Below, piece by piece: positions 1 through 64,000 of a stretch of DNA of 64,000 nucleotides. Origin of the DNA: Actinoplanes sp. NBC_00393 (GTDB taxonomy: Bacteria > Actinomycetota > Actinomycetes > Mycobacteriales > Micromonosporaceae); the NCBI RefSeq assembly GCF_036053395.1, contig NZ_CP107942.1, positions 4,244,501 to 4,308,500 on the forward strand, read 5' to 3'. The translations under genes and the position numbers were made by a program. Every line of letters begins with the position of its first letter. Positions within the stretch are counted from its first letter, which is position 1. Under the pieces are notes generated by a model. It saw nothing but the letters and a program-made list of their open reading frames with translations, did no database searches and was not told where the DNA came from.

Positions 1-927
1 ACCGACCGCCTGCGGGACGGTTCCGGCGCCGTGCGTCTCGAAGGCGACGGTCAGCGCGATGCTGCCCAGGGCCAGGAGCGCCATGACGGCGGCGATCGCG
101 TACCCCTGCCGGTTCTGGCCGACCATCCGGCCGAACACCCGCGGCATGCTGAACGGGATCAGGAAGATCAGGAAGATCTGCAGCCAGTTGGTCCAGGCGG
201 TCGGATTCTCGTACGGATGGGCGGAATTGGCGTTGTAGAAACCGCCACCGTTCGTGCCCAGCAGCTTGATCGCCTCCTGCGAGGCCACCGGCCCGCCGGT
301 CAGATGCTGGCTGTCGCCGGTCAGCGTGGTGATGTCGGTGCCCGCGGACAGGTTCTGCACCACGCCGGCGACCATGAAGACCAGCGTGGCCAGCACGCAG
401 ACCGGCAGCAGGACGCGCAGCGTGATCCGGGTCAGGTCGACCCAGAAGTTGCCCAGGGCCTGCGCCTTACGGGCGGCGAAGCCGCGCATCAGGGCCACCG
501 CGACGGCGACGCCGACACTCGCGGAGACGAAGTTCTGCACCGCGAGGCCCGCCATCTGCACCAGATGGCCCATCGTCGATTCACCGGAGTACGCCTGCCA
601 GTTCGTGTTCGTCACGAAGCTGACCGCGGTGTTCCAGGCGATGTGGTCGGTGACGGCGGGCAGGCCGAGCGCAAGCCACAGCCGGTCCTGCACCCGCAGG
701 AACAGGTAGAGGAACAGGATCGAGACCGCGGAGAACGCCAGGACGCTGCGGGCGTAGACACCCCAGCTCTGCTCGGTGTCGCGGTCCACGCCGACCAGGC
801 GGTACACGCCCCGCTCGACCGCGTTGTGCCGCTTGCCGGACACCACGCGGTACAGGTAGTCGCCGAACGGCCGGTACACCGCCACCAGCGCGGCGACCAG
901 CGTCAGCACGAAGAGCCAGCCGGCCAT
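1..927 (-). CDS. kdpA: Potassium-transporting ATPase subunit A (partial, N-terminal 309 residues)
   Basis: KdpA is the channel-like, K+-binding membrane subunit of the high-affinity KdpFABC pump. The first 309 of about 550 residues are visible; the rest lies before the window start. It opens [10 protein letters not shown], a first membrane segment. Two selectivity-filter loops are recognisable: [11 protein letters not shown] near residues 107-117 and [15 protein letters not shown] near 224-238, with several hydrophobic segments around them. The ATG at 925-927 shares one base with the kdpF stop (TGATG), so translation is probably coupled. The family assignment is firm; the antisense open frames over this region are shadows. 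Confidence 0.97.
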
Positions 928-1016
928 CAGAACTTCTCCGGGAAGAGCAGGGCGGCCACCAGCAGGGCGGCCAGGGCGACGGCCAGGATCAGGCCGGCGA
1001 GGTTGACGGCGCTCAT
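927..1016 (-). CDS. kdpF: KdpF, small stabilising subunit of the Kdp pump
   Basis: A 29-residue single-span peptide ([20 protein letters not shown] then a short FPEKF tail). KdpF is the lipid-like small subunit that stabilises the KdpABC complex in the membrane. Identity rests on size, hydrophobicity, a charged C-terminal tail and position directly before kdpA. Its ATG (1014-1016) overlaps the stop of the upstream small ORF by one base, and its own stop overlaps the kdpA start in the same way, so three genes are chained by TGATG junctions. Confidence 0.93.
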
Positions 1017-1096
1017 CAGCGTTCGGCCGCCTTGATGAGCACGGTCAGCGCTGCGAACAGCGCCACCGTGAGCACGACGAACACGAGGTCAGCCAC
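1016..1096 (-). CDS. 26-aa membrane peptide leading the kdp operon
   Basis: This very short gene begins with GTG at 1094-1096 behind a good ribosome site (AAGGAG about 7 bases upstream) and reads [20 protein letters not shown] then IKAAER. It is one hydrophobic helix with a positively charged tail and resembles KdpF in design. Its stop overlaps the kdpF start by one base, so it would be co-translated with kdpF. It is the first gene of the operon; the 202 bases upstream (1097-1298) should hold the kdp promoter, but I could not pick a convincing -35/-10 or riboswitch there. Function unknown; a second accessory peptide of the pump is the natural guess. Confidence 0.75.
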
Positions 1097-1298
1097 GAAA
1101 AGCTCCTTGTTGTGCGAGGGGTTGCACATGGAGCCAAGCGCGCGCCGCAGCGCTTTGACAGCGTTGTTCACGCGATGCCTACGCCGCCGGTCCCGATTTT
1201 GACGCGCCGTTAACGCGTACCCTCCGGCGGTGTGACAGCGGCACCTCTCCGGGGCCGCGCGACACCCGCAAGGACCTGCGCGCGTCCTGGCAGGAGGA

Positions 1299-1877
1299 TC
1301 AGCCGTGCTGAGTTCCGGTCAGAGCTGCCTGCTCGGCGGCCTTTCCCGGGCGGACGGCGACGAAGTAGACGGCGGCGCCCAGGAACACCAGGGCCGCGGT
1401 GAAGACGTTGAGGCGTACGCCGAACAGGGTGTTGGCCTCGTCGACCCGGAGCAGCTCGACCCAGAAGCGGCCGGCGGTGTAGCCCATCAGGTACAGGGCG
1501 AACGCCCGGCCGCGGCTGAACGTGAAGTGGCGGTCGAGCCACCAGACCAGCCCGGCCACGCCCAGGTTCCAGAGTGCCTCGTACGCGAACACGGGGTGGT
1601 AGAGGCCAGGCCTGGTCTCGCCGGTGTCCATGTCGTGCACCTGCAGACCCCACGGCAGGGTGGTGAGCTTGCCGTACACCTCGTTGTTGAACCAGTTGCC
1701 GAGCCGCCCGATCGCCTGACCGACCGGCAGGCCCGGGGCCAGCGCGTCGGCGATCACGCCCAACGGGATGCCGAGCCTGCGGGCCGCCACCCAGGCGCCG
1801 ACCGCTCCACCGGCCACCGCGCCCCAGACGCTGAGACCGCCCTCTCAGATGCCGAACGCCCGCAGCGGCTCGTCGAG
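1299..1877 (-). pseudogene. lgt: Decayed prolipoprotein diacylglyceryl transferase (lgt remnant)
   Basis: Lgt attaches diacylglycerol to the lipobox cysteine of prelipoproteins. The C-terminal 170 or so residues are well preserved: EGGLSVWGAVAGG, GRLGNWFNNEVYG (conserved Arg and Glu of the family) and the C-terminal FWVELLRVDE stretch. The frame is broken by TGA at 1845-1847, exactly where the family has Trp in the run AF-I-W-EGG. Upstream of that stop about ten residues still look like Lgt (LDEPLRAFGI); the normal N-terminal 90 or so residues, with the first membrane segments, are absent and DUF397 follows within 65 bases. A short product from an internal GTG would lack several membrane helices. 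A functional lgt presumably exists elsewhere. Confidence 0.85.
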
Positions 1878-1941
1878 GGTACGGCAGCGATTATCACGGT
1901 GCCGGAAAGTACTCGCAGCCCGCTGTCAGCCCGCTGAGAAA

Positions 1942-2157
1942 CTAGTCCAGCAGGTCGTCGAACTCGCCCTTCTTGGCACCGTCCAGGAAGGCCGCGAACT
2001 CCGCCCTCGTGTAGACGATGATCTCGCCGTCCGGGTGGCGGGAATTGCGGACCGCGATCTCATCGCCGGCCCGGGCGACCTCGACGCAGTTGCCGTTGGC
2101 GCTGCGGGTGGCGACGCGCCACGTCAGCGCGTGCCGGTCGAATCTCACACGACTCAT
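1942..2157 (-). CDS. DUF397 domain protein
   Basis: A 71-residue DUF397 protein, a family found in large numbers in actinomycetes, usually next to an XRE/DUF5753 regulator, with roles in development and secondary metabolism control. Typical marks are visible: W near residue 13, SANGNCVEVA, IAVRNSRHPDG and a C-terminal FLDGAKKGEFD segment. The ATG at 2155-2157 gives the expected family length. No partner helix-turn-helix gene lies beside it: both neighbours are pseudogenes, so this looks like an orphan copy. Confidence 0.9.
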   Translation of the reverse strand: MSRVRFDRHALTWRVATRSANGNCVEVARAGDEIAVRNSRHPDGEIIVYTRAEFAAFLDGAKKGEFDDLLD

Positions 2158-2274
2158 GATTTCCCTGATGGTAGGGCGAGGTCTGCCGGGCCTGGACTCT
2201 ATCGTCTGAGCAGGTTGATCGAAACGGGAAAGTGCAGCCCTTACCTCTTTCGTGACGCAGACGAGGAGCACGTT

Positions 2275-2499
2275 GTGGCAGACGACGTCATCACGGCCGT
2301 GTAAGAGATCAGCGCGGAGGATCCGGTGGGGCGGGCCGGGCTGGTGGCGGTGGGGATGACCGGTGAGCAGCTGGCGGCGCCGGCCTATGCGGTGGCGGCC
2401 GGTGGGTTGCACGTCGGGAAGGAGGATCAGGGGCTGGCAGATCAGCCGTGGGCGCCGTTCGCGGAGCGGGTGCCGCGGGTGGCCGGGGCGGTGCGGCAG
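2275..2499 (+). pseudogene. Broken gene of unknown family with in-frame TAA
   Basis: A GTG at 2275 sits behind a good ribosome site (GAGGAG). The frame reads VADDVITAV, then TAA at 2302-2304, and then continues with clean actinomycete codon usage as EISAEDPVGRAGLVAVGMTG and onwards to about RVPRVAGAVRQ near 2499. Beyond that point the opposite strand carries the tail of a broken cupin gene, so the 3' part of this gene appears lost at the junction. The continuity of protein-like sequence across the TAA is what suggests decay. I do not recognise the family. Confidence 0.5.
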
Positions 2500-2849
2500 C
2501 ACCGGGCGGTCGCGGTCCACGGTGACCGCGCACAGGAAGCCGAACGGCTCGTCGGAACTGGTGCCAGCCTCAGGACGGCACGAACACCACGTCGTGCCGG
2601 GCGAGCGGCATCATGCGATCGACTGTCAGAGCGCTGCCGCGCCCGCGGATCGGTACGACCACGTGCGTGTGCTCATGCCGTTCCAGAGTGGTGTGCCCGC
2701 CCGGGGCCGACCTCGAAATAGCGCAGCGAGGTGCCCTGGCCGTGCTCGGCGCCGGTGAGCTCCTGCCGGGTCACCGAGCGGAACGTGCCCACGCCACTGC
2801 CGCCCTCCCAGACGAACGGCGAGGTCTGCCGGCGATGGGTGGCCGTCAT
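2494..2849 (-). pseudogene. Decayed cupin-domain protein
   Basis: The start is intact: ATG at 2847-2849 overlaps the stop of the preceding monooxygenase gene (ATGA), and the product begins MTATHRRQTSPFVWEGG. The cupin core then needs several repairs. An extra G after FEVGPG shifts the frame. The shifted frame gives GGHTTLERHEHTHVVVPIRG, the metal-binding His-rich motif. A TGA stands after DVVFVPS where the family has Trp. A further frame change separates GWHQF from DEPFGFLCAVTVDRDRPVLP. Four recognisable family blocks in the correct order but in different frames argue for a pseudogene, not a sequencing slip. It was probably the third gene of the OsmC-monooxygenase operon. Confidence 0.8.
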
Positions 2850-4048
2850 GCCATCGAGCGTACGAGGTGGTCGACGACGAACCGGGCGTCGTCCTCGATG
2901 CCGTGGATGAACGTGGACCGGCGCCGCCGCAGCACCGGCAGGCCGAGCGCGTACAGGCCGGGGCTGTCGACCACCCCGCCGTCATGGCGCAGCCGGCCCT
3001 TCTCGTCGACGACCGGCACGTCCAGCCAGCCGTAGTCGGGACGGAACCCGGTCGCCCAGATGATCGTACTGATCTCGCCGCGGCGCAGGTCGAGCCGCAG
3101 GCGGGCGGCGGCCGGAACCCGGGTCGGTTCGATCTCGCCGGCCGGGCCGGACTCCCCCGCCCACTCGTCGAAGCCGGCCAGCAGGCGCTTCATCTTCAGG
3201 TCGGCCAGCGAGCAGACGTTGCGCAGGCCGCCGGAGAACAGCGCCTCGCCGTCGCGGACCATCGCCATCCGGCCGACCAGTTCGACGCCGAGGCCGGTGA
3301 GGGTGTTCAGGTCGAGCGTGACGCGTTTCGGGTCGCCGACGAGCTGCGGCGAGGGCAGTCTTCGGGCCCGGCTCAGGTCGTCGACCTCGTCGTAGCGCTG
3401 TGCCCAGACACCGGAGGCGTCCATCCACCACAGCACGTCGCGGTCGCGGTGGGTGCGCGGCAGGCGTACGTGCTCACCGACCGCGAGGGTGACCTGCCGG
3501 CCGGACCGCTGCAGCTCGGCGGCGATCTGCACCCCGGTCGCGGACGCGCCGACGACCAGGACCCCGCCGTGCGGCAGCTGGGCCGGATCCCGGTAGTCGA
3601 ACGGCGTCAGCTGCAGCACCCGCTCCGGAACCCCGGGGGCGAGCGCGGGCACGACCGGCACGTTGCAGGCCCCGCTCGCGATGATCACCGATTGGCAGCG
3701 CAGTTCGCCGCCCTCGGAGGCCACCCGATAGCCGTCGCCGGCACGCCGCACCGAGGTGACGGTGGTGCCGGTCCGCACCGGCGCCGCGGCCCCGAACTCG
3801 GTGATGAACGACGCCACCTCGCCGGCTGTCATGTAACCGTCCGGGTCCGGCCCGGCGTAGGGCCGGCCGGGCAGGCGGGTCAGCCAGTTCGGCGTGAGCA
3901 GGCGCAGCGAGTCCCAGCGTTCCCGCCGCCACGCATTGGCGACCTCGCCGCGTTCCAGCACGACGTGGTCGATCGACCGCTCGCGCAGGAAGTGGCTGGC
4001 CGCCAGGCCCGCGTGCCCGGCGCCGACGACGACTGTGGTGGGGCTCAA
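2846..4048 (-). CDS. FAD-dependent monooxygenase/oxidoreductase (CzcO-like)
   Basis: A 400-residue flavoprotein of the flavin-containing monooxygenase type, which uses FAD and NADPH to oxygenate small substrates. The FAD-binding Rossmann motif VVGAGHAGLAAS lies near residue 6, a second dinucleotide motif VVGASATGVQIAAE near residue 170, and the ATGFRPDYGWL segment typical of these enzymes near residue 340. The start chosen is TTG at 4046-4048, which overlaps the OsmC stop by four bases (TTGA) and places the FAD motif at the very N-terminus; longer frames upstream run into the OsmC gene. Substrate unknown. It forms an operon with OsmC upstream and the broken cupin downstream. Confidence 0.9.
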   Translation of the reverse strand: MSPTTVVVGAGHAGLAASHFLRERSIDHVVLERGEVANAWRRERWDSLRLLTPNWLTRLPGRPYAGPDPDGYMTAGEVASFITEFGAAAPVRTGTTVTSVRRAGDGYRVASEGGELRCQSVIIASGACNVPVVPALAPGVPERVLQLTPFDYRDPAQLPHGGVLVVGASATGVQIAAELQRSGRQVTLAVGEHVRLPRTHRDRDVLWWMDASGVWAQRYDEVDDLSRARRLPSPQLVGDPKRVTLDLNTLTGLGVELVGRMAMVRDGEALFSGGLRNVCSLADLKMKRLLAGFDEWAGESGPAGEIEPTRVPAAARLRLDLRRGEISTIIWATGFRPDYGWLDVPVVDEKGRLRHDGGVVDSPGLYALGLPVLRRRRSTFIHGIEDDARFVVDHLVRSMA

Positions 4049-4593
4049 GCGACCTCGACCGTGACGCTGGTCGGGTTGGTCAGCGCGTCGTAGACGGCGG
4101 AGCGCTTCTGCGACTGCGCGACCAGGGCCTCGATCTCCTCCGGGCTGGCGTCGGCGTCGATGTTGAAGGTGACCTTGATGTCGTTGAAGCCGTTGCGCAC
4201 GTCGCTGTCCGCGCCGAGGATGCCGCGGATGTCGTGGTTGCCCTCGACCGTGGAGGTGACCGAGCGCAGCTGGATGCCCCGGTTCTGCGCGACCGAGGCG
4301 ACCCCGGCCGTCAGGCAACTGGCCAGGCCGACCAACAGGTACTCGATCGGGGTGATGCCGTTGTCCTCGGCGGCGAAGACCTCCGGGTGGTCGGCGGAGA
4401 ACGTGGTCTCACTCTTGTGGGTCTGCTCCTGGCCGAGACCGAAGAAGTTCTGGATGGTGGTCGTGCTGTGCACGCCCTTCTCCCACTTGGAGGTGGCCCG
4501 CCAGGTGAACTGGGCCGCCTCTGGCGCGCCCTTCAGCGCCTCGCGCGCTTCGAGCAGAGCCTGTACGTTGACGCCATTATCGGTGGTGGTCAT
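4045..4593 (-). CDS. OsmC/Ohr-family protein
   Basis: A 182-residue OsmC-like protein; the family reduces organic hydroperoxides through a reactive cysteine pair in the cytoplasm. The central helix LLVGLASCLTAGVASVAQNRG carries the peroxidatic-type Cys; the other conserved Cys of Ohr is not evident, so this is the broader OsmC class. ATG at 4591-4593 is preceded by GGAAGGATCACGTC, a plausible ribosome site. The gene starts an operon with the flavin monooxygenase, which suggests joint handling of an oxidised or sulfur-containing compound. The 89 bases up to metX hold both promoters, divergently arranged. Confidence 0.88.
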   Translation of the reverse strand: MTTTDNGVNVQALLEAREALKGAPEAAQFTWRATSKWEKGVHSTTTIQNFFGLGQEQTHKSETTFSADHPEVFAAEDNGITPIEYLLVGLASCLTAGVASVAQNRGIQLRSVTSTVEGNHDIRGILGADSDVRNGFNDIKVTFNIDADASPEEIEALVAQSQKRSAVYDALTNPTSVTVEVA

Positions 4594-4682
4594 GACGTGA
4601 TCCTTCCGGTCGCCGGGCGCATCTACAAGACCCATCGGGATGCTAGACAATGATCATGGCACTGGCATAGCGTGGGTGGCCT

Positions 4683-5834
4683 ATGAAAAGCGTCGGGGTC
4701 GTGGAGACGCGGTTCCTGGACCTGCCGGGACCGTTGCCGCTCGACCGCGGCCGCACGCTGAGCGGCGTCCGGGTCGCCTACGAGACCTACGGAACCCTCT
4801 CCCCCGCCCGCGACAACGTCATCCTGGTCTGTCACGCGCTCAGCGGCGACGCCCACGCGGCCGGCATCGCCGCGACGCCGCCCGAGGAGAGCACCCGCGA
4901 CGGTTTCGGGGCCGGCCCGGCGGTCAAGGGCATCGGCTGGTGGGACGGCATGATCGGACCGGGCAAGGCGTTCGACACCGACCGCTTCTTCGTGGTCTCC
5001 ACCAACCTGCTGGGCGGCTGCCGGGGCACCACCGGGCCGGGTTCGATCAACCCCGAGACGTCAGCGGCGTACGGGCCGGACTTCCCGGTCATCACCGTGG
5101 CCGACATGGTGCGCTGCGAGCGGGCGTTCCTCGACCAGCTGGGCATCGAGCGGCTCGCGGCGGTGGCCGGCGGCTCGCTCGGCGGGATGCAGGCCCTGCA
5201 GTGGGCGGTGACCTACCCGGACCAGGTGGACGCGATCGTGGTGATCGCCTCCACGCACGCGCTGCAGCCGCAGGGCGTGGCGTGGAACGCGATCGCCCGG
5301 GAGTCGATCCTGCGCGACCCGGACTGGCAGGGCGGCCGCTACTACGGCACCGGCCGGGCGCCCGAGGCCGGGATGGGTGTGGCCCGCATGGTCGGGCACA
5401 TCACCTACCTGTCCGCGCCGGGGCTGGCCGGCAAGTTCGGGCGGCGGCTGCAGGACGGCGACGACCTCCGGTACACGATCACTGAACCGGAGTTCGAGGT
5501 GGAGAGCTACCTGCGGCATCAGGCGGCCTCGTTCGTCCGGCGCTTCGACGCCAACACCTACCTCTACACGTCGCGCGCGCTGACGTACTTCGACCTTGCG
5601 CGCGGGTCGACTCTCGTCAAGGCTCTGGAGAGCATCGAGGCGCGGACGCTGCTGATCTCGTTCAGCTCCGACTGGCTCTACCCGCCGACCGCCAGCCTGG
5701 AGATCGAGGCGGCGCTGACGGAGCTCGGCAAGCCGGTCGAGTGCCACGTGATCGACGCTCCGTACGGCCACGACTGCTTCCTGCTCGAAGAGGCCCGCCA
5801 AACGCCGATAGTCCGGAGATTCCTGAACCGATGA
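4683..5834 (+). CDS. metX: Homoserine O-acetyltransferase
   Basis: MetX transfers acetyl from acetyl-CoA to L-homoserine, the activation step of methionine synthesis. The 383-residue protein has the alpha/beta-hydrolase fold with the nucleophile elbow GGSLGGMQALQW (Ser near residue 162), an Asp in the FSSDWLYPP strand and the catalytic His in APYGHDCFLLEE near the end. The signature NLLGGCRGTTGP is present. The stop overlaps the metY start (ATGA), giving a metX-metY operon. No SAM riboswitch was seen in the short leader. Confidence 0.97.
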   Translation: MKSVGVVETRFLDLPGPLPLDRGRTLSGVRVAYETYGTLSPARDNVILVCHALSGDAHAAGIAATPPEESTRDGFGAGPAVKGIGWWDGMIGPGKAFDTDRFFVVSTNLLGGCRGTTGPGSINPETSAAYGPDFPVITVADMVRCERAFLDQLGIERLAAVAGGSLGGMQALQWAVTYPDQVDAIVVIASTHALQPQGVAWNAIARESILRDPDWQGGRYYGTGRAPEAGMGVARMVGHITYLSAPGLAGKFGRRLQDGDDLRYTITEPEFEVESYLRHQAASFVRRFDANTYLYTSRALTYFDLARGSTLVKALESIEARTLLISFSSDWLYPPTASLEIEAALTELGKPVECHVIDAPYGHDCFLLEEARQTPIVRRFLNR

Positions 5835-7129
5835 GCCGACCAGAAGAGCCGCACGAGTTCGGCTTCGAAACCCGCCAGCTGCACGCCGGCCAGCGGCCCG
5901 ACCCGAACACCGGCGCCCGCGCGGTGCCGATCTTCCAGACCACCAGCTACGTCTTCGAGGACCCGGAGTCCGCCGCGGCGTACTTCAATCTGCAGGAGTA
6001 CGGCAACACGTACTCGCGGATCATGAACCCGACGACCGCGGTGTTCGAGGAGCGGGTGGCGAACCTGGAGGGCGGCAGCGGCGCGGTCGCCTTCGCCAGT
6101 GGCATCGCCGCGCAGGCCGCCGCCCTGTTCACGCTGCTCGAGCCGGGTGACCACGTGGTGGCGTCGTCGGCGCTCTACGGCGGCACGGTCAACCAGCTCA
6201 AACACCTGCTGCGCAAGATGAACGTGGAGCTGACCTGGGTCGACCCGGACGACGCGGAGGCCTGGCGCAAGGCGGTCCGGGCCACCACCAAGGCGTTCTT
6301 CGGCGAGACCATCGGCAACCCGGCCGGCAACGTCCTGGACATCGAGACGGTCGCCGGGATCGCCCACGAGCACCGGCTGCCGCTGATCGTGGACAACACG
6401 TTCGCCACGCCGTACCTGTGCCGGCCGATCGAGTGGGGCGCCGACATCGTGGTGCACTCGGCGACCAAGTTCATCGGCGGGCACGGCACGAGCATCGGCG
6501 GTGTCGTGGTGGAGGCCGGCACGTTCGACTGGTCGAACGGGCGGTTCCCGGTGGTGGCGGATCCGTCGCCGGCGTACCACGGGCTGAAGTTCCACGAGAC
6601 GTTCGGCACCTACGGCTACCTGATGAAGCTGCGCGCCGAGACGCTGCGCGACCTGGGCGGGGCGCTGTCGCCGTTCAACGCGTTCCTGTTCCTGCAGGGT
6701 CTGGAGACGTTGTCGCTGCGGATGGAACGGCACGTCGCCAACGCCGTTCGGATCGCCGAGTTCCTGGAGGGACATCCGCTGGCGTCCAACGTCAGCTATC
6801 CCGGTCTGCCGAACAGCAGATATCGACCGTTGACCGATAAATACCTCAAGGATGGCGCCGGCGCGGTGTTCTCCTTCGACGTCTCCGGCGGCCGCCAGGG
6901 CGGCCAGGACCTGATCCGCGGGGTACGGCTGTGGTCGCACCTGGCCAACGTCGGCGACGCGAAGAGCCTGATCATCCACCCGGCCAGCACGACGCACCGT
7001 CAGCTGGGCGACGACGAGCTGCGGGCCGCGGGCGTCGGCCCGGGAACGGTACGGCTGTCGGTCGGCACCGAATCCGTGCAGGATCTGATCTGGGATCTCG
7101 AGCAGGCGTTCCGGGAGGTGGCCCGATGA
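5831..7129 (+). CDS. metY: O-acetylhomoserine aminocarboxypropyltransferase (sulfhydrylase)
   Basis: A 432-residue Cys/Met-metabolism PLP enzyme that makes homocysteine from O-acetylhomoserine and sulfide. Visible marks are FETRQLHAGQ at the N-terminus, the PLP Lys in HSATKFIGGHG, TYSRIMNPTT and the long MetY-type insertion with NGRFPVVADPSPAYHGLKFHE as separate pieces. The ATG chosen (5831) overlaps the metX stop by four bases; the longer upstream frame is inside metX. Together with metX it gives direct sulfhydrylation, bypassing cystathionine. Confidence 0.96.
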   Translation: MSRPEEPHEFGFETRQLHAGQRPDPNTGARAVPIFQTTSYVFEDPESAAAYFNLQEYGNTYSRIMNPTTAVFEERVANLEGGSGAVAFASGIAAQAAALFTLLEPGDHVVASSALYGGTVNQLKHLLRKMNVELTWVDPDDAEAWRKAVRATTKAFFGETIGNPAGNVLDIETVAGIAHEHRLPLIVDNTFATPYLCRPIEWGADIVVHSATKFIGGHGTSIGGVVVEAGTFDWSNGRFPVVADPSPAYHGLKFHETFGTYGYLMKLRAETLRDLGGALSPFNAFLFLQGLETLSLRMERHVANAVRIAEFLEGHPLASNVSYPGLPNSRYRPLTDKYLKDGAGAVFSFDVSGGRQGGQDLIRGVRLWSHLANVGDAKSLIIHPASTTHRQLGDDELRAAGVGPGTVRLSVGTESVQDLIWDLEQAFREVAR

Positions 7130-7608
7130 CCGATCTCGCGCGGTACCAGGACGCGCTGACCATCCAGCGGGTGCTGAACACGGCGAAGACCATCGCGATC
7201 GTCGGGTTGTCCGGCAACGAGCTGCGGGCCAGCTACTTCGTCGGCTACTACCTCAAGCGGCACGGCTACCGGGTGGTGCCGGTCAACCCGCGGGAGAAGG
7301 AGATCCTCGGCGAGACGTCGTATCCGAGCCTGTCCGACGTACCGATCCCGATCGACATGGTCAACGTCTTCCGCGCGCCCGACGCGCTGCCGCAGATCGC
7401 CCGGGAGTCGGTGGCGGCCGGCGCCGGCACGCTGTGGACCCAGTTCGGCGTGATCAACCAGGAGGGCGCGGACATCGCCGAGGCCGGCGGCCTGACCGTG
7501 ATCGTGGACCGCTGCCTCAAGGTGGAACACGCCCGTTACGTGGGCCGCATGCACTGGCTGGGCTTCAACACCCAGCGCATCACGTCGGTCCGCTCCGGCC
7601 TGCAGTAG
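7126..7608 (+). CDS. CoA-binding domain protein (YccU/CoA_binding_2 type)
   Basis: A 160-residue Rossmann-like protein of the CoA_binding_2 family. The glycine-rich nucleotide motif IAIVGLSGNELRASYFVG lies near residues 24-41, and the family's typical VNPREKEILGETSYPSL, VFRAPDALPQIA and VDRCLKVEHAR follow. ATG overlaps the metY stop (ATGA), so it is the third gene of the met operon. This gene often travels with O-acetylhomoserine sulfhydrylase in actinobacteria, which suggests a link to sulfur metabolism, but its activity is not established. Its last 29 bases overlap the convergent VOC gene. Confidence 0.88.
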   Translation: MTDLARYQDALTIQRVLNTAKTIAIVGLSGNELRASYFVGYYLKRHGYRVVPVNPREKEILGETSYPSLSDVPIPIDMVNVFRAPDALPQIARESVAAGAGTLWTQFGVINQEGADIAEAGGLTVIVDRCLKVEHARYVGRMHWLGFNTQRITSVRSGLQ

Positions 7609-7969
7609 GGCGATGCTCGACGAGGCCCACCAGGTTGCCCTCGGTGTCGCGCAGGAAGGCCTGCACCTCCTCGGTGCCGGCGGGCCCGAGCTGGTCGTCG
7701 CGGTGCGTGAAGATGACGTGCGGCTCCGACTCGACGGCGGTGCCGGCGGCGCGCATCCGCGCGATCACCGCGTCGACGTCCTCGACGAGGTAGTAGTGCA
7801 GCGCGGAGGGCGCCCCTTCCTCCAGCAGCAGGCGCTGCCCGTCGAGGTCGAAGAAGACCAGCCCCGGCGGGTCGAACGAGGCGACCGGCCCGCGGCCGAA
7901 CAGCTCGGCGTAGAAGGCGGTGGCACGCGGCAGGTCGTCAGCGTGCTGGGCAATCTGCACTGCGCGCAT
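7580..7969 (-). CDS. VOC (glyoxalase/bleomycin-resistance) family protein
   Basis: A 129-residue single-domain VOC protein. The sequence shows the beta-alpha-beta-beta-beta pattern: HADDLPRATAFYAELFGRGP at the start, YYLVEDVDAVIARMRAAGTAV in the middle and FLRDTEGNLVGLVEH at the end. Such proteins bind a metal and act as dioxygenases, isomerases or drug-binding proteins; the substrate here cannot be told. ATG at 7967-7969. It overlaps the CoA-binding gene tail to tail. Confidence 0.85.
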   Translation of the reverse strand: MRAVQIAQHADDLPRATAFYAELFGRGPVASFDPPGLVFFDLDGQRLLLEEGAPSALHYYLVEDVDAVIARMRAAGTAVESEPHVIFTHRDDQLGPAGTEEVQAFLRDTEGNLVGLVEHRPTAGRSGPT

Positions 7970-8028
7970 GATCAGTCTCGCTTTCCGTACCGGGTCGGTC
8001 TCACCCGCCCGGGGGCTTGAGGTACAAC

Positions 8029-9645
8029 ATGACGATGACTAAGGATGCACGGCCGACGGCCGACTTGCGCGAGGCAATCGACCAGGGCCGGACCGCGCTC
8101 GGGATCGAGTTGGGGTCCACCCGGATCAAGGCCGTGCTCACCGGCCCAGGCCACGAGGCGATCGCGGTCGGCAGCCACGACTGGGAGAACCAGTTCGTCG
8201 ACCGGACCTGGACCTACTCCCTGGAGGCGGTCTGGGCCGGCCTGCAGGACTGTTTCGCCTCGCTCGCCGAGGACGTGCGCCGCAAGCACAACACCGAGCT
8301 GCGTACGGTCGGCGCGCTCGGCGTCTCCGCGATGATGCACGGCTACCTGGCCTTCGACGGCGAGGGCGAGCTGCTGACGCCGTTCCGCACCTGGCGCAAC
8401 ACCAACACCGGTGACGCCTCCGAGCAGCTCAGTGAGCTGTTCGGCTACAACATCCCGCACCGCTGGAGCATCGCCCACCTGTACCAGGCCGTGCTCAACG
8501 GCGAGGAGCACGTCGGCCGGCTCGCCCACCTGACCACCCTGGCCGGGTACGTGCACTGGAAGCTCACCGGCCGCCAGGTGCTCGGTGTCGGCGACGCCAG
8601 CGGCATGTTCCCGATCGACATCGCGACCGGCGGCTACGACGCCCGGATGCTGGGCCAGTTCGACGAGCTCGCCGCCGGCCGGGTGCCGCTGAAGCTGGCC
8701 GAGCTGCTGCCGGCCGTGCTGCCCGCCGGTGAACCGGCCGGCACGCTCACCGAGGAGGGCGCGCGGCTGCTCGACCCGAGCGGCGCGCTGCAGCCCGGCG
8801 CCGCGGTGTGCCCGCCCGAGGGCGACGCCGGCACCGGCATGGTCGCCACCAACTCGGTGGCCCGCCGCACCGGCAACGTCAGCGCCGGCACCAGCATCTT
8901 CGCGATGATCGTGCTCGACCGTGAGCTGAGCCGGATGCACCCGGAGATCGACCTGGTCACCACCCCGGCCGGCGATCTCGTGGCGATGGTGCACTGCAAC
9001 AACGGCGCGAGTGAGCTGAACTCCTGGGCCGGCCTGTTCGCCGAGTTCGCCGCCGCGCTCGGCGTCGACAAGGACAGCAACACGATCTTCGAGACGCTGT
9101 TCCGCTCGGCGCTGAACGGCGCGCCCGACGGCGGTGGCCTGATGGCCTTCAACAACCTGTCCGGCGAGCCGATCACCAAGCTGCACGAGGGCCGCCCGCT
9201 GTTCCTGCGCGTACCGGGCAGCTCGCTCAACCTGGCCACGTTCATGCGCACCCAGCTGTACGCCGCCCTGGCCACCCTGCGCATCGGCATGGACGTGCTG
9301 CAGAAGGCCGAGTCGGTGCAGCTGGACCGGATGTTCGCGCACGGCGGCCTGTTCAAGACCGAGGGCGTGGCCCAGAAGCTGCTGGCCGCCGCGATCAACA
9401 CCCCGGTGTCGGTCGGCAACCTCGCCTCCGAGGGCGGCGCGTGGGGCATCGCGGTGCTCGCCGCGTTCCTCACCGCCCGCACCCCCGGGCAGAGCCTGGA
9501 CGACTTCCTGACCACATCGGTGTTCGCCGGCGCGCAGCTGGACACCGCCGACCCGGACCAGGCGGACGTCGAGGGCTTCAACGCGTTCATGGAGCGTTAC
9601 GTCGCCGCCCTGCCGGTGCAGCAGGCAGCCGTCGACCACAGCTGA
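8029..9645 (+). CDS. FGGY-family carbohydrate kinase
   Basis: A 538-residue sugar kinase of the FGGY family (xylulokinase/ribulokinase relatives) that phosphorylates a ketose or polyol with ATP. The N-terminal phosphate-binding strand [13 protein letters not shown], the RTWRNTNT segment and the C-terminal [12 protein letters not shown] block are present. The ATG at 8029 follows GAGG by five bases and was preferred to an in-frame TTG at 8017. No sugar transporter, isomerase or aldolase is adjacent, so the substrate is open; in other actinobacteria this type lies with L-arabinose-type genes. A strong 13-bp hairpin follows the stop. Confidence 0.88.
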
Positions 9646-9650
9646 GCAAC

Positions 9651-9683
9651 CGGCGGTACCGGGTCATCCGCCCGGTACCGCCG
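9651..9683. terminator. 13-bp perfect hairpin between convergent genes
   Basis: CGGCGGTACCGGG at 9651-9663 pairs perfectly with 9671-9683 across a seven-base loop. It fills the 41-base gap between two convergent stops (sugar kinase and HAD genes) and can fold on both strands. There is no T-run, as is common for GC-rich actinomycete terminators. Confidence 0.7.
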
Positions 9684-9686
9684 TCG

Positions 9687-10307
9687 TCAGGCGGCCGCCA
9701 CGAAGGTTTCCATCCGCTCGATGGTTCCACCGGTGCCGGTGTGGAGATGACCGGCCATGCCGAGCGACCGGGCGGCCTCGACATGGCCGGGCGTGTCGTC
9801 GACGAACAGCGCCTGGCCGGCGTCCACGCCGAGGCGGTCCAGCGTGGCCGCGAAGATGCGCGGGTCGGGCTTGGCCCAGCCGACCTCGCAGGACAGGACG
9901 ACGGCGTCGGTGAGGCCGTCGAGCCCGGCCGAGGCGATCCCGGCCCGGGTGCCGGGCCAGGCGTTGCTGACGATCGCGATGGCCGCCCGGGCGCGCACGC
10001 GGCGCAGGCAGGCCAGCAGGGCAGGGTCCCAGATCTGGCGTACGGCCAAGTCGTGCCGGATCGCCGCGACCAGATCCGGGCCGATACGCAGCCGGCCGGC
10101 GACGATCGCCCACCAGGCGTCCTCACTGACCCGGCCGATGAGAACCTGCTCGTCGTTGCCGGCGAACACCGCGCCGAGGAAGTCCTCCGCGGTCATGCCG
10201 AGCCGGCTGCCCCACATCGCCGCGGCAGCGTCCAGATCGTCGTCCACCAGGACGCCGCCGACGTCGATGAGAACCGCCCTACGCCGGGAGGACGACGACG
10301 CCGTCAT
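9687..10307 (-). CDS. HAD-superfamily hydrolase
   Basis: A 206-residue HAD phosphatase-like protein. Motif I is [10 protein letters not shown] (Gly replaces the second Asp, as in the DxGGVL subgroup), motif II is IVSNAW, motif III is the Lys of [10 protein letters not shown], and motif IV is [13 protein letters not shown] cap region of helices lies between motifs I and II. The ATG at 10305-10307 lies inside the RraA gene and gives a 29-base overlap, and no later start precedes motif I, so overlapping translation is needed. Substrate unknown. Confidence 0.85.
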
Positions 10308-10746
10308 CGTCGCTGACCACCTGGGCGCCCGGGGTGAAGCGGCAACCGCCGAACTCCACCACGACGTCGCGCTGGCCCGCGCCGGTCTTGCTGCTCTTGC
10401 GCGGGTTGGAGCCGAGCGCCTTGATGCCGACCGGCAGCTCGCGCAGGGCCGCCACGTCACGGACCGCGCCGTTGATGATCACACCGGCCCAGCCGTTGCT
10501 GACCGCGAGGCCCCCGATGATGTCGCCCATCAGCGCGCAGTGCAGCGAACCGCCGCCGTCGACGACCAGCACGCGGCCCTCGCCCGGCTCGCTGAGCACC
10601 GACTTGAGCAGGGCGTTGTCCTCGAAACAGGAGACTGTGACGGCCGGGCCGGCGAAGACCGGGACACCGCCGTACTGGCGCAGTTGGGTGTCGCACGAGC
10701 CGAGGTTCTCGCCGTGCTCGTCGTACAGATCTGCGGTGCTGTTCAT
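10279..10746 (-). CDS. RraA-family protein (HMG/CHA aldolase or RNase E regulator type)
   Basis: A 155-residue RraA-like protein. The family includes inhibitors of RNase E and divalent-metal 4-hydroxy-4-methyl-2-oxoglutarate aldolases. The glycine-rich [15 protein letters not shown] strand and the loop [14 protein letters not shown] with the conserved Arg-Asp pair are visible, followed by [19 protein letters not shown] at 10744-10746 follows AAGGG. It leads a two-gene unit with the HAD hydrolase. In actinobacteria the aldolase role is at least as likely as RNase E control. Confidence 0.88.
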
Positions 10747-10843
10747 CGGTGTCCCTTCGGTTGGCGGCCCAGCGGAATCCTGCCTCATCCGGCGACCGAT
10801 ACGATCGTCGCGGCATGCAGGCGATCCCAACATCGGAGGTCAC

Positions 10844-11239
10844 GTGGCACGGGATGACATCTCGCGCGGCCAGGCGGAGCGGCTCCGCGGGCTGGACGAG
10901 GCGGCCCGCGCGGCCAAGACGTTCGAACTGCTCGCCGGCAACGGCGCGGTCTGGGTGTGGGGCGACGAGGACGAGATCCTGTTCACCGAGAACGGGGAGC
11001 GGCGTACGCTGCTGCCGATCTGGCCGCACGCGACGGTCGCCCGGCTGGAGAACGAGGGTGAGGTCTCCGGCGAGCACGCCATCCGCATCCCGGTGCAGGT
11101 GTTCCTCGACGAGTGGCTGCCGCAGCTGAAGGACGACGACGCGGCCATCGCGCTCTTCCCGGTCGACGACCGGCACGCGGCCGTTCTCGAACTCGACGAG
11201 TTCCGCTCCCGGATGACCGCCGCGCTGCGCCGGAACTAG
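10844..11239 (+). CDS. DUF2750 domain protein
   Basis: A 131-residue protein of the DUF2750 family, function unknown. The family pattern is clear: a helical start with FELLAGNGAVWVWGDEDEIL, then LLPIWPHATVARLE and a C-terminal RIPVQVFLDEWLPQLKDDD. GTG at 10844 is preceded by CGGAGG at good spacing. It stands alone, divergent from the RraA gene. A small hairpin (TGTCGG, loop TCAG, CCGACA; 11247-11262) follows the stop and may end transcription before the Wadjet genes. Confidence 0.85.
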   Translation: MARDDISRGQAERLRGLDEAARAAKTFELLAGNGAVWVWGDEDEILFTENGERRTLLPIWPHATVARLENEGEVSGEHAIRIPVQVFLDEWLPQLKDDDAAIALFPVDDRHAAVLELDEFRSRMTAALRRN

Positions 11240-11430
11240 GCCGATTTGTCGGTCAGCCGACAGTCCCGCGCGTTGCCGCAGGTCAGGGCAGTGAGGCCGC
11301 CACCCGTTCGAGTGGTGCGGATCGCATCTCGGTCTGCCGGTTACCCGGAACTGTCGGGGGTGCTGCCTATGCTGCCTGGCGCGATACCGGCTTCCGGCCG
11401 GAGCCGGAAGCGACGAGGGGGCACAGCGGC

Positions 11431-12987
11431 GTGGAGAACCCTGCCGATCATGCGGGCGAGGCCGACGCCGATCTGTGGCAGCTGGCCGGGCTGCCCGGTG
11501 GGCTGATCGAGGCGAGCTATCTCACCCACCGTCAGCACGCCGCGCAGTACCGGTTGATCGTCGACGTGCTGCTCGCCCAGCAGCAGCACACCCTGACCGG
11601 GATCGCGGCGGCCGACCTTCCCGGCCTGCTGCGCGAGCACATCCTGCGGGCCGGCGCCGACCCGGGTGTGGTCGACGATCCGGCATTTCACCTCAAGGCG
11701 CGGATGGCCGACCTGAAACGGTGGCAGGTCGTCCACATCTTCCAGGACCGGGTCACCCGCGACGCCGACTTCGTCCTCGACTTCGACCGCTACCAGCTGA
11801 CCGAGACCGCCGCCCAGCTGCACCGGGCGGTGCTGGCCCTCGGTGAGGACGTGGCCTCCGGCGCGGCGGCCACCCTCGCGCCCGGGGTGCTGACCGCGCA
11901 GCTCGCGGCCCTGTCCGCGGCCGCCGGCAACGATCCGGTGGCGGCCGCGGCGGCCTGGTCGGTGATCCAGACGACGTACCGGGCGATGGCCGACGCCGCC
12001 GCCAGCTGGCAGGCCCGCCTCGCCGGCGCGCTGGCCGGCGCCCCTGACCAGCGCAAGGTCACCGTCGTGCAGGAGACGCTGCGGCGCTACGTCGACATGT
12101 GGGGCGCCGGGGTCGACACCCACTCCGACGCCATCACCGAGCTGGTGACCGGGCTCGCCGCGGTCAGCACCGGGCAGTGGCGCCGGGTCGCGGTGCACAC
12201 CCTCGGCGCCTCCGCCGACGACGCGGCCATCGACGAGCTGACCGGCTCCTACCTGCGCACCCTGGCGACGCTGCGCAACTGGTTCGACGGCCCGGACTGC
12301 CAGGCCCGGCGGCTGCGCCGGCAGATGCGCGACACGATCCGGCCGCTGCTGAGCAGCCAGCGGGTGCTCGCGGCGGTCGGCGGGCACGTGTCCCGGCGCG
12401 CCGAGCTGCTGCGCCTGGCCACCGGCATCGAGGCGGCGCCCGGCGAGGACGGGGCCTGGCAGCTGTGGTGCGCGGCCACCGGCCTGTTCTCGGCGCGGCA
12501 CCTGCCCGGCGTCGCGCCGGCGCCGGCCGGCAACCCGGGTGGGCTGTCGTTCTGGGAGGCCGAGCCGGTCGCCGTCGAGGCCCGGCTACGCCGGCAGGGG
12601 CCGAAGGCGGCCACCGGCGGCAACCCGGCCCGGATCACCGACCGCGGCGCCGCCCGCCGCGCGGCCCGCGACCTGTCGGCCCGGCTGCGCGACGAGGCGG
12701 CCGGCACCGAGGCCCGGGTGCTGGCCCGCTCCGGGCTGCCGCTGTCGCAGTGGCGCGAGGTCACCGCCGCCGAGCTGGACCTGCTGTTGCTGCTGCTCGG
12801 CGCGGTCAACACGGCCCGCCCGGACGCGGCCGGTGTCCGCAGCACGGTCAGCGACGACGCCCGCTGGTCGTTGCGCGCCGACCCGGCGCCCGACGGCGCG
12901 CCGTCCGCGGTCCTGCACACCCCCGACGGGCGGCTCGTGCACCCGGACATCCGGCTGCACATCGAACCCGCGGGGAGCCTCGGATGA
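11431..12987 (+). CDS. jetA: Wadjet subunit JetA (DUF2397, TIGR02677 type)
   Basis: A 518-residue DUF2397 protein, the kleisin-like subunit of Wadjet, an SMC-type complex that recognises and cleaves small circular DNA. The N-terminus has the family's YLTHRQHAAQYRLIVDVLL segment and the winged-helix part with LKARMADLKRWQVV; the middle is long and helical; the end carries RWSLRADPAPDGAPSAVLHT and PDIRLHIE. GTG at 11431 follows GAGGGGG; longer frames upstream read through intergenic DNA. Its stop overlaps jetB (ATGA). About 190 bases upstream lack a gene and should hold the promoter. Family recognition is from memory of these sequences. Confidence 0.88.
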   Translation: MENPADHAGEADADLWQLAGLPGGLIEASYLTHRQHAAQYRLIVDVLLAQQQHTLTGIAAADLPGLLREHILRAGADPGVVDDPAFHLKARMADLKRWQVVHIFQDRVTRDADFVLDFDRYQLTETAAQLHRAVLALGEDVASGAAATLAPGVLTAQLAALSAAAGNDPVAAAAAWSVIQTTYRAMADAAASWQARLAGALAGAPDQRKVTVVQETLRRYVDMWGAGVDTHSDAITELVTGLAAVSTGQWRRVAVHTLGASADDAAIDELTGSYLRTLATLRNWFDGPDCQARRLRRQMRDTIRPLLSSQRVLAAVGGHVSRRAELLRLATGIEAAPGEDGAWQLWCAATGLFSARHLPGVAPAPAGNPGGLSFWEAEPVAVEARLRRQGPKAATGGNPARITDRGAARRAARDLSARLRDEAAGTEARVLARSGLPLSQWREVTAAELDLLLLLLGAVNTARPDAAGVRSTVSDDARWSLRADPAPDGAPSAVLHTPDGRLVHPDIRLHIEPAGSLG

Positions 12988-14147
12988 GCACCACCACGGA
13001 CGTACGGGAGGCCCAGCAGGCGTTCCTCGGCCTGCTGGCCCGTCCCCTGGTCACCCCGGCCACCGACGCGGCGCTGTACCGGCAGGTCGTGCAGCGCCAG
13101 CAGCTGGTCACCGAGTTCGCCCGCCGGGTCGGCTACCGCATCCAGCGGGTCGGGCACGCGGTGCGCCTGATCCGCGTACCGATCGGCGGCCGGGTCACCA
13201 CCCCGGCGCGGCCCGCCGAGGCGCCGGAACGCCGGCTGCTGTCGCTGGCCTGCCGGCTCGCCGCCTGCTGCGAGGAGATCTCCGGCGCGGTCACCCTGCA
13301 ACGGCTGTCCGACATGGTCCGCGACCTGTCGGCGGCGCCCGGCGTGCAGCTGTCCGGCTACGACCCGGACGACCGGGTGCAGCGCAAACAGCTGCGCGAC
13401 GCCGCCGCGTTCCTCGCCGGGTGGGGGGTGCTGCGGCGGCGGACCAGTGACGAGAAACTGCTCGACGAGTGGACCGAGAACGGCGCCGGGCCGGGCGCCG
13501 GCTACGAGGTCGACCGGGACGCGCTGCTGCTGATGACCAGCCCCGACGTGCTCGGCATGGCACTGCACCCGGAGCCCGCCGACGAGGACGAGGAGCTGAG
13601 CGGGACCCGGACCCTGCATCACCTGCGGGCGCTGCTGGAGACCCCGCAGGTGGCGTACGCCGACCTGCCCGAAGCCGACGCCGAGGCGCTGCGGACGGCC
13701 CGCGGCCTGCGCGCCGGCGACGTGGCGCAGATGACCGGTGGCACCCTGGAGGCCCGCGCCGAGGGCCTGCTGCTGGTGCTCACCGACGACGAGCAGACCC
13801 CGCCCACGGTGGCCGAGTGGCCGCGCCCGCGGGCCGCCGACTGGGTGGCCCTGCTCGCCGCCGACCAGGCCGGCCGGGACGGCACCCGCCTCCCCGACGG
13901 CACCGTGTACCTGACCAACGCCGAGGTCGACGCGGTGATCGACTACCTGGTCGACGACCGCGGCGAATACATGAACAAGCCGCAGAAGACCGTGCCCGGT
14001 GTCGTACGCCGCGACGCCGAGACCCTGCTGACCGAACTCGGTCTGCTGACCGTCGCCGTGGACGGCTCGTGGACGCTCGCCGCCGCGGCCGGGCGGTACC
14101 GGGACCCGACGATCACCTACACCGAAACTCCGGAGCACACCCGATGA
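12984..14147 (+). CDS. jetB: Wadjet subunit JetB (DUF2398, TIGR02678 type)
   Basis: A 387-residue DUF2398 protein, the winged-helix KITE-like partner that sits between the SMC heads and the kleisin. Signs are the REAQQAFLGLLARPLVTP start, the FARRVGYRIQRVGHAVRL wing segment, and a second helix-turn-helix-like part near LQRLSDMVRDL. ATG at 12984 overlaps the jetA stop and its own stop overlaps jetC (ATGA), so the three genes form a tight translational unit. Length agrees with the family. Confidence 0.88.
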   Translation: MSTTTDVREAQQAFLGLLARPLVTPATDAALYRQVVQRQQLVTEFARRVGYRIQRVGHAVRLIRVPIGGRVTTPARPAEAPERRLLSLACRLAACCEEISGAVTLQRLSDMVRDLSAAPGVQLSGYDPDDRVQRKQLRDAAAFLAGWGVLRRRTSDEKLLDEWTENGAGPGAGYEVDRDALLLMTSPDVLGMALHPEPADEDEELSGTRTLHHLRALLETPQVAYADLPEADAEALRTARGLRAGDVAQMTGGTLEARAEGLLLVLTDDEQTPPTVAEWPRPRAADWVALLAADQAGRDGTRLPDGTVYLTNAEVDAVIDYLVDDRGEYMNKPQKTVPGVVRRDAETLLTELGLLTVAVDGSWTLAAAAGRYRDPTITYTETPEHTR

Positions 14148-17100
14148 CGTCCCCGCAGCAGGTCGGCCCCGACAGCTCCGACGCGCAGCTGGCCGCCTGG
14201 CGTGACGCGGTCACCCAGGCCTCGCTGCCCGAACCGACCCGCACCCGCTGGCAGGCCTCGCGGGCCGGGCTGGTGAACCTGTGGGAGTTCGACATCAGCG
14301 AGTACTGGTTCGCCGACGGGCGCGCCCAGTTCGTCGGCGCGAACCAGTCCGGCAAGTCGACGCTGATGGCGCTGACCACCCTGACCATGCTGGCCGGCGC
14401 CCTCGACCGGCAGTACATCGACACGTTCGGCCAGTCGGACAAGTCGTTCCGCTACTACGTGGAGCCCACCGACGACCCGCGCGACCGGCGGGAGACGACC
14501 GCGCTGACCAACCGGGGCTGGGCGTGGGTCGAGTTCGCCCGGCTCACCGGGGACGGCGAGCCGGAGTACTTCACCGCGCTGCTGTACGCGCAGGCCAAGC
14601 GCGGCGTCAGCCACATGCCGCCGACGTGGATCATCTGCCGGGGCAAGGCCCGGGTCCGCGACGGCATCGACCTGGCCGTGGGCCGGGCCGCGGTCGAGCC
14701 GCGGGACCTGCACGGCATCGACGGGCTGACGGTGATGGAGAACGGTCGCAAGTACGCGGACCGGATCGCCACCGAGCTGTTCGGGTTCTCCGACACCGAC
14801 CGGTTCTCGACGGTGCTGGAGATGCTGAAGGTGCTGCGGACCCCGCACCTGGGCCAGCGCCTGGACCCGGACTGGTTCACCCAGCAGATCCGGGCCGCTC
14901 TGCCGCCGGTTGCGCGTACCGAAGTGGAGGAGTTGGCCGCCGGCTGGCAGCAGCTCGAGCAGCTCAGCCGCGACCGGGACGACGCCGCGGCGGCCCGCGA
15001 CGCGGTCGGCCTCTACCTGAGCAAGGCGTGGCGGCCGTGGGCGGACGCGCTGCTGCGTGCCCGCGCGGACGCGCTGATCGCCGCGGACCATGCCGTCACG
15101 GAGGCCGAGGCTGCCGTCGCGTCGGCCGATGCGGCGCACGACCGGGCGCATCAGGACCTGACCGGGGAGAACGGCCGCACCGAGCAGCTGGAGACCCAGG
15201 GCCGCAACGCGCAGGCCGCGCTCACTCAACTGCTGCGGTCCGACGCCTATCGCGACGCCGCCGGGCGGACCGAGAACGCGGAGCGGCTGCGCCGCGAGAC
15301 CGAGGAGGCGCAGAAGCAGCGGGAGGCGGCCCAGCGGCGGCTTGACCGGGTACGCGCGGACCAGGACCGGGCCGAGACCGTGCACCGCAGCGCGATCGGC
15401 CAGCTGGAGTCGGCGCAGAGCGCAGTCGGGCAGTCCGCTTCGCACGCGACCGGGGCCGTGACTGCAGCCGGGCTCGGCGAGGAGGCGACCGGGTGGGTCA
15501 CCGGCGGCGACGTCGACCGGATCGACGCTGCCGTCACCGAACGCCGAACCCGGATCGGGGCGTTGCGCCGGCTGCTGCGCGACGCCGCGGGCACCCACTC
15601 GTCGTGGCAGAGCACCGACCGGATCGCCGAGCAGGCCCGTACCGAATGGCAGTCCCGGGTGGCCACCGCCCGGATCGCGCAGACCCAGGTCAGCGACGCG
15701 CTGCAGCAGCTGTCGGACGGCCTGGAGCGGTGGGCGGCCCGCCTCGGCGCCGACGCGCCGGACGGGGAGCTGCGCGACCGGTGGGTGCAGGAGGTGACCG
15801 GGCAGACCAGCACGGCCCGGCCTCGTGAGCAGCTGCGGATGTTGGTCACCCGGCAGTGGCTCGACCCGGCGATCGCTCCGCTGACCGAGCAGGTCGCGAC
15901 GCTGCGGGCGGCGGCTGCGGCCGCGCAGCAACGGGCGGCCGACGCCGACCGGGACGCCGACGAGCTGGGCCTGGCCGGGGAGCCGCAGGCACCGATGCCG
16001 CACGGCTGGGCCCGCCGCGAGCGGCCGGCCTTCCCCGGGCCGGAGGGGGCGCCGCTGTGGCGGCTGCTCGACCCGGTCGACGGCCTGGCCGACGGCGTGC
16101 TCGATCACGTCGAGGCGGCGCTGGCCGCGGCCGGACTGCTCGATGCCTGGGTCACGCCGGACGGGCTGTGGGCCGCCGACCGGGACGGCACGGACGTCAC
16201 GGTCACCGCTGGAATCTCGGCGGCCACCGCGCCGGCGGCGAAGTCGGCGGCGAATCATCAGCCGGCGTCCGCGCCGGCCGCGAACCGCCAGCCGGCCTCC
16301 GCGCTGGCGGCGATTCTGCAGCCGGCCGAGGATGCCGGGGCGATGACCGCGACGGTCACCGGACTGCTGGCGAGCATCGGGTACACCCGGGACGGCGGAG
16401 AGCTGAGCGGCGAGATCGCCGTGGCCGGGGACGGGCGGTGGCGGACCGCGGCGCTGGCCGGGCGGGCCGGGCGCGCTGAACACGGCGCCGAGCTGATCGG
16501 GACCGCTGCGCGCACCCACGCCCGGCGCCGCCGCATCGACGAGTTGCGGCAGGAGGCCGAGCGGCAGCGGCGCGAGGCCGAAGCGCTGGCCGCGCAGGTC
16601 ACCACTGCCACCAACAAGATGACCATGCTGCGTACGGCCGCCGACTCCTGCCCCGACGACGCGGGTGTGGTGGCCGCCGCGAACGAGTACAACGCCGCGG
16701 TCACCGAGCGGGACCGTGCCCACACCGCCCACGTCCAGGCGCAGGAGAAGGCGGTCGCCGGCAAACGCGCTGCCGACGACGCCGCGGCCGCTGCGACCGG
16801 CTACGCCGCCGAGCACCGGCTGCCCGCCACCGACGAGCAGCTCGACGCAGTCGGCACGGCCGTGGACACTGCCGCCCGCGCGGGCGCCGACCTGAGGCTG
16901 GCCCTGCGCGAGCGCGACACCGCACAGCGTGAGGTGACCGGCGCGCTCGCCGGGGTCGAGGCCGCCGCGGCAGCCGTCGAAGAGGCCGACGACGCGGACC
17001 GCGACGCCGCCGAGACCGCAGCCCGGCTGCGGATCGAGGCCGCCGAGGCAGCCGCGTCGATCGACCGGGACGACCACGCCCAGCTGGAACGGGCCGCCGA

Positions 17101-18568
17101 GCTGGAGAAGGAGATCGAGACCCTCAACCGGTCCGCCTCCGCCAGCCGCAAACGCGGTCTCACGCTGGCCGCGCACACCTCGACCGCCCGCAACCTCACC
17201 GAGACACGCCGCCAGGAGCACACCGCCGCGCTCGCGCACCGCGACGCCGCGGTGGCCGACTGGTGGGTGCCCGTCGACGCCGGCATCGCCGCCGCCCGCA
17301 ACCTGCCCGAGCCGACCGACCGCGCCCTGCCCGAGACGGCCGAACATGACCTTCCCGAGCCGGCCGAACGTGATCTGCCCGAGCCGGCCGAACGTGAGCT
17401 GCCCGAGCCGGGCGGGCGGGACCTGGCTGCCGCGCTGGCCCAGGCCCGTGTTGCGGTTCAGGCGCTGCGGCCGCCGTCCTGGCCGGACTCCGCCGAGGAG
17501 CGGGCCCGGCGGGTCGGTGCGGCGCAGCACCGGGCGTTCACCAACCCGCGTTTCGAGCTGCAGGCCAAGCTGGAGGCGTCCGGCGGCCGGTCGGTGATCG
17601 CCGTAGATGCCGACGAGATCACCCCGCTGCCGGCCGTCATGCTGGTCGTCGACGCGTCCGGCACCCAGCTCACCCCGCCCGCCGCGATCGAGCACCTCGA
17701 CGAACTGGTCACCCAACTGTCGGCCAGCCACGACGACAAGCTGCACCAGATGTACACCGAGTTGCTGTCCTCGACGTTCATCAACCACCTCGCCGACCGG
17801 CTGGGCCGGGTGGTCGAGCTGCTCAGGGACGTCAACACGGTCCTGGACCGGCACCCGACCGGGGTCAACAAGACCAAGCTGCGGCTGATCCGGCGGCCCG
17901 CCGACGGGCAGCGGTACGGCTTCAACGTGCTCGACGCCCTCGAGAAGGGAACCATCGACTCGGCGGACTCGCAGGAGCAGATGCGGCTGTTCCTCGGCGA
18001 CCGGCTGCGCGAGGCCCAGGAGTCCGGCCTGGTCGGCACCGACGACTGGGTGGAGCACCTGGCCCGGCTGCTGGACTACCGGGCCTGGTTCGACGTGGTT
18101 CCGGAGTTCCGGATCGGCGACAGCAAGTGGCGGCCGCTGACCAAGCAGGTGCACTCGGTCGACTCCGGCGGCGGCAAGGTGGTCACCCTGTTGCAGCCGC
18201 TGCTGGCCACCCTGGTCACCCTGTTCGCCGAGTCACCCGATGCGCCGCGGCCGTTGTGGCTGGACGAGGCGTTCACCGGCGTCGACACCCCGAACCGGTC
18301 GACGATGCTGCGCATGATGGTCGACTTCGACTTCGACTTCCTGCTGGCCGGCCCGTCGGCGCTGGTCACGGCCGCCCAGGTGCCGTCGGCCGCGGTCTGG
18401 ACCGTCTCGCGCGCGCCTGCGCCGCTGCCCGGTGTCGACCTGTCGCTGATGTTGTGGACCGGTCAGGCGCTGGAGCACGTCCCGGTCGGTGACACCGCTG
18501 TTCAGGTGCTCACCGCGACCCGGCCGGCCGATGATCTGCCCGATCTGTTCAGCGAGCCCGGAGTTTGA
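14144..18568 (+). CDS. jetC: Wadjet SMC-like ATPase JetC (TIGR02680 type)
   Basis: A 1474-residue SMC/MukB-like ATPase, the DNA-loop-extruding motor of Wadjet. Walker A is FVGANQSGKSTLMAL near residues 63-77. Long Ala/Arg/Glu-rich coiled coils run from about 270 to 1080. The signature-like VDSGGGKVVTLLQP lies near 1340, and Walker B RPLWLDEAFTGVD near 1370. The protein looks complete and intact. Two low-complexity inserts are unusual: a QPASA-repeat stretch around 16228-16345 and five 8-residue LPEPAER repeats at 17303-17422. No jetD follows: the next gene is a STAS protein after 29 bases. Confidence 0.9.
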   Translation: MTSPQQVGPDSSDAQLAAWRDAVTQASLPEPTRTRWQASRAGLVNLWEFDISEYWFADGRAQFVGANQSGKSTLMALTTLTMLAGALDRQYIDTFGQSDKSFRYYVEPTDDPRDRRETTALTNRGWAWVEFARLTGDGEPEYFTALLYAQAKRGVSHMPPTWIICRGKARVRDGIDLAVGRAAVEPRDLHGIDGLTVMENGRKYADRIATELFGFSDTDRFSTVLEMLKVLRTPHLGQRLDPDWFTQQIRAALPPVARTEVEELAAGWQQLEQLSRDRDDAAAARDAVGLYLSKAWRPWADALLRARADALIAADHAVTEAEAAVASADAAHDRAHQDLTGENGRTEQLETQGRNAQAALTQLLRSDAYRDAAGRTENAERLRRETEEAQKQREAAQRRLDRVRADQDRAETVHRSAIGQLESAQSAVGQSASHATGAVTAAGLGEEATGWVTGGDVDRIDAAVTERRTRIGALRRLLRDAAGTHSSWQSTDRIAEQARTEWQSRVATARIAQTQVSDALQQLSDGLERWAARLGADAPDGELRDRWVQEVTGQTSTARPREQLRMLVTRQWLDPAIAPLTEQVATLRAAAAAAQQRAADADRDADELGLAGEPQAPMPHGWARRERPAFPGPEGAPLWRLLDPVDGLADGVLDHVEAALAAAGLLDAWVTPDGLWAADRDGTDVTVTAGISAATAPAAKSAANHQPASAPAANRQPASALAAILQPAEDAGAMTATVTGLLASIGYTRDGGELSGEIAVAGDGRWRTAALAGRAGRAEHGAELIGTAARTHARRRRIDELRQEAERQRREAEALAAQVTTATNKMTMLRTAADSCPDDAGVVAAANEYNAAVTERDRAHTAHVQAQEKAVAGKRAADDAAAAATGYAAEHRLPATDEQLDAVGTAVDTAARAGADLRLALRERDTAQREVTGALAGVEAAAAAVEEADDADRDAAETAARLRIEAAEAAASIDRDDHAQLERAAELEKEIETLNRSASASRKRGLTLAAHTSTARNLTETRRQEHTAALAHRDAAVADWWVPVDAGIAAARNLPEPTDRALPETAEHDLPEPAERDLPEPAERELPEPGGRDLAAALAQARVAVQALRPPSWPDSAEERARRVGAAQHRAFTNPRFELQAKLEASGGRSVIAVDADEITPLPAVMLVVDASGTQLTPPAAIEHLDELVTQLSASHDDKLHQMYTELLSSTFINHLADRLGRVVELLRDVNTVLDRHPTGVNKTKLRLIRRPADGQRYGFNVLDALEKGTIDSADSQEQMRLFLGDRLREAQESGLVGTDDWVEHLARLLDYRAWFDVVPEFRIGDSKWRPLTKQVHSVDSGGGKVVTLLQPLLATLVTLFAESPDAPRPLWLDEAFTGVDTPNRSTMLRMMVDFDFDFLLAGPSALVTAAQVPSAAVWTVSRAPAPLPGVDLSLMLWTGQALEHVPVGDTAVQVLTATRPADDLPDLFSEPGV
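17303..17422 (+). repeat. Five 24-bp tandem repeats inside jetC
   Basis: Five consecutive 24-base units, each starting CTGCCCGAG or CTTCCCGAG, encode LPEPTDRA, LPETAEHD, LPEPAERD, LPEPAERE and LPEPGGRD (residues 1054-1093). They sit in the distal part of the coiled-coil region, so they add a proline-rich, charged linker to an SMC arm. Units three and four are almost identical, pointing to recent duplication. Confidence 0.9.
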
Positions 18569-18597
18569 TCAACAGGGATGCCGGGTAGGGCTCGGCG

Positions 18598-18930
18598 ATG
18601 TCGAATTTGGCGGCAGTGACGTTCCAGGAGGACGCCGACAGCGGGGTGCTGTCGGCAACGATCAGCGGTGAGCTCGACCTCGCCGAGTCGGACGAGATCC
18701 GTGACAGCCTCGCCGCTGCCGCGGCGAACACGTCGTGCCGGTACCTGCTGGTGGACGTCAGCGACGTGACCCTGATCGACTCGTACGCTATGGGCGCCCT
18801 GGTCAGCGCCCGCAACAGCGCCGCGAGTGTCGGCGTCACCCTGACCCTGGTGGACCCGTCCCCGCCGGTCCGCAAGGCGATCGAGGTCACCGGCCTGGCC
18901 GACGTCTTCGGTTTGACCGGGCCGCGCTGA
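18598..18930 (+). CDS. STAS-domain anti-anti-sigma factor
   Basis: A 110-residue single STAS domain of the SpoIIAA/RsbV type, which binds an anti-sigma kinase and releases a sigma factor. The phosphorylatable Ser lies in DVTLIDSYAMGALVSA near residue 62, and the strand SATISGELDLAESDEIRD is typical. ATG at 18598. It starts 29 bases after jetC on the same strand and so may be cotranscribed with it, though the two functions have no known link. Its stop lies two bases from the end of the convergent ACP gene. Confidence 0.9.
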   Translation: MSNLAAVTFQEDADSGVLSATISGELDLAESDEIRDSLAAAAANTSCRYLLVDVSDVTLIDSYAMGALVSARNSAASVGVTLTLVDPSPPVRKAIEVTGLADVFGLTGPR

Positions 18931-18932
18931 GC

Positions 18933-19202
18933 TCAACCGGCCCGCAGTTTGCTGTCGACGAGGGCGGCGAGGCTGCCGAGCGTCTCGAACACCTCGGCGT
19001 TGATCTCGTCGTCGTCCATGGTGATGCCCAGCTCGCTGTGCAGGGCCTCGACCAGTTCGAGCACTGCCAGCGAGTCCATCTCCGGCAGTCCGCCGAGCAG
19101 CGGTGTCGACGCGTCGATCGTGTCCGCCCGGTCCTCGACGCCGAGGGTGGTGACCAGGACGGCCTTCACCCGGCCGACCGTCTCGTCGTTGAGCACGTCC
19201 AT
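18933..19202 (-). CDS. Acyl carrier protein
   Basis: An 89-residue acyl carrier protein with the phosphopantetheine attachment motif GLPEMDSLAVLELVEAL (Ser near residue 39). Acidic helices on both sides fit the ACP fold. ATG at 19200-19202 follows GAGAGGAACGAG. It is the last gene of the GNAT-ligase-decarboxylase-ACP operon and presumably carries the substrate while the decarboxylase acts, as BtrI does in butirosin or VinL in vicenistatin biosynthesis. It is not the fatty-acid ACP, since no fab genes are nearby. Confidence 0.92.
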   Translation of the reverse strand: MDVLNDETVGRVKAVLVTTLGVEDRADTIDASTPLLGGLPEMDSLAVLELVEALHSELGITMDDDEINAEVFETLGSLAALVDSKLRAG

Positions 19203-19216
19203 CTCGTTCCTCTCGT

Positions 19217-20437
19217 TCAGACCAGCACTTCGGCCGGGGCAGGGTGGCTCAGGAACGCGGTCGGGCTGGCAGTCAGCCCGTACGCCCCGGCCTGGAACAC
19301 CACGATCAGGTCGCCCGGCTCGGCGTGCGGCAGGGCCACCTTGTCGCCGAGCAGGTCGAGCGGGGTGCACAGCGAGCCGACGACGGTGACCTTCCCGGCG
19401 GCTTCCTGGTCCATCCGGGTGCCGACGGCCAGCGGATAGTTGCGGCGGATCACCTGCCCGAAGTTGCCGGAGGCGGCGAGCTGGTGGTGCAGGCCGCCGT
19501 CGACGACGAGGTAGGTCGTGCCGCGCGACTCCTTACGGTCGACGACCCGGGTGACGTAGACGCCGCACTCGCCGACCAGGTACCGCCCGAGTTCCACGGC
19601 GACCCGGGCCCGCGGCAGGCGGGGCCTGATCCGGTCGGCCAGCAGCGCGGCCAGGTTGTCGCTGATCGGGCGCAGGTCCAGTGGCCGGTCGCCGTCGAAG
19701 TACGGGATGCCGAAGCCGCCGCCGAGGTTGAGGTAGCGGAACGGTTCCGGGGCGGCCTCGGCGAGCCGCAGCGCCAGGTCGACGGTGTTGCGCTGCGCCT
19801 GGCACAGGATGTCGGCGTCGAGGCACTGCGAGCCGGCGAAGATGTGCAGGCCGAGCACGTCGAGGTCGGCGGCGGCGAGGTCCTTGAGCAGGGCGGGCAC
19901 CTGTTCGCAGTCGACGCCGAACTGCTGCGGGCCGCCGCCCATCCGCATCCCGGAGCCCTTGACCGCGAAGTCCGGATTGACCCGCACGGCCACCTGCGGG
20001 CGCAGGCCGAGCCGCTCCCCCGCCGCGATCACCCGGGCTGCCTCGCCGGCCGACTCCATCTCGATGGTCACCCCGGCCGCGACGGCCTGGCGCAGCTCGG
20101 CGTCGGTCTTGCCCGGCCCGGCGAAGCTGATCCGCTGGGCCGGGATGGTGGTGTCCAGCGCCGTGCGCATCTCGCCGGCCGACGCCACGTCCAGCGCGTC
20201 GACCAGGCCGCTGAGGTGCTGCACGACCGCGGGCATCGGGTTGGCCTTGACCGCGTACCCGAGCTCGACGGCGGCCGGCAGCACGGACCGGACCTGGTCG
20301 ACCCGCGCGGTGAGCAGCGCCCGGTCGTAGGCGAAGAACGGGGTGCCGCCGACCCGCTCGGCCAGCCGGTCGACCGGCACACCGCCGACCGTCAGACGTC
20401 CGCCGCTGCGGCCGAACGCGGCGATCGTGCTACTCAT
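19217..20437 (-). CDS. PLP-dependent decarboxylase, fold III (exosortase-A-associated/BtrK-like)
   Basis: A 406-residue decarboxylase of the DapDC/LysA family. The PLP Lys is in LGYAVKANPMPAV near residue 58; other blocks are RISFAGPGKTDAELR, VRVNPDFAVKGSGMRMGGG followed by QQFGVD, GLHIFAGSQC and LNLGGGFGIPYF. The active-site Cys comes in VVGSLCTPLDLL. The wording is closest to the decarboxylase that accompanies exosortase A (TIGR03099 type, from memory) and to BtrK/VinO enzymes that decarboxylate an aminoacyl-ACP. ATG at 20435-20437 overlaps the ligase stop (ATGA). Confidence 0.9.
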   Translation of the reverse strand: MSSTIAAFGRSGGRLTVGGVPVDRLAERVGGTPFFAYDRALLTARVDQVRSVLPAAVELGYAVKANPMPAVVQHLSGLVDALDVASAGEMRTALDTTIPAQRISFAGPGKTDAELRQAVAAGVTIEMESAGEAARVIAAGERLGLRPQVAVRVNPDFAVKGSGMRMGGGPQQFGVDCEQVPALLKDLAAADLDVLGLHIFAGSQCLDADILCQAQRNTVDLALRLAEAAPEPFRYLNLGGGFGIPYFDGDRPLDLRPISDNLAALLADRIRPRLPRARVAVELGRYLVGECGVYVTRVVDRKESRGTTYLVVDGGLHHQLAASGNFGQVIRRNYPLAVGTRMDQEAAGKVTVVGSLCTPLDLLGDKVALPHAEPGDLIVVFQAGAYGLTASPTAFLSHPAPAEVLV

Positions 20438-21993
20438 GCGGTGACCTCCCGGCGCAGCGTGGTGCGGTCGAACTTGCCGTTGGGTGAGCGGGGAAGCTCG
20501 TCGCGGACCAGGACGGTCTGCGGCACCATGTACAGCGGCAGCCGGCGGCGCAGCTGTTTGACCAGGCCGGCGGTGTCGACCTCGGCGCCCGGCCGGGGGC
20601 TGACGACCAGGGCGACGTGCTGGCCGAGCCGGTCGTCGTCGACGCCGAGCGCCACCACGTCGCGGATCAGGCCGGTGTCGTAGACGGCCTCCTCGATCTC
20701 GGTGGGACTGACCCGGTAGCCGGACGTCTTGATCATTTCGTCGTTGCGGCCCACGAAGTACAGGAAGCCGTCCTCGTCGCGGACCACGATGTCGCCGGAC
20801 CAGACCGCGATCTCGCTCAGGCACAGCGCGGCGTCGCGTCCCGGCGCCGGTCGGAAGCGGGCGGCGGTGGCCTCCGGGGCGTTCCAGTAGCCCTGCGCCA
20901 CCAGGGCGCCGCGGTGCACCAGCTCGCCGGGCTCACCCGCGGCGCACTCGGTGCCGTCGGGGCGCACGACCATCAGCTCCACGTTCGGGATCGCCTTACC
21001 GATCGAGTCGGGCCGGCGGTCCACCTGCGCCGGGTCGAGGTAGGTCGACCGGAACGCCTCGGTCAACCCGTACATCAAGAAGGGTCTGGCCTGGGGGAAC
21101 AGCTGGCGCAAGCGGTCCAGGACGGGCCGCGGCATGCGGCCGCCGGTGTTGGCGAAATAGCGCAGGCGGCCTGCCGCCTGCGGCGGCCAGTCGTGCTCGG
21201 CCAGCTGGATCCAGAGCGGCGGCACGCAGGTCAGGCCGGTAACACCATGCCGGGAGCAGGCGGCCACGACGTCCGCGGCGCCGAGATAATTGATCAGTAC
21301 GACGTGCGCGCCCACGCTGAACCCGGTGGTCAACTGGCTGAACCCGGCGTCGAAGCTGAGCGGCAGCGCCGCCGCGATCGCGTCGTCGGCGGTGTTGCCG
21401 AGGTATCCGCTGACGCTTTCGGCGCCGGCGATCAGATTCCGGTGCGACAGCACGACGCCCTTGGGCCGGCCCGTGCTGCCGGAGGTGTAGAAGATCGCCG
21501 CGAGGTCGGCGTCGATCCCGTCGGCCAGCTCGGCTTCCCCGGTCAGGTCGTCCCAGGTCACGACGGTGTAGTGGGCGTCGGACGGGACCGCGCGCGGCGT
21601 GCCGAGGACCACGACGTGGCGGATCGACTTGCACCGTTCGAGTTCGGCGGTGAGCAGCGTGAGCCGCTCCGGGGTGGTGACCAGGGCGGTGACCGTGCAG
21701 TCGGTGAGGATGTGGCCGACCTGCTCGGCGCGCAGCAGCGGGTTGGCCGGGACGACGACCGCGCCGGCCGCGGAGGTTGCGAAGATCGCGGTCACGGTCT
21801 CGATGCGCTTGTCGGCGTACACGGCGATCCGCTCGCCACGCGCGATGCCGAGGCTGCGCAGGCCCTGCGCGGCCCCGCGCACCCGGCCCCACAGCTCGGC
21901 GTAGCTGACCGTAATGTCCTTCACCGTCAGGGCGGGACGGTCGCCGTGCCGGTGGGCGCTGCCAGCGAGCAGATGATGCAGTTGGGTAGGCAC
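20434..21993 (-). CDS. AMP-forming acyl/aminoacyl ligase (exosortase-A-associated type)
   Basis: A 519-residue ANL-superfamily adenylating enzyme that would activate an acid as acyl-AMP and load it on the neighbouring ACP. Core motifs: YTSGSTGRPKGVVLSH near 170, MYGLTEAFRSTYLDP near 320, the ATP-binding Asp in VWSGDIVVRDEDGF near 400, and the C-terminal Lys in RSPNGKFDRTTL. The block after YGLTEAF (SIGKAIPN, PGELVHRGALVAQGYW) matches what I recall of the ligase paired with exosortase A decarboxylase (TIGR03098). Thirteen bases separate it from the GNAT gene upstream. Confidence 0.9.
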   Translation of the reverse strand: MPTQLHHLLAGSAHRHGDRPALTVKDITVSYAELWGRVRGAAQGLRSLGIARGERIAVYADKRIETVTAIFATSAAGAVVVPANPLLRAEQVGHILTDCTVTALVTTPERLTLLTAELERCKSIRHVVVLGTPRAVPSDAHYTVVTWDDLTGEAELADGIDADLAAIFYTSGSTGRPKGVVLSHRNLIAGAESVSGYLGNTADDAIAAALPLSFDAGFSQLTTGFSVGAHVVLINYLGAADVVAACSRHGVTGLTCVPPLWIQLAEHDWPPQAAGRLRYFANTGGRMPRPVLDRLRQLFPQARPFLMYGLTEAFRSTYLDPAQVDRRPDSIGKAIPNVELMVVRPDGTECAAGEPGELVHRGALVAQGYWNAPEATAARFRPAPGRDAALCLSEIAVWSGDIVVRDEDGFLYFVGRNDEMIKTSGYRVSPTEIEEAVYDTGLIRDVVALGVDDDRLGQHVALVVSPRPGAEVDTAGLVKQLRRRLPLYMVPQTVLVRDELPRSPNGKFDRTTLRREVTA

Positions 21994-22006
21994 AGCCCGG
22001 TCCCTT

Positions 22007-22873
22007 TCACGTGGCGGTCGTCACACAGGCCAGCTCGCTGTACAGATAGTCGATCTGGTCGGGCTGCAGCTTCGGGCTGCGGAACATCTTGCGGCGCTGG
22101 GACGGCACGGCCACGGACCCGCGCGGCCGGAACCCGGCGAGCCTCGGCTCCACGAGGGTGGCGGGAATCCCGTACCGCAGCAGCAGGTGCGCGCAGAACG
22201 GCCGGAACAGCCGGCGGAACAACACCGGGTCGCTGACGTGGATCAGCGAGGCGAACAGCGGCAGATTCCTCGGGTGATCGCGCCGGAACATCACGTAGCA
22301 CCAGTCGTCGCCGGCGCTGAGCACCACGTGCCGGGCCGCCCGGGCCCGCCGGTGATCGCGGTATCGCTCCAGCTCGGCGCCGGTGAGGAGGCGCTCCAGA
22401 TCGCGGGGGTCGGAACTGACCCGGCCGCGGGCCGACAACCAGGGCAGATTCGGTACGGCCACCGCTTCCGCGTCGAGGAACCGGAACCCCAGCCGCGTGT
22501 TGATCTTGATGGCGTTGCCGCTCGGGGTCAGGTCGGTGAACGTGTAATCCGGCTGATCAAGTAGCGCCTTCAACAGCCGGACACTGTGGATCCGGCGGTC
22601 GGGCAGCACACACCAGCCGGCCAGGTTGCAGAACGACTCCTCGGCGCCGCCGATCGTGCGCGTCGAGTAGAACGCCAGGTAGGCGCCGACGACCGGATCC
22701 GGCCGGCCGTCGTCGACGAGCATGAATCCATGGTTGGGCGCCGGCCCCTGCCAGGGCGGCGTCATCGACTCGGCCCACTCGGCCGGTGACTGGCGTGCGT
22801 TGAGGTGCCGGTGCAGGAACTCCGCCACCGCGGGCACGTCAGCCGACAGGATCGGGGCGACGCGGACACTCAT
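22007..22873 (-). CDS. GNAT-like acyltransferase heading the ACP operon
   Basis: A 288-residue protein that looks like an acyltransferase of the GNAT/FemAB-like fold: VRVAPILSADVPAVAEFLHR at the start, GFMLVDDGRPDPVVGAYLAF, NLAGWCVLPDRRIHSVRLLK where the acyl-CoA loop should be, and SGNAIKINTRLGF. Likely it transfers an acyl or aminoacyl group to or from the ACP-bound product. The start chosen is ATG at 22871-22873 after GGAGGG; an in-frame ATG at 22957 would add 28 poorly conserved-looking residues. It is the first gene of the operon. Family assignment is by pattern only. Confidence 0.7.
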   Translation of the reverse strand: MSVRVAPILSADVPAVAEFLHRHLNARQSPAEWAESMTPPWQGPAPNHGFMLVDDGRPDPVVGAYLAFYSTRTIGGAEESFCNLAGWCVLPDRRIHSVRLLKALLDQPDYTFTDLTPSGNAIKINTRLGFRFLDAEAVAVPNLPWLSARGRVSSDPRDLERLLTGAELERYRDHRRARAARHVVLSAGDDWCYVMFRRDHPRNLPLFASLIHVSDPVLFRRLFRPFCAHLLLRYGIPATLVEPRLAGFRPRGSVAVPSQRRKMFRSPKLQPDQIDYLYSELACVTTAT

Positions 22874-23005
22874 CGCGGCAGAGGCCCTCCGTCCGAGAAA
22901 TGCGGGTGCAAAAAGGATCCCAGCCGGTACGGGTCGATTTGTAGTTGCAGAAGTCATGAAAAACGCGACTGCTTCTCACGAATCGGCGGGGCATACCATG
23001 CTGGG

Positions 23006-23305
23006 ATGAGCAGCCCGGCACGGCGCGCCCCCGCCGTCCTCCTGATGCTGCTTCTGCTCTGCGCCGGACTGCTCTCCTCGCCCGCTCCCGCGGCGGACCG
23101 GTATGCGGCGCAACAGCTCGAGGTGCACGACCACCACGACGGCGACGAGTGGGCCCCGGGCAAACGGCTGCGCCCGGTCGTCCTGGTCAAGGTCGCCGGC
23201 AGCCCGCCGGCCACCCACGGAACCCTGCCGAAGGCCACGGCGCGCCCGGCCGTACGGACAGTGGCGGCGGGTGATCTGAGCCAACCGGGCGTCCTGCGGG
23301 TGTAG
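23006..23305 (+). CDS. Small secreted protein
   Basis: A 99-residue protein with a clear signal peptide: RR near the N-terminus, a hydrophobic core VLLMLLLLCAGLL and a likely cleavage after APAA. The mature part is short, hydrophilic and His/Asp-rich near its start (EVHDHHDGDEW). No family recognised; not a lipoprotein, since the Cys lies inside the hydrophobic core. It is divergent from the GNAT operon with about 130 bases of shared upstream DNA. ATG at 23006. Confidence 0.65.
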   Translation: MSSPARRAPAVLLMLLLLCAGLLSSPAPAADRYAAQQLEVHDHHDGDEWAPGKRLRPVVLVKVAGSPPATHGTLPKATARPAVRTVAAGDLSQPGVLRV

Positions 23306-23371
23306 GAGGAGCCGCCGCGCACCGCTGTGCGCGCCGCTCGCCCCACACCCTCCCCGCAGGAAGAGCCCGCC

Positions 23372-24004
23372 ATGCAACCGCAACCACCGTGCCGCACCAC
23401 GCACACCTTCACCGAGGCCGGCAACCCGCTCGTCTACGACCGCTGGGGCACCGCCGGCCGGCCCGTCCTGCTGCTGCACAGCCTGCTGCTCGACCGCACC
23501 CTGTGGTGGCCGGTCGCCGCCGAACTCGCCGGATTCTGCACGGTCATCGCCCCCGACCTGCCCGGCCACGGCGAGACGCCACCAGCCGGCGGCTGCACGC
23601 CCGACCACGTCGCCGCCCAACTCGCGTTGCTGCTGCACTCCGTGCGCGCGAACCTGGCGCCGGTGGTGGTCGCGCACGCCAACACGGGCTGCCTCGCCGC
23701 CGCGCTCGCCGAGAACTACGCGACCCACGCAGCCACGATCATCGACGGTACGGGCGGGCGGACCGGCAACGACGTCGAAGCCGTGCTGGCCGAGGCCGGC
23801 ATCGAGCAGGTGCCGTCGATCTACCGGCCGTTCGCGGTGCCCCGCCGGGATCCGGTGCTGCTCAGCGCGTACCGATCCTGGCTCGAACTCTCCCCCTGGC
23901 GCCAGCCGGTGCCGCTGACCGGCTGGTCCGATCCCGAACCGCGAACCTGCACGCCGCTGACCGATCCGGAAGGGCTCGCCGGCCGCATCCGGGCCATGCT
24001 CTGA
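23372..24004 (+). CDS. Alpha/beta-hydrolase-fold protein lacking the Ser nucleophile
   Basis: A 210-residue alpha/beta-hydrolase-like protein. The oxyanion strand VLLLHSLLLDRTLWWPVA and the APDLPGHGETPPAGG segment are typical of the fold, but the nucleophile elbow reads VVVAHANTGCLAAAL where GxSxG is expected, so Ser is replaced by Asn. The C-terminal part is short and I see no clear catalytic Asp-His pair. It may be a non-catalytic relative. ATG at 23372 follows GGAAG. The 150 bases after the stop hold only a possible 34-residue ORF (24021-24125) that I would not call. Confidence 0.6.
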   Translation: MQPQPPCRTTHTFTEAGNPLVYDRWGTAGRPVLLLHSLLLDRTLWWPVAAELAGFCTVIAPDLPGHGETPPAGGCTPDHVAAQLALLLHSVRANLAPVVVAHANTGCLAAALAENYATHAATIIDGTGGRTGNDVEAVLAEAGIEQVPSIYRPFAVPRRDPVLLSAYRSWLELSPWRQPVPLTGWSDPEPRTCTPLTDPEGLAGRIRAML

Positions 24005-24155
24005 GACTGCCCCCAGCGCGATGGCCGGCCGGACCTCGGAGCCCGTCCAGGTGCACCGGGTGCTGACCGGGAAGGTCTTCCCGATGCAGGCGCAGGTCAT
24101 CGACATCGGCGAGTGGGTAGGCTGACGGCTCCGCGGATCGATCGGGGGACGTGAC

Positions 24156-24662
24156 GTGACGGGTGGCGCAGAGACCGGGACCCGGCTTCGGCCGCCACGC
24201 CATCCCGTCGACCGGCGTGCCGTGGGCTGGTGGTCGACCGATCTGGTGCTGCTGTTCGCCGGGCCGGTCGTGGTTCTGGTCGTGCTGGGCGTACTGATCC
24301 GGCCCGCGCGGTTCTGGCTCCTGCTGCCCGCCGCGGTCATCGCGGCGATCGGCCTGCTCGCGGTGCTGACGCTGCCGCGCTGGTGGTTCCGGGTGCACCG
24401 GTGGGAGGTCACCGGCACCGCCGTCTACACCCGCACCGGCTGGTTCTGGCAGGAGTGGCGGGTGGCGCCGCTGTCGCGGATCCAGACCGTGGACACCCGT
24501 CGCGGGCCGGTGGAACAGCGGTTCGGCCTGGCGACCGTGGTCGTGACCACGGCGTCGGCGAAAGGCGCGGTGACCATGCCCGGCCTGGCACATGCGCAGG
24601 CCGAGGAGATCGCCGAGCAGCTCACCGTGGCCACCCAGGCTGTGCCGGGCGATGCCACGTGA
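24156..24662 (+). CDS. Membrane PH-domain protein (bPH2, YdbS-like)
   Basis: A 168-residue protein with two membrane segments (LVLLFAGPVVVLVVLGVLI and FWLLLPAAVIAAIGLLAVL) followed by a bacterial PH domain: VHRWEVTGTAVYTRTGWFWQ, VAPLSRIQTVDTRRGP and FGLATVVVTTASAKG. This is the smaller partner of the YdbS/YdbT pair. GTG at 24156 follows GGGGGAC. Its stop overlaps the next gene (GTGA). Such pairs are membrane proteins of uncertain role, tied in Bacillus to resistance to antimicrobial peptides. Confidence 0.88.
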   Translation: MTGGAETGTRLRPPRHPVDRRAVGWWSTDLVLLFAGPVVVLVVLGVLIRPARFWLLLPAAVIAAIGLLAVLTLPRWWFRVHRWEVTGTAVYTRTGWFWQEWRVAPLSRIQTVDTRRGPVEQRFGLATVVVTTASAKGAVTMPGLAHAQAEEIAEQLTVATQAVPGDAT

Positions 24663-26146
24663 GCAGCGAGTGGCGCAAGCTCGACCGGCGGGCGGTGCCG
24701 GTCTCCGCGGTGTTCATGACCGGGGTCGCGGTGGCGGCCGGCGTCCCGTCCGCGATCGGGCTGTCGGAGATCTCCGTCGGGGTCGCGCTGGCCTGGGTGC
24801 TGCCCGGTGCGGTGTTCATCGTGGCGATCGGGGTGTTCGCGGAATGGCTGCGACTGCGGTTCAGCCGCTACCGCATCGGTTCGGACCGGGTCGAGCTGCA
24901 CACCGGCGTGCTGATCCGTAACCGGCGTTCCCTGCAGCGCGACCGGATCCGCACCGTCGACGTCACCGCCAACCCGTTGCTGCGGATGTTCGGGCTGGTC
25001 TCGGTGCGGATCGGCACCGGCGAGCACGCCGAGAAGGGCACTGTGCGGCTGGGCCCGGTCACCCACGCGACCGGGGACGAGCTACGGCGTACGCTGCTCG
25101 ACCGCACCGCCGACGCGACCGCCGAAGGCACCCTCGCCGAGCTCGACCGGGGCTGGATCCGCTACGCGCCGCTGTCGTTCGTCGCCCCGCTGCTCGGCGT
25201 CTCCGCGGTCGGCGCCGCCCTCAACGTGGCGGACTGGTTCGGCCTCTCCGGCGACCTCGTCGAGTGGGCGATCGACCTGCTGGGCGGCCTGGGCCTGATC
25301 GGCGGCATCGCGGTGCTGTTCGCGGTGGCCATGGTGGTCGGCGTGCTCGGGGCGCTCGGGCTGTGGGTGGAGATGTGGTGGAACTACCGGCTCGACCGTG
25401 AGCCGGGCGGCACGCTGCGGGTGCGGCGCGGGCTGCTGACCACCCGGTCCATCTCGGTCGAGGAGGACCGGGTGCGCGGCATCGAGGTGGTCGAGCCGCT
25501 CGGCAACCGGCTGGCCGGGGCGGCGCGGGTCGACGTGGTGGCCACCGGCATGGCCACCGGGGCCGAGGAGAACAAGACCCAGCACCGTACGCTGCTGCCG
25601 CCCGCGAACCGACCGGTGGCCGAGCGGGTCGCCGCCGAGGTGCTGCGGGTGCCGGTCTCGCCGACCGAGGCCGTCCACCTGTCGCCGCACCCGGTCGCTG
25701 CCCGCGGGCGCCGGCTGCGCTGGGCGCTGGCCACCGTGCTGGTCGCCGAACTGCCGCTGGTCGTGCTCGGCCTGCTGCTCACCGACGTGCTGCTGCACAT
25801 CGCGTGGATCACGGCCGTGGTCGCCGTACCGGTGGCGGTGGCCCTCGCCCTGGACGCCTATCGCGGCCTCGGCCACGGCTTGGACGACGACTACCTGGTG
25901 GCGCGCAGCGGCTCGGTGCGCCGGGTCACCGTGGCACTGCAGCGCCGCGGCATCATCGGCTGGACGGTGCGCCAGTCGGTGTTCCAGCGCCGGGCCGGCC
26001 TGGCCCACGTCCTGGCGACCACGGCGGCGGGCTCCGGCGCCTATGCCATCCGCGACGTGGACACCGGCACCGGCCTCGACGCGGCCGATGCGGCCATCCC
26101 CGGCCTGCTGGCCCCGTTCCTTCTCCGGGACACCGAAGGCTCCTGA
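24659..26146 (+). CDS. Membrane protein with repeated bPH2 domains (YdbT-like)
   Basis: A 495-residue protein with three membrane-pair/PH-domain repeats, the larger partner of the YdbS/YdbT pair. PH blocks are recognisable at YRIGSDRVELHTGVLIRNRRS near 75, YRLDREPGGTLRVRRGLLTT near 245 and DDYLVARSGSVRRVTVALQR near 410, each after a hydrophobic hairpin. GTG at 24659 overlaps the previous stop. A 12-bp palindrome GATCAGCTGATC (26145-26156) covers the stop. The 166 bases after it have no supported gene, though the minus strand there ends in a protein-like DWEAWDCPEDLAAIS tail without a credible start. Confidence 0.87.
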   Translation: MSSEWRKLDRRAVPVSAVFMTGVAVAAGVPSAIGLSEISVGVALAWVLPGAVFIVAIGVFAEWLRLRFSRYRIGSDRVELHTGVLIRNRRSLQRDRIRTVDVTANPLLRMFGLVSVRIGTGEHAEKGTVRLGPVTHATGDELRRTLLDRTADATAEGTLAELDRGWIRYAPLSFVAPLLGVSAVGAALNVADWFGLSGDLVEWAIDLLGGLGLIGGIAVLFAVAMVVGVLGALGLWVEMWWNYRLDREPGGTLRVRRGLLTTRSISVEEDRVRGIEVVEPLGNRLAGAARVDVVATGMATGAEENKTQHRTLLPPANRPVAERVAAEVLRVPVSPTEAVHLSPHPVAARGRRLRWALATVLVAELPLVVLGLLLTDVLLHIAWITAVVAVPVAVALALDAYRGLGHGLDDDYLVARSGSVRRVTVALQRRGIIGWTVRQSVFQRRAGLAHVLATTAAGSGAYAIRDVDTGTGLDAADAAIPGLLAPFLLRDTEGS

Positions 26147-26312
26147 TCAGCTGATCGCGGCCAGGTCCTCCGGGCAGTCCCAGGCTTCCCAGTCAACCGC
26201 CGATCGCCGCCCGGTGGGAGTCCCTGTCAGTACCACCCAGCCGTTTCCGGCGGATACTGGCCGTGGACCCACGGGGGATCGAGGTTCATCACTGATCCGC
26301 TGGGAGTGAGCC

Positions 26313-27335
26313 ATGAACAGAGCCGTTCGTGCGTGCCTGGCCGTCCTGGGCAGCGCTACGCTCCTGATCACCGCCCCACCGTCCACCGCCGCGCAGGGAG
26401 CCACCCGGGTGATCACCGACATCCCGTACGCCCCTGCTGATCCGCCCACCAGCCGCGGCCACCTGCTGGATCTGTATCTGCCGCAGGCCCCGCACGACGC
26501 CCCGTGGCCGCTGCTCATCTGGACCGGCGGCTCCGGATGGATGGCCGACAACGGCAAGGACAGCGCCGGGCCGATCGCCCAGGCCTTCAACCCCCGGGGG
26601 TACGCGGTAGCGGGCGTGAGCATCCGCTCCAGTTCCCAGGTGCAGTTCCCGGGGCAGCTGCACGACATCAAGGCGGCCATCCGCTGGCTGCGCGCCCACG
26701 CCCGCGAGCATCGCCTGGACACCCGCCGGTTCGCCATCATGGGCGACTCGTCCGGCGGCTGGACCACCGCGATGGCCGCGCTCACCGGCGACGTGCCCGC
26801 CCTGGCCGGCAACGTCGGGGTGATCAGGGGGTCCAGCGCGGTGCAGGCGGCCGTGGCGTTCTACCCGCCGACCGACTTCCTGCAGATGGACGAGCAGATG
26901 CTGCCCGGGGCGTGCGCCTCGTTCAACGAGACCTTCGGCCTCACCGACTGCCACGACGATCCGGCCTCGCCGGAGTCGTTGCTGGTCGGCTGCCCGATCC
27001 AGACCTGTCCGCGAGCGGCGCAGGCGGCCAACCCGGTCAACTACGTCAGCCGCCGGGACCCGCCGATCATGATCCTGCACGGTCAGCAGGACACGCTGGT
27101 CCCGCACGCGCAGAGCATCCTGCTCTACAACGCCCTGCGCGCGAAGGGCAGCGAGGCCACCTTCTTCTCGGTGCCCGGCGCCGGGCACGACTGGCAGCAG
27201 GTCCTCGACCCGGCCAACCACACCGGCCACACGGTGTACCGCACCCGCGACGGCAGCGAACGCATCACTGTCGGCGCCCCGGATCCGAGCTGGGACACCA
27301 TCGACCGGTTCCTGCGCCAGGCGTTCAGGCGATGA
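26313..27335 (+). CDS. Secreted alpha/beta hydrolase (esterase-like)
   Basis: A 340-residue exported esterase-like enzyme. A signal peptide (MNRAVRACLAVLGSATLLIT, cleavage near STAA) precedes the fold. The catalytic set is complete: Ser in IMGDSSGGWTTAM near residue 150, Asp in LHGQQDTLVPHAQ near 258 and His in VPGAGHDWQQV near 290. It resembles the feruloyl-esterase/BD-FAE type hydrolases. Several Cys pairs suit an extracellular protein. ATG at 26313. The last 11 bases overlap the convergent methyltransferase. Confidence 0.88.
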   Translation: MNRAVRACLAVLGSATLLITAPPSTAAQGATRVITDIPYAPADPPTSRGHLLDLYLPQAPHDAPWPLLIWTGGSGWMADNGKDSAGPIAQAFNPRGYAVAGVSIRSSSQVQFPGQLHDIKAAIRWLRAHAREHRLDTRRFAIMGDSSGGWTTAMAALTGDVPALAGNVGVIRGSSAVQAAVAFYPPTDFLQMDEQMLPGACASFNETFGLTDCHDDPASPESLLVGCPIQTCPRAAQAANPVNYVSRRDPPIMILHGQQDTLVPHAQSILLYNALRAKGSEATFFSVPGAGHDWQQVLDPANHTGHTVYRTRDGSERITVGAPDPSWDTIDRFLRQAFRR

Positions 27336-28071
27336 GCAGGCGGAGGCCGAGCTCCGCCGTGTCGAGGTCGAGGAGGTCGCGGTTGCGCTCCGCCCAGCGG
27401 CCCGACTCCAGATCAGCGCGCAGGCGGCGCACCGCCCGCTGCTCGGCGTCCGGCCCGACCTTGGCCCACACCGACACCCCGCGGCGCACCGGCTCCTCCA
27501 GGTACGCCTCGGGCCGGCGCCAGTAGGCCTCGAAGAAGCCGTCGAGGCAGTCCCACGGGATGAGCACCGGCTCCACCCGGGCGCCGAGGGCGCCGGCCAG
27601 CTCGGTCAGCGACGGCCGGCCGGCGATCAGGCCCGCGACCTCCGGCAGGTAGTCGCGGGTCAGCCAGAACCGGCGGAGCCATCCGCTGTCCGTGGTGTCG
27701 TGCGTGAACACCACCACCCGGCGGGCCACCCGCTTCATCTCCCGCAGGCCGGCGATCGGGTCCGGCCAGTGGTGGATGGTGGCGAAGGCCATCGCCGCGT
27801 CGAAGCTCTGGTCCTCGAACGGCAGGCTGTCCGCGGCGGCGGCCAAGCACGGCGCCGCGTTCGCCGGGCGCTGCGCCCGCATCAGCGCCGACGGCTCCAC
27901 CGCGATCAGGTCCCGGTCGGCGGGCTCGTAGGACCCGGTGCCGGCCCCGACGTTCAGCACGGTCCGCGCATCGCCGAGCGCGGCCCACAGTGCTGCGGCG
28001 ATGCGCGGTTCGGTACGCCGCGTGACCGTATAGGTGGCTCCGATCGTGTCGTACAACTGATTGCTGGCCAT
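27325..28071 (-). CDS. Class I SAM-dependent methyltransferase
   Basis: A 248-residue methyltransferase of the Methyltransf_11 type. The SAM loop TVLNVGAGTGSYEP lies near residues 38-51, the acidic end of strand two is LIAVEPSALM, and LPFEDQSFDAAMAFATIHHW is the classic post-II/IV segment. Substrate unknown. ATG at 28069-28071. It is monocistronic, facing the secreted esterase. Confidence 0.88.
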   Translation of the reverse strand: MASNQLYDTIGATYTVTRRTEPRIAAALWAALGDARTVLNVGAGTGSYEPADRDLIAVEPSALMRAQRPANAAPCLAAAADSLPFEDQSFDAAMAFATIHHWPDPIAGLREMKRVARRVVVFTHDTTDSGWLRRFWLTRDYLPEVAGLIAGRPSLTELAGALGARVEPVLIPWDCLDGFFEAYWRRPEAYLEEPVRRGVSVWAKVGPDAEQRAVRRLRADLESGRWAERNRDLLDLDTAELGLRLLIA

Positions 28072-28156
28072 GGCTGGAGCGTAGGCAGCGCGCGCACGTC
28101 AGCCGATGCGACCATGGTGCCCGGTTACAAAGTCACCGGGCGCTGGGAGCACCGAC

Positions 28157-30508
28157 ATGCCGCAGATTGACGACCTCGACCCGCGCACCCCGATCGTGGT
28201 GGGCGTCGGCCAGGCCTCCGAACTCCTCGACAGCCCGGACTACCGGCGCCGTTCACCGGTCGACCTGGCCGCCGACGCCGCCCGCGACGCCCTGGCCGAC
28301 ACCGGCGCCGACCCCGAGACCGTGGCCGCCGCGATCGACACGGTCGCCGGCACCCGCCAGTTCGAGAACTCGTTCCCCGGCGCGCGGGCGCCGCTGGGCC
28401 GCTCGGACAACTTCCCGCGCTCGGTCGCCGGCCGGATCGGCGCCGACCCGCGGCGCGCGGTGCTCGAGGTCGCCGGCGGGCAGAGCCCGCAGCACCTGGT
28501 CAACGAGTTCGCCGCGACGATTGCCGCCGGCGAGGCCGAGGTGGTTCTTCTCGCCGGTTCGGAGGCCATCTCCACCATCGAGAAGTACGCGAAAGACGAC
28601 GACCGCCCCGACTTCAGCGAACACGTCGACGGCACCCTGGAGGACCGCGGCCTGGGGTTGCGCGGGCTGATGTCCCGGCACCACGCCGCGCACGGCCTGA
28701 CCGACGCGCCCAGCCAGTACGCGTTGTTCGACAACGCCCGCCGGGCCCGGCTCAAGCTGTCCCGCGACGAGTACGCGACCGCGATCGGCGAGCTGTTCGC
28801 ACCGTTCACCCGGGTCGCCGCCGCCAACCCGCACGCGGCCGCGCCGACCGAGCGCACCGCGGCGGAACTGGTCACCCCGACCGCCGTGAACCGGCCGATC
28901 GCGGACCCGTACACCCGCTACGTCGTCGCCCGCGACAAGGTCAACCAGGGCGCTGCCGTACTGATCATGTCGGTCGCCGCGGCCCGGCGCCTCGGCGTGC
29001 CCACCGACCGCTGGGTGTTCCTGCCCGGCCACGCCGACCTGCGCGAACGCGACCTGATGGAGCGCGCCGACCTGTCCGCGAGCCCGGCGTCGGTGCTGGC
29101 CACCCGGCACGCGCTGGAGGTCGCCGGGATCGGCTTCGACGAGCTCGCCCACCTCGACCTCTACAGCTGCTTCCCCGCGCCGGTGTTCAACATCGCCGAC
29201 GCGTTCGGTTTGTCCCCGGACGACCCGCGCGGCCTGACCGTCACCGGCGGGCTGCCGTTCTTCGGCGGCGCCGGCAACAACTACTCGATGCACGCCATCG
29301 CCTCGATGGTGGAGCGGGTGCGCCGGGCGCCGGGCAGCTACGGGTTCGTCGGCGCCAACGGCGGCATGATGAGCAAGTACTCGGTCGGCATCTACACCAC
29401 CACACCGTCGCCGTGGACGGCCGGCAACAGCGCCGCCCTGCAGGCCGAGGTCGACGCCTGGCCGGCGCCGGAAGAGGCACGGCACGCCGACGGCTGGGCG
29501 ACCATCGAGACGTACACGGTCAAGCACAGTCGCGACGGCCGGCGTACCGGCATCGTCGTCGGCCGCCTGGAAGCCGACAACCGGCGCTTTCTCGCGCTCA
29601 CCGACGACCTCTCGCTGCTCGACACCGCCGAGCCCATCGGGCAGCGGGTCTACGTGCAATCGTCGGGCAAGGGCAACCGGGTCGCAGCGAGCGAGGCAGC
29701 CTTCCCGCCGCCGGGCCCGGCGGTGCTCAAGGACCGATACGAGCACATTCTGGTACGCCGTGACGGCCACCTCCTCGAAGTGACGATCAACCGGCCGGAG
29801 GCACGCAACAGCCTGCACCCGATGGCCAACGACGAGCTCGACCACGCCTTCTCCGCGTTTTTCGCCGACGACGACCTGTGGGTGGCCATCCTGACCGGCG
29901 CCGGCGACAAGGCGTTCAGCGCCGGCAACGACCTGATCTACTCCGCTTCCGGCAAGCCGATGTGGGTGCCGAAGAACGGCTTCGCCGGCCTGACCAGTCG
30001 CCGTTCGATGCCGAAACCGGTGATCGCCGCGGTCAACGGCTTCGCCATGGGCGGCGGCTTCGAGATCGCCCTCGCCTGCCACCTGGTCGTCGCCGACGCC
30101 ACCGCGAAGTTCGCGCTCAGCGAGGTCAAGGTCGGCCTGATCGCCGGCGCCGGTGGGGTGGTCCGGCTGCCCCGCACGGTTCCGCCGAAGCTCGCCAACG
30201 AGATGATCCTGACCGGCCGCCGCCTCACCGCCGACGAGGCGCTCGCCCACGGCCTGGTCAACCGGGTCACCGAGGCCGGCGCGGCCCTCGACGGCGCCCG
30301 CGCCCTGGCCGCCGACATCCTGGACTCCTCCCCCACCTCGGTCCGGATCTCGCTGCAGGTGATGGAGGAGACCCGCGGCATCCCGGACGTGGTCGACGCG
30401 GTCACCCACCACAGTTCCGCATTCGACGACCTGATGGTCAGCGAGGACGCGATCGAGGGCCTCACCGCGTTCGCGCAGAAACGCAGGCCGCGCTGGCGCA
30501 ACCGCTGA
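28157..30508 (+). CDS. Thiolase-like protein fused to enoyl-CoA hydratase
   Basis: A 783-residue fusion. Residues 1-500 form an acetyl-CoA acetyltransferase-like (thiolase/SCP-x type) domain: TPIVVGVGQASELLD, VLEVAGGQSPQHLVNEFA, LDLYSCFPAPVFNIADAFGL, GGLPFFGGAGNNYSMHAIA and a C-terminal OB-like extension. Residues 530-783 are a crotonase domain: VTINRPEARNSLHP, FSAGNDLIYSA, the oxyanion loop NGFAMGGGFEIALAC and GLIAGAGGVVRLPR. No stop or linker anomaly separates them, so one polypeptide is encoded. It probably performs two steps of fatty-acid or branched-chain acyl-CoA breakdown. ATG at 28157 was chosen because it opens the thiolase motif directly. Confidence 0.9.
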   Translation: MPQIDDLDPRTPIVVGVGQASELLDSPDYRRRSPVDLAADAARDALADTGADPETVAAAIDTVAGTRQFENSFPGARAPLGRSDNFPRSVAGRIGADPRRAVLEVAGGQSPQHLVNEFAATIAAGEAEVVLLAGSEAISTIEKYAKDDDRPDFSEHVDGTLEDRGLGLRGLMSRHHAAHGLTDAPSQYALFDNARRARLKLSRDEYATAIGELFAPFTRVAAANPHAAAPTERTAAELVTPTAVNRPIADPYTRYVVARDKVNQGAAVLIMSVAAARRLGVPTDRWVFLPGHADLRERDLMERADLSASPASVLATRHALEVAGIGFDELAHLDLYSCFPAPVFNIADAFGLSPDDPRGLTVTGGLPFFGGAGNNYSMHAIASMVERVRRAPGSYGFVGANGGMMSKYSVGIYTTTPSPWTAGNSAALQAEVDAWPAPEEARHADGWATIETYTVKHSRDGRRTGIVVGRLEADNRRFLALTDDLSLLDTAEPIGQRVYVQSSGKGNRVAASEAAFPPPGPAVLKDRYEHILVRRDGHLLEVTINRPEARNSLHPMANDELDHAFSAFFADDDLWVAILTGAGDKAFSAGNDLIYSASGKPMWVPKNGFAGLTSRRSMPKPVIAAVNGFAMGGGFEIALACHLVVADATAKFALSEVKVGLIAGAGGVVRLPRTVPPKLANEMILTGRRLTADEALAHGLVNRVTEAGAALDGARALAADILDSSPTSVRISLQVMEETRGIPDVVDAVTHHSSAFDDLMVSEDAIEGLTAFAQKRRPRWRNR

Positions 30509-30517
30509 CGAAACCCG

Positions 30518-30551
30518 CTGCGCTATCTGTCCCCGGGGACAGATAGCGCAG
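30518..30551. repeat. 34-bp perfect palindrome
   Basis: CTGCGCTATCTGTCCCC (30518-30534) is followed at once by its exact reverse complement (30535-30551), with no loop base. It lies 9 bases after the stop of the thiolase fusion and 77 before the DUF1906 gene start. It could be a cruciform-forming terminator or a high-affinity operator. Its inner CTGTCC/GGACAG core recurs in the palindromes near 34745-34788. Confidence 0.85.
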
Positions 30552-30628
30552 GTCGGGGACGGATCGCTGTTGTCCGCGGGATTCCCGTCTGTCGATGATG
30601 TGCCCGACCGAAAAGGGGGCACAGCACC

Positions 30629-32950
30629 GTGGACGAACGGGTACTCGAGGCGCAGCGATGGGTGAACGCCACCTACGGCAGCGTCGCCGGTTTCACGCCG
30701 GCGCCGGAGAACGGCCGGACCGGATGGCCGACGATGTACGCGCTGATCCGCGCCCTGCAGCACGAGCTGGGCATCACCACGCTCTCCGACTCGTTCGGGC
30801 CGGGCACGCTGACGGCGCTGAGTGCGCACGGCAGCATCGGACCGGGCGAGACGAACCGGAACATCGTCAAGATCGTGCAGTCCGGGTTGTACTGCAAGGG
30901 GTATGGGCCGGGCGCCATCAACGGCACGTACGGCGCCGGGACCGAGGCCGCCGTGACCGAGCTGACCGGGGACATCACCGGCGGGTCCGGTAGCACCACG
31001 GTCGCGCCGAAGATCTTCAAGGCGCTGCTCACGATGGACGCGTACGTCGTGGTCGAGGGGGGCACGACGGCGGTCCGCGAGGTGCAGCAGTGGCTCAACC
31101 AGCGCTATCTGGGCCGGGCCGGCTTCTTCGTGGTCCCGTGCGACGGCGGCTTCTCCCGCGACGTGCAGAAGGCCATGTACCTGGCCGTCCAGTACGAGCT
31201 GGGGATGAGCGACGCCGAAGCCACCGGCGTGTTCGGCCCGGGCACCCGCGCCGGGCTCGCCGGGCACGAGCTGGAGCAGGGGTCGACGGGCATCTGGGTG
31301 CGGCTGTTCACCGCGGCGATGATGTTCAACGGCGCCTACGACGACTTCAGCGATCACTTCCTGCCCGATCTCACTGAGGCGGTCCGCGCGCTGCAGGAGT
31401 TCGCCGTGCTGCGGGTCAGCGGCCGGGCCGACTACGCGACCTGGTGCCAGGTGCTCGTCTCCACCGGCGATCCGGGCCGCAAGGGCACCGCCTGCGACTG
31501 CGTCACCGAGATCACCGACGCCCGCGCCCAGGCCCTGTACGAGTCGGACTACCGCGTCGTCGGCCGCTACCTCGACGAGTCCGACAAAACGAAGATCGAC
31601 AAGATGCTGCGGCCGGGCGAGCTCGCCACCATCTTCCGCAACGGGCTGCGGGTCTTCCCGATCTCGCAGTACAACGCCCGGGAGGTCGGCGACTTCACCT
31701 ACGACAAGGGGTATGCCGAGGCCGTCAAGGCCCACGACGCGGCAGCGGGGTACGGCTTCAACGCCGGCACGGTCATCTACTTCGCGGTGGACTACGACGC
31801 CACCCAGGAGGAGATCGCCTCCCACATCGTCCCGTACTTCCGCGGGGTCGTCGCCGGCCTGGCGTCGAAGGGCAAACGGTACGTGCACGGCGTCTACGGC
31901 TCCCGCAACGTCTGCACCCAGGTTTCCAAGACCACCCTGGCCCGCTGGTCGTTCGTCTCCGGCATGTCGTACGGCTTCTCCGGCAACATGGGCTTCCCGC
32001 TGCCGGAGAACTGGTCGTTCAACCAGATCCAGACCCTCACCGTGGGCGTCGGCGACCGGGCCATCGAGATCGACAAGAACATCTGGCGACCCGGCACCGA
32101 TCCCGGCACCGCCTCGGTCAACGACGCCGCCTCGCCGCTGGAGGAGTTCCTCGACTACGTCGGCCTGCTCTACCTGGAGGCGCAGGCGTACTGGAACAAG
32201 GCGCCCGCCGGCGCGAAACCGGCCGACCCGAACGAGCTGGTCCTGCAGTACCTGCGGCACGAGGAATACAACGACACCCGGTGGCGGGCACTGATCGGCG
32301 GCGTCGACAGCGGATTCGTGGCCCAGATCAAGGACCAGCAGATCAGCATGGTCCGGGAGATCCGCGACCCGTTCTTCGGCGTGGACCTGAAGGTGTCACA
32401 TCTCGGCGCGTCCTGCAACGGCGCGCTCGTCGAAGGCCGCCCGTCCGGCACCGGCACCAACCGCGGCGACGTGGCCGGCTGGGGCGGCGACCTGATGACC
32501 TTCTACGGCGAGTGGCGCCGGGACTCGCTCAGCTACCCGTCCGGGCTCACCTACTGCCGGGAGAAGCTGGCCAAGGTCACCGGGGACTCCGGCGGCGGCA
32601 CGTTCAAGCTCCGCGATCTGATCGAGGACGCCGACGCGTACAACCTGGCAGCCCGGATCCGGGCCGGCGCCAACGTGATCGACGCGATGGAGGACTACTA
32701 CCGCGGCGGCGGCCTGCTCAAACGGTTCTCCGCGTTCCGGGCCGGCCGGTTCGGCGGCGACGCTGCGGCGATCGCCCGGGACATGCTGGTCGCCGACGAC
32801 GACGTGGTGATCTCCGCGGGCCGGATCGCCCTGATCCAGAGCACCGGAGGCCTGACGCCGGTCTTCCCCTTCGATCTGCCGGACCCCGACCTGGCGGCGT
32901 TCTGTCAGGGCTTCGCCGAGATGCTCACCGATCGTGCGGGACTGGCATGA
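30629..32950 (+). CDS. DUF1906 (Rv2525c-like glycoside-hydrolase fold) multidomain protein
   Basis: A 773-residue protein. Residues 1-110 and 130-285 look like two peptidoglycan-binding-type helical repeats (VLEAQRWVNATYG, IVKIVQSGLYCKGYGPGAING; VREVQQWLNQRYLG, FNGAYDDFS). Residues 295-495 are a DUF1906 domain (DYRVVGRYLDES, FPISQYNAREV, IYFAVDYDATQEEI, GVYGSRNVC), a TIM-barrel related to lysozyme-like glycosidases. The C-terminal 270 residues are unrecognised. Unlike many relatives it has no signal peptide; GTG at 30629 is the only good start. It precedes an M15-like exported protein (ATGA overlap possible), so an envelope or lytic role is likely. Confidence 0.8.
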   Translation: MDERVLEAQRWVNATYGSVAGFTPAPENGRTGWPTMYALIRALQHELGITTLSDSFGPGTLTALSAHGSIGPGETNRNIVKIVQSGLYCKGYGPGAINGTYGAGTEAAVTELTGDITGGSGSTTVAPKIFKALLTMDAYVVVEGGTTAVREVQQWLNQRYLGRAGFFVVPCDGGFSRDVQKAMYLAVQYELGMSDAEATGVFGPGTRAGLAGHELEQGSTGIWVRLFTAAMMFNGAYDDFSDHFLPDLTEAVRALQEFAVLRVSGRADYATWCQVLVSTGDPGRKGTACDCVTEITDARAQALYESDYRVVGRYLDESDKTKIDKMLRPGELATIFRNGLRVFPISQYNAREVGDFTYDKGYAEAVKAHDAAAGYGFNAGTVIYFAVDYDATQEEIASHIVPYFRGVVAGLASKGKRYVHGVYGSRNVCTQVSKTTLARWSFVSGMSYGFSGNMGFPLPENWSFNQIQTLTVGVGDRAIEIDKNIWRPGTDPGTASVNDAASPLEEFLDYVGLLYLEAQAYWNKAPAGAKPADPNELVLQYLRHEEYNDTRWRALIGGVDSGFVAQIKDQQISMVREIRDPFFGVDLKVSHLGASCNGALVEGRPSGTGTNRGDVAGWGGDLMTFYGEWRRDSLSYPSGLTYCREKLAKVTGDSGGGTFKLRDLIEDADAYNLAARIRAGANVIDAMEDYYRGGGLLKRFSAFRAGRFGGDAAAIARDMLVADDDVVISAGRIALIQSTGGLTPVFPFDLPDPDLAAFCQGFAEMLTDRAGLA

Positions 32951-32979
32951 CCCGCGAACCCCGTGAGGAGGCCACCGCG

Positions 32980-33633
32980 ATGAGCGGTCTGACCCGCAGG
33001 CAACTTCTGATCACGGCGGGGGTCGCCGCCGGCATGTCGGTTCCGCTCTTTCCCGGTACGGGTCACGCGGCGCCGCCCCGGCGGGTCACCCCGAACGGCT
33101 GGCCCGTGGTGGAGGCTGGCGCGCTTCGTGCGTACCGGATCGAAGGCAGTAATGCGCAGCTGATGCTGCTGCCGGGACCGACTGCGGGCCTTCTGCTGCA
33201 TGTCTGCCGGCGCTTCCATTACGAGATCGACGCGCTCGCCGCAGGTGAGGCGGCCGGGCACCGCGCGCCGGGCGCGGTGACGGCCGGATGCGAGGTCAAC
33301 CGATTCTCCGGTACGGCCGTCGCGCTCCGACCGGGCGCCTATCCGGCCGGCGTGCGTGGCGGATTCTTCCCGGTCCAGCTGTTGGTGGTGCGCGACATCC
33401 TCGCCGAGTGCGAGGGGCTGGTGCGGTGGGGCGGCGACGAGGCCGGCATCCCGGCCGAGGGGCACTTCCAGATCGACGTGGCGCCCGGCGACCCCCGGCT
33501 CGGACGGCTCGCCGACCGGTTCGGCGGGTGGCGCTCGGCGCCGGGCCGCGGACCCGGCGCCATCGAGGACCCGCTGCGCGCCGACCGCCGGGCGGCAGCG
33601 CGGGCGCTGCAACGACGACAAGCTCGCAACTGA
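32980..33633 (+). CDS. Tat-exported M15-like (D-Ala-D-Ala carboxypeptidase fold) protein with lost zinc ligands
   Basis: A 217-residue protein starting with a twin-arginine signal (LTRRQLLITAGVAAGMSVPL, likely cleavage after GHAA). The mature part follows the M15 pattern SNHxSGTAxDL...RG...EGxVRWGGD...EMHFEI, but reads VNRFSGTAVALRPG, RGGFFPVQLLVVRDILAECE, VRWGGDEAG and EGHFQI. The first zinc His is Arg and the zinc Asp is Ala; only the last His remains. It is probably a non-catalytic cell-wall binder. ATG at 32980 follows GAGGAG; an in-frame ATG at 32947 overlaps the previous stop and is the alternative. Confidence 0.72.
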   Translation: MSGLTRRQLLITAGVAAGMSVPLFPGTGHAAPPRRVTPNGWPVVEAGALRAYRIEGSNAQLMLLPGPTAGLLLHVCRRFHYEIDALAAGEAAGHRAPGAVTAGCEVNRFSGTAVALRPGAYPAGVRGGFFPVQLLVVRDILAECEGLVRWGGDEAGIPAEGHFQIDVAPGDPRLGRLADRFGGWRSAPGRGPGAIEDPLRADRRAAARALQRRQARN

Positions 33634-33674
33634 CGAGAGGACCGGACTTCGCCTCCGCGTGGCAGAAACCCTGA

Positions 33675-34688
33675 TCAACCGGTGGCGACCTCCGCGGTGC
33701 AGTTCTCCCGGTGCGGCGTGTCCCGCCAGAGGCAGATCTGCACGGTGACCGGCTGGCCGCCGATCGTGGTGGCGACGGCCGGGGTGTGCACATAACCGCG
33801 TTCGGTGACCGCCAGGGCGGTGGCGCAGCTGCGCCACCGCCCGTCCGCCGTTCGCCACCGGACCCGGGTGCCGCCGGCGTGCGGGGCCTCGTCGTCCGAG
33901 CCGGCCCGCCCCCAGTAGTACGTGCGGCCCTGGTAGCGGTCGTAGCGGGCGGAGCCGTTCATCGCGTCGAAGTCCAGCGTGGGGTCCAACCGGGTCGCGG
34001 TGTCGTCCTTGAACACCTTCGTCGTCTCCATGACGATGTCCGTGCCGCCGGCGCCCAGGTGGCAGTCGGCGTCCGCGAGCTGTTCGCCGCCGTCCGCGCC
34101 ATCGCCCGAGCGCAGCGTCAGCGCGGCGCCGGCCGCCGCCCCGACCAGGACTGCAGCCGCGCTGCCGGCGATCAGCATGCGGCGCCTGCGGCCCGGCCGG
34201 CGGGTGGTGAAGTACGCGTCGAGGACGACCGGTTCCGGGCTCTTCTCCTGAGCTGCCACGGGTACCCGTTCGGGCGCCACCCGATCAGCCTCCCGCGCCG
34301 CCTCGACGAGCGCGGCGACGTGCTGGGAGGCGACGGTTAGGCGCTGCGCTTCGGTGTCGTCGAACGGCACCCCGCCGATCTGGTGAGCGGCCCTGGCCAC
34401 CGCGACGACGGCCGTCGGGTCGGTGATGTAGCGCAGGTCGCCGGCGAGCACCCCGGCCACGATGTCCTTGTCGACCGAGAGGCCGGGCGCCAGCCGCTCG
34501 GTCCGGATCACCTCGGCCAGATGCCGCAGCGAGCCGGCCTGCCGCCGCCGGCGCGGTTGTGGTGTGCCCGGCGGCGCGGTGTAGACGCCGTCCCGCCCGG
34601 CCCGGGCCGCTGCCGCGCCGACCGTCGAGGCCAGCAACTGCGCGGCGCGGTGAACTTCCTGCCACCACGGTGCCATCGGATCGCTCAT
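33675..34688 (-). CDS. Single-span membrane protein with cytoplasmic helical domain
   Basis: A 337-residue protein of no recognised family. Residues 1-150 are helical and cytoplasmic (WWQEVHRAAQLLASTVGAAA, HLAEVIRTERLAPGLSVDKD); an Arg-rich stop-transfer RRPGRRRRM precedes one membrane helix (LIAGSAAAVLVGAAAGAALTL, near 190), and about 130 extracellular residues follow with four Cys. The first part resembles the XRE-like N-terminal region of actinomycete regulators. Start ATG at 34686-34688 follows GGGGGAG. It faces the M15-like gene. Confidence 0.7.
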   Translation of the reverse strand: MSDPMAPWWQEVHRAAQLLASTVGAAAARAGRDGVYTAPPGTPQPRRRRQAGSLRHLAEVIRTERLAPGLSVDKDIVAGVLAGDLRYITDPTAVVAVARAAHQIGGVPFDDTEAQRLTVASQHVAALVEAAREADRVAPERVPVAAQEKSPEPVVLDAYFTTRRPGRRRRMLIAGSAAAVLVGAAAGAALTLRSGDGADGGEQLADADCHLGAGGTDIVMETTKVFKDDTATRLDPTLDFDAMNGSARYDRYQGRTYYWGRAGSDDEAPHAGGTRVRWRTADGRWRSCATALAVTERGYVHTPAVATTIGGQPVTVQICLWRDTPHRENCTAEVATG

Positions 34689-34744
34689 GCACTCCCCCAG
34701 ACATCGATGAACTGCATTATGCGACATGCCCTCCAACGGCCCAT

Positions 34745-34788
34745 GTGTCCCTCACGGACACAGAGCGGCAGCCGAGGGACAGCTGTCC
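34745..34788. promoter_or_regulatory. Two TGTCC-type palindromes in a divergent intergenic region
   Basis: GTGTCC at 34745-34750 pairs with GGACAC at 34756-34761 across five bases, and a perfect 12-mer GGACAGCTGTCC stands at 34777-34788. Both lie between the membrane protein gene (start 34688) and the short secreted gene (start 34817), so they are candidate operators for either side. The core is shared with the 34-bp palindrome at 30518. Confidence 0.4.
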
Positions 34789-34816
34789 GTTGTGACGTCG
34801 TCTTCGGAGGTTCCTC

Positions 34817-35116
34817 GTGACCCGTGTCAGACCCCTGACCCTGTTCGCCCTACCGCTGATTCTCGCCGTGGTGGCCGCGGCGGCACCGGCACACGCGGCT
34901 CCGACGCAGGCAGCGTCGGTCGCGGCAGCCCGTGCCGCGGCCCCACGCCGCCCTGCCCGACCTGGGGCCGGGCGTTCACCTGATCGGTGGGACGACGTTC
35001 TACGCCATCTACTCGTTCCCCTGCTGATCCGACCGTCGTTGTGGTCCGGGCTCTCGCCCGGGCCACAACCGCCGACCGACGCTGAACTGGACGCTTTCGG
35101 TGGAACCGGCCGCTGA
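34817..35116 (+). CDS. Short exported protein, possibly frameshifted
   Basis: GTG at 34817 after a GGAGG site opens a clear signal peptide (VRPLTLFALPLILAVVAAAA, cleavage near AHAA). The mature part in this frame becomes Pro/Arg-rich and unconvincing up to residue 99. In the +1 frame the same DNA from about 34950 reads LPDLGPGVHLIGGTTFYAIY then SFPC and stops at 35025-35027, which looks more like protein. One extra C in the run near 34943 would explain this. Either a shifted pseudogene of about 70 residues or a real but atypical 99-residue product. Confidence 0.4.
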   Translation: MTRVRPLTLFALPLILAVVAAAAPAHAAPTQAASVAAARAAAPRRPARPGAGRSPDRWDDVLRHLLVPLLIRPSLWSGLSPGPQPPTDAELDAFGGTGR

Positions 35117-35131
35117 CCAAGATCAAGTAGC

Positions 35132-35713
35132 GTGATCGGCGTGCACACGACATCACCGAAAGCGCGGCTCGCTCCGGCCGCGCTGCTCCTGTCGATGGTC
35201 GCGGCCTGCGGCGCGGAGAGTGGGCGCGGCGCGGAGAGTGAGCGCAGCGCGATCCGGGCGCCGGCGAGCAGCGCGCCGCCGGCCGTCTGCGCCGATCCGA
35301 TCAACGACCCGGACCACTGCGCGTACGAGTTGAAGGACAGCCACCTTCGCACCAGCGCGCCCCGGATCGGGGACAGTGAGGCGCTGGACAAGACCGGTGC
35401 CGACGTGTTCAACACCGCGCGCAGCGGCGGCTGCCTGGAGGAGGTCGACAGCACCGGGATGTGTCACGGGGAGGCCGTGCTGGAGGCGACGGAGGAGTAC
35501 GTGCCCCTGGTCCAGCAGGCGCTCGCGCGGCGCGGTTACACCGATGCGGTGGTGCGGCTGGGCCGGCCCGAGGATCCGACGGTGCCGGGCGCGCTGCTCT
35601 GGGCGGTCCGCGTCGGCGACGTCTGCGTGTTCGGTGACATCGTCGGCCCGGAACGGCGCTGGCACGAGTGGTACGCCGGCCTGCTCCCGGACGGCCGCTG
35701 CCTGACCGCCTGA
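35132..35713 (+). CDS. Putative lipoprotein
   Basis: A 193-residue exported protein. The signal LAPAALLLSMVAACGAES contains a lipobox-like VAAC, so lipid anchoring is likely. A short repeat GAESGR/GAESER follows the Cys, then a domain with four Cys (VCADPINDPDHCAYEL, GGCLEEVDSTGMCHG) and a C-terminal VGDVCVFGDIVGPERRW. Not recognised as a named family. GTG at 35132 is taken; GTG at 35141 is equally possible since no strong ribosome site distinguishes them. Confidence 0.7.
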   Translation: MIGVHTTSPKARLAPAALLLSMVAACGAESGRGAESERSAIRAPASSAPPAVCADPINDPDHCAYELKDSHLRTSAPRIGDSEALDKTGADVFNTARSGGCLEEVDSTGMCHGEAVLEATEEYVPLVQQALARRGYTDAVVRLGRPEDPTVPGALLWAVRVGDVCVFGDIVGPERRWHEWYAGLLPDGRCLTA

Positions 35714-35742
35714 TCGCGCGCCCGGCTTCGTAGGATTCCGGC

Positions 35743-36501
35743 ATGGCGCTGCGACCGGTTCAGGTGAACATCAAGGCTGTCGACCACGCGGCGGTGGGCC
35801 GGTTCTGGGCGGCGGCGCTCGGCTGGGGTGTGCACAGCCGGCAGACCACCTACGTCGGGCCCGGCAGCGACTTCGTCTGGCCGGACCCGGTCTTCGTCGG
35901 CATCGACGTGGTCCCCGTCCCGGAGCCCAAGTCCGCGACGAAGAACCGGACCCATCTCGACCTCGCTACCACGTCACCGGCCCATCAGGCCGAGCTGGTC
36001 GAACGGCTGCTGGCTCTCGGGGCGACGCCCGCCGACGTGGGCCAGGCCGACGTGCCGTGGGCGGTGCTCGCCGACCCGGAGGGCAACGAGTTCTGCGTGC
36101 TGGAGCGCCGCGAGGTCTACCGCGACACCGGGCCGATCGCCGCGGTGGTCGTCGACTGCGTCGACCCGCGGGCCATGGCCCGGTTCTGGGGTGAGGCGAC
36201 GGACTGGACCGTGCACGAGGTGAACGACGACTTCGCCTCGCTGCGCGCCACCGGCCCGTACCTCGAATTTCTCCGCCGGCCCGGCCGCAAGACCGTGCCG
36301 GACCGCGTCCATCTCGACCTGCTGCCCTACCCGGGCGACGACAAGGCGGCCGAGGTGGCCCGGCTACGGGCCCTCGGCGCCACCGACCTCGACCTCGGCC
36401 AGGGCGACGTCCCGTGGACCTCCCTGACCGACCCGGACGGCCACGAGTTCTGCGTCCTCGCTAGTCCAGAAGCTGTTCCACCTGTGCCAGGCCGTCCCTG
36501 A
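35743..36501 (+). CDS. Two-domain VOC family protein
   Basis: A 252-residue protein made of two similar VOC (glyoxalase_6-type) halves. Each has an FW start and the same end: AVGRFWAAALGW to WAVLADPEGNEFCVLE in the first, and AMARFWGEATDW to WTSLTDPDGHEFCVLA in the second. HLDL appears in both halves as a possible metal-binding strand. ATG at 35743. Its last 41 bases overlap the convergent TPR gene. Substrate unknown. Confidence 0.87.
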   Translation: MALRPVQVNIKAVDHAAVGRFWAAALGWGVHSRQTTYVGPGSDFVWPDPVFVGIDVVPVPEPKSATKNRTHLDLATTSPAHQAELVERLLALGATPADVGQADVPWAVLADPEGNEFCVLERREVYRDTGPIAAVVVDCVDPRAMARFWGEATDWTVHEVNDDFASLRATGPYLEFLRRPGRKTVPDRVHLDLLPYPGDDKAAEVARLRALGATDLDLGQGDVPWTSLTDPDGHEFCVLASPEAVPPVPGRP

Positions 36502-36889
36502 TCAACCGCCCGTAATCGTCGTCGCCGAGCGCGCCCATCCCGGCCCGCGCCCGCTCCAGGTGCTCACGGGCCCGGCCGAGGTCGCCGAGCTTGCGGTAGC
36601 ACTCGCACAGGTTCAGGTGCAGCGACGGATACAGACCCGCCGCGGTCGCGTCATCCAGCAGATCGGCCGCCGCCAGCGCCCGCTGGTCCCAGATCAGCTC
36701 GTCGTGGACGTCGTCCTGCACGTCGGCCATCGAGTGCGCGAGGACGCAGACCTGCATCGGATCGCCCTGCTCACCGCCGATGTCGTCCCAGATCTGCGCG
36801 AACAGAACGCGCGCGGCGTCCCGCTCACCCCGATGATGGTGCAGGTCCACGCCCTCGGCGATGCGGGACATGACGTGATCGGTGTTCAT
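36461..36889 (-). CDS. Small TPR-like protein
   Basis: A 142-residue all-helical protein with TPR-type repeats: VDLHHHRGERDAARVLFAQI, HSMADVQDDVHDELIWDQRA and LHLNLCECYRKLGDLGRARE. Probably a scaffold. Its ATG at 36887-36889 overlaps the stop of the membrane beta-propeller gene upstream, so the two are cotranslated and may work together. This family of short actinomycete proteins has no assigned role. Confidence 0.75.
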   Translation of the reverse strand: MNTDHVMSRIAEGVDLHHHRGERDAARVLFAQIWDDIGGEQGDPMQVCVLAHSMADVQDDVHDELIWDQRALAAADLLDDATAAGLYPSLHLNLCECYRKLGDLGRAREHLERARAGMGALGDDDYGRLIRDGLAQVEQLLD

Positions 36890-38091
36890 CGCCGGCGCCT
36901 GCGGGGAACGGCCCCGACGCCGAGCGCGATCAGTGTCAGGGCGCCGCCGATGGCCGCGACGAGGTGGCGGTCCGCCAGGGGCCGGCCGCCCGGCGGGATC
37001 GGATTGATCAGATAGTCGGCCACATCGATTGATTGTGCCGCGGCCTGCAACAGGATGTCAGGCTCCGCGCCCGGAGCCAGCCGCAGCAGCCGCACCGACG
37101 CGACGTCACGCATCGCGACCAGGGCGTCCTCGGCGTCCGGCTCGGTGAAGAAGGTGACCGGTGTGCCGGCGGCCGGCAGATACTCGGCGACGACCGGCTG
37201 TCCCGACGAACGCCACCAGCCCAGCACCCGTACCGCGTAGGCGCCGTCGACCTGGTAGCCGGCGCCGGAAACCTCGCCGGTCCCGATCGACACCGTCCGC
37301 AGCGTCCACCGGACCGGGTAGGCGCCGCAGTCGCACCGTTCGCCGGACACGACGAGCAGGCCGTCGCCGTCGCGGGTCCAGGCGCCCTTCCCAGCCAGCC
37401 GGCTGCCGGCCGGGATCGGCACGTCGGTCACCGGCTTCCCGTCGAGGTCGATGATGCGGATCCGGTCGCCGTCCTGGAATGCGATCTTCTCGCTGTCCGG
37501 CGAGAAGGCGACGGCCCAGCCCAGGATCGGCCACTGCGGCCAGCGGATGGCCGCCAGGTCGCCGCTGGCCCGCCCGGTACGCGTGTCGATGACCCGCAGG
37601 ACGCGGTCGCCCGGCCGGCCGTCTTGCCCGAGGACCGTCCGGTCCAGGTTGGCCAGCATCGCCACATACCGGCCGTCCGGCGACCACGCTTGCGGTCTCA
37701 GGTACTCGTCGTTCTCTGCGCCCCAGACTTCGTAACGGGAGGGATCGGCCAGGTCGACGACCACGTCCAGGTCGGCCAGCCGGCGCCCGTCCGGCGAGAT
37801 CTGGGACCACAGTCCGGGGGCGCCGGAGCCGTCGAACGGCCGGTTCTCGTCCGAGCCGGCCTCTGCCAGCCCCAGATAGGTGCCGCCGGTTTCGGTCGTC
37901 CACGCCCGGCCGCCGGTGACCACGGTCGCCGGACCCGGCCGCTCGGTCTTCACCCACACCGGCGCGGCGAGCGGTGTGCCGGGAAGCCGCGGCGCGGTCA
38001 GCGGTCCGTACCTGGTGTGCCCGGCCCACAGCAGCGCGCAGCACGCCGCGACCGCCAGGACGGCCCGCAGCTGGACAGTCCTGATGGTCAC
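36886..38091 (-). CDS. Membrane-anchored WD40/TolB-like beta-propeller protein
   Basis: A 401-residue protein with an N-terminal membrane anchor (AVLAVAACCALLWAG), an extracellular beta-propeller and a C-terminal membrane helix (LVAAIGGALTLIALGVGAV) ending in Arg residues. Propeller blades show as LWSQISPDGRRLADLDV, PQAWSPDGRYVAMLANL, AFSPDSEKIAFQDGDRIRII and AWTRDGDGLLVVSG. Likely an envelope protein-interaction module. It is the first gene of a two-gene unit with the TPR protein. Confidence 0.78.
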   Translation of the reverse strand: MTIRTVQLRAVLAVAACCALLWAGHTRYGPLTAPRLPGTPLAAPVWVKTERPGPATVVTGGRAWTTETGGTYLGLAEAGSDENRPFDGSGAPGLWSQISPDGRRLADLDVVVDLADPSRYEVWGAENDEYLRPQAWSPDGRYVAMLANLDRTVLGQDGRPGDRVLRVIDTRTGRASGDLAAIRWPQWPILGWAVAFSPDSEKIAFQDGDRIRIIDLDGKPVTDVPIPAGSRLAGKGAWTRDGDGLLVVSGERCDCGAYPVRWTLRTVSIGTGEVSGAGYQVDGAYAVRVLGWWRSSGQPVVAEYLPAAGTPVTFFTEPDAEDALVAMRDVASVRLLRLAPGAEPDILLQAAAQSIDVADYLINPIPPGGRPLADRHLVAAIGGALTLIALGVGAVPRRRRR

Positions 38092-38113
38092 CGCGGCAGT
38101 ATCGCACCCGAGG

Positions 38114-38575
38114 TCAGCCCACCCGCAGGGCGGCGGCGAGCAGGCCCGCGCTGGCCAGGCTCGCGATCGTCCGGGCGTGGTTGAGCCAGGTCCAGCCCGG
38201 GGCGTACGCCGCCCACGCGTCCACCGACGAGCCCGCCTGGAACGCGGCGAGCTCGTTGTTCAGCGGCACGTTGCCGAACGCGGTCACCCCGACCACACCC
38301 ACCAGGTAGACGCCGAACGCGATCACGGCCGGCGCCGACCACCCGGTGTCCCGGGACTGGACCACGACTGCGGCGCCCATCACGACCAGGGTGCCGAACA
38401 ACAGGATCATCAGCGGCGGCCGGACCGCCGCCACGTTGATCTGCTGCATGGCGGGCACCGCGTTGGTGCTGCCCGCGTCGGTGAGCCCGCGCATCACGAA
38501 ACTCGAGAACGCGAAGAACACCCCTCCGGCGGCCGCGGACCCCAGCAGGGCCGCGGCCATCAGCGTGCCGCTCAT
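38114..38575 (-). CDS. DUF1772 membrane protein
   Basis: A 153-residue membrane protein of the DUF1772 (anthrone-oxygenase-like) family with four hydrophobic helices. The family marks VFFAFSSFVMRGL and FGNVPLNNELAAF followed by W-NHARTIASLAS are visible. ATG at 38573-38575 overlaps the stop of the NmrA-type gene (ATGA), a common pairing in actinomycetes. Function unknown. Confidence 0.88.
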   Translation of the reverse strand: MSGTLMAAALLGSAAAGGVFFAFSSFVMRGLTDAGSTNAVPAMQQINVAAVRPPLMILLFGTLVVMGAAVVVQSRDTGWSAPAVIAFGVYLVGVVGVTAFGNVPLNNELAAFQAGSSVDAWAAYAPGWTWLNHARTIASLASAGLLAAALRVG

Positions 38576-39363
38576 GCGTACGCGCGATCGACGAAGGAGG
38601 CGAACGAGCGCGGCGGCCGGCCCAGGGCGCGCTGCACTCCGTCGGTGAGGTGGCTGTTGCGCCCGTCCAGCAGGTCGGTGAACAGGTAGGCGAGCAGGTC
38701 GATCAGCTCGCCGGGCAGCCCTTGCGCGGCCAACTCGGTGCGCCAGGCGTCGACCGGCACCGCGGTGGTGCGCACCTGCCGACCGGTCCGCTCGCCGATC
38801 AGCGCCACAGCCTCGGCGAACGTCAGCAGCGACGGGCCGGTCAGCTCGTACGTCTGCCCCTCATACCCACCCGAGATCAGCGCGTGCGCCGCCACCTCAG
38901 CGACGTCGTCGGCGTCGACGAGCGGCTCGGGAACGTCGATGCGCGGCAGCGACAGCTCCCCGTGCGTGATCGCGTCAGCGAGAGCGCCCTCGTTGAAGTT
39001 CTGCGCGAAGAACGCGCACCGGACCACCGTCGTGGCCGGCATGACCGCCCGCGCCGCCTCCTCGGCGACGGCCGCGGCCTCCTCGCCCCGGCCGGACAGC
39101 AGCACCAGACGCTCGGCCCCGTGGTCGCGGGCCGCCGTGGCGAACGAGGCCACCACGTCGTCCGCGCCGGGCACGGCGATGTCGGGAGCGTAGGCGAGGT
39201 AGACAGCGCGGGCGCCGGTGAGGAACGCCGGCCACGTCGCCGGCTTGTCCCAGTCGAACCCGGCGGCGCGGTGGGCGGCGCGGGGCTCGTACCCCCATTG
39301 ACGCAGCAGCTCCAGGACTCGGCGGCCGGTCTTGCCGGTCGCCGCGGTTACCAATGTGTTCAT
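38572..39363 (-). CDS. NAD(P)-binding NmrA-like oxidoreductase
   Basis: A 263-residue atypical short-chain dehydrogenase. The nucleotide motif LVTAATGKTGRRVLELL is at the N-terminus; ARAVYLAYAP, LVLLSGRGEE and VVRCAFFAQNFNEG follow as in NmrA/QOR2 proteins. No Tyr-x3-Lys active site, so it may be a redox sensor or a reductase. ATG at 39361-39363. It is divergent from the XRE regulator at 39471 and is a probable target of it; the intergenic 107 bases would carry both promoters. Confidence 0.88.
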   Translation of the reverse strand: MNTLVTAATGKTGRRVLELLRQWGYEPRAAHRAAGFDWDKPATWPAFLTGARAVYLAYAPDIAVPGADDVVASFATAARDHGAERLVLLSGRGEEAAAVAEEAARAVMPATTVVRCAFFAQNFNEGALADAITHGELSLPRIDVPEPLVDADDVAEVAAHALISGGYEGQTYELTGPSLLTFAEAVALIGERTGRQVRTTAVPVDAWRTELAAQGLPGELIDLLAYLFTDLLDGRNSHLTDGVQRALGRPPRSFASFVDRAYA

Positions 39364-39470
39364 GCACTTCAGCGTTCGGGAAGCGGCCGGCGGCAACCAG
39401 CACTCAGCGATGGGTATCCACGCCACGGTTATGAAGCCGGGTTGACGCCGCACCTTCGTAGCCTGCGAGG

Positions 39471-40325
39471 ATGGCCACCGCACGCAGCAGACATGTCGCG
39501 CTCGGGGAGTTCCTCCGGAGCCGCCGCGCCGCCTTCGACCCCCAGCGCCTGCCGGTGCCGGGCTACGGCCGGCGGCGGGTCCCGGGGATCCGCCGGGAGG
39601 AGCTTGCGCTGCTCGCCGGGGTCAGCGTGTCCTACTACACCCGGATCGAGCAGGGAGCCGTCGCGGCGTCGCCGTCCGTTCTGGACGCTGTCGCGAACGC
39701 CCTGAAACTCGACGAGGAGGACCGCGCCCACATGCACCGACTGGCCCGGGCGAAGCCGGCGAAGACCACCGGCGTGCCGGAGACCGTGAATCCGGATCTG
39801 CGGCTGGTGCTGCGTACCGTCCGGGAGGCCCCGGCCGCGGTGCTCGGCCGGTCGATGACCGTGCTGGCCTGGAACCGGATGGCCCATGCGGTCTTCGCCG
39901 ATCACCTGCCGTTCGAGGCTTCCGGCGCGGTGAACTGGGTCCGCCAGCTGTTCACCGACGATGTCTATCGCAGCCGGTTCGCCGACTGGGACGCCGTCGC
40001 CTACGACATCGTCGGCCGGCTGCGCGCGTCGCAGGCCCGGCACCCGGACGATCCGCAGGTCCGCGCGGTCGTGACCGAGCTGCTCACCGCGAGCAGCGAG
40101 TTCGCCCGGCTGTGGCACGCGCATCCGGTCCGGGAGCGGTCGCTCGGCGGGGTACGGCTCGACCACGACCGCTACGGCACCCTGCACCTGCGGGACACGG
40201 TCCTGCGCGCTGCCGAGGACGACGACCAGTTGCTGATCGTCTTCCACGCGGAGCCGGGCAGCGACTCGGACCGTGTCCTGCACGCGATCAGTCGTTCGCT
40301 CGCCGGCGGAGCACCACCAGCGTGA
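39471..40325 (+). CDS. XRE-family regulator with MmyB-like ligand domain
   Basis: A 284-residue regulator. The helix-turn-helix (RVPGIRREELALLAGVSVSY then YTRIEQG) lies near residues 36-62, and an MmyB-like ligand-binding domain fills residues 105-270 (MTVLAWNRMAHAVFADH, NWVRQLFTDDVYRSRF, RLWHAHPVRER). This class is usually divergent from the oxidoreductase gene it represses, and that is the arrangement here. ATG at 39471. Its end overlaps the convergent MFS gene by 38 bases. Confidence 0.92.
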   Translation: MATARSRHVALGEFLRSRRAAFDPQRLPVPGYGRRRVPGIRREELALLAGVSVSYYTRIEQGAVAASPSVLDAVANALKLDEEDRAHMHRLARAKPAKTTGVPETVNPDLRLVLRTVREAPAAVLGRSMTVLAWNRMAHAVFADHLPFEASGAVNWVRQLFTDDVYRSRFADWDAVAYDIVGRLRASQARHPDDPQVRAVVTELLTASSEFARLWHAHPVRERSLGGVRLDHDRYGTLHLRDTVLRAAEDDDQLLIVFHAEPGSDSDRVLHAISRSLAGGAPPA

Positions 40326-41796
40326 CCAGGCCCAGCACCACGTACACGACGGTGCCGATCACCGCGACGGTGTGGATGCCGGAGGCGAACGCGGTCCGCG
40401 CCGCGTCGAACAGCGCCGGTCCGGCGGTCTGCGCGGCCGCCTGTGCCCCGGCGATCCCGGTCGACGCGGTGTCCAGCACTTCGGCCGGGAGCTGCGGCGC
40501 CGTACCGATCAGTTCCTCGCGGTAGATGACCGCCGCGAGGCTGCCGAGCGTGGCCACCCCGACCGCGATGCCGAACTCCGCGCCGGTCTCCGACAGCGAG
40601 GCCGCCGAGCCGGCCTTCTCCGGCGGCGCCGCCGCCAGGACCAGGTTCTGCAACAGCGCCATCGGCAGCGCGATGCCGAAGGAGGCCACGCTCAACCCCA
40701 GGACCAGCGGGGTACGCCCGTCAGCGCCGTCCACGCCGGTGTGCAACAGCAGTCCCGCCGCCGAGATCAGCAACCCGGTGCACATCACCAGCGACGGCGG
40801 GAACCGCTGGGCCAGGCTGGGCGCGAGCAACAGCCCGGCGACCATGGCCACGTTCTGCGGGATCAGCCACAACCCGGCGGCCAGCGGCGACAGACCCAGG
40901 CTGACCTGCAGGTACTGCGCTGCCAGCAGCGAGACGCCGGCCATCACCACGCCGGTCAGCAGCATGACGCTGAGCCCGGTGCCGACCGCCGGGTTGCGGA
41001 ACAGGGTCAGGTCGAGCAGCGGCTCGGCGAGCCTGCGCTGCCGGCGCAGGAACAGCACGCCGCAGACGATGCCGGCCAGCACGGCCAGGGTGGTGACCGG
41101 CTCGACCCCGTGCCGGGCGGTCTCCTTCAGGCCGTACACCAGCGGCAGGATGGTCGCCAGTGACAGGGCCACGCTGGCCAGGTCCAGCCGGCCGGTCCCG
41201 CTGCCGCGGGACTCCGGCAGCAGCACCGGCCCGATCAAGAGCAGCAGAACCATGATGGGTACGCCGAGCAGAAACGCCGACCCCCACCAGAAGTGCTCCA
41301 GCAGCGCCCCGCCGACCAGCGGCCCGAGCGTCATCCCGCCCATGAACGAGGCGAACCAGATCGACACCGCCCGGGCCATCTTCTTCGGGTCCGGGAAGAG
41401 CGTCCTGATCAGCGCCATCGTCGACGGCATGAGGGTCGCCCCGGCCACGCCGAGCAGTGCCCGCGCGGCGATCAGCAGTTCCGGAGTGGGCGCGTACGCG
41501 GCGATCACCGACGCGGCCCCGAACGCGGCGGCCCCGATCAGCAGCAGCCGTCGCCGGCCGATCCGGTCGCCGAGGGTGCCCATCGTGACCAGGAACCCGG
41601 CGAGCAGGAACGAGTAGATGTCCAGAATCCATAACTGCTGGGTGGCGTCGGCGCCGAGTTCGGCGCTGAGCTGTGGCAGCGCCAGGTACAGCACGCTGAC
41701 GTCGACCGACAGCAGCAAGGTCGGCAACGCGAGCACGGCCAGGCCCAGCCAGGCCCGCCGGTCCTCCCGTACCGGTTTCTCCAGAAGCGAGGTCAA
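40288..41796 (-). CDS. MFS drug efflux transporter (DHA2, 14-TM type)
   Basis: A 502-residue major-facilitator pump. Motif A appears as LGDRIGRRRLLLIG near 78 and motif C-like LMPSTMALIRTLFPDPKKMARAVSIW appears in two parts near 142-168. Fourteen hydrophobic segments can be drawn. It starts MTSLLEKPVREDRRAWLGLA and resembles SmvA/LfrA-type multidrug exporters. No TetR repressor adjoins it; the upstream gene is a VOC protein 31 bases away on the same strand, a pairing that suggests a resistance function. Confidence 0.9.
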   Translation of the reverse strand: MTSLLEKPVREDRRAWLGLAVLALPTLLLSVDVSVLYLALPQLSAELGADATQQLWILDIYSFLLAGFLVTMGTLGDRIGRRRLLLIGAAAFGAASVIAAYAPTPELLIAARALLGVAGATLMPSTMALIRTLFPDPKKMARAVSIWFASFMGGMTLGPLVGGALLEHFWWGSAFLLGVPIMVLLLLIGPVLLPESRGSGTGRLDLASVALSLATILPLVYGLKETARHGVEPVTTLAVLAGIVCGVLFLRRQRRLAEPLLDLTLFRNPAVGTGLSVMLLTGVVMAGVSLLAAQYLQVSLGLSPLAAGLWLIPQNVAMVAGLLLAPSLAQRFPPSLVMCTGLLISAAGLLLHTGVDGADGRTPLVLGLSVASFGIALPMALLQNLVLAAAPPEKAGSAASLSETGAEFGIAVGVATLGSLAAVIYREELIGTAPQLPAEVLDTASTGIAGAQAAAQTAGPALFDAARTAFASGIHTVAVIGTVVYVVLGLVTLVVLRRRAND

Positions 41797-41827
41797 CGGT
41801 CCGCCTTTCTCCAGAACGTCGGGGGCT

Positions 41828-42223
41828 TCACGCCGGCGCCTTCATGACCAGCGCGTGCCACAGGTGGCCGTCCAGGTCGTAGAAGCCGCGGCTGTACATC
41901 ACTTCGTCGTCGACCTCCTCGTACTTCTCTGCGCCGGCGGCGATGGCGGCGTCGGCGATCTCGTCGACCCGCTCCCGGCTCTCCACCTCCAGGGCCAGGC
42001 CGACCTCGGTGACCTGCGCGGCATCGGCCACCGCGCGGTTGGTGAAGGTGCCGAACAGCTCCCACTGCACGAGCAGGGCGTTGATGCCGTCGCAGATGGC
42101 GATGCCGGCCACCTCGTCGTTGCTGTACTCGGGTCGCGGCGCGAAGCCGAGCGCGGTGAAGAACGAGGTGGAGCGGGCGACGTCGGCGACCGGCAGGTTC
42201 ACGAAGATCTTGGCGGCGTTCAC
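41828..42223 (-). CDS. VOC family protein upstream of the MFS pump
   Basis: A 131-residue VOC protein of the type seen with drug-resistance and lactoylglutathione-lyase-like genes: KIFVNLPVADVARSTSFFTA at the start, GLALEVESRERVDEIADAAI in the middle and GFYDLDGHLWHALVM at the end. GTG at 42221-42223 follows AAAGGG. It probably shares a transcript with the MFS pump. The 165 bases upstream, up to the divergent kinase-like gene, hold the promoters. Confidence 0.85.
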   Translation of the reverse strand: MNAAKIFVNLPVADVARSTSFFTALGFAPRPEYSNDEVAGIAICDGINALLVQWELFGTFTNRAVADAAQVTEVGLALEVESRERVDEIADAAIAAGAEKYEEVDDEVMYSRGFYDLDGHLWHALVMKAPA

Positions 42224-42388
42224 GGTGGGTTCCCTTTCGGGTCGGTTGTTGCGGTCGCCGATCAATCTGCCGCCGGGACCCCCTCCCCTCGTAGATGCCG
42301 TTGTCGCCGTCCGCCGGTGACAAACGCACCTGGTGCCCGCCCGGCGCGACCGCCGAGACTGGCCGCACCACCGAGCCGAGGAGGGGCG

Positions 42389-42808
42389 ATGTCCGACCGC
42401 TACGCCCAGGTCCTCGCCGCCGTGCTGGTCAAGGCCGAGTTGGCGGTACGGCTCATCGAGCGCAACCCGGCCGCCGCCCGCCGCGAGCTGGAGGGGCTGC
42501 TGGCCGTGGTCCGGGCCGTGCTGCGCGAACTGCGCGCGGTAGCCCCAGCGGCGCGGCCGGTGTCGCTGCGCCGCGAACTGGATCGCGCAGCGACCCTGCT
42601 GGAGGCGGCCGGCATCGGCACGCAGATCCGGCTGGCCGAGGGCTCGATCCCGCGCCGGGCCGAGGAACTGCTGGTCCGGGCGGTACGGGAGGCGACCGTG
42701 GACCTGCTGTGCCGGGCCAGCACCCCGGTCTGCCGGCTCAGCATCGAGCCGTCCGCCGACCTGAACTGGACGCTGCTGGTCAACGACGTCCCGGTGCGAC
42801 CCGGATGA
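42389..42808 (+). CDS. Vestigial histidine-kinase-like protein
   Basis: A 139-residue protein that matches the dimerisation-plus-ATPase core of DesK-type kinases but has lost the working parts. Where functional kinases read DLHDLLGxxLSxIALKAE, this has DRYAQVLAAVLVKAELAVRL, so the phosphorylated His is gone. The N-box region reads REATVDLLCRASTPVCRLSI and the protein ends before any G-box. ATG at 42389 follows GAGGAGGGG. Its stop overlaps the response-regulator start (ATGA), so it remains translationally coupled and may act as a dimeric binding partner. Confidence 0.7.
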   Translation: MSDRYAQVLAAVLVKAELAVRLIERNPAAARRELEGLLAVVRAVLRELRAVAPAARPVSLRRELDRAATLLEAAGIGTQIRLAEGSIPRRAEELLVRAVREATVDLLCRASTPVCRLSIEPSADLNWTLLVNDVPVRPG

Positions 42809-43410
42809 TCCGCATCCTGATCGCCGAGGACATGCCGATCCTGCGCAAGGCGCTGGTCGCACTGCTGTCGCTGGAGCCGGACATGCAGGTCGTCGCCGAG
42901 GTGGACCGCGGCGACGAGGTGGTGGACCGGGCGGTCGAGTCACGCCCGGACGTGGCGCTGCTCGACATCGACCTGCCCGGCGCCGACGGCCTCACCGCGG
43001 CCGCCCTGTTGCACGAGCGGCTGCCCGGCGTGCGTACCGTCGTGCTCACCGGCCTCAGCCAGCCCAGCAACCTGCTGCGGGCGCTGTCCGCCCACGTCCG
43101 CGGTTTCATCATCAAGGACGCCCCCGCCGACCACCTGCTCGACGGCATCCGCCGGGTCGCCGCCGGCCGGCGGGCCATCGACCCGGACCTGGTCGCCACC
43201 GCCGTCGAGACCGGCGCCAGCCCGCTCACCCCGCGCGAGGCCGAGGTGCTGCGCGCAGCCGCCGACGGCCTGTCCACCACCGACATCGGCGCCCGCCTGT
43301 TCCTCTCGCCCACCACAGTGCGCAACTACCTGTCCAACGCGATCGCCAAGACCGGCGCCCGCAACCGCATCAGCGCGATCCGCACGGCCCGCGACGCCGG
43401 CTGGATCTGA
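42805..43410 (+). CDS. NarL/DesR-family response regulator
   Basis: A 201-residue two-domain response regulator. The receiver domain has the acidic pair in ILIAEDMPIL, the phospho-Asp in VALLDIDLPGADGL near residue 54, Thr in VVLTGLS and Lys in GFIIKDAPADHL. The LuxR-type helix-turn-helix LTPREAEVLRAAADGLSTTD then IGARLFLSPTTVRNYL lies near 140-180. ATG overlaps the upstream kinase-like stop. Its phosphodonor is unclear because the adjacent kinase lacks the His; the full kinase at 44030-45817 is a candidate. Confidence 0.93.
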   Translation: MIRILIAEDMPILRKALVALLSLEPDMQVVAEVDRGDEVVDRAVESRPDVALLDIDLPGADGLTAAALLHERLPGVRTVVLTGLSQPSNLLRALSAHVRGFIIKDAPADHLLDGIRRVAAGRRAIDPDLVATAVETGASPLTPREAEVLRAAADGLSTTDIGARLFLSPTTVRNYLSNAIAKTGARNRISAIRTARDAGWI

Positions 43411-43439
43411 GGCCGCCTGCCACCCCTATCGCGCAGTGC

Positions 43440-43545
43440 CCGCATGCCCGAGCCGAGCCGAGCCGAGCCGGGCCGAGCCGGGCCGGGCCGGGCCGAGCCG
43501 GGCCGGGCCGAGCCAGACCGGGCCGGGCAGGGCCGAGCCCGCTCG
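43440..43545. repeat. Pentamer-type G/C tandem repeat tract
   Basis: Between the response regulator and the sensor kinase the DNA turns into runs of GAGCC and GGGCC units (for example GAGCCGAGCCGAGCCGGGCC from about 43448). All long reading frames here are translations of the repeat and are not genes. The whole interval 43411-44029 (619 bases) holds this tract, a small terminator-like hairpin, about 150 bases of ordinary spacer and a second tract. Confidence 0.85.
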
Positions 43546-43564
43546 AGCCATGAAACACAGCCGG

Positions 43565-43584
43565 GCCCGCATTTCCGGGCTTTT
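43565..43584 (+). terminator. Candidate intrinsic terminator after the response regulator
   Basis: GCCCG (43565-43569) and CGGGC (43576-43580) form a short stem around a six-base loop, followed directly by TTTT (43581-43584). It lies about 155 bases after the regulator stop. The stem is only five pairs, so the call is tentative. Confidence 0.35.
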
Positions 43585-43737
43585 CGAGCATCCGGCTGGG
43601 AGCGGTGGCTGCCTCGCGGCGGTTTTGAGAGCCACAGTGCACAGCCGGCGCCCGCGAACCGGCCTCTGGAGCCACCGAGCTGGGAGTTACGGTTGCCACG
43701 ATGATCCGCAACCGGCCGGCAGCCTGACCGATCGTCC

Positions 43738-43925
43738 ACCGGACCGGGCGGGCCGGACCGGGCGGGGCCGGGCGGGGCTTGGCGGGGCCGGGCGGGGCCG
43801 GGCGGGGCTTGGCGGGGCCGGGCGGGGCTTGGCGGGGCCGGGCTGGGCCGGGCTGGGCCGAGCCGGGCTGGGCCGGGCGGGGCTGGGCGGGGCCGGGCTG
43901 ATCAAGGCGGGGCTGGGCTGGGCCA
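43738..43925. repeat. Decamer-type G-rich tandem repeat tract
   Basis: About 190 bases made of GGGCGGGGCC, GGGCGGGGCTT and, towards the end, GGGCTGGGCC units. One strand has many runs of three or four G separated by short spacers, so quadruplex structures are possible. It ends about 100 bases before the stop of the convergently oriented sensor kinase. Confidence 0.88.
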
Positions 43926-44029
43926 CACCGATACCGGCTGGATACGCATGGATGCGGGAGCGTACGGGCTGGCCTACCTACTCGCCATCCAGCCGCCCGT
44001 CACGTCACCGCGCAACTCGGGGACTTGCG

Positions 44030-45817
44030 TTACACAGCGATGCGCAGCACGAAGCGGCCGTCGCCGGTCGGGGCGGCGCTCAGCTCGCCGCCGAGCCGCG
44101 CCACCCGTTCCCGCAGGTTGGTGAGCCCGGATCCGGGCGGCGAAGCCGGATCGGCGGTCGCGGCGAGATCGTTGACGATGGTCAGCGTGGCGCCGGACAG
44201 GGTGATCTCGCAGTGCGTCGCGGCGCCGTGCCGGAGCACGTTGGTCACGCCCTCGCGCAGCACCACGGCCAGCAGCGCCCGCACCCGTTCCGGCGGCTCG
44301 TCGGCGGCCTGCACCCGGACCTGCAGGCCGGCGCCGGTCAGCGTGGCCTCGGCTGCGCGCAGTTCGTCCGGCCACGACAGGTCGCGCCGGCCGGCCGCGA
44401 CGTTGTCGACGTCGGCCCGCGCGCTGCGGCACACCTCGACGATCTCCGCGAGTTCCGCCCGGGCCCGCTGCGGGTCGCGCTTCGCCAGCCGGGCCGCCAC
44501 CTCGGTCTTCAGCGCGATCGCGGACATCCCCAGACCCAGCAGGTCGTGCAGGTCACGGGCGATCCGGACGCGTTCCTGCCCGGCCGCCTCCCGGGCCAGC
44601 CGGTGCCGCAGCGTGCGCAGCCGGCTGGTCAGCCGCACGTTCTGGGTCATCCCGAAGGTGGCGAGCCCGACGATGAGCGTGCCGGCGACGCCGTTCGCCG
44701 CGTCCCCGAGATCGGGCGACATCCGCAGCCGCAGCACCGTGTCCAGCACCATGATCATCCCGAAGCAGGTCACCGCCGGCAGCGGCCGCAGCACCAGCAG
44801 GCAGGATCCGGCGAGCACGCCGCGGGGGTTCAGACCCCACAGACCGAAAACCATCAGGGGTACGAGCACCGCGCCCGACTGCACACCCAACGCCACGTAA
44901 CTCCACGGCGCGGACGGTGGCGTGACCCGGCTGAGATAGCCCAGCTGCAGCACCGCGCAGACCACCCCGCAGCCGACCGCGACCGCCGCAGCCACCGACA
45001 CCCCGGCCCGGTCGACGGCGGACAGCACCCACGCGACGAACCACAACCCGACGACAGCCCGCAACAGCCAGGTCGCGAACCGCACTGTCCGCCACGGAAC
45101 CTCGTCGAGCACCGGCGGCGGGCCGTCCACCCGGTAGTCACGGGCCAGCCCGCGCATCCCCGCCAGTCCCCGGCGCGCGATCACCACCATCTCGTCGAGT
45201 TCACGCCCCGCCGCCTCGGGCCGGTCGGTCACGAGCCGGCGCGCCGTCTCCGCCTTGCGGGCGACCAGCGTGAGGCTGCTCGGCAGCAGGCCGCGCAGGT
45301 CGTCCGCCAGCCGGGTCCGTTCCGCCCACACCGCCACCTCGGCCAGTGCCCGGCGGGTGCGGCGCAGTTCGCCGACGAGCCGGCCGAGGCGGGTCAACCC
45401 GTACGCCTGCAGCAGGAACACCGCCGCCGACACCGCCGACACGAGCAGCGGATAGGGCGCGAGGGTGCCGGTGAGCTGCGCGTAGGTGGATATGCTCGCA
45501 GCGATCACCACGACCGTCACCGGGATCGCCCACCAGCCGCCGACCACGAGCAGCGCGGCCATGCACAGCCCGGGCATGGCCGTCCAGGACGGGCCGTACC
45601 AAACGATCGGGACGACCGTCAGCACCGCCTGCGCCGTGAGCACCGCCCGCACCCGGCGGTCGCCGAGGGCCCGTCCACTGCGGGTGAACCACAGGTGCAG
45701 CACCGCGACGGCGACCAGCAGCGGCGCCGCCAGCACCTTCCCGGCCGTCGGTGTGGCGGACTGCTGCACGTACACGAACGCCACCCCGCAGGTGGTCACC
45801 GTGATGGTGTCGACCAC
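44030..45817 (-). CDS. Sensor histidine kinase with duplicated membrane/DHp architecture
   Basis: A 595-residue kinase built as two successive copies. The first has five or so membrane helices (1-150) and a degenerate dimerisation helix LADDLRGLLPSSLTLVARKA near 170, with Arg where His is expected. The second has more membrane helices (240-400) and a complete HisKA_3/HATPase core: RIARDLHDLLGLGMSAIALK with His424, N-box REGVTNVLRH near 522 and G-box PPGSGLTNLRERV near 560. GTG at 45815-45817 is the only usable start after an upstream in-frame TGA, without an obvious ribosome site. The 101 bases to the SARP gene suggest joint control with it. Confidence 0.88.
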   Translation of the reverse strand: MVDTITVTTCGVAFVYVQQSATPTAGKVLAAPLLVAVAVLHLWFTRSGRALGDRRVRAVLTAQAVLTVVPIVWYGPSWTAMPGLCMAALLVVGGWWAIPVTVVVIAASISTYAQLTGTLAPYPLLVSAVSAAVFLLQAYGLTRLGRLVGELRRTRRALAEVAVWAERTRLADDLRGLLPSSLTLVARKAETARRLVTDRPEAAGRELDEMVVIARRGLAGMRGLARDYRVDGPPPVLDEVPWRTVRFATWLLRAVVGLWFVAWVLSAVDRAGVSVAAAVAVGCGVVCAVLQLGYLSRVTPPSAPWSYVALGVQSGAVLVPLMVFGLWGLNPRGVLAGSCLLVLRPLPAVTCFGMIMVLDTVLRLRMSPDLGDAANGVAGTLIVGLATFGMTQNVRLTSRLRTLRHRLAREAAGQERVRIARDLHDLLGLGMSAIALKTEVAARLAKRDPQRARAELAEIVEVCRSARADVDNVAAGRRDLSWPDELRAAEATLTGAGLQVRVQAADEPPERVRALLAVVLREGVTNVLRHGAATHCEITLSGATLTIVNDLAATADPASPPGSGLTNLRERVARLGGELSAAPTGDGRFVLRIAV

Positions 45818-45918
45818 CAGCCGGGCCGCGCGCAGCCCGAGCGTGGTGGCGCGCGCCTCGTCGGCATCGGGCAGCGGCGAGGCGGCGGGTGTCCACGTCC
45901 TCGTCCGGGGCGCTGAGG

Positions 45919-47682
45919 TCAGCAGGCCCGCTCACCCCACTCCGAGCCGACCGCGACCGGTCCGTGGTGCCGCCCGTAGAGCGCGGCGAGCGGGTGCAGC
46001 CGGAACCGGTCGTAGTCGAGCTGCTCCACCAGGTGGACGGCGACGAGCCGGTCCAGGTGGCGGCGCGCGGTGTGCCGGGACGAGTGGGCCGGCTGCGCGG
46101 CGTCGGCGACCGTGAAACAGCGGTCGCCGAGGCGGCGGGCCAGGGCGGCGGTGGACGGGTCGAGCCGCCGGTACGACCAGGACAGCCGCCGGTGCAGGTG
46201 CCGGGCGGCGCCGTCGTCGATCGCGGCGATCCGGCCGGCCGCGTCGTGCAGGTCCTGCACCCAGGACCGCAGCGGCACGTCCGGCAGCCGGGCGATCCGT
46301 TCGGCGAGCAGGCGCAGGGCCAGCGGATTGCGGTCGCACAGGTCGGCCAGCTGCCGCGCCTGGTGCTCCTGCGCTGCCAGGTCACGCCCGGCGCAGGCGC
46401 TGAGGACCGCCACGGACTCGTCGTGGTCCAGCCGGCCGACGGTGACCCGGTCCGCGCCGTCGAGCCCGACCAGGGCACGCAACTGGTCACGGCTGGTGAC
46501 CAGGACCGTGCTGCCGGGTCCGGGCAGCAGTGGGCGTACCTGATCGGCGTCGGCCGCGTTGTCCAGCAGCACCGCGATCCGGCGGCGAGCGGTCAGCGAC
46601 CGCCACAGCCGGGCCCGGGCCGGCACCCCGTCGGGCAGCCCGGTGGCACCGGCCTCGCCGAGCAGCGCGGCCAGCGCTTGGGCCGGCTCGAGCGGGGGCC
46701 CGTCGGCGAACCCGTTCAGGTCCAGATGGAACATGCCGTCCGGGAAGGCCTCGGCGTGGGCGTGCAGCCACCGCGCCGCCAGCGCCGACTTGCCGATCCC
46801 GGCCGGGCCGTCGATCACCGCGATCGCGGCCGTGTCCGGGTCCGCGTCGCCGAGGTGCTTGTCGAGCGCGGCCAGCTCGGCGCCGTGCCCGACGGTGTGC
46901 GCGGGAACGGCCGGCACGCTGGCCGCGGCGGCGACGGTCACCCGGCCGGCCGGGGCCAGGGCGTCGCCGCGCAGCATCCGCTGGTGCAGTTCGCGCAGCT
47001 CGCTGCCGGGTTCGACACCGAGTTCGCCGATCAGCCGGTGCGACACCGTGTGGTACGCGCCGAGCGCCTCGGCCTGCCGTCCCTGCCGATACAGCGCGGT
47101 CAGCAGCTGCGCCCAGAACCGTTCCCGGAACGGATGCTCGGCGGTCAGCCCGTGCAGCTCGGTGACCAGCCCGTCAAGCCGGCCGAGCCGCATGTCGATC
47201 GCAATGCGCCGTTCCAGAGCGAGCAGCCGCCGCTCCTGCAGCGGCGCCACGTCCAGGTCGTGCAGCACCGGCGAGGCGACATCGGCGCACGGCTGGTCCC
47301 GCCACAACTCCAGGGCCCGGTGCAGTAGCCGCCGCTCGTGCTCCGGTGAGCCGGCCGTGGCCGCCTCGGCGATCAGCTGGTCGAACACGTGCAGGTCGAG
47401 TTCGCCGGGAGCGACCCGCAGCACGTACCCGGTCGAGCCGGTGACGATCGCGCCCGGCCAGGGCAGTTCCTGGCGCAACCGGACGATGTTGGTCTGCACC
47501 GCCCGGCGCGGTGACGCCGGCGGCTCGCGGTGCCACATCCGGTCGGCCAGCTGCGTCACCGACAGCTCCCGGTTGGCGTGCAGCAGCAGCGCCGCCAGGA
47601 CCGTGCGCACCTTGCCGCCGCTCACCGGCCGGGTCCCGCGCTCGTCCTCGACGAGCACGGGACCGAGAACCCTGTATCGCAT
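45919..47682 (-). CDS. AfsR/SARP-family transcriptional regulator
   Basis: A 587-residue SARP with an NTPase module. Residues 1-90 are the OmpR-like winged helix (VRTVLAALLLHANRELSVTQ, SPRRAVQTNIVRLRQEL), 95-240 the BTAD domain (FDQLIAEAATAG, HPFRERFWAQLLTALYRQGR then QAEALGAYHTVSHRL), and from 285 an NB-ARC/STAND ATPase with P-loop IDGPAGIGKSALAARW, Walker B IAVLLDNAADADQV and GSTVLVTSRDQLRAL. The C-terminal sensor repeats of AfsR are absent. Such proteins switch on secondary metabolism, but no biosynthetic cluster adjoins it here. ATG at 47680-47682. Confidence 0.93.
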   Translation of the reverse strand: MRYRVLGPVLVEDERGTRPVSGGKVRTVLAALLLHANRELSVTQLADRMWHREPPASPRRAVQTNIVRLRQELPWPGAIVTGSTGYVLRVAPGELDLHVFDQLIAEAATAGSPEHERRLLHRALELWRDQPCADVASPVLHDLDVAPLQERRLLALERRIAIDMRLGRLDGLVTELHGLTAEHPFRERFWAQLLTALYRQGRQAEALGAYHTVSHRLIGELGVEPGSELRELHQRMLRGDALAPAGRVTVAAAASVPAVPAHTVGHGAELAALDKHLGDADPDTAAIAVIDGPAGIGKSALAARWLHAHAEAFPDGMFHLDLNGFADGPPLEPAQALAALLGEAGATGLPDGVPARARLWRSLTARRRIAVLLDNAADADQVRPLLPGPGSTVLVTSRDQLRALVGLDGADRVTVGRLDHDESVAVLSACAGRDLAAQEHQARQLADLCDRNPLALRLLAERIARLPDVPLRSWVQDLHDAAGRIAAIDDGAARHLHRRLSWSYRRLDPSTAALARRLGDRCFTVADAAQPAHSSRHTARRHLDRLVAVHLVEQLDYDRFRLHPLAALYGRHHGPVAVGSEWGERAC

Positions 47683-47755
47683 GCCGTCCCCCCCGGACGG
47701 TGACAGTAGGAACGGGCCGGCGCGGCAGCCAAACGATTCGGCGATCCTCGAAGTG

Positions 47756-48730
47756 TCAGGACAGCAGATCGACAACCGCATGCCCGCGATCGGTACGCCC
47801 GACGTACACGTGACGGCCACGCTGCCGGCGAGTCAGCAGACCGGCGTCGACGAGTTGCGCGCAGTGGTAGGTGGCGACGTTCGGCGCGCAGCCCGCGGCC
47901 TCGGCGAGCGTGCGCATCGGCACCGGCACGTGGGCGGCCCGCAGCAGGCGTGCCCGCACCGGCCCGACCAGCAGTTCCAGCGCGTCGCGCTGCTCGATCG
48001 GCCGGCCGGGCCGCCACAGCGAGTCCAGGCCGGGCACCGGATAGCCGAGCCAGATCTGGTCGGGCAGGTCCGGGTCGAAGATGGATGCGCCGGCCCCCGA
48101 CACCGTCGGCGTCAGCACCAGCCGCCGGCCGGCCAGGTCGAACCATTCCGCCTGCCGGATCGGGATGGACAGCGTCTGATCGCGGTAGCGCCAGCGCGGG
48201 TTGAGGTCGGCGAGCACCATGTCGAAGCCGCCGCGCACCGACGCCACCCCGATCCGGGTGGTCTCCCGGTCGATCAGCGTGGTGGCGCGCCGCCACACCG
48301 GCTGGAAACTGCGCCAGGTGGATCGCAGCGTCGCGGCGTAACCGTCGAGCCATTTCGCCGGCCGGCGCAGCACCGAACGCCACGCGGCCGGCGGCGCCGC
48401 GCCGTGCAGTTCCTCGACCTGTTCGGTCAGATGGGCGCCGGCGGTCTCGATGATCTGGTCCAGGTGCGCGTCAAAGTCGGTGTCCCGCACCGACACCGAC
48501 GGTCCCAGGCAATGCGGGATGTTTGGTGGCCCGGAGCCGAACAGCGGGGTGAGCGTCTCCAGCCCGTGCGACGGCAGGCCCGAGCGCACCACCTGCCGCC
48601 ACGGTGGCGGCACGCCCTGCGAGGTGCCGGCGACGTCGCCGGCCAGCGACAACACCGTGGCCATCGGCATGACCGTCAGATCGACCCGCAGATCCCGTAC
48701 GTCACCGAGCGCGATCTCGGCGATCGCCAT
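47756..48730 (-). CDS. ArsR-like winged-helix regulator with N-terminal DUF5937-type domain
   Basis: A 324-residue protein whose C-terminal 70 residues form an ArsR-type winged helix (MRTLAEAAGCAPNVATYHCA, QLVDAGLLTRRQRGRHVYVG) and whose N-terminal 250 residues are the sensor-like region typical of actinomycete members (LTPLFGSGPPNIPHCL, WRSFQPVWRRATTLIDRETT). The metal-binding Cys box of classical ArsR is absent. ATG at 48728-48730. It is divergent from the LysR regulator across 120 bases. Confidence 0.85.
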   Translation of the reverse strand: MAIAEIALGDVRDLRVDLTVMPMATVLSLAGDVAGTSQGVPPPWRQVVRSGLPSHGLETLTPLFGSGPPNIPHCLGPSVSVRDTDFDAHLDQIIETAGAHLTEQVEELHGAAPPAAWRSVLRRPAKWLDGYAATLRSTWRSFQPVWRRATTLIDRETTRIGVASVRGGFDMVLADLNPRWRYRDQTLSIPIRQAEWFDLAGRRLVLTPTVSGAGASIFDPDLPDQIWLGYPVPGLDSLWRPGRPIEQRDALELLVGPVRARLLRAAHVPVPMRTLAEAAGCAPNVATYHCAQLVDAGLLTRRQRGRHVYVGRTDRGHAVVDLLS

Positions 48731-48850
48731 CACGTGCCCCTTCCGGCTGGTTGACACCGCCGATCGTCGGCCTGTCCGAGGGCTTGGAACAACGCCGGAT
48801 CCGGCACACCACCGATGAGCTTCGCTCATGGATCCACTACCTTCGAAGCC

Positions 48851-49750
48851 GTGGAGATGCGGGAGCTGGAGACGTTCCTCGTGCTGGCCGAGGAGCTCCA
48901 CTTCGGGCGTACGGCGAAACGGCTCTACCTCACCCAGAGCCGGGTCAGCCAGATCGTGCGCGGGCTGGAGGACCGGCTCGGCGGGGCGCTGTTCGAGCGC
49001 ACCAGCCGGCGGGTGGCGCTGACCGCGCTCGGCGAGCAGTTCCGCGACGACGTCCGCCCCGCCGTCGAGCAGCTCCGGCTCGCCGTACGCCGCGGCCGTG
49101 AGACCGCCGGCGGCGTACACGGGCTGTTGCGCATCGGCGTGCCCACCTACTCGATGGCCGGTCCCCGCTTCACCGCGGTGCTGCGCGAGTTCGAGCAGCG
49201 CTACCCGAAATGCCGGGTCGAGGTCACCGAGGAGTTCCCCGGCGACTTCGACCGGCTGCGGCGCGGCCGCTACGACGTGCTCTGCCAGCGGCTGCCGATC
49301 GACGAGCCCGACGTGACGATCGGCGCCACCCTCAGCGTCGACGAGCGGGTGCTGCTGGTGCGCACCGGCCATCCGCTGCTCGACCGTGGCTGGGCGACGC
49401 TGGAGGACCTGGCCGGCGAGGTGGTGATCGAACGTTCCGGCATCCCCGAGCGGGTGTACGCCGAGTACTGGCCGGCCACCACGCCGTCCGGGCAGCCGAT
49501 CCGGCGCGGGCCGAGCATCGCCACCACCAGCGACGTGCTGCAACTGGTCGCGCGCGGGGAGATCGTGCACCCGACGGTGGCGTCGTTCAGCACCTACTAC
49601 CGGCATCCGGAGGTGACGTACGTACCGTTGCGGGGTCTGCCCGCCGCGACCAACGTGCTGGTCTGGCTGACCGCCCGCGAGACCCCGGCGATCCGCGCCC
49701 TGTCCGCGACCGCGGCCGAGCTGGTCGCCGCCGGCGTGAAGCCGGACTGA
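48851..49750 (+). CDS. LysR-family transcriptional regulator
   Basis: A 299-residue LysR regulator. The N-terminal winged helix reads LETFLVLAEELHFGRTAKRL, then YLTQSRVSQIVRGLEDRLGG; residues 90-295 are the two-lobed ligand domain (GLLRIGVPTYSM, VLLVRTGHPLLDRGWATLED, LQLVARGEIVHPTVAS). GTG at 48851 was chosen; ATG two codons later is the alternative. A divergent target would be the ArsR-like gene, which is unusual for LysR and may mean autoregulation only. Confidence 0.9.
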   Translation: MEMRELETFLVLAEELHFGRTAKRLYLTQSRVSQIVRGLEDRLGGALFERTSRRVALTALGEQFRDDVRPAVEQLRLAVRRGRETAGGVHGLLRIGVPTYSMAGPRFTAVLREFEQRYPKCRVEVTEEFPGDFDRLRRGRYDVLCQRLPIDEPDVTIGATLSVDERVLLVRTGHPLLDRGWATLEDLAGEVVIERSGIPERVYAEYWPATTPSGQPIRRGPSIATTSDVLQLVARGEIVHPTVASFSTYYRHPEVTYVPLRGLPAATNVLVWLTARETPAIRALSATAAELVAAGVKPD

Positions 49751-49775
49751 CGCCGCAGGTCGCTATCCAGGGGGC

Positions 49776-50036
49776 ATGAACCAAGCAGTCGTCCGACGCG
49801 TCACCGGCCTGTGCGGCATCCTCACCGCGGCCGCCCTGATCGATCTTCTTCGGCAACGACCCGGCGAACTTCTACGCCGCCAACGGCTGGGGCACCACCG
49901 CCAGCCTGGGCGCCCTGCTCAGCTACTGGCTGCTGGCCTTCGGCATCAGCGTGCTGCGCAGCGCCCGCCCGTCGCCGGATCAGAGCGTCAGCACGTACGC
50001 GTCACCGTCGCGCCGGAACCCCAGCCTGTCGTAGTA
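49776..50036 (+). pseudogene. Remnant of a small membrane protein gene
   Basis: ATG at 49776 begins MNQAVVRRVTGLCGILTAAA, a likely membrane helix, and then loses sense. From about 49848 the shifted frame reads IFFGNDPANFYAANGWGTTA and a second helix (LLSYWLLAFGISVLRSARP) before stops at 50031-50036. The two halves make sense only if a frame change and probably a deletion near 49840 are assumed. The 3' end also overlaps the convergent GNAT gene. Family not recognised. Confidence 0.55.
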
Positions 50037-50597
50037 GGGCGCCCGCATCCCCGGCGGCGTGATCACGGTGCGGCAGCCGCGACCCGAGAAGTACCTGCTC
50101 TGCCGGTACACGAACTCGCCCGGTGTGAAGTCCCGGTACCGCTGGGTCACGTAGTCCAGGACCACCTGCGCCACCCCGTCCCCGACCGTCCGGAACACCA
50201 CCACGCCGACCACCTCGTCGCCGCTGACCACCAGGAACGCGGCGGCGTCGCGGCGGGTCCCGTCGTCCCAGGTGAACTGCGGGTTGAACCGGACGATGTC
50301 GTCGTGATGCAGCCGCAGCGTGTGCGCCAGAAACTCGTCGTCGGTACGCACCTCGACCACCTGATAGGTCGCCGCGTCGTGCCGGGTGGACAGCATCCGC
50401 CACAGGTACCAGACGTTGATCGCGGCCAGCACGACGTTGAGCCCCACCATGGGCCAGACCTGGATGGCCGCGTTGAAACCGAGCAGCACCAGGCAGCCGG
50501 CCAGGTTGAGCGCCCGCAGCCGGAGCAGCCGGCTCTGCAGCAGGGACCAGACGAGCAGGGCGGATCCGGCCCAGCCGATGATGTCGAGCAGCGTCAC
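49980..50597 (-). CDS. Membrane domain fused to a GNAT-like acetyltransferase
   Basis: A 205-residue protein. The first 75 residues contain three membrane helices with the YgjV-like pattern LLDIIGWAGSALLVWSLLQS, LNLAGCLVLLGFNAAIQVWP and LNVVLAAINVWYLWRML. The rest resembles a GNAT domain (EFLAHTLRLHHDDIV, AFLVVSGDEVVGVVVFRTV, RGCRTVITPPGMRAPYYDRL then GFRRDGD). The acceptor is unknown. ATG at 50595-50597. Together it would place an acetyltransferase-like domain at the inner membrane surface. Confidence 0.75.
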   Translation of the reverse strand: MTLLDIIGWAGSALLVWSLLQSRLLRLRALNLAGCLVLLGFNAAIQVWPMVGLNVVLAAINVWYLWRMLSTRHDAATYQVVEVRTDDEFLAHTLRLHHDDIVRFNPQFTWDDGTRRDAAAFLVVSGDEVVGVVVFRTVGDGVAQVVLDYVTQRYRDFTPGEFVYRQSRYFSGRGCRTVITPPGMRAPYYDRLGFRRDGDAYVLTL

Positions 50598-50685
50598 CGG
50601 CCGAAATTACCCCAGTCGGCGATAAATGGATCCGGCGGGCCACCTGGTCAATCATGGGAATTGTTCGATGTCGCAGGATGTCCCG

Positions 50686-51147
50686 ATGCGTTTCAAGACC
50701 ATCACTGCGGTCCTGCTCACCGGCGTTCTCCTGACCGGCTGCGGGAGCAGCAACTCCTCGACCCGTAACAAGAGCACCAGCAAGTCCAACAAGTCGGTGA
50801 CGTCCACCAAGAAACCGACGACCAAGGCTAAACCGGTGAAGAATTCCCAGAAGGATCTGCGAAAGGCGGTGGAGGCCTACAGCGACGCCTACCTGACGGG
50901 TGACGCCACCACCGCGTACGGATTGCTCTCCGAGCGATGCCGGCAGCGGATCACCGAGACCGAGTTCACCGACCTGGTCACCGCGGCGAAGCAGCAGCAT
51001 GGCACCCCGCTGCGCTTCAAAACCTACTCGGCGACCGCCAGCGGAAATTCCGCCAAGGTCTCCTACGCCTACCCGGTGAAGGCGATCGAGCAGACCAAGG
51101 AGCCGTGGGTCCGCGAGGCTGGTTACTGGTACCGGGACAACTGCTGA
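50686..51147 (+). CDS. Lipoprotein with Ser/Thr/Lys-rich linker
   Basis: A 153-residue lipoprotein. The signal MRFKTITAVLLTGVLLTGCG ends in a textbook lipobox (LLTGC). A 35-residue Ser/Thr/Lys/Asn-rich linker follows, and then a small alpha/beta domain (KAVEAYSDAYLTGDATTAYG, LLSERCRQRIT, YAYPVKAIEQTKEPWVREA) reminiscent of NTF2-like lipoproteins. ATG at 50686 after AGGA. The linker uses AAC/AAG codons heavily, which locally lowers GC. Role unknown. Confidence 0.82.
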   Translation: MRFKTITAVLLTGVLLTGCGSSNSSTRNKSTSKSNKSVTSTKKPTTKAKPVKNSQKDLRKAVEAYSDAYLTGDATTAYGLLSERCRQRITETEFTDLVTAAKQQHGTPLRFKTYSATASGNSAKVSYAYPVKAIEQTKEPWVREAGYWYRDNC

Positions 51148-51151
51148 GCAC

Positions 51152-51553
51152 CTAAGCGATGCTCGCGAGCGCCTCCATCAGCGGCAGCGGATTGATGTAG
51201 TCGCGGCAGGACACGATCCGCCCGTCGCGGACCCGGAACACGGCGATGACCGCCTGCTCGAAAGGCGCGCCGGTCGCGACGACGGTGCCGTGCGATTCGT
51301 ACTCGACGATGACCACCTCCGGGTCGGTGGTCTCGTGCATCACCACGTTGCGGTGCTCACCCAGCCGGATGAGTCCGTCAGCGGTCGCAGCCAGGTGCCG
51401 CCGGATCTCGTCCCGGCCTTGCACTCGCGCCGGCACACCGGGCGGCCGATACGGCCATTCCAGGTATCCGTCGGGCGCCATCAATGCGGCGAACGTTTCG
51501 ATGTCCTGCTCGCGGGCGGCTCCGAGCAGTTGTTCGACGATCTCGCGGGCCAT
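51152..51553 (-). CDS. SnoaL/NTF2-like protein
   Basis: A 133-residue NTF2-fold protein of the SnoaL-like type: VEQLLGAAREQDIETFAALM at the start, YLEWPYRPPGVPARVQGRDE, then IVEYESHGTVVATGAPFEQA and a last strand VFRVRDGRIVSCRDYINPLP. Members act as isomerases, hydratases or ligand binders. ATG at 51551-51553. It is divergent from the TetR gene and is the obvious regulated partner. Confidence 0.87.
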   Translation of the reverse strand: MAREIVEQLLGAAREQDIETFAALMAPDGYLEWPYRPPGVPARVQGRDEIRRHLAATADGLIRLGEHRNVVMHETTDPEVVIVEYESHGTVVATGAPFEQAVIAVFRVRDGRIVSCRDYINPLPLMEALASIA

Positions 51554-51598
51554 GGCTTCGCCTCTCGTTGAACGCGTGTTGATTGAACGACCGTAGAA

Positions 51599-51613
51599 CG
51601 AACGGCCGGTTCG
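51599..51613. promoter_or_regulatory. Candidate TetR operator
   Basis: The 83-base gap between the divergent SnoaL and TetR genes contains an inverted repeat, CGAAC at 51599-51603 and GTTCG at 51609-51613, around GGCCG. Related GAACG and GGTC half-sites lie on both sides. This is the expected place for an autoregulatory TetR operator. Confidence 0.45.
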
Positions 51614-51636
51614 GTCAACGGCCGTAGAATCGCCGG

Positions 51637-52194
51637 GTGACCCGGGCCGAGCAACGCCGCCGCACCGAGGAGAAGATCCTCGCCGCGGCCCGCCAGATGT
51701 TCGCCGACCTCGGCTACGACCGCACCACGATCCGCGCGGTCGCCCGGGTCGCCGGCGTCGACGCCGGCCTGGTCATGCACTATTTCGGCAGCAAGGACGA
51801 GCTGTTCGCCCGCTCCACCGAACTGTCCACCGACGAGATGTCCGGCGAGACGCTGCTCGCCTCGCTCGCCAACCGCCTGCAGGACGAGCCGACCGCCTCG
51901 CTCGCCGTTCTGCGCTCCATGCTCACCAACCCGGACGCCGCGCAGCGTTACCGGGCTGCGGCCGGGCCCGAGCTGGACCGGATCGCCGCCGCGATTCCCG
52001 CCGCCGACGCCGACCTGCGCGCCGCCCTGCTCAGCGCCATCGTCCACGGCGTGATCATCGAGCGCTACCTGCTGCGTCTCGGCCCGCTCGCCGACGCCGC
52101 GCCCGGCGACATCGTCGATCTGCTGCGCCCGTGCTTCGAGATGCTGGCCGGCTCGACGGAAAACCGGGCGACCGACGCCGGGCCGCCACTGTAG
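51637..52194 (+). CDS. TetR-family transcriptional repressor
   Basis: A 185-residue TetR regulator. The helix-turn-helix TIRAVARVAGVDAGLVMHYF followed by GSKDELF lies near residues 31-57, preceded by the usual EKILAAARQMFADLGYDRTT. The C-terminal ligand domain is helical (ERYLLRLGPLADAAPGDIVD). GTG at 51637. It likely represses itself and the divergent SnoaL gene. It ends 97 bases before ileS. Confidence 0.93.
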   Translation: MTRAEQRRRTEEKILAAARQMFADLGYDRTTIRAVARVAGVDAGLVMHYFGSKDELFARSTELSTDEMSGETLLASLANRLQDEPTASLAVLRSMLTNPDAAQRYRAAAGPELDRIAAAIPAADADLRAALLSAIVHGVIIERYLLRLGPLADAAPGDIVDLLRPCFEMLAGSTENRATDAGPPL

Positions 52195-52233
52195 GCTCTG
52201 CGGGGCGCGAGCCTCGTCCCTCCGTTGGAGAGC

Positions 52234-52252
52234 GACGCCGGAGGACGGCGTC
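52234..52252 (+). promoter_or_regulatory. Hairpin in the ileS leader
   Basis: GACGCCG (52234-52240) pairs with CGGCGTC (52246-52252) around the loop GAGGA, 40 bases before the ileS start. GAGCGACG-like units repeat on both sides. The leader begins with a stretch (GCGAGCCTCGTCCCTCCG, 52207-52224) like the end of actinobacterial T-boxes, but the conserved TGGNACCGCG is missing and the TetR gene occupies the place of the specifier stem. Some leader control is possible; a T-box is not supported. Confidence 0.35.
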
Positions 52253-52291
52253 GTTGAGCGACGTTTTGAGCGAAGCCCGACGGAGGATGCG

Positions 52292-55411
<3,120 letters not shown>

Positions 55412-55454
55412 TCGGGATAATCCACACCGCATTATTTGCTGGTAGACAAGTATC

Positions 55455-55793
55455 GTGCTCGACAGACACTTCGCCATCGCCACAGACCCGGTGCGCGTCG
55501 GCGACGACGAGGTGACGACATCGCGGATCCGGCTCGCCGGAGACCTCGACATAGCCACCCGCGACGACTTGCGCGCCGCCCTGCTCGCCGTCATCGAGGC
55601 CGGCGAGTGCGCCCGCCTGCTGGTGGACCTCCGGCAGGTGCGCTTCATCGACTCGGAGGCGCTGAGCGCCCTCATCGAGGGCTACCTCGCCGCCGAAAAG
55701 GCCGGCATCGCCTTCCACCTCGTCGAGGCGCGCGGCATCGTGGAACGGGTCCTCACGGTGGTCGGCCTCGACCACCTGTGCGGCCCCACCTGA
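55455..55793 (+). CDS. STAS-domain anti-anti-sigma factor
   Basis: A 112-residue STAS protein, the second in the window. The phosphoacceptor Ser is in VRFIDSEALSALIEG near residue 64, and the opening strands (SRIRLAGDLDIATRDDLRAA) fit SpoIIAA/RsbV. GTG at 55455 has no strong ribosome site. No anti-sigma kinase or sigma factor is nearby, so its partner cannot be named. Confidence 0.88.
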   Translation: MLDRHFAIATDPVRVGDDEVTTSRIRLAGDLDIATRDDLRAALLAVIEAGECARLLVDLRQVRFIDSEALSALIEGYLAAEKAGIAFHLVEARGIVERVLTVVGLDHLCGPT

Positions 55794-55807
55794 AGCCGCA
55801 TGCCCGA

Positions 55808-55861
55808 CCGAGGCCGCAAGCCCGGCCGAGGCCGCAAGCCCGGCCGAGGCCGCAAGCCCGG
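55808..55861. repeat. Three 18-bp tandem repeats
   Basis: CCGAGGCCGCAAGCCCGG is repeated three times without gaps (55808-55825, 55826-55843, 55844-55861). An ORF across it from 55800 would encode RGRKPG repeats, like AT-hook-style basic peptides, but the rest of that frame lacks coding character, so I treat the array as non-coding. Confidence 0.85.
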
Positions 55862-55915
55862 CCCGGTCAAGGACGCCGGCCGGTCCGGCGACAGCGCGAC
55901 CGGGCCGCCACCGGG

Positions 55916-56161
55916 TCACCGGTGGCGGCGCAAACCGTCCCATTCCCGGCGGGCGTCCAGCATCTGCCCGAGCGCCTCGTGCAGCTCGCGCAGCACCGCG
56001 ACGTCGACCGCAGTCCAGTCCCGCACCTTGACGTCGCGCCCGGGATCGATCGGCACCCCGCGCGCGAGCAACGTGGCGTAGGCGCGCACGAACCGCCGGG
56101 CCGCAGCCACATACCGGCTACGAGCCAACGGCGCCTGCCGCTCCGGCCGCGTGTTCCCCAC
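55916..56161 (-). CDS. Small helical protein of unknown function
   Basis: An 81-residue protein with good codon bias: SRYVAAARRFVRAYATLLAR, GVPIDPGRDVKVRDWTAVDV, then AVLRELHEALGQMLDARREW. It is basic at the N-terminus and helical throughout. No family recognised. GTG at 56159-56161 is used. The stop at 55916 lies 54 bases from the 18-bp repeats and faces the STAS gene. Confidence 0.65.
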   Translation of the reverse strand: MGNTRPERQAPLARSRYVAAARRFVRAYATLLARGVPIDPGRDVKVRDWTAVDVAVLRELHEALGQMLDARREWDGLRRHR

Positions 56162-56213
56162 CGCGTCATCGTACGCATGTTCGGATCTTGGCCTCCGACC
56201 AGCACACCTGCAG

Positions 56214-57341
56214 TCAGGTAGGGGCCCGATGCGTGTCCCACAGGAGGCTTGTCACGACCTGACGGTCCATTCGCGTGATCTCAGCCGTCTGCTGAATGCT
56301 GAAGGACATGACGCAGCACAGAAAGTAGACCGCTTTCCCCTCGGTCGACCAGCTTGCCACCGACGGCGCTTTCTCGATCTCTCCCATGATCGAGGCCGGA
56401 TCCTCAAACGCCTCTCGCCACACCGGGACGATCTCCCGCAGCGCGAAATGTGCGACCGCTCGATACTGGTCTGTGCGGGTGGGCACCATGCGCGGCCCGA
56501 ATTTCGCCAGAAACTTGTCCACCACTGGCCCAGCCCTGCGTCCGGGTGGCATGCGCTTCGCGAGATAGCCCTCCAGATATCCGCGAAGTGCTCTGACCCG
56601 CGCCTCATCTACTCGGAACTCGTAGCCGTCGGGACCGCGGGTCACCGAGTTCCGCACCACATGATCGCGCCACTTGGCCGGCCACGCCGTGGTCCGAGAC
56701 CACCTGATCCCTTCGAACGGAACCCCGCGCAGATCAACAGCACCGAGATCTTTCCCGGAGAAGTCGGCCAGCAACGTCTCGAATTCGGTGAACCCGGCGT
56801 GGACCGACCGCAGACCCAACCTCCCGGCCAGCTCCCGCACGCCCCTGATCCGCGGCATGGTTTCCGAATCAAAGGCCAACGCGCCATCGATCTCCGCCCG
56901 CAGTTGGATCATGGCCGGAGCTGCCCGGCCGGGCCCGCCGCAGCGTGCCATCGCCGCGTCCACATCGCGGCGCGCGATCAGAAACATGCACGCGAAAGTA
57001 GACATGCATTCGCAGACCGGCGCTGCGGCGAGAGCCGGCACGGCGGCGTGAGTGCGAAGCTCGACCAGTTCAGCCACCCGGCGCGACGCCACCCGATCCA
57101 GGATCTCCCGGAATCCACCCGAGCCGGCCCGGAGAACCGGCAGCCTACGCATGATCGGTCCGCGTGCCGACTGCCGCAGGAGATCGCCGATCCGGCCCAC
57201 CAGTTCGTCATCGCAGTGCTCACGATGGTGGTAGGCGCCGGCCGCGATCAGCTTCCGCGCCGCCTGCTGGGCCGTCTGGTACGGCACGCCGAGGCGTTCG
57301 GCCACGGTTGCGATGCGCTTCCGGCGGCTGCTATTGCTCAT
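56214..57341 (-). CDS. HTH-like protein with a pentapeptide-type segment, unknown function
   Basis: A 375-residue protein with less biased codons than its neighbours. The start SSRRKRIATVAERLGVPYQT followed by AQQAARKLI looks like a helix-turn-helix. Near residues 225-255 come LADFSGKDLGAVDLRGVPFE and GIRWSRTTAWP, resembling the DLxGxxLxGIRWSxTTRWP ending of many actinobacterial proteins (from memory). The C-terminal 100 residues are basic and aromatic with FLCCVMSFSIQQTAEITRMD. ATG at 57339-57341 overlaps the end of a small membrane ORF. It could be a recent arrival. No function can be assigned. Confidence 0.7.
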   Translation of the reverse strand: MSNSSRRKRIATVAERLGVPYQTAQQAARKLIAAGAYHHREHCDDELVGRIGDLLRQSARGPIMRRLPVLRAGSGGFREILDRVASRRVAELVELRTHAAVPALAAAPVCECMSTFACMFLIARRDVDAAMARCGGPGRAAPAMIQLRAEIDGALAFDSETMPRIRGVRELAGRLGLRSVHAGFTEFETLLADFSGKDLGAVDLRGVPFEGIRWSRTTAWPAKWRDHVVRNSVTRGPDGYEFRVDEARVRALRGYLEGYLAKRMPPGRRAGPVVDKFLAKFGPRMVPTRTDQYRAVAHFALREIVPVWREAFEDPASIMGEIEKAPSVASWSTEGKAVYFLCCVMSFSIQQTAEITRMDRQVVTSLLWDTHRAPT

Positions 57342-57600
57342 CGCTGCCGTCCGCTGTCTTCCCCAAGGCGGACCGGCTCCACTCGATGAGCCGATCCAGC
57401 ACGTCGTTGGCGAACATCCCGTAACGATGCGGGCTGATGAGCCCGCCGATCGCGACGATCGGCACCAGCGCGACCGCCACGACGACGATGACGACATGCG
57501 GAATCAGAATGCCCAGCGGACGGCCGCAAGACCCTTCGACCGCGCAACGGATCAGGTCCGGGTGATCCTGCGGTAAGGCTCTCGTGGAGCCGCGAGAAAG
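57331..57600 (-). CDS. Possible small membrane protein, start unresolved
   Basis: This open frame ends with TAG at 57331-57333 inside the start of the HTH-like gene. It contains one strong membrane helix (PHVVIVVVAVALVPIVAIGG) followed by ISPHRYGMFANDVLDRLIEW and a charged tail. No ATG or TTG precedes the helix; the first GTG lies within it. Either translation begins at a rare codon or the 5' end has been altered. The overlap with the next gene suggests a two-gene unit. Confidence 0.35.
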   Translation of the reverse strand, partial: LSRGSTRALPQDHPDLIRCAVEGSCGRPLGILIPHVVIVVVAVALVPIVAIGGLISPHRYGMFANDVLDRLIEWSRSALGKTADGSDEQ

Positions 57601-57633
57601 CTAACAACCCAGCGGCCCGGCACGCAACGAAAG

Positions 57634-58140
57634 TCACCCGTGGCGCGCGTGTCGGTGCCGACGGAAGGTGAACCGGGTGGCGTCGCGGGGGAACTCGGTC
57701 CAGGCCAGCACCCGGGACGGGGTCAGCAGCCACAGCTCGGCGGTGTAGGCCTCGGGTGGGGCCGCGTAGCCGTACTTCGTCTTGGACAGCGCGGCCAACT
57801 CGCGCGCCTGCGAGGCGGTCGGCGTGGTCAGGCCCGCGGTGCCCTCCACGATGACGGCCCGGGCGCCGTCCTCCACGTGGGCCGCGGCGGCGCCGTCGGC
57901 GAGCAGGTTGCGGTGGTGGACGGTGGCCGTGCTGCCGCCGAACCACAGCGCGTCATCGACCCACAGGCCGTCGGTGGGCACGATGTGCGGGCGGCCGTCC
58001 GGCCGGACCGTCGCCAGCCAGTAGCGGGGCGCCGAGGCCAACCGGGCGGACACGTCCGCCCAGGCCAGCAGCCGGTCCGGCGGGCGGCCGTAGTCGTCCG
58101 GCAGAGTCATCGGTACGGCCACCGGCGGCGATGCGGTCAT
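57634..58140 (-). CDS. Pyridoxamine-5'-phosphate-oxidase-fold protein
   Basis: A 168-residue flavin-reductase/PNPOx-like protein with the split-barrel fold: YWLATVRPDGRPHIVPTDGL, ALWFGGSTATVHHRNLLADG, then AAAHVEDGARAVIVEGTAGL. Actinomycete members often bind F420 or FMN. ATG at 58138-58140 comes three bases after the stop of the PP2C-like gene, so they are cotranscribed. The 290 bases upstream of its stop side (57342-57633) carry only the uncertain small membrane ORF. Confidence 0.88.
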   Translation of the reverse strand: MTASPPVAVPMTLPDDYGRPPDRLLAWADVSARLASAPRYWLATVRPDGRPHIVPTDGLWVDDALWFGGSTATVHHRNLLADGAAAAHVEDGARAVIVEGTAGLTTPTASQARELAALSKTKYGYAAPPEAYTAELWLLTPSRVLAWTEFPRDATRFTFRRHRHARHG

Positions 58141-58143
58141 GGG

Positions 58144-59400
58144 TCATGCTCCCACGGCCAGTCGCCGCGCGTATTCGTCGTCGGGCGCGATATCGTCGAC
58201 CGCCTGACGGGCAGCGTCCTGCTCGCCGCGGGCCCGCAGCAGGCGGATCAGCAGGTAGAGCGCGGTCCGGTCACCGGAAGCAGCGCGGGCTCGCAGGTCG
58301 TCGGCGCGGCCTTCCTCGTGCAGTTGCCGGTCGAGGCGCCGGCGTGCCCGGGCGTCATTGGTCGCCAGCGCGGCGAGTTCGTCGAGTCGCCCAGCGCGGG
58401 CCAGCGCGTCCAGATATCCGTAGTAGGCCTGGTGAAGTGTGCCGTCCAGGTCGTCCACGACCTCGGGGAACCGGGCGCCGGTGACCGACGCGAACAGATC
58501 GACCGCAGCCGCGTAGTCGCCTCGCTCTCTGGCCCGGTCGGCGGCGGCGAGGATGGAGAACGGCGGCTGCAGGCGGTGATCCAGCTCGGAGATCTTGATC
58601 AGCGCCGCGGCCTTGTCGTCGTGGACCTTGCTGCGGGGCCAGCGCGACCGGTCGGAGTCGGTCTCCTCGACGCCGTGCACGTGGTCGGCGAGTGCCTGCA
58701 CACCTTCGGCCGCGACCAGTTCGAAGATGCCGTACCAGTGCGGGAACCCGTTGACCGCGTAACGGTCGACGACGTCGGCCACCCCGTCGGTCATCAGCAG
58801 GACGGCGTCGACCTCAGCACGCGGCCAGCTGCGCACGACGGCTTCGTGGGCGGCAGCCGGGTCGGCCTCGGCGATCCAGTACCCGCCGGGGCGGTTGCGC
58901 AGCGCACGCTGGGCGGCCTGCAGCTCGATCATGAGCCGGGTGAGCTCGTCCCCGGTCGGGCATCGCGCCTGGAGGGCGGCACGCTGTGAGGCCGCGATCG
59001 GGTCGAGGCGGTCGTCGTAGACGCGATGGGCGCGCTGGTCGCGGGTGTAGACGATCGCGGTGGAGTCGCCGAGCGTCAGTACCTCGATCGTCTCCTCGGT
59101 CCAGCGGCAGATCAGCACGGTCGACGACGGGGCGTCACCAGGCATGAGCTGCGTGCGGGCGACGACGGCCCGGATGGCGTCGGCGAGGTGCGCGGTCAGG
59201 GGCAGGTCGTCCGGGCGTCGCAGGCATCGGGCGAGCTCGGCGGCGAGCTGATCGGCATACCAGCCGCCGTCCCGTTCCTCCGGGACCCACGACGAGGCGC
59301 CGTCGAGCACGATCACGGCGTCGTCCAGGACGACGATGCGGTCCTGGGTCGGAGTGCCGGCCGAGCCGGACCGGTGGCCGGTCTCGATGCGTACGGTCAC
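58144..59400 (-). CDS. PP2C-like phosphatase with TPR-like C-terminus
   Basis: A 418-residue protein. Residues 1-250 follow the PP2C fold: RIVVLDDAVIVLDGASSWVP with the metal-binding Asp-Gly, TVLICRWTEETIEVLTLGDS, and AVLLMTDGVADVVDRYAVNG with a further Asp. Residues 285-418 are helical repeats (AAADRARERGDYAAAVDLFA, HQAYYGYLDALARAGRLDEL, TALYLLIRLLRARGEQDAAR). GTG at 59398-59400 after AAGGAGAG is chosen; an in-frame ATG further up would overlap the divergent small gene. It leads an operon with the PPOX protein. Confidence 0.8.
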   Translation of the reverse strand: MTVRIETGHRSGSAGTPTQDRIVVLDDAVIVLDGASSWVPEERDGGWYADQLAAELARCLRRPDDLPLTAHLADAIRAVVARTQLMPGDAPSSTVLICRWTEETIEVLTLGDSTAIVYTRDQRAHRVYDDRLDPIAASQRAALQARCPTGDELTRLMIELQAAQRALRNRPGGYWIAEADPAAAHEAVVRSWPRAEVDAVLLMTDGVADVVDRYAVNGFPHWYGIFELVAAEGVQALADHVHGVEETDSDRSRWPRSKVHDDKAAALIKISELDHRLQPPFSILAAADRARERGDYAAAVDLFASVTGARFPEVVDDLDGTLHQAYYGYLDALARAGRLDELAALATNDARARRRLDRQLHEEGRADDLRARAASGDRTALYLLIRLLRARGEQDAARQAVDDIAPDDEYARRLAVGA

Positions 59401-59437
59401 TACTGGAAACTCTCCTTCGAGAATGAAACCCTGAGGC

Positions 59438-59593
59438 ATGACCACCAGTCGGAAGATCCCGCTCTCCTGCCGGCTCAACCTGCGTCATCAGTGGCGGACC
59501 CGCAGCACCGAGGACGGCAATCGGTGGAAGGCGTGCGCCCACTGCGACCGGATGAAGGAAACCACGAACATCGACGTCCACCTGTTCCACTGA
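59438..59593 (+). CDS. 51-aa Cys-rich peptide
   Basis: A small gene of 51 residues: MTTSRKIPLSCRLNLRHQWR, then TRSTEDGNRWKACAHCDRMK and a short tail. Cys-x(n)-His followed by CAHC suggests a small zinc ribbon. ATG at 59438 follows GAGG at good spacing. I recall similar short proteins in many actinomycetes. It is divergent from the PP2C-like gene and faces the P-loop kinase gene. Confidence 0.65.
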   Translation: MTTSRKIPLSCRLNLRHQWRTRSTEDGNRWKACAHCDRMKETTNIDVHLFH

Positions 59594-59599
59594 CGACCG

Positions 59600-60616
59600 T
59601 CACCATTCGACGCGGACGTCGCCGAATGAGAGGCGCTCCAGCTTCTCGGCCTGCGCGACCGCGTCTTCGTGCGCCGCGGCCAGCACGTCAGCGGGCTGCC
59701 CGCGCAGCTCGTCGCCGATGATCGGCGGGCCGTATCCGAGTCCGCGCTGCCGGATCCGCTCGCGCAGCTGATCCGGGCCCGCGTGCAGCCGGTAGACGGT
59801 GATGCGCGCCGCGGGCAGCGCGTCGCGGTAGAGCTTCAGCTGGTCCGGGTTCTCGATCCGGCCGACAACAACGAGTCGCTGTGCACCGTACGCCGAGAAG
59901 TTTGTATGGACAGCGGCCAGATTGGCCGCCTTGAGCCGATGATCGTGGCCGAAGCCGATCTGCTGGAGGTCGACGAATCCGGTGGTGTGGCCGTCCCGCC
60001 GGAACCGCTCGGCAAGCTCCCATCCGAACGTCGACTTGCCGACCGCGGGCGCCCCGCAGACAAAGATGATCTCCCCCGGCGTCGCAGCCGGTTGCGGCCA
60101 GTCGCCCGGCTGCCGGGACGGGCAGAACGGCCACCGCTCGCGGACCTCGGCGAGCACATCAGCCGCAGTGCGCCCGGTGGTGTCCAGGACGGGATACGGC
60201 AAGCCGCTGCGGTCGAGCACGACTCCCGCCCGCAGCGCGGCTTCGCGCTCTTCACCAGGGCGGGCCCGGTCCACCAGGCGCCGGCGGTGTTCAGGCTGGT
60301 CGCAGCGCAACCGCAGTACAGTGAGCTCAACCCCGGTCAGGTGCTCGGTATGGATGCCGCGGTGCGAGTCGATGTAGCCGGAGACGATCAGGCTGGTCGC
60401 GCCGGCCGCCGCGTAGTTGGCCGCCACCTGCCCGAGGATGCGCGCCTCGAGGATCGTGCGGCCGGGGTCGGACGGGATCTCCGGGTAGCACATGCCCAGC
60501 TGGTCGATGTCGACGTGAGCGGCGCCGGGCCGCTCGTTGAACAACTCCCACGCGATGGTGGACTTCCCGACGCCGGACGGGCCGCACAACCAGAGCACCG
60601 GAAAACGGTCAAGCAT
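59600..60616 (-). CDS. Tandem P-loop kinase-like protein
   Basis: A 338-residue protein with two complete nucleoside-kinase-like halves. Each begins with a P-loop: LWLCGPSGVGKSTIAWELF near residues 8-26 and IFVCGAPAVGKSTFGWELAE near 188-207. Each continues with a matching strand (HVDIDQLGMCYPE and FVDLQQIGFGHDH) and a late Arg-rich lid (CDQPEHRRRLVDRAR; PDQLRERIRQRG). Relatives include zeta-toxin and adenylylsulfate-kinase-like ATPases. ATG at 60614-60616 overlaps the stop of the DUF3800-like gene by eight bases. Substrate unknown. Confidence 0.82.
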   Translation of the reverse strand: MLDRFPVLWLCGPSGVGKSTIAWELFNERPGAAHVDIDQLGMCYPEIPSDPGRTILEARILGQVAANYAAAGATSLIVSGYIDSHRGIHTEHLTGVELTVLRLRCDQPEHRRRLVDRARPGEEREAALRAGVVLDRSGLPYPVLDTTGRTAADVLAEVRERWPFCPSRQPGDWPQPAATPGEIIFVCGAPAVGKSTFGWELAERFRRDGHTTGFVDLQQIGFGHDHRLKAANLAAVHTNFSAYGAQRLVVVGRIENPDQLKLYRDALPAARITVYRLHAGPDQLRERIRQRGLGYGPPIIGDELRGQPADVLAAAHEDAVAQAEKLERLSFGDVRVEW

Positions 60617-61619
60617 CGGGATCCCTCAGTGAGGTGGGCGAGATCAGGGGTTGCAGCAGGGCGTCGCCGATGATGCCCCGCGGCCGCCGGACGACGCCGG
60701 CGAGCAGGTCGGCGACCTGGACCCGCGGGTCGTCGCGGGAGTCGACCATCACCAGCCCGGCCAGCGGCGACACGCCCGCCGGACCGGTCAGTGCCTGTTT
60801 CAGGCGGGTCAGCCGGTCGGCGGTGAGCGCGCTCTGCTCGTCGTGGAAGACCAGCACCTGCCGCTGCCCGCCGCTCCAGAACAGCACGGTTTCGGCCAGC
60901 GCCGGCAGCAGCGGCTCCAGCGGGGGCGGAATCGTACGGTCGTCGCGGTCGAGCCTGGTCAGCACCGCCCACACCACGCCCGGATCGAGGGCGTCCAGGA
61001 CGGGCTCCCCCAGACCGTGCCGGGCCAGCGCGTCGCGGGCCTGGAAGAAGCGGTCCACACCGGGCTGAGCCGGCGGCCTGCGTTTGATCCGGACCAGGTC
61101 GACGAAGGCCGCCAGGAACTCGTCCCAGTCGTTTCCGGCCGCGCGCCCGGCCCGGTACAGCGCGAGGGCGGCCGGCCGGCGATCCAGCGCCAGCCGGGTG
61201 CCGGCCGCATACGACGGCTCACTCAGCAGCAGGTCGACGATCCGGGTGACCAGGAAGAACTCCTTGTCGACCAGATAGACCTGCGCCCGGCCGCGGAGCG
61301 CGGTCAGGAACCACTCCAGCGCCTCACCCGCGCGCGGCCGGCGCAGGAACTGCCCGGACTTCAGCTCGTGCGGCGAGAACCGGAAGCCGGACCGCAGCTC
61401 GGTGATCAACTCGACGGCCTCGGGCCCGCTCAGGTCGACGCTCGCGTGCGTGATCACCGGCGTGGCCGGATCGAGCAGATTGGAGCCGGAGAACCCCGAC
61501 TCGTCGCACGCGATCTCCACGACCGCGCCGGCCACCGCGCCCGTCGGCGGCAACCCACCCTGCAGCGGCGACCTCACCCGAGCATGGTCGCCCTCGGCAC
61601 GTTCATCGAACAACCGCAT
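60609..61619 (-). CDS. DUF3800-like (RNase H-fold) protein
   Basis: A 336-residue protein with the DUF3800 pattern: IACDESGFSGSNLLDPATPV near residue 36 with the acidic DES, THASVDLSGPEAVELI, VYLVDKEFFLVTRIVDLLLS, LVFHDEQSALTADRLTRLKQ and a final SRDDPRVQVADLLAGVVRR, whose Asp residues fit an RNase H-like active site. ATG at 61617-61619 overlaps the broken eamA end; later starts such as the GTG before GTG-GCC near residue 29 are possible. It forms a pair with the tandem kinase, an arrangement I do not recognise. Confidence 0.7.
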   Translation of the reverse strand: MRLFDERAEGDHARVRSPLQGGLPPTGAVAGAVVEIACDESGFSGSNLLDPATPVITHASVDLSGPEAVELITELRSGFRFSPHELKSGQFLRRPRAGEALEWFLTALRGRAQVYLVDKEFFLVTRIVDLLLSEPSYAAGTRLALDRRPAALALYRAGRAAGNDWDEFLAAFVDLVRIKRRPPAQPGVDRFFQARDALARHGLGEPVLDALDPGVVWAVLTRLDRDDRTIPPPLEPLLPALAETVLFWSGGQRQVLVFHDEQSALTADRLTRLKQALTGPAGVSPLAGLVMVDSRDDPRVQVADLLAGVVRRPRGIIGDALLQPLISPTSLRDPDA

Positions 61620-62491
61620 TTCGTACGGGCGACGCAGCGAGATTGAACGTGATCACCCCACCGACGATGAGCGCCAGCGCGGTGCTGATCCCGACCGTGA
61701 TCGGCTCGCCGAACAGTGGGACGGCCAGCAGTGTGGTGAGCACCGGGCTGATCGCGCCGGTCACCGCCGGAATGCTGCTGCCGAGCCGGCGGACCGCGTA
61801 CGCGTAGCTCAACGTCGACAGGATGCCGGTTCCGACGCCCTGCAGGACCGCGAACAGCGCGATGTTCGACGCCGGCGCGGCGCCCCAGGCTCGACGGCAG
61901 CACTCCGGTCGCGGCCAGGACGACGGCGGCCAGCGCGGACGGAACGCAGACGACCAGGACGAGGCTGACCAGATCCAGCGCGGTGGAGCGCAGCGCGATC
62001 GTGTAGATCGCCCACGCGCACCCGGCGGCCAGCAGCACACCGATCCCGGCGAGCGTGGCCGCCGAGGTCGTCAGCACGGCGGCCGCCACCACCCCGGAGA
62101 CGATCGCGGCCAGCGCGACCGCCCGCTGCCGGCCGACCCGCTCGTGCCGCCACCCGGCCAGGATGAGCGCCACGAACAGCGGCACCGATCCGGGCAGCAA
62201 CAGGCCGACGAGCGCCGCCGAGGTCAGGCTGCCGCCCAGCGCGGAGAGCAGGAAATGCGGCAGCCCGGCCAGGCAGAGCGCGGCGACGAGGCCGGCGCGC
62301 TCGCGGCGTGCCGCCCGGATCGCCCGCGGCAACCACGGCGCCAGCAGGATCACCGGTGTCACGAATCGCAGGATCGCCGCGTCGACGGGCATCAGGCCGG
62401 ACCCGCCGATCCCGCGGATGGTGAGCGCGAACGACGCCCACAACAGCACAGCCGTCGCGAGCGCCGCGACGGCACGAACAGGTCGTCCCAT
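61603..62491 (-). pseudogene. EamA/DMT-family transporter with a one-base frameshift
   Basis: Ten-helix drug/metabolite transporter gene. From ATG at 62489-62491 the frame encodes about 200 residues (VAALATAVLLWASFALTIRG; FLLSALGGSLTSAALVGLLL) up to GVLPSSLG. The sequence then continues in the other frame as AAPASNIALFAVLQGVGTGI and PLFGEPITVGISTALALIVG to the stop at 61603. Removing one C from the run at 61883-61886 restores a continuous 295-residue protein. Either a genuine recent frameshift or a sequencing slip in a homopolymer. Confidence 0.8.
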
Positions 62492-62556
62492 AGGGGCAAG
62501 GCTAGGAAGTACGGTGGGGCATGCGATTGCTAGTTATGCCACGGACATGGCCATGA

Positions 62557-62573
62557 GTGGCAGAATCTGCCAC
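62557..62573. promoter_or_regulatory. Palindromic operator candidate at the Lrp start
   Basis: GTGGCAGA (62557-62564), one base, then its exact complement TCTGCCAC (62566-62573), ending directly at the ATG of the Lrp gene. It lies in the divergent region with eamA. The size and symmetry fit an Lrp/AsnC autoregulatory site. If translation starts here, it also overlaps the ribosome site region. Confidence 0.6.
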
Positions 62574-63038
62574 ATGATCGCCTTGGACAGCATCGACCGC
62601 CGGATTCTGCTGGAACTGCAGAAGGACGGCCGGCTCACCAACCAGGAGCTGGCCGACCGGATCGGGCTCTCGCCGTCGCCGTGCCTGCGGCGGGTCCGGC
62701 AACTGCAGGAGTCCGGGGTGATCGAGCGCTACACCGCGGTGGTGTCGCCGAAGGCGCTCGGCCTGTCGATCACCGCCTTCGCGCGCCTGACCCTGCTCTC
62801 GCACGCCTCGCCGGTCGTCGACGAGGTCGAGGAGCGACTGCGGGCGATCCCCGAGGTGGTCGAGGCCTACCTGCTCGCCGGCGACGACGACTACCTCGTC
62901 AAGATCGTCATCAAGTCGTTCGAGGACTACGAGGATCTGCTGCGCCGCGAGATCCGGTCGATCCCGTCGCTCGCCTCGATCAAGACGACGTTCGCCTTCG
63001 CCGTCACCAAGCCGCAGTCCCCGCTGCCCATGCCGTGA
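62574..63038 (+). CDS. Lrp/AsnC-family regulator
   Basis: A 154-residue Lrp-type regulator. The helix-turn-helix ELADRIGLSPSPCLRRVRQL lies near residues 25-44 after the standard LDSIDRRILLELQKDGRL; the C-terminal RAM domain (VVEAYLLAGDDDYLVKIVIK) binds amino acids. ATG at 62574 is chosen because the domain begins at once; ATGs at 62547 and 62553 are alternatives. It is divergent from the amino-acid/metabolite exporter eamA, a classic pairing. Confidence 0.92.
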   Translation: MIALDSIDRRILLELQKDGRLTNQELADRIGLSPSPCLRRVRQLQESGVIERYTAVVSPKALGLSITAFARLTLLSHASPVVDEVEERLRAIPEVVEAYLLAGDDDYLVKIVIKSFEDYEDLLRREIRSIPSLASIKTTFAFAVTKPQSPLPMP

Positions 63039-63044
63039 GCCCGG

Positions 63045-64000
63045 TCAGCGCACCGCGCCCAGCTGTTTGACGTGCTTGAGCACCGGCGCCGACTCGATGC
63101 GCTCGACCCCGTCGAGCGAGCCGAGCCGCTCGGTCACGTAGCGGTAGAACGCCGGCATGTCCGGGCAGACCGCAGTCACCTGCAGGTTGGTCGGGCCGGT
63201 GGTCGCGGCGGCGAAGACCACCTCCTCGTGCTCGGCCAGCACGGCGCCGACCGAGGCCACCCGTGACGGCGCGACCGACAGCCACAGCACCACCGCGGCC
63301 CGGAACCCGAACAGCTCCGGCTCGATCTCCACGTCGGTGTAGAGCGACCCCGAGCCGAGCAGCTCCTGCACCCGCCGGCGCACGGTCGACTCCGGCCAGC
63401 CGGTCGCCGCGGCGAGCTCGGTGTAGCTGAGCCGGCCGTCCCACGACAGCGCCTCGACCAGCGCCGCGTCGGCGCCGGTGAGCCGCGCCGCCCCCGGTGG
63501 ACCGGCCGGCCAGCGCGGGGTCAGGGCTTCGATCTGCCCGGCGGTGAGCGCGTCGTCGCGGCGGTCCGGGCCGACCGCGCCACCGACGTACTGGTGGATC
63601 ACGCAATACGCGGTCACCGCGACCAGGCGCGGTGTGCGCGGCAGTTTCTGCAGCAGCAGCGACTCACGATCCGCAGTCGCCGGAACGCGTACGCTGCACG
63701 CGATCTCGGTCCCGCCGGACATGATCGCCACCCACCCGGTGTCCGGGCGGCGGGCCAGCGCCCCGGCGATCGGCACCGCGGCGTCCGGCGCCGCGCTCAG
63801 GCGGAGCGTCCACATCTCGTACCCCAGCTCGATGGCATTGGGCAGCCCCACCACCCGCAGCCCCGCCTCCTCGCGCAACCGGCGATAGCGCCGGGCGACC
63901 GTCTGGTCGGAGACGCCGAGCACCGTACCGATCTCGCGGTAACCGGCCCGGCCGTTGATCCGCAGCGCGTGCGTCACCTGCCGGTCCAGCTCGTCGATTT
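63045..64000 (-). CDS. Two-module Lrp/AsnC-family regulator (5' end beyond window)
   Basis: At least 317 residues, entering from the window end in frame (IDELDRQVTHALRINGRAGY), so the start lies outside. It has two successive Lrp modules: a first helix-turn-helix (YREIGTVLGVSDQTVARRYR) with a RAM-like half, and a second one (YTELAAATGWPESTVRRRVQ) near residue 190 with its own RAM domain ending in VLKHVKQLGAVR. Such double-length Lrp proteins are common in actinomycetes. It is convergent with the single-module Lrp gene, six bases apart. Confidence 0.9.
   Translation of the reverse strand, partial: IDELDRQVTHALRINGRAGYREIGTVLGVSDQTVARRYRRLREEAGLRVVGLPNAIELGYEMWTLRLSAAPDAAVPIAGALARRPDTGWVAIMSGGTEIACSVRVPATADRESLLLQKLPRTPRLVAVTAYCVIHQYVGGAVGPDRRDDALTAGQIEALTPRWPAGPPGAARLTGADAALVEALSWDGRLSYTELAAATGWPESTVRRRVQELLGSGSLYTDVEIEPELFGFRAAVVLWLSVAPSRVASVGAVLAEHEEVVFAAATTGPTNLQVTAVCPDMPAFYRYVTERLGSLDGVERIESAPVLKHVKQLGAVR

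Follow-up and report, generated by a model that had tools for sequence, protein, structure and literature searches.

The window, by which we mean the whole analyzed stretch of 64,000 nucleotides from Actinoplanes sp. NBC_00393, carries four genes packed like an operon on the minus strand. First comes a gene for a predicted tandem-GNAT protein (22007..22873; 288 aa), a candidate acyltransferase that would take an aminoacyl group from an acyl carrier protein (ACP). It is followed by an AMP-forming ligase with a GTG start (20434..21993; 519 aa; TIGR03098), the proposed amino acid:ACP ligase, then by a PLP-dependent decarboxylase (19217..20437; 406 aa; TIGR03099), the proposed aminoacyl-ACP decarboxylase, and finally by the ACP (18933..19202; 89 aa; PF00550), whose presumed phosphopantetheine serine is S44 (EMDSL). 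The GNAT stop and the ligase start are 13 bases apart, the ligase and decarboxylase genes share 4 bases, and 14 bases lie between decarboxylase and ACP; all four frames are open and the key residues are kept. The chain is as the earlier note had described it, and the motif YGLTEAFRSTYLDP named there for the AMP-ligase is present. A gene for a STAS-domain protein on the plus strand (18598..18930; PF01740, 67.9 bits) converges on the ACP gene, as a neighbor that we do not propose as a pathway member; a STAS gene (family F31) adjoins the ACP gene in loci L025 and L028 too. The alpha/beta hydrolase at 23372-24004 was considered as exosortase hydrolase 1 or 2 and rejected, since it had no TIGR03100 or TIGR03101 match at E 1e-10. 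Sequence scans found no promoter-like sites and one terminator-like site, which did not exceed the number in shuffles, and a search of the whole window found no tRNA.

Both enzymes belong, by profile, to the pair that accompanies exosortase A, as the earlier note had proposed. The ligase scores 745.5 bits against TIGR03098 (cut-off 592.35; profile positions 2-516 of 517) and the decarboxylase 588.5 bits against TIGR03099 (cut-off 478.45; positions 3-398 of 398), both models being typed by NCBIfam as hypothetical equivalogs. Each is the sole match above cut-off in the Actinoplanes genome, and because the next-best matches score far lower (253.8 bits for TIGR03098, 241 bits for TIGR03099), ligase and decarboxylase are not generic paralogues. 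The placement that the earlier note had held to be damaging to its reading is contradicted by the scores: the decarboxylase reaches 75.7 bits as an ornithine/lysine decarboxylase (cut-off 700) and 241.5 bits as a diaminopimelate decarboxylase (cut-off 297.9), and the best score of the ligase as a plain fatty acyl-CoA ligase is 312 bits (cut-off 476). The generic Pfam domains, AMP-binding and Orn_DAP_Arg decarboxylase, would also suit an ordinary acyl-CoA ligase beside a free amino-acid decarboxylase as chance neighbors. However, with scores above curated cut-offs, own-genome paralogues far below them, BtrK as the nearest structure and a conserved operon that includes an ACP, we consider such a coincidence highly improbable.

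Since a PLP decarboxylase requires a free alpha-carboxylate on its substrate, the substrate could not be just any amino acid. Among solved structures the Actinoplanes decarboxylase is nearest to that of butirosin biosynthesis, the L-glutamyl-[BtrI ACP] decarboxylase BtrK (E 7e-74; 252 bits versus 155 bits for the next other protein). Its presumed PLP lysine is K64 in YAVKAN, and it has a CTPLD motif; KAN and CTPxD occur in all 41 members of the decarboxylase family. CTPxD was ruled out as a marker for ACP substrates, as paralogue L010 in the same genome has CTPRD. The ligase, unlike BtrJ of the butirosin pathway, which is an ATP-grasp ligase, is an AMP-binding (ANL) enzyme. According to one report (PMC7857480), BtrK converts BtrI-S-glutamate to BtrI-S-GABA and the carrier BtrI has 87 aa, as compared with 89 aa for the Actinoplanes ACP.

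In its domain types the trio resembles the vicenistatin-type starter set VinN/VinL/VinO (and PacE/PacC/PacF), in which a stand-alone ligase and a stand-alone ACP are joined by a PLP decarboxylase acting on the carrier. The ligase has Asp D215 in LSFDAG and Arg R315 in TEAFRSTYL, and both motifs are found in all 39 aligned ligases that lie next to a decarboxylase, the Asp at the amino-binding place and the Arg on a loop shorter than the ordinary adenylation-domain loop, as read from an alignment in which VinN was absent. VinN loads 3-methylaspartate, with a pocket shaped by D230 and a shortened loop bearing K330/R331 (PMC11253843). The Actinoplanes ligase shares with VinN the shortened substrate-pocket loop with Arg, but its loop reads F-R in place of K330/R331, and it scores higher against gramicidin synthase (263 bits) than against VinN (PDB 3wvn; 202 bits). 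By analogy with the Btr and Vin systems, we expect as substrate an amino acid of the Asp or Glu type whose side-chain carboxylate is attached to the ACP. The ligase would activate an acidic amino acid, most likely L-Asp or L-Glu, by adenylating its side-chain carboxylate, and load the amino acid onto the ACP phosphopantetheine with the alpha-amino and alpha-carboxyl groups left free. The decarboxylase would then take the alpha-carboxylate off the carrier-bound amino acid, and the product would be beta-alanyl-ACP or gamma-aminobutyryl-ACP. Homology and active-site residues for the loading, and homology to BtrK for the decarboxylation, make these two steps quite probable.

The carrier itself scores 32.1 bits against PF00550 (cut-off 20.8), and all 30 members of its family (F2) carry the serine motif. 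Neither Pfam nor NCBIfam matched the GNAT-like protein at E 0.001, but in its AlphaFold model (pLDDT 91.1, pTM 0.88) residues 1-281 correspond to two-domain GNATs and N-myristoyltransferase, and on this model the protein is a tandem GNAT fold. FeeM-type N-acyl amino acid synthases, which have the GNAT fold and were reportedly linked to PEP-CTERM/exosortase loci by Craig, Cherry and Brady in 2011, may offer a precedent for an N-acyltransferase of this fold that is connected both with an ACP and with exosortase loci. These synthases make long-chain N-acyl amino acids; the window GNAT is matched by no NCBIfam model. We propose that the tandem-GNAT protein would transfer the omega-aminoacyl group to an amine, a step that fold, operon linkage and co-occurrence together render fairly likely, if less so than the loading and decarboxylation.

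Co-occurrence was surveyed, as had been suggested at the outset, and the set does recur in other genomes. Of 118 confirmed related loci the 80 best were retained, with L026 dropped as the same place as L033; loci were clustered without L069-L111 and without window genes outside 8-40 kb. Among 24 actinobacterial decarboxylase loci, a number from which ligase loci lacking an adjacent decarboxylase gene (including L035, L037, L047, L053 and L067) were excluded, GNAT, ligase and decarboxylase are consecutive in 18, and the ACP follows directly in 15. In a 19th locus (L050) the ligase has a GNAT frame as its neighbor, two more loci have the GNAT elsewhere within them, and the four-gene order is kept across several actinobacterial families. 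The GNAT was found in 7 of 150 genomes of the family, and each of these seven is also one of the 10 that have the decarboxylase (hypergeometric P 4e-10, or 6e-9 without the own genome, kinship being ignored in both values). A further point in favor of the pathway is that in genome G197 (L139) the GNAT directly adjoins an ACP. Some copies stand apart: genomes G197 and G654 have the GNAT and no ligase above the TIGR03098 cut-off; G029 and G146 have second GNAT copies, and the matches in the surrounding 19.5 kb include neither a ligase nor a decarboxylase; and L035 combines GNAT, ligase and ACP without a decarboxylase gene. Consequently, the GNAT is not strictly bound to the proposed acyl source.

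The absence of an exosortase, first remarked on for the window, holds genome-wide, the single match (23.7 bits) lying below the cut-off of 25.7. No exosortase (PF09721) exceeded the cut-off in any of 38 actinobacterial genomes (23 with the set or a relative and 15 further ones), a count that a divergent exosortase could escape; a sub-cut-off match in G146 reached 20.9 bits. The XrtA-associated FemAB protein (TIGR03019, cut-off 260.35) was above cut-off in none of 16 actinobacterial genomes, the best match having 59.9 bits. Exosortase and XrtA FemAB were each above cut-off in five of five proteobacterial genomes. The known XrtA-associated set comprises TIGR03098 and TIGR03099 with an ACP and the hydrolases TIGR03100/TIGR03101. 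The likeness extends to an ACP of the same family near the ligase and decarboxylase in many proteobacterial loci, and to glycosyltransferase/flippase families (F4, F5 or F7) common to some of them. The Actinoplanes set differs from XrtA loci in lacking an exosortase or XrtA FemAB above cut-off, in having the tandem-GNAT gene added, and in that ACP, ligase and decarboxylase all share one strand. Our literature search, outside which most subscription papers lay, found no paper naming TIGR03098 or TIGR03099, and none combining exosortase with pyridoxal-dependent decarboxylase, exosortase A with acyl-CoA ligase and exopolysaccharide, or aminoacyl-ACP with polysaccharide, decarboxylase and acyltransferase.

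At least two polysaccharide-type gene families are present in 16 of the 21 loci with GNAT and decarboxylase; fewer than two were found in the window, L025, L034, L038 and L138, the last of which stood outside the family count and was judged from its own BLAST table. The earlier note had seen no polysaccharide cluster, which stands for the 17 of 59 window products scanned with Pfam, but not for the genome and most relatives. Sister Actinoplanes have the set next to a cluster that the genome of the window has also kept, at 11.28-11.31 Mb, but without the set and about 7 Mb from it along the contig. A glycosyltransferase search of this genome gave only a weak match (28%), and the cluster was recognized by the other genes around that match; the stretch around another weak match (L156) yielded nothing of use. 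The set is thus not detached from polysaccharide genes, given the 16 loci and the matching cluster elsewhere in the genome. This distance, and families named for the exosortase A system, could also fit a remnant of an exosortase A locus that no longer serves any pathway; four open frames with key residues kept, in an order conserved across several actinobacterial families, make such a relic very hard to credit.

The set of Actinoplanes sandaracinus stands next to genes for an apparent diamino-sugar nucleotide, and because of this the acceptor of the aminoacyl group would most likely be an amino sugar of a surface polysaccharide. In Actinoplanes sp. NBC_00393 the set, distant from that cluster, would act in trans. 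Genome context tips the balance only just toward a glycan acceptor. An argument for a free amine, drawn from two aminotransferases and one acetyltransferase in the sister clusters, was dropped: a further NeuD-like gene (F9; 69% to that of L048) lies in the own-genome cluster, and the count of amines against acetyltransferases is therefore no proof. With this argument gone, we rate the glycan acceptor, the overall pathway and its boldest form slightly lower than at first. Compared with sister Actinoplanes, the window set (GNAT 52-57%, ligase 67-69%) is more divergent than the cluster genes (F17 79-86%, F10a 86-89%), and it may therefore be a separately acquired copy. However, the set also varies more than F17 and F10 between the sisters L032 and L023 (GNAT 64%, ligase 75%; F17 86%, F10 85%), so faster drift of the set is a possible alternative.

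The decarboxylase tree bears on two other destinations for the aminoacyl group. The trio could make an aminoacyl starter or side chain of a secreted natural product, which the GNAT would cap or transfer, on the model of butirosin or macrolactam biosynthesis. The nearest decarboxylases without a GNAT (L029, L030) lie near polyketide synthase genes, within the 100/97 clade that contains all GNAT-bearing ones, and the latter separate from them weakly (84/38); L031, with two ligases, two F62 copies and a decarboxylase, recalls the layout of vicenistatin-type starter clusters. Unlike a vicenistatin-type set, the window has no polyketide synthase, nor a peptide synthetase, among its 17 Pfam-scanned products, and no further TIGR03098 match at E 0.001 within its span; the GNAT-bearing loci have, in 16 of 21 cases, polysaccharide-type genes instead. 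We regard a small-molecule product as unlikely.

Alternatively, the acceptor of the aminoacyl group could be peptidoglycan, a teichoic-type polymer of the wall or a lipid, by a logic like that of Dlt D-alanylation. Another actinobacterial set, which branches more deeply and scores below the TIGR03099 cut-off (family f18, 22 genomes), consists of ligase, decarboxylase, carrier-like protein and a GNAT-matching protein of 394-442 aa in four of four loci read, the GNAT domain matching barely above the Pfam cut-off. In L141, the sole f18 locus with neighbors scanned, VanW, beta-lactamase-fold and MurJ genes follow, and in L138 an undecaprenyl phosphate translocase-like gene precedes the GNAT. Yet the f18 decarboxylases form a separate clade (100/99; the tree comprised 14 of the 22, and omitted the other eight as well as L011, L012 and L112, the last being identical with L138), the f18 GNAT is weakly related to that of the window (hhalign probability 74%, 125 columns), and no wall biosynthesis gene lies beside the window set in the part of the window genes scanned. 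A wall target thus has a low probability, similar to that of a small molecule.

In conclusion, the interpretation of the earlier note is partly supported, and we favor, with modest confidence, an aminoacyl-ACP pathway without an exosortase, ending in transfer by the GNAT, as the best explanation of the set. More tentatively, and with the odds against it, this could be an unnamed glycan-decoration pathway in which beta-alanyl or GABA groups are built on a dedicated ACP and attached by an ACP-dependent tandem GNAT to Wzx/Wzy-type polysaccharides, at an amine of their diamino sugar. If true, the ligase/decarboxylase/ACP trio of exosortase A loci would serve exopolysaccharide and not protein sorting, and the GNAT and XrtA FemAB, which their distribution suggests as counterparts, would be equivalent in the two lineages. 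With its four genes the set is compact enough for purification and in vitro testing, and the sister cluster suggests an acceptor. The occurrence of ligase and decarboxylase with an ACP in genomes that have no exosortase above cut-off, often with polysaccharide genes, suggests that the function of the two enzymes can be separated from protein sorting and may belong to glycan chemistry.

The set lies on the minus strand of the window as a tandem-GNAT gene (22007-22873), an AMP-forming ligase (TIGR03098; 20434-21993), a PLP-dependent decarboxylase (TIGR03099; 19217-20437) and an ACP gene (18933-19202). Relatives of the ligase were gathered from named genomes (loci read: the best 80 of 118 confirmed), and those of the decarboxylase from 150 same-family genomes, 10 of which carry one (E 1e-100). 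At 23 of 24 actinobacterial decarboxylase loci (23 plus L138) the ligase adjoins the decarboxylase, and at 18 the GNAT directly adjoins the ligase. The ACP directly adjoins the decarboxylase in 15 of these 18, lies one gene away in two Mycobacterium loci (L036, L040), and is visible as a reading frame only in L038. At L050 a GNAT reading frame adjoins the ligase, the gene caller having fused it into a longer gene, and two Microbacterium loci have the GNAT at a distance of 9-10 genes. The neighbourhood survey proposed in the earlier note thus finds the four-gene set recurring. In three Micromonosporaceae loci a STAS-domain gene and the ACP gene are convergent (STAS gene at window 18598-18930; L025 10183-10518; L028 10531-10866). 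The window also carries Wadjet type II JetA, JetB and JetC (11431-18568; 727, 543 and 609 bits with PADLOC models); JetD found no match among seven window proteins tested.

The GNAT profile matches seven of the 150 family genomes (E 1e-10), all among the ten with the decarboxylase (chance 4e-10, relatedness ignored). The three decarboxylase genomes without it are G120, G009 and G123, whose loci are L029, L030 and L031. L031 combines the decarboxylase with two ligases and two genes of family F62. Polyketide synthase genes lie near the trios of L029 and L030, which probably make aminoacyl starter units; there the carrier-like protein accompanying ligase and decarboxylase belongs to F35 and differs from the ACP of the set. 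In a phylum sample of 396 genomes, own genome included, the GNAT occurs in three and TIGR03099 exceeds its cut-off in two, both with the GNAT. In the third, G197, the GNAT is flanked by a hydrolase-1-like (TIGR03100 kind) gene and an ACP, within a run (L139 193-9506) of E1/E2 dehydrogenase-like, two carrier-like, hydrolase-1/2-like, tandem-GNAT and asparagine-synthase-like genes; neither TIGR03098 nor an exosortase exceeds its cut-off anywhere in that genome. One of 274 genomes from the class of a Propionivibrio MAG has the GNAT, with no ligase over cut-off. Second GNAT copies occur in G146 (L168 9275-10495) and G029 (L169 9817-10722; 62% identity to the window GNAT), with no ligase or decarboxylase match in their surroundings.

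That the set occurs without an exosortase, as the earlier note observed, is borne out at the family cut-off: PF09721 exceeded it in none of 23 actinobacterial genomes that carry the set or a relative, in none of 15 further actinobacterial genomes, and in all five proteobacterial genomes sharing the same ligase and decarboxylase. XrtA FemAB (TIGR03019) likewise passed in all five proteobacterial genomes but in none of 16 actinobacterial ones. The own genome gave one exosortase match, at 23.7 bits under the cut-off of 25.7, and a divergent exosortase could escape the model. Deeper decarboxylase relatives (f18; 407-424 bits, below the TIGR03099 cut-off) occur in 22 of the 396 phylum genomes, which belong to a single family, with no exosortase over cut-off in the 13 tested. 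In the four f18 loci read (L140-L143 in G232, G362, G403 and G393) the decarboxylase clusters with a ligase, a protein that is carrier-like by BLAST only, and a protein of 394-442 aa whose GNAT matches narrowly exceed the Pfam cut-off; at L141, VanW, beta-lactamase-fold and MurJ genes follow. The f18 set is a second form lacking an exosortase over cut-off, and its target may be the cell wall.

The substrate of a PLP decarboxylase is an alpha-amino acid whose carboxylate is free. An amino acid loaded through its alpha-carboxyl could not be decarboxylated, so loading would have to use another carboxylate, that of Asp, Glu or a relative, with PLP decarboxylation following; the substrate might also be 3-methylaspartate. 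BtrK decarboxylates BtrI-S-glutamate (PMC7857480), and for the Pac set the prediction is that 3-methylaspartate is loaded on an ACP and decarboxylated there (PMC10662134). In all 39 decarboxylase-adjoining ligases the amino-binding position is an Asp, and an Arg preceded by Phe lies on a loop that is shorter than in ordinary adenylation domains, by one residue with MAFFT or by two with phmmer against gramicidin synthase. For VinN, a review gives D230 and a loop that carries K330/R331 and is shortened by one residue (PMC11253843). Because related ligases read TECKR (10 of 42 outer rows), we infer that the loop Arg would correspond to R331 of VinN. The pyrophosphate loop of GNATs usually reads Q/RxxGxG/A; 19 of 21 members read R/Qxx[S/G]x[R/K], which would fit, weakly, a donor other than CoA.

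Glycan genes do not adjoin the window set, and the earlier note's report of no polysaccharide cluster stands for the 17 of 59 window gene products scanned by Pfam. It does not extend to the relatives: at least two polysaccharide-type families lie in the stretch read at 16 of 21 loci carrying GNAT and decarboxylase (20 by family count, L138 by BLAST table), fewer than two being found at the window, L025, L034, L038 and L138, the last with none in the BLAST table. Family identities, each from one or two members, comprise MOP flippase-like (F5; 93 bits, below the cut-off of 273), Wzy_C polymerase (F12), polyprenyl glycosylphosphotransferase (F30), glycosyltransferases (F4, F7, F11, F14, F20, F63), polysaccharide-deacetylase-like (F8), UDP-glucose/GDP-mannose dehydrogenase (F28), PseC-like aminotransferases (F10) and NeuD-like acetyltransferase (F9). 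F5 or F12 occurs in 10 of the 20 counted loci, both in four. After the set in L032 (Actinoplanes sandaracinus) come F6, F18, F17 (MFS, from a scan of the L023 member), two aminotransferases, a NeuD acetyltransferase (190.4 bits, cut-off 160.8), an epimerase/dehydratase and a GFO/IDH/MocA dehydrogenase. This run has the look of a pathway to a diamino-sugar nucleotide.

Nor does it extend to the rest of the own genome, where the cluster found next to the set in sister Actinoplanes lies at 11.28-11.31 Mb. Its best matches by family are F32 90%, F26 91%, F10 90% and 89%, F9 83% and F17 86%, and, lower, F18 74-77%, F5 65% and F25 62%; relatives of F12, F13, F20 and F30 are also present, and a second F9-like gene (69% to L048) ends the cluster. 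F25, a large protein whose scanned member (L023 4589-8374) contains a DMFA2_C domain as well as three stretches of DUF4082, also occurs in L027, L032, L033 and the own genome (11.294-11.298 Mb), near the set or polysaccharide genes in Actinoplanes. The four window proteins found no BLAST match at E 0.001 among open frames of 11.258-11.336 Mb, and the window set lies 7.0 Mb away along the single contig, or less if the chromosome is circular. Against the sisters it is more divergent (GNAT 52-57%, ligase 67-69%, decarboxylase 74-78%) than F17 or F10a. The set also varies more between L032 and L023 (64%, 75% and 79%) than F17 (86%) and F10 (85%), but not between L032 and L033 (82-89% vs 79-91% for five of six compared cluster genes; the sixth, F26, 39%). 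In the tree the window decarboxylase groups with other Micromonosporaceae and G310 (96/86). Either the window set relocated and drifted, or the resident set gave way to a distant copy.

The earlier note's observation is correct. We infer all chemistry of the set, and the earlier interpretation as an aminoacyl-ACP pathway appears right in outline. It is sharpened because side-chain loading would be needed and because of the link to polysaccharide genes: Asp or Glu would be loaded on the ACP and decarboxylated, and the GNAT would transfer the product, perhaps to an amino sugar of a surface glycan.
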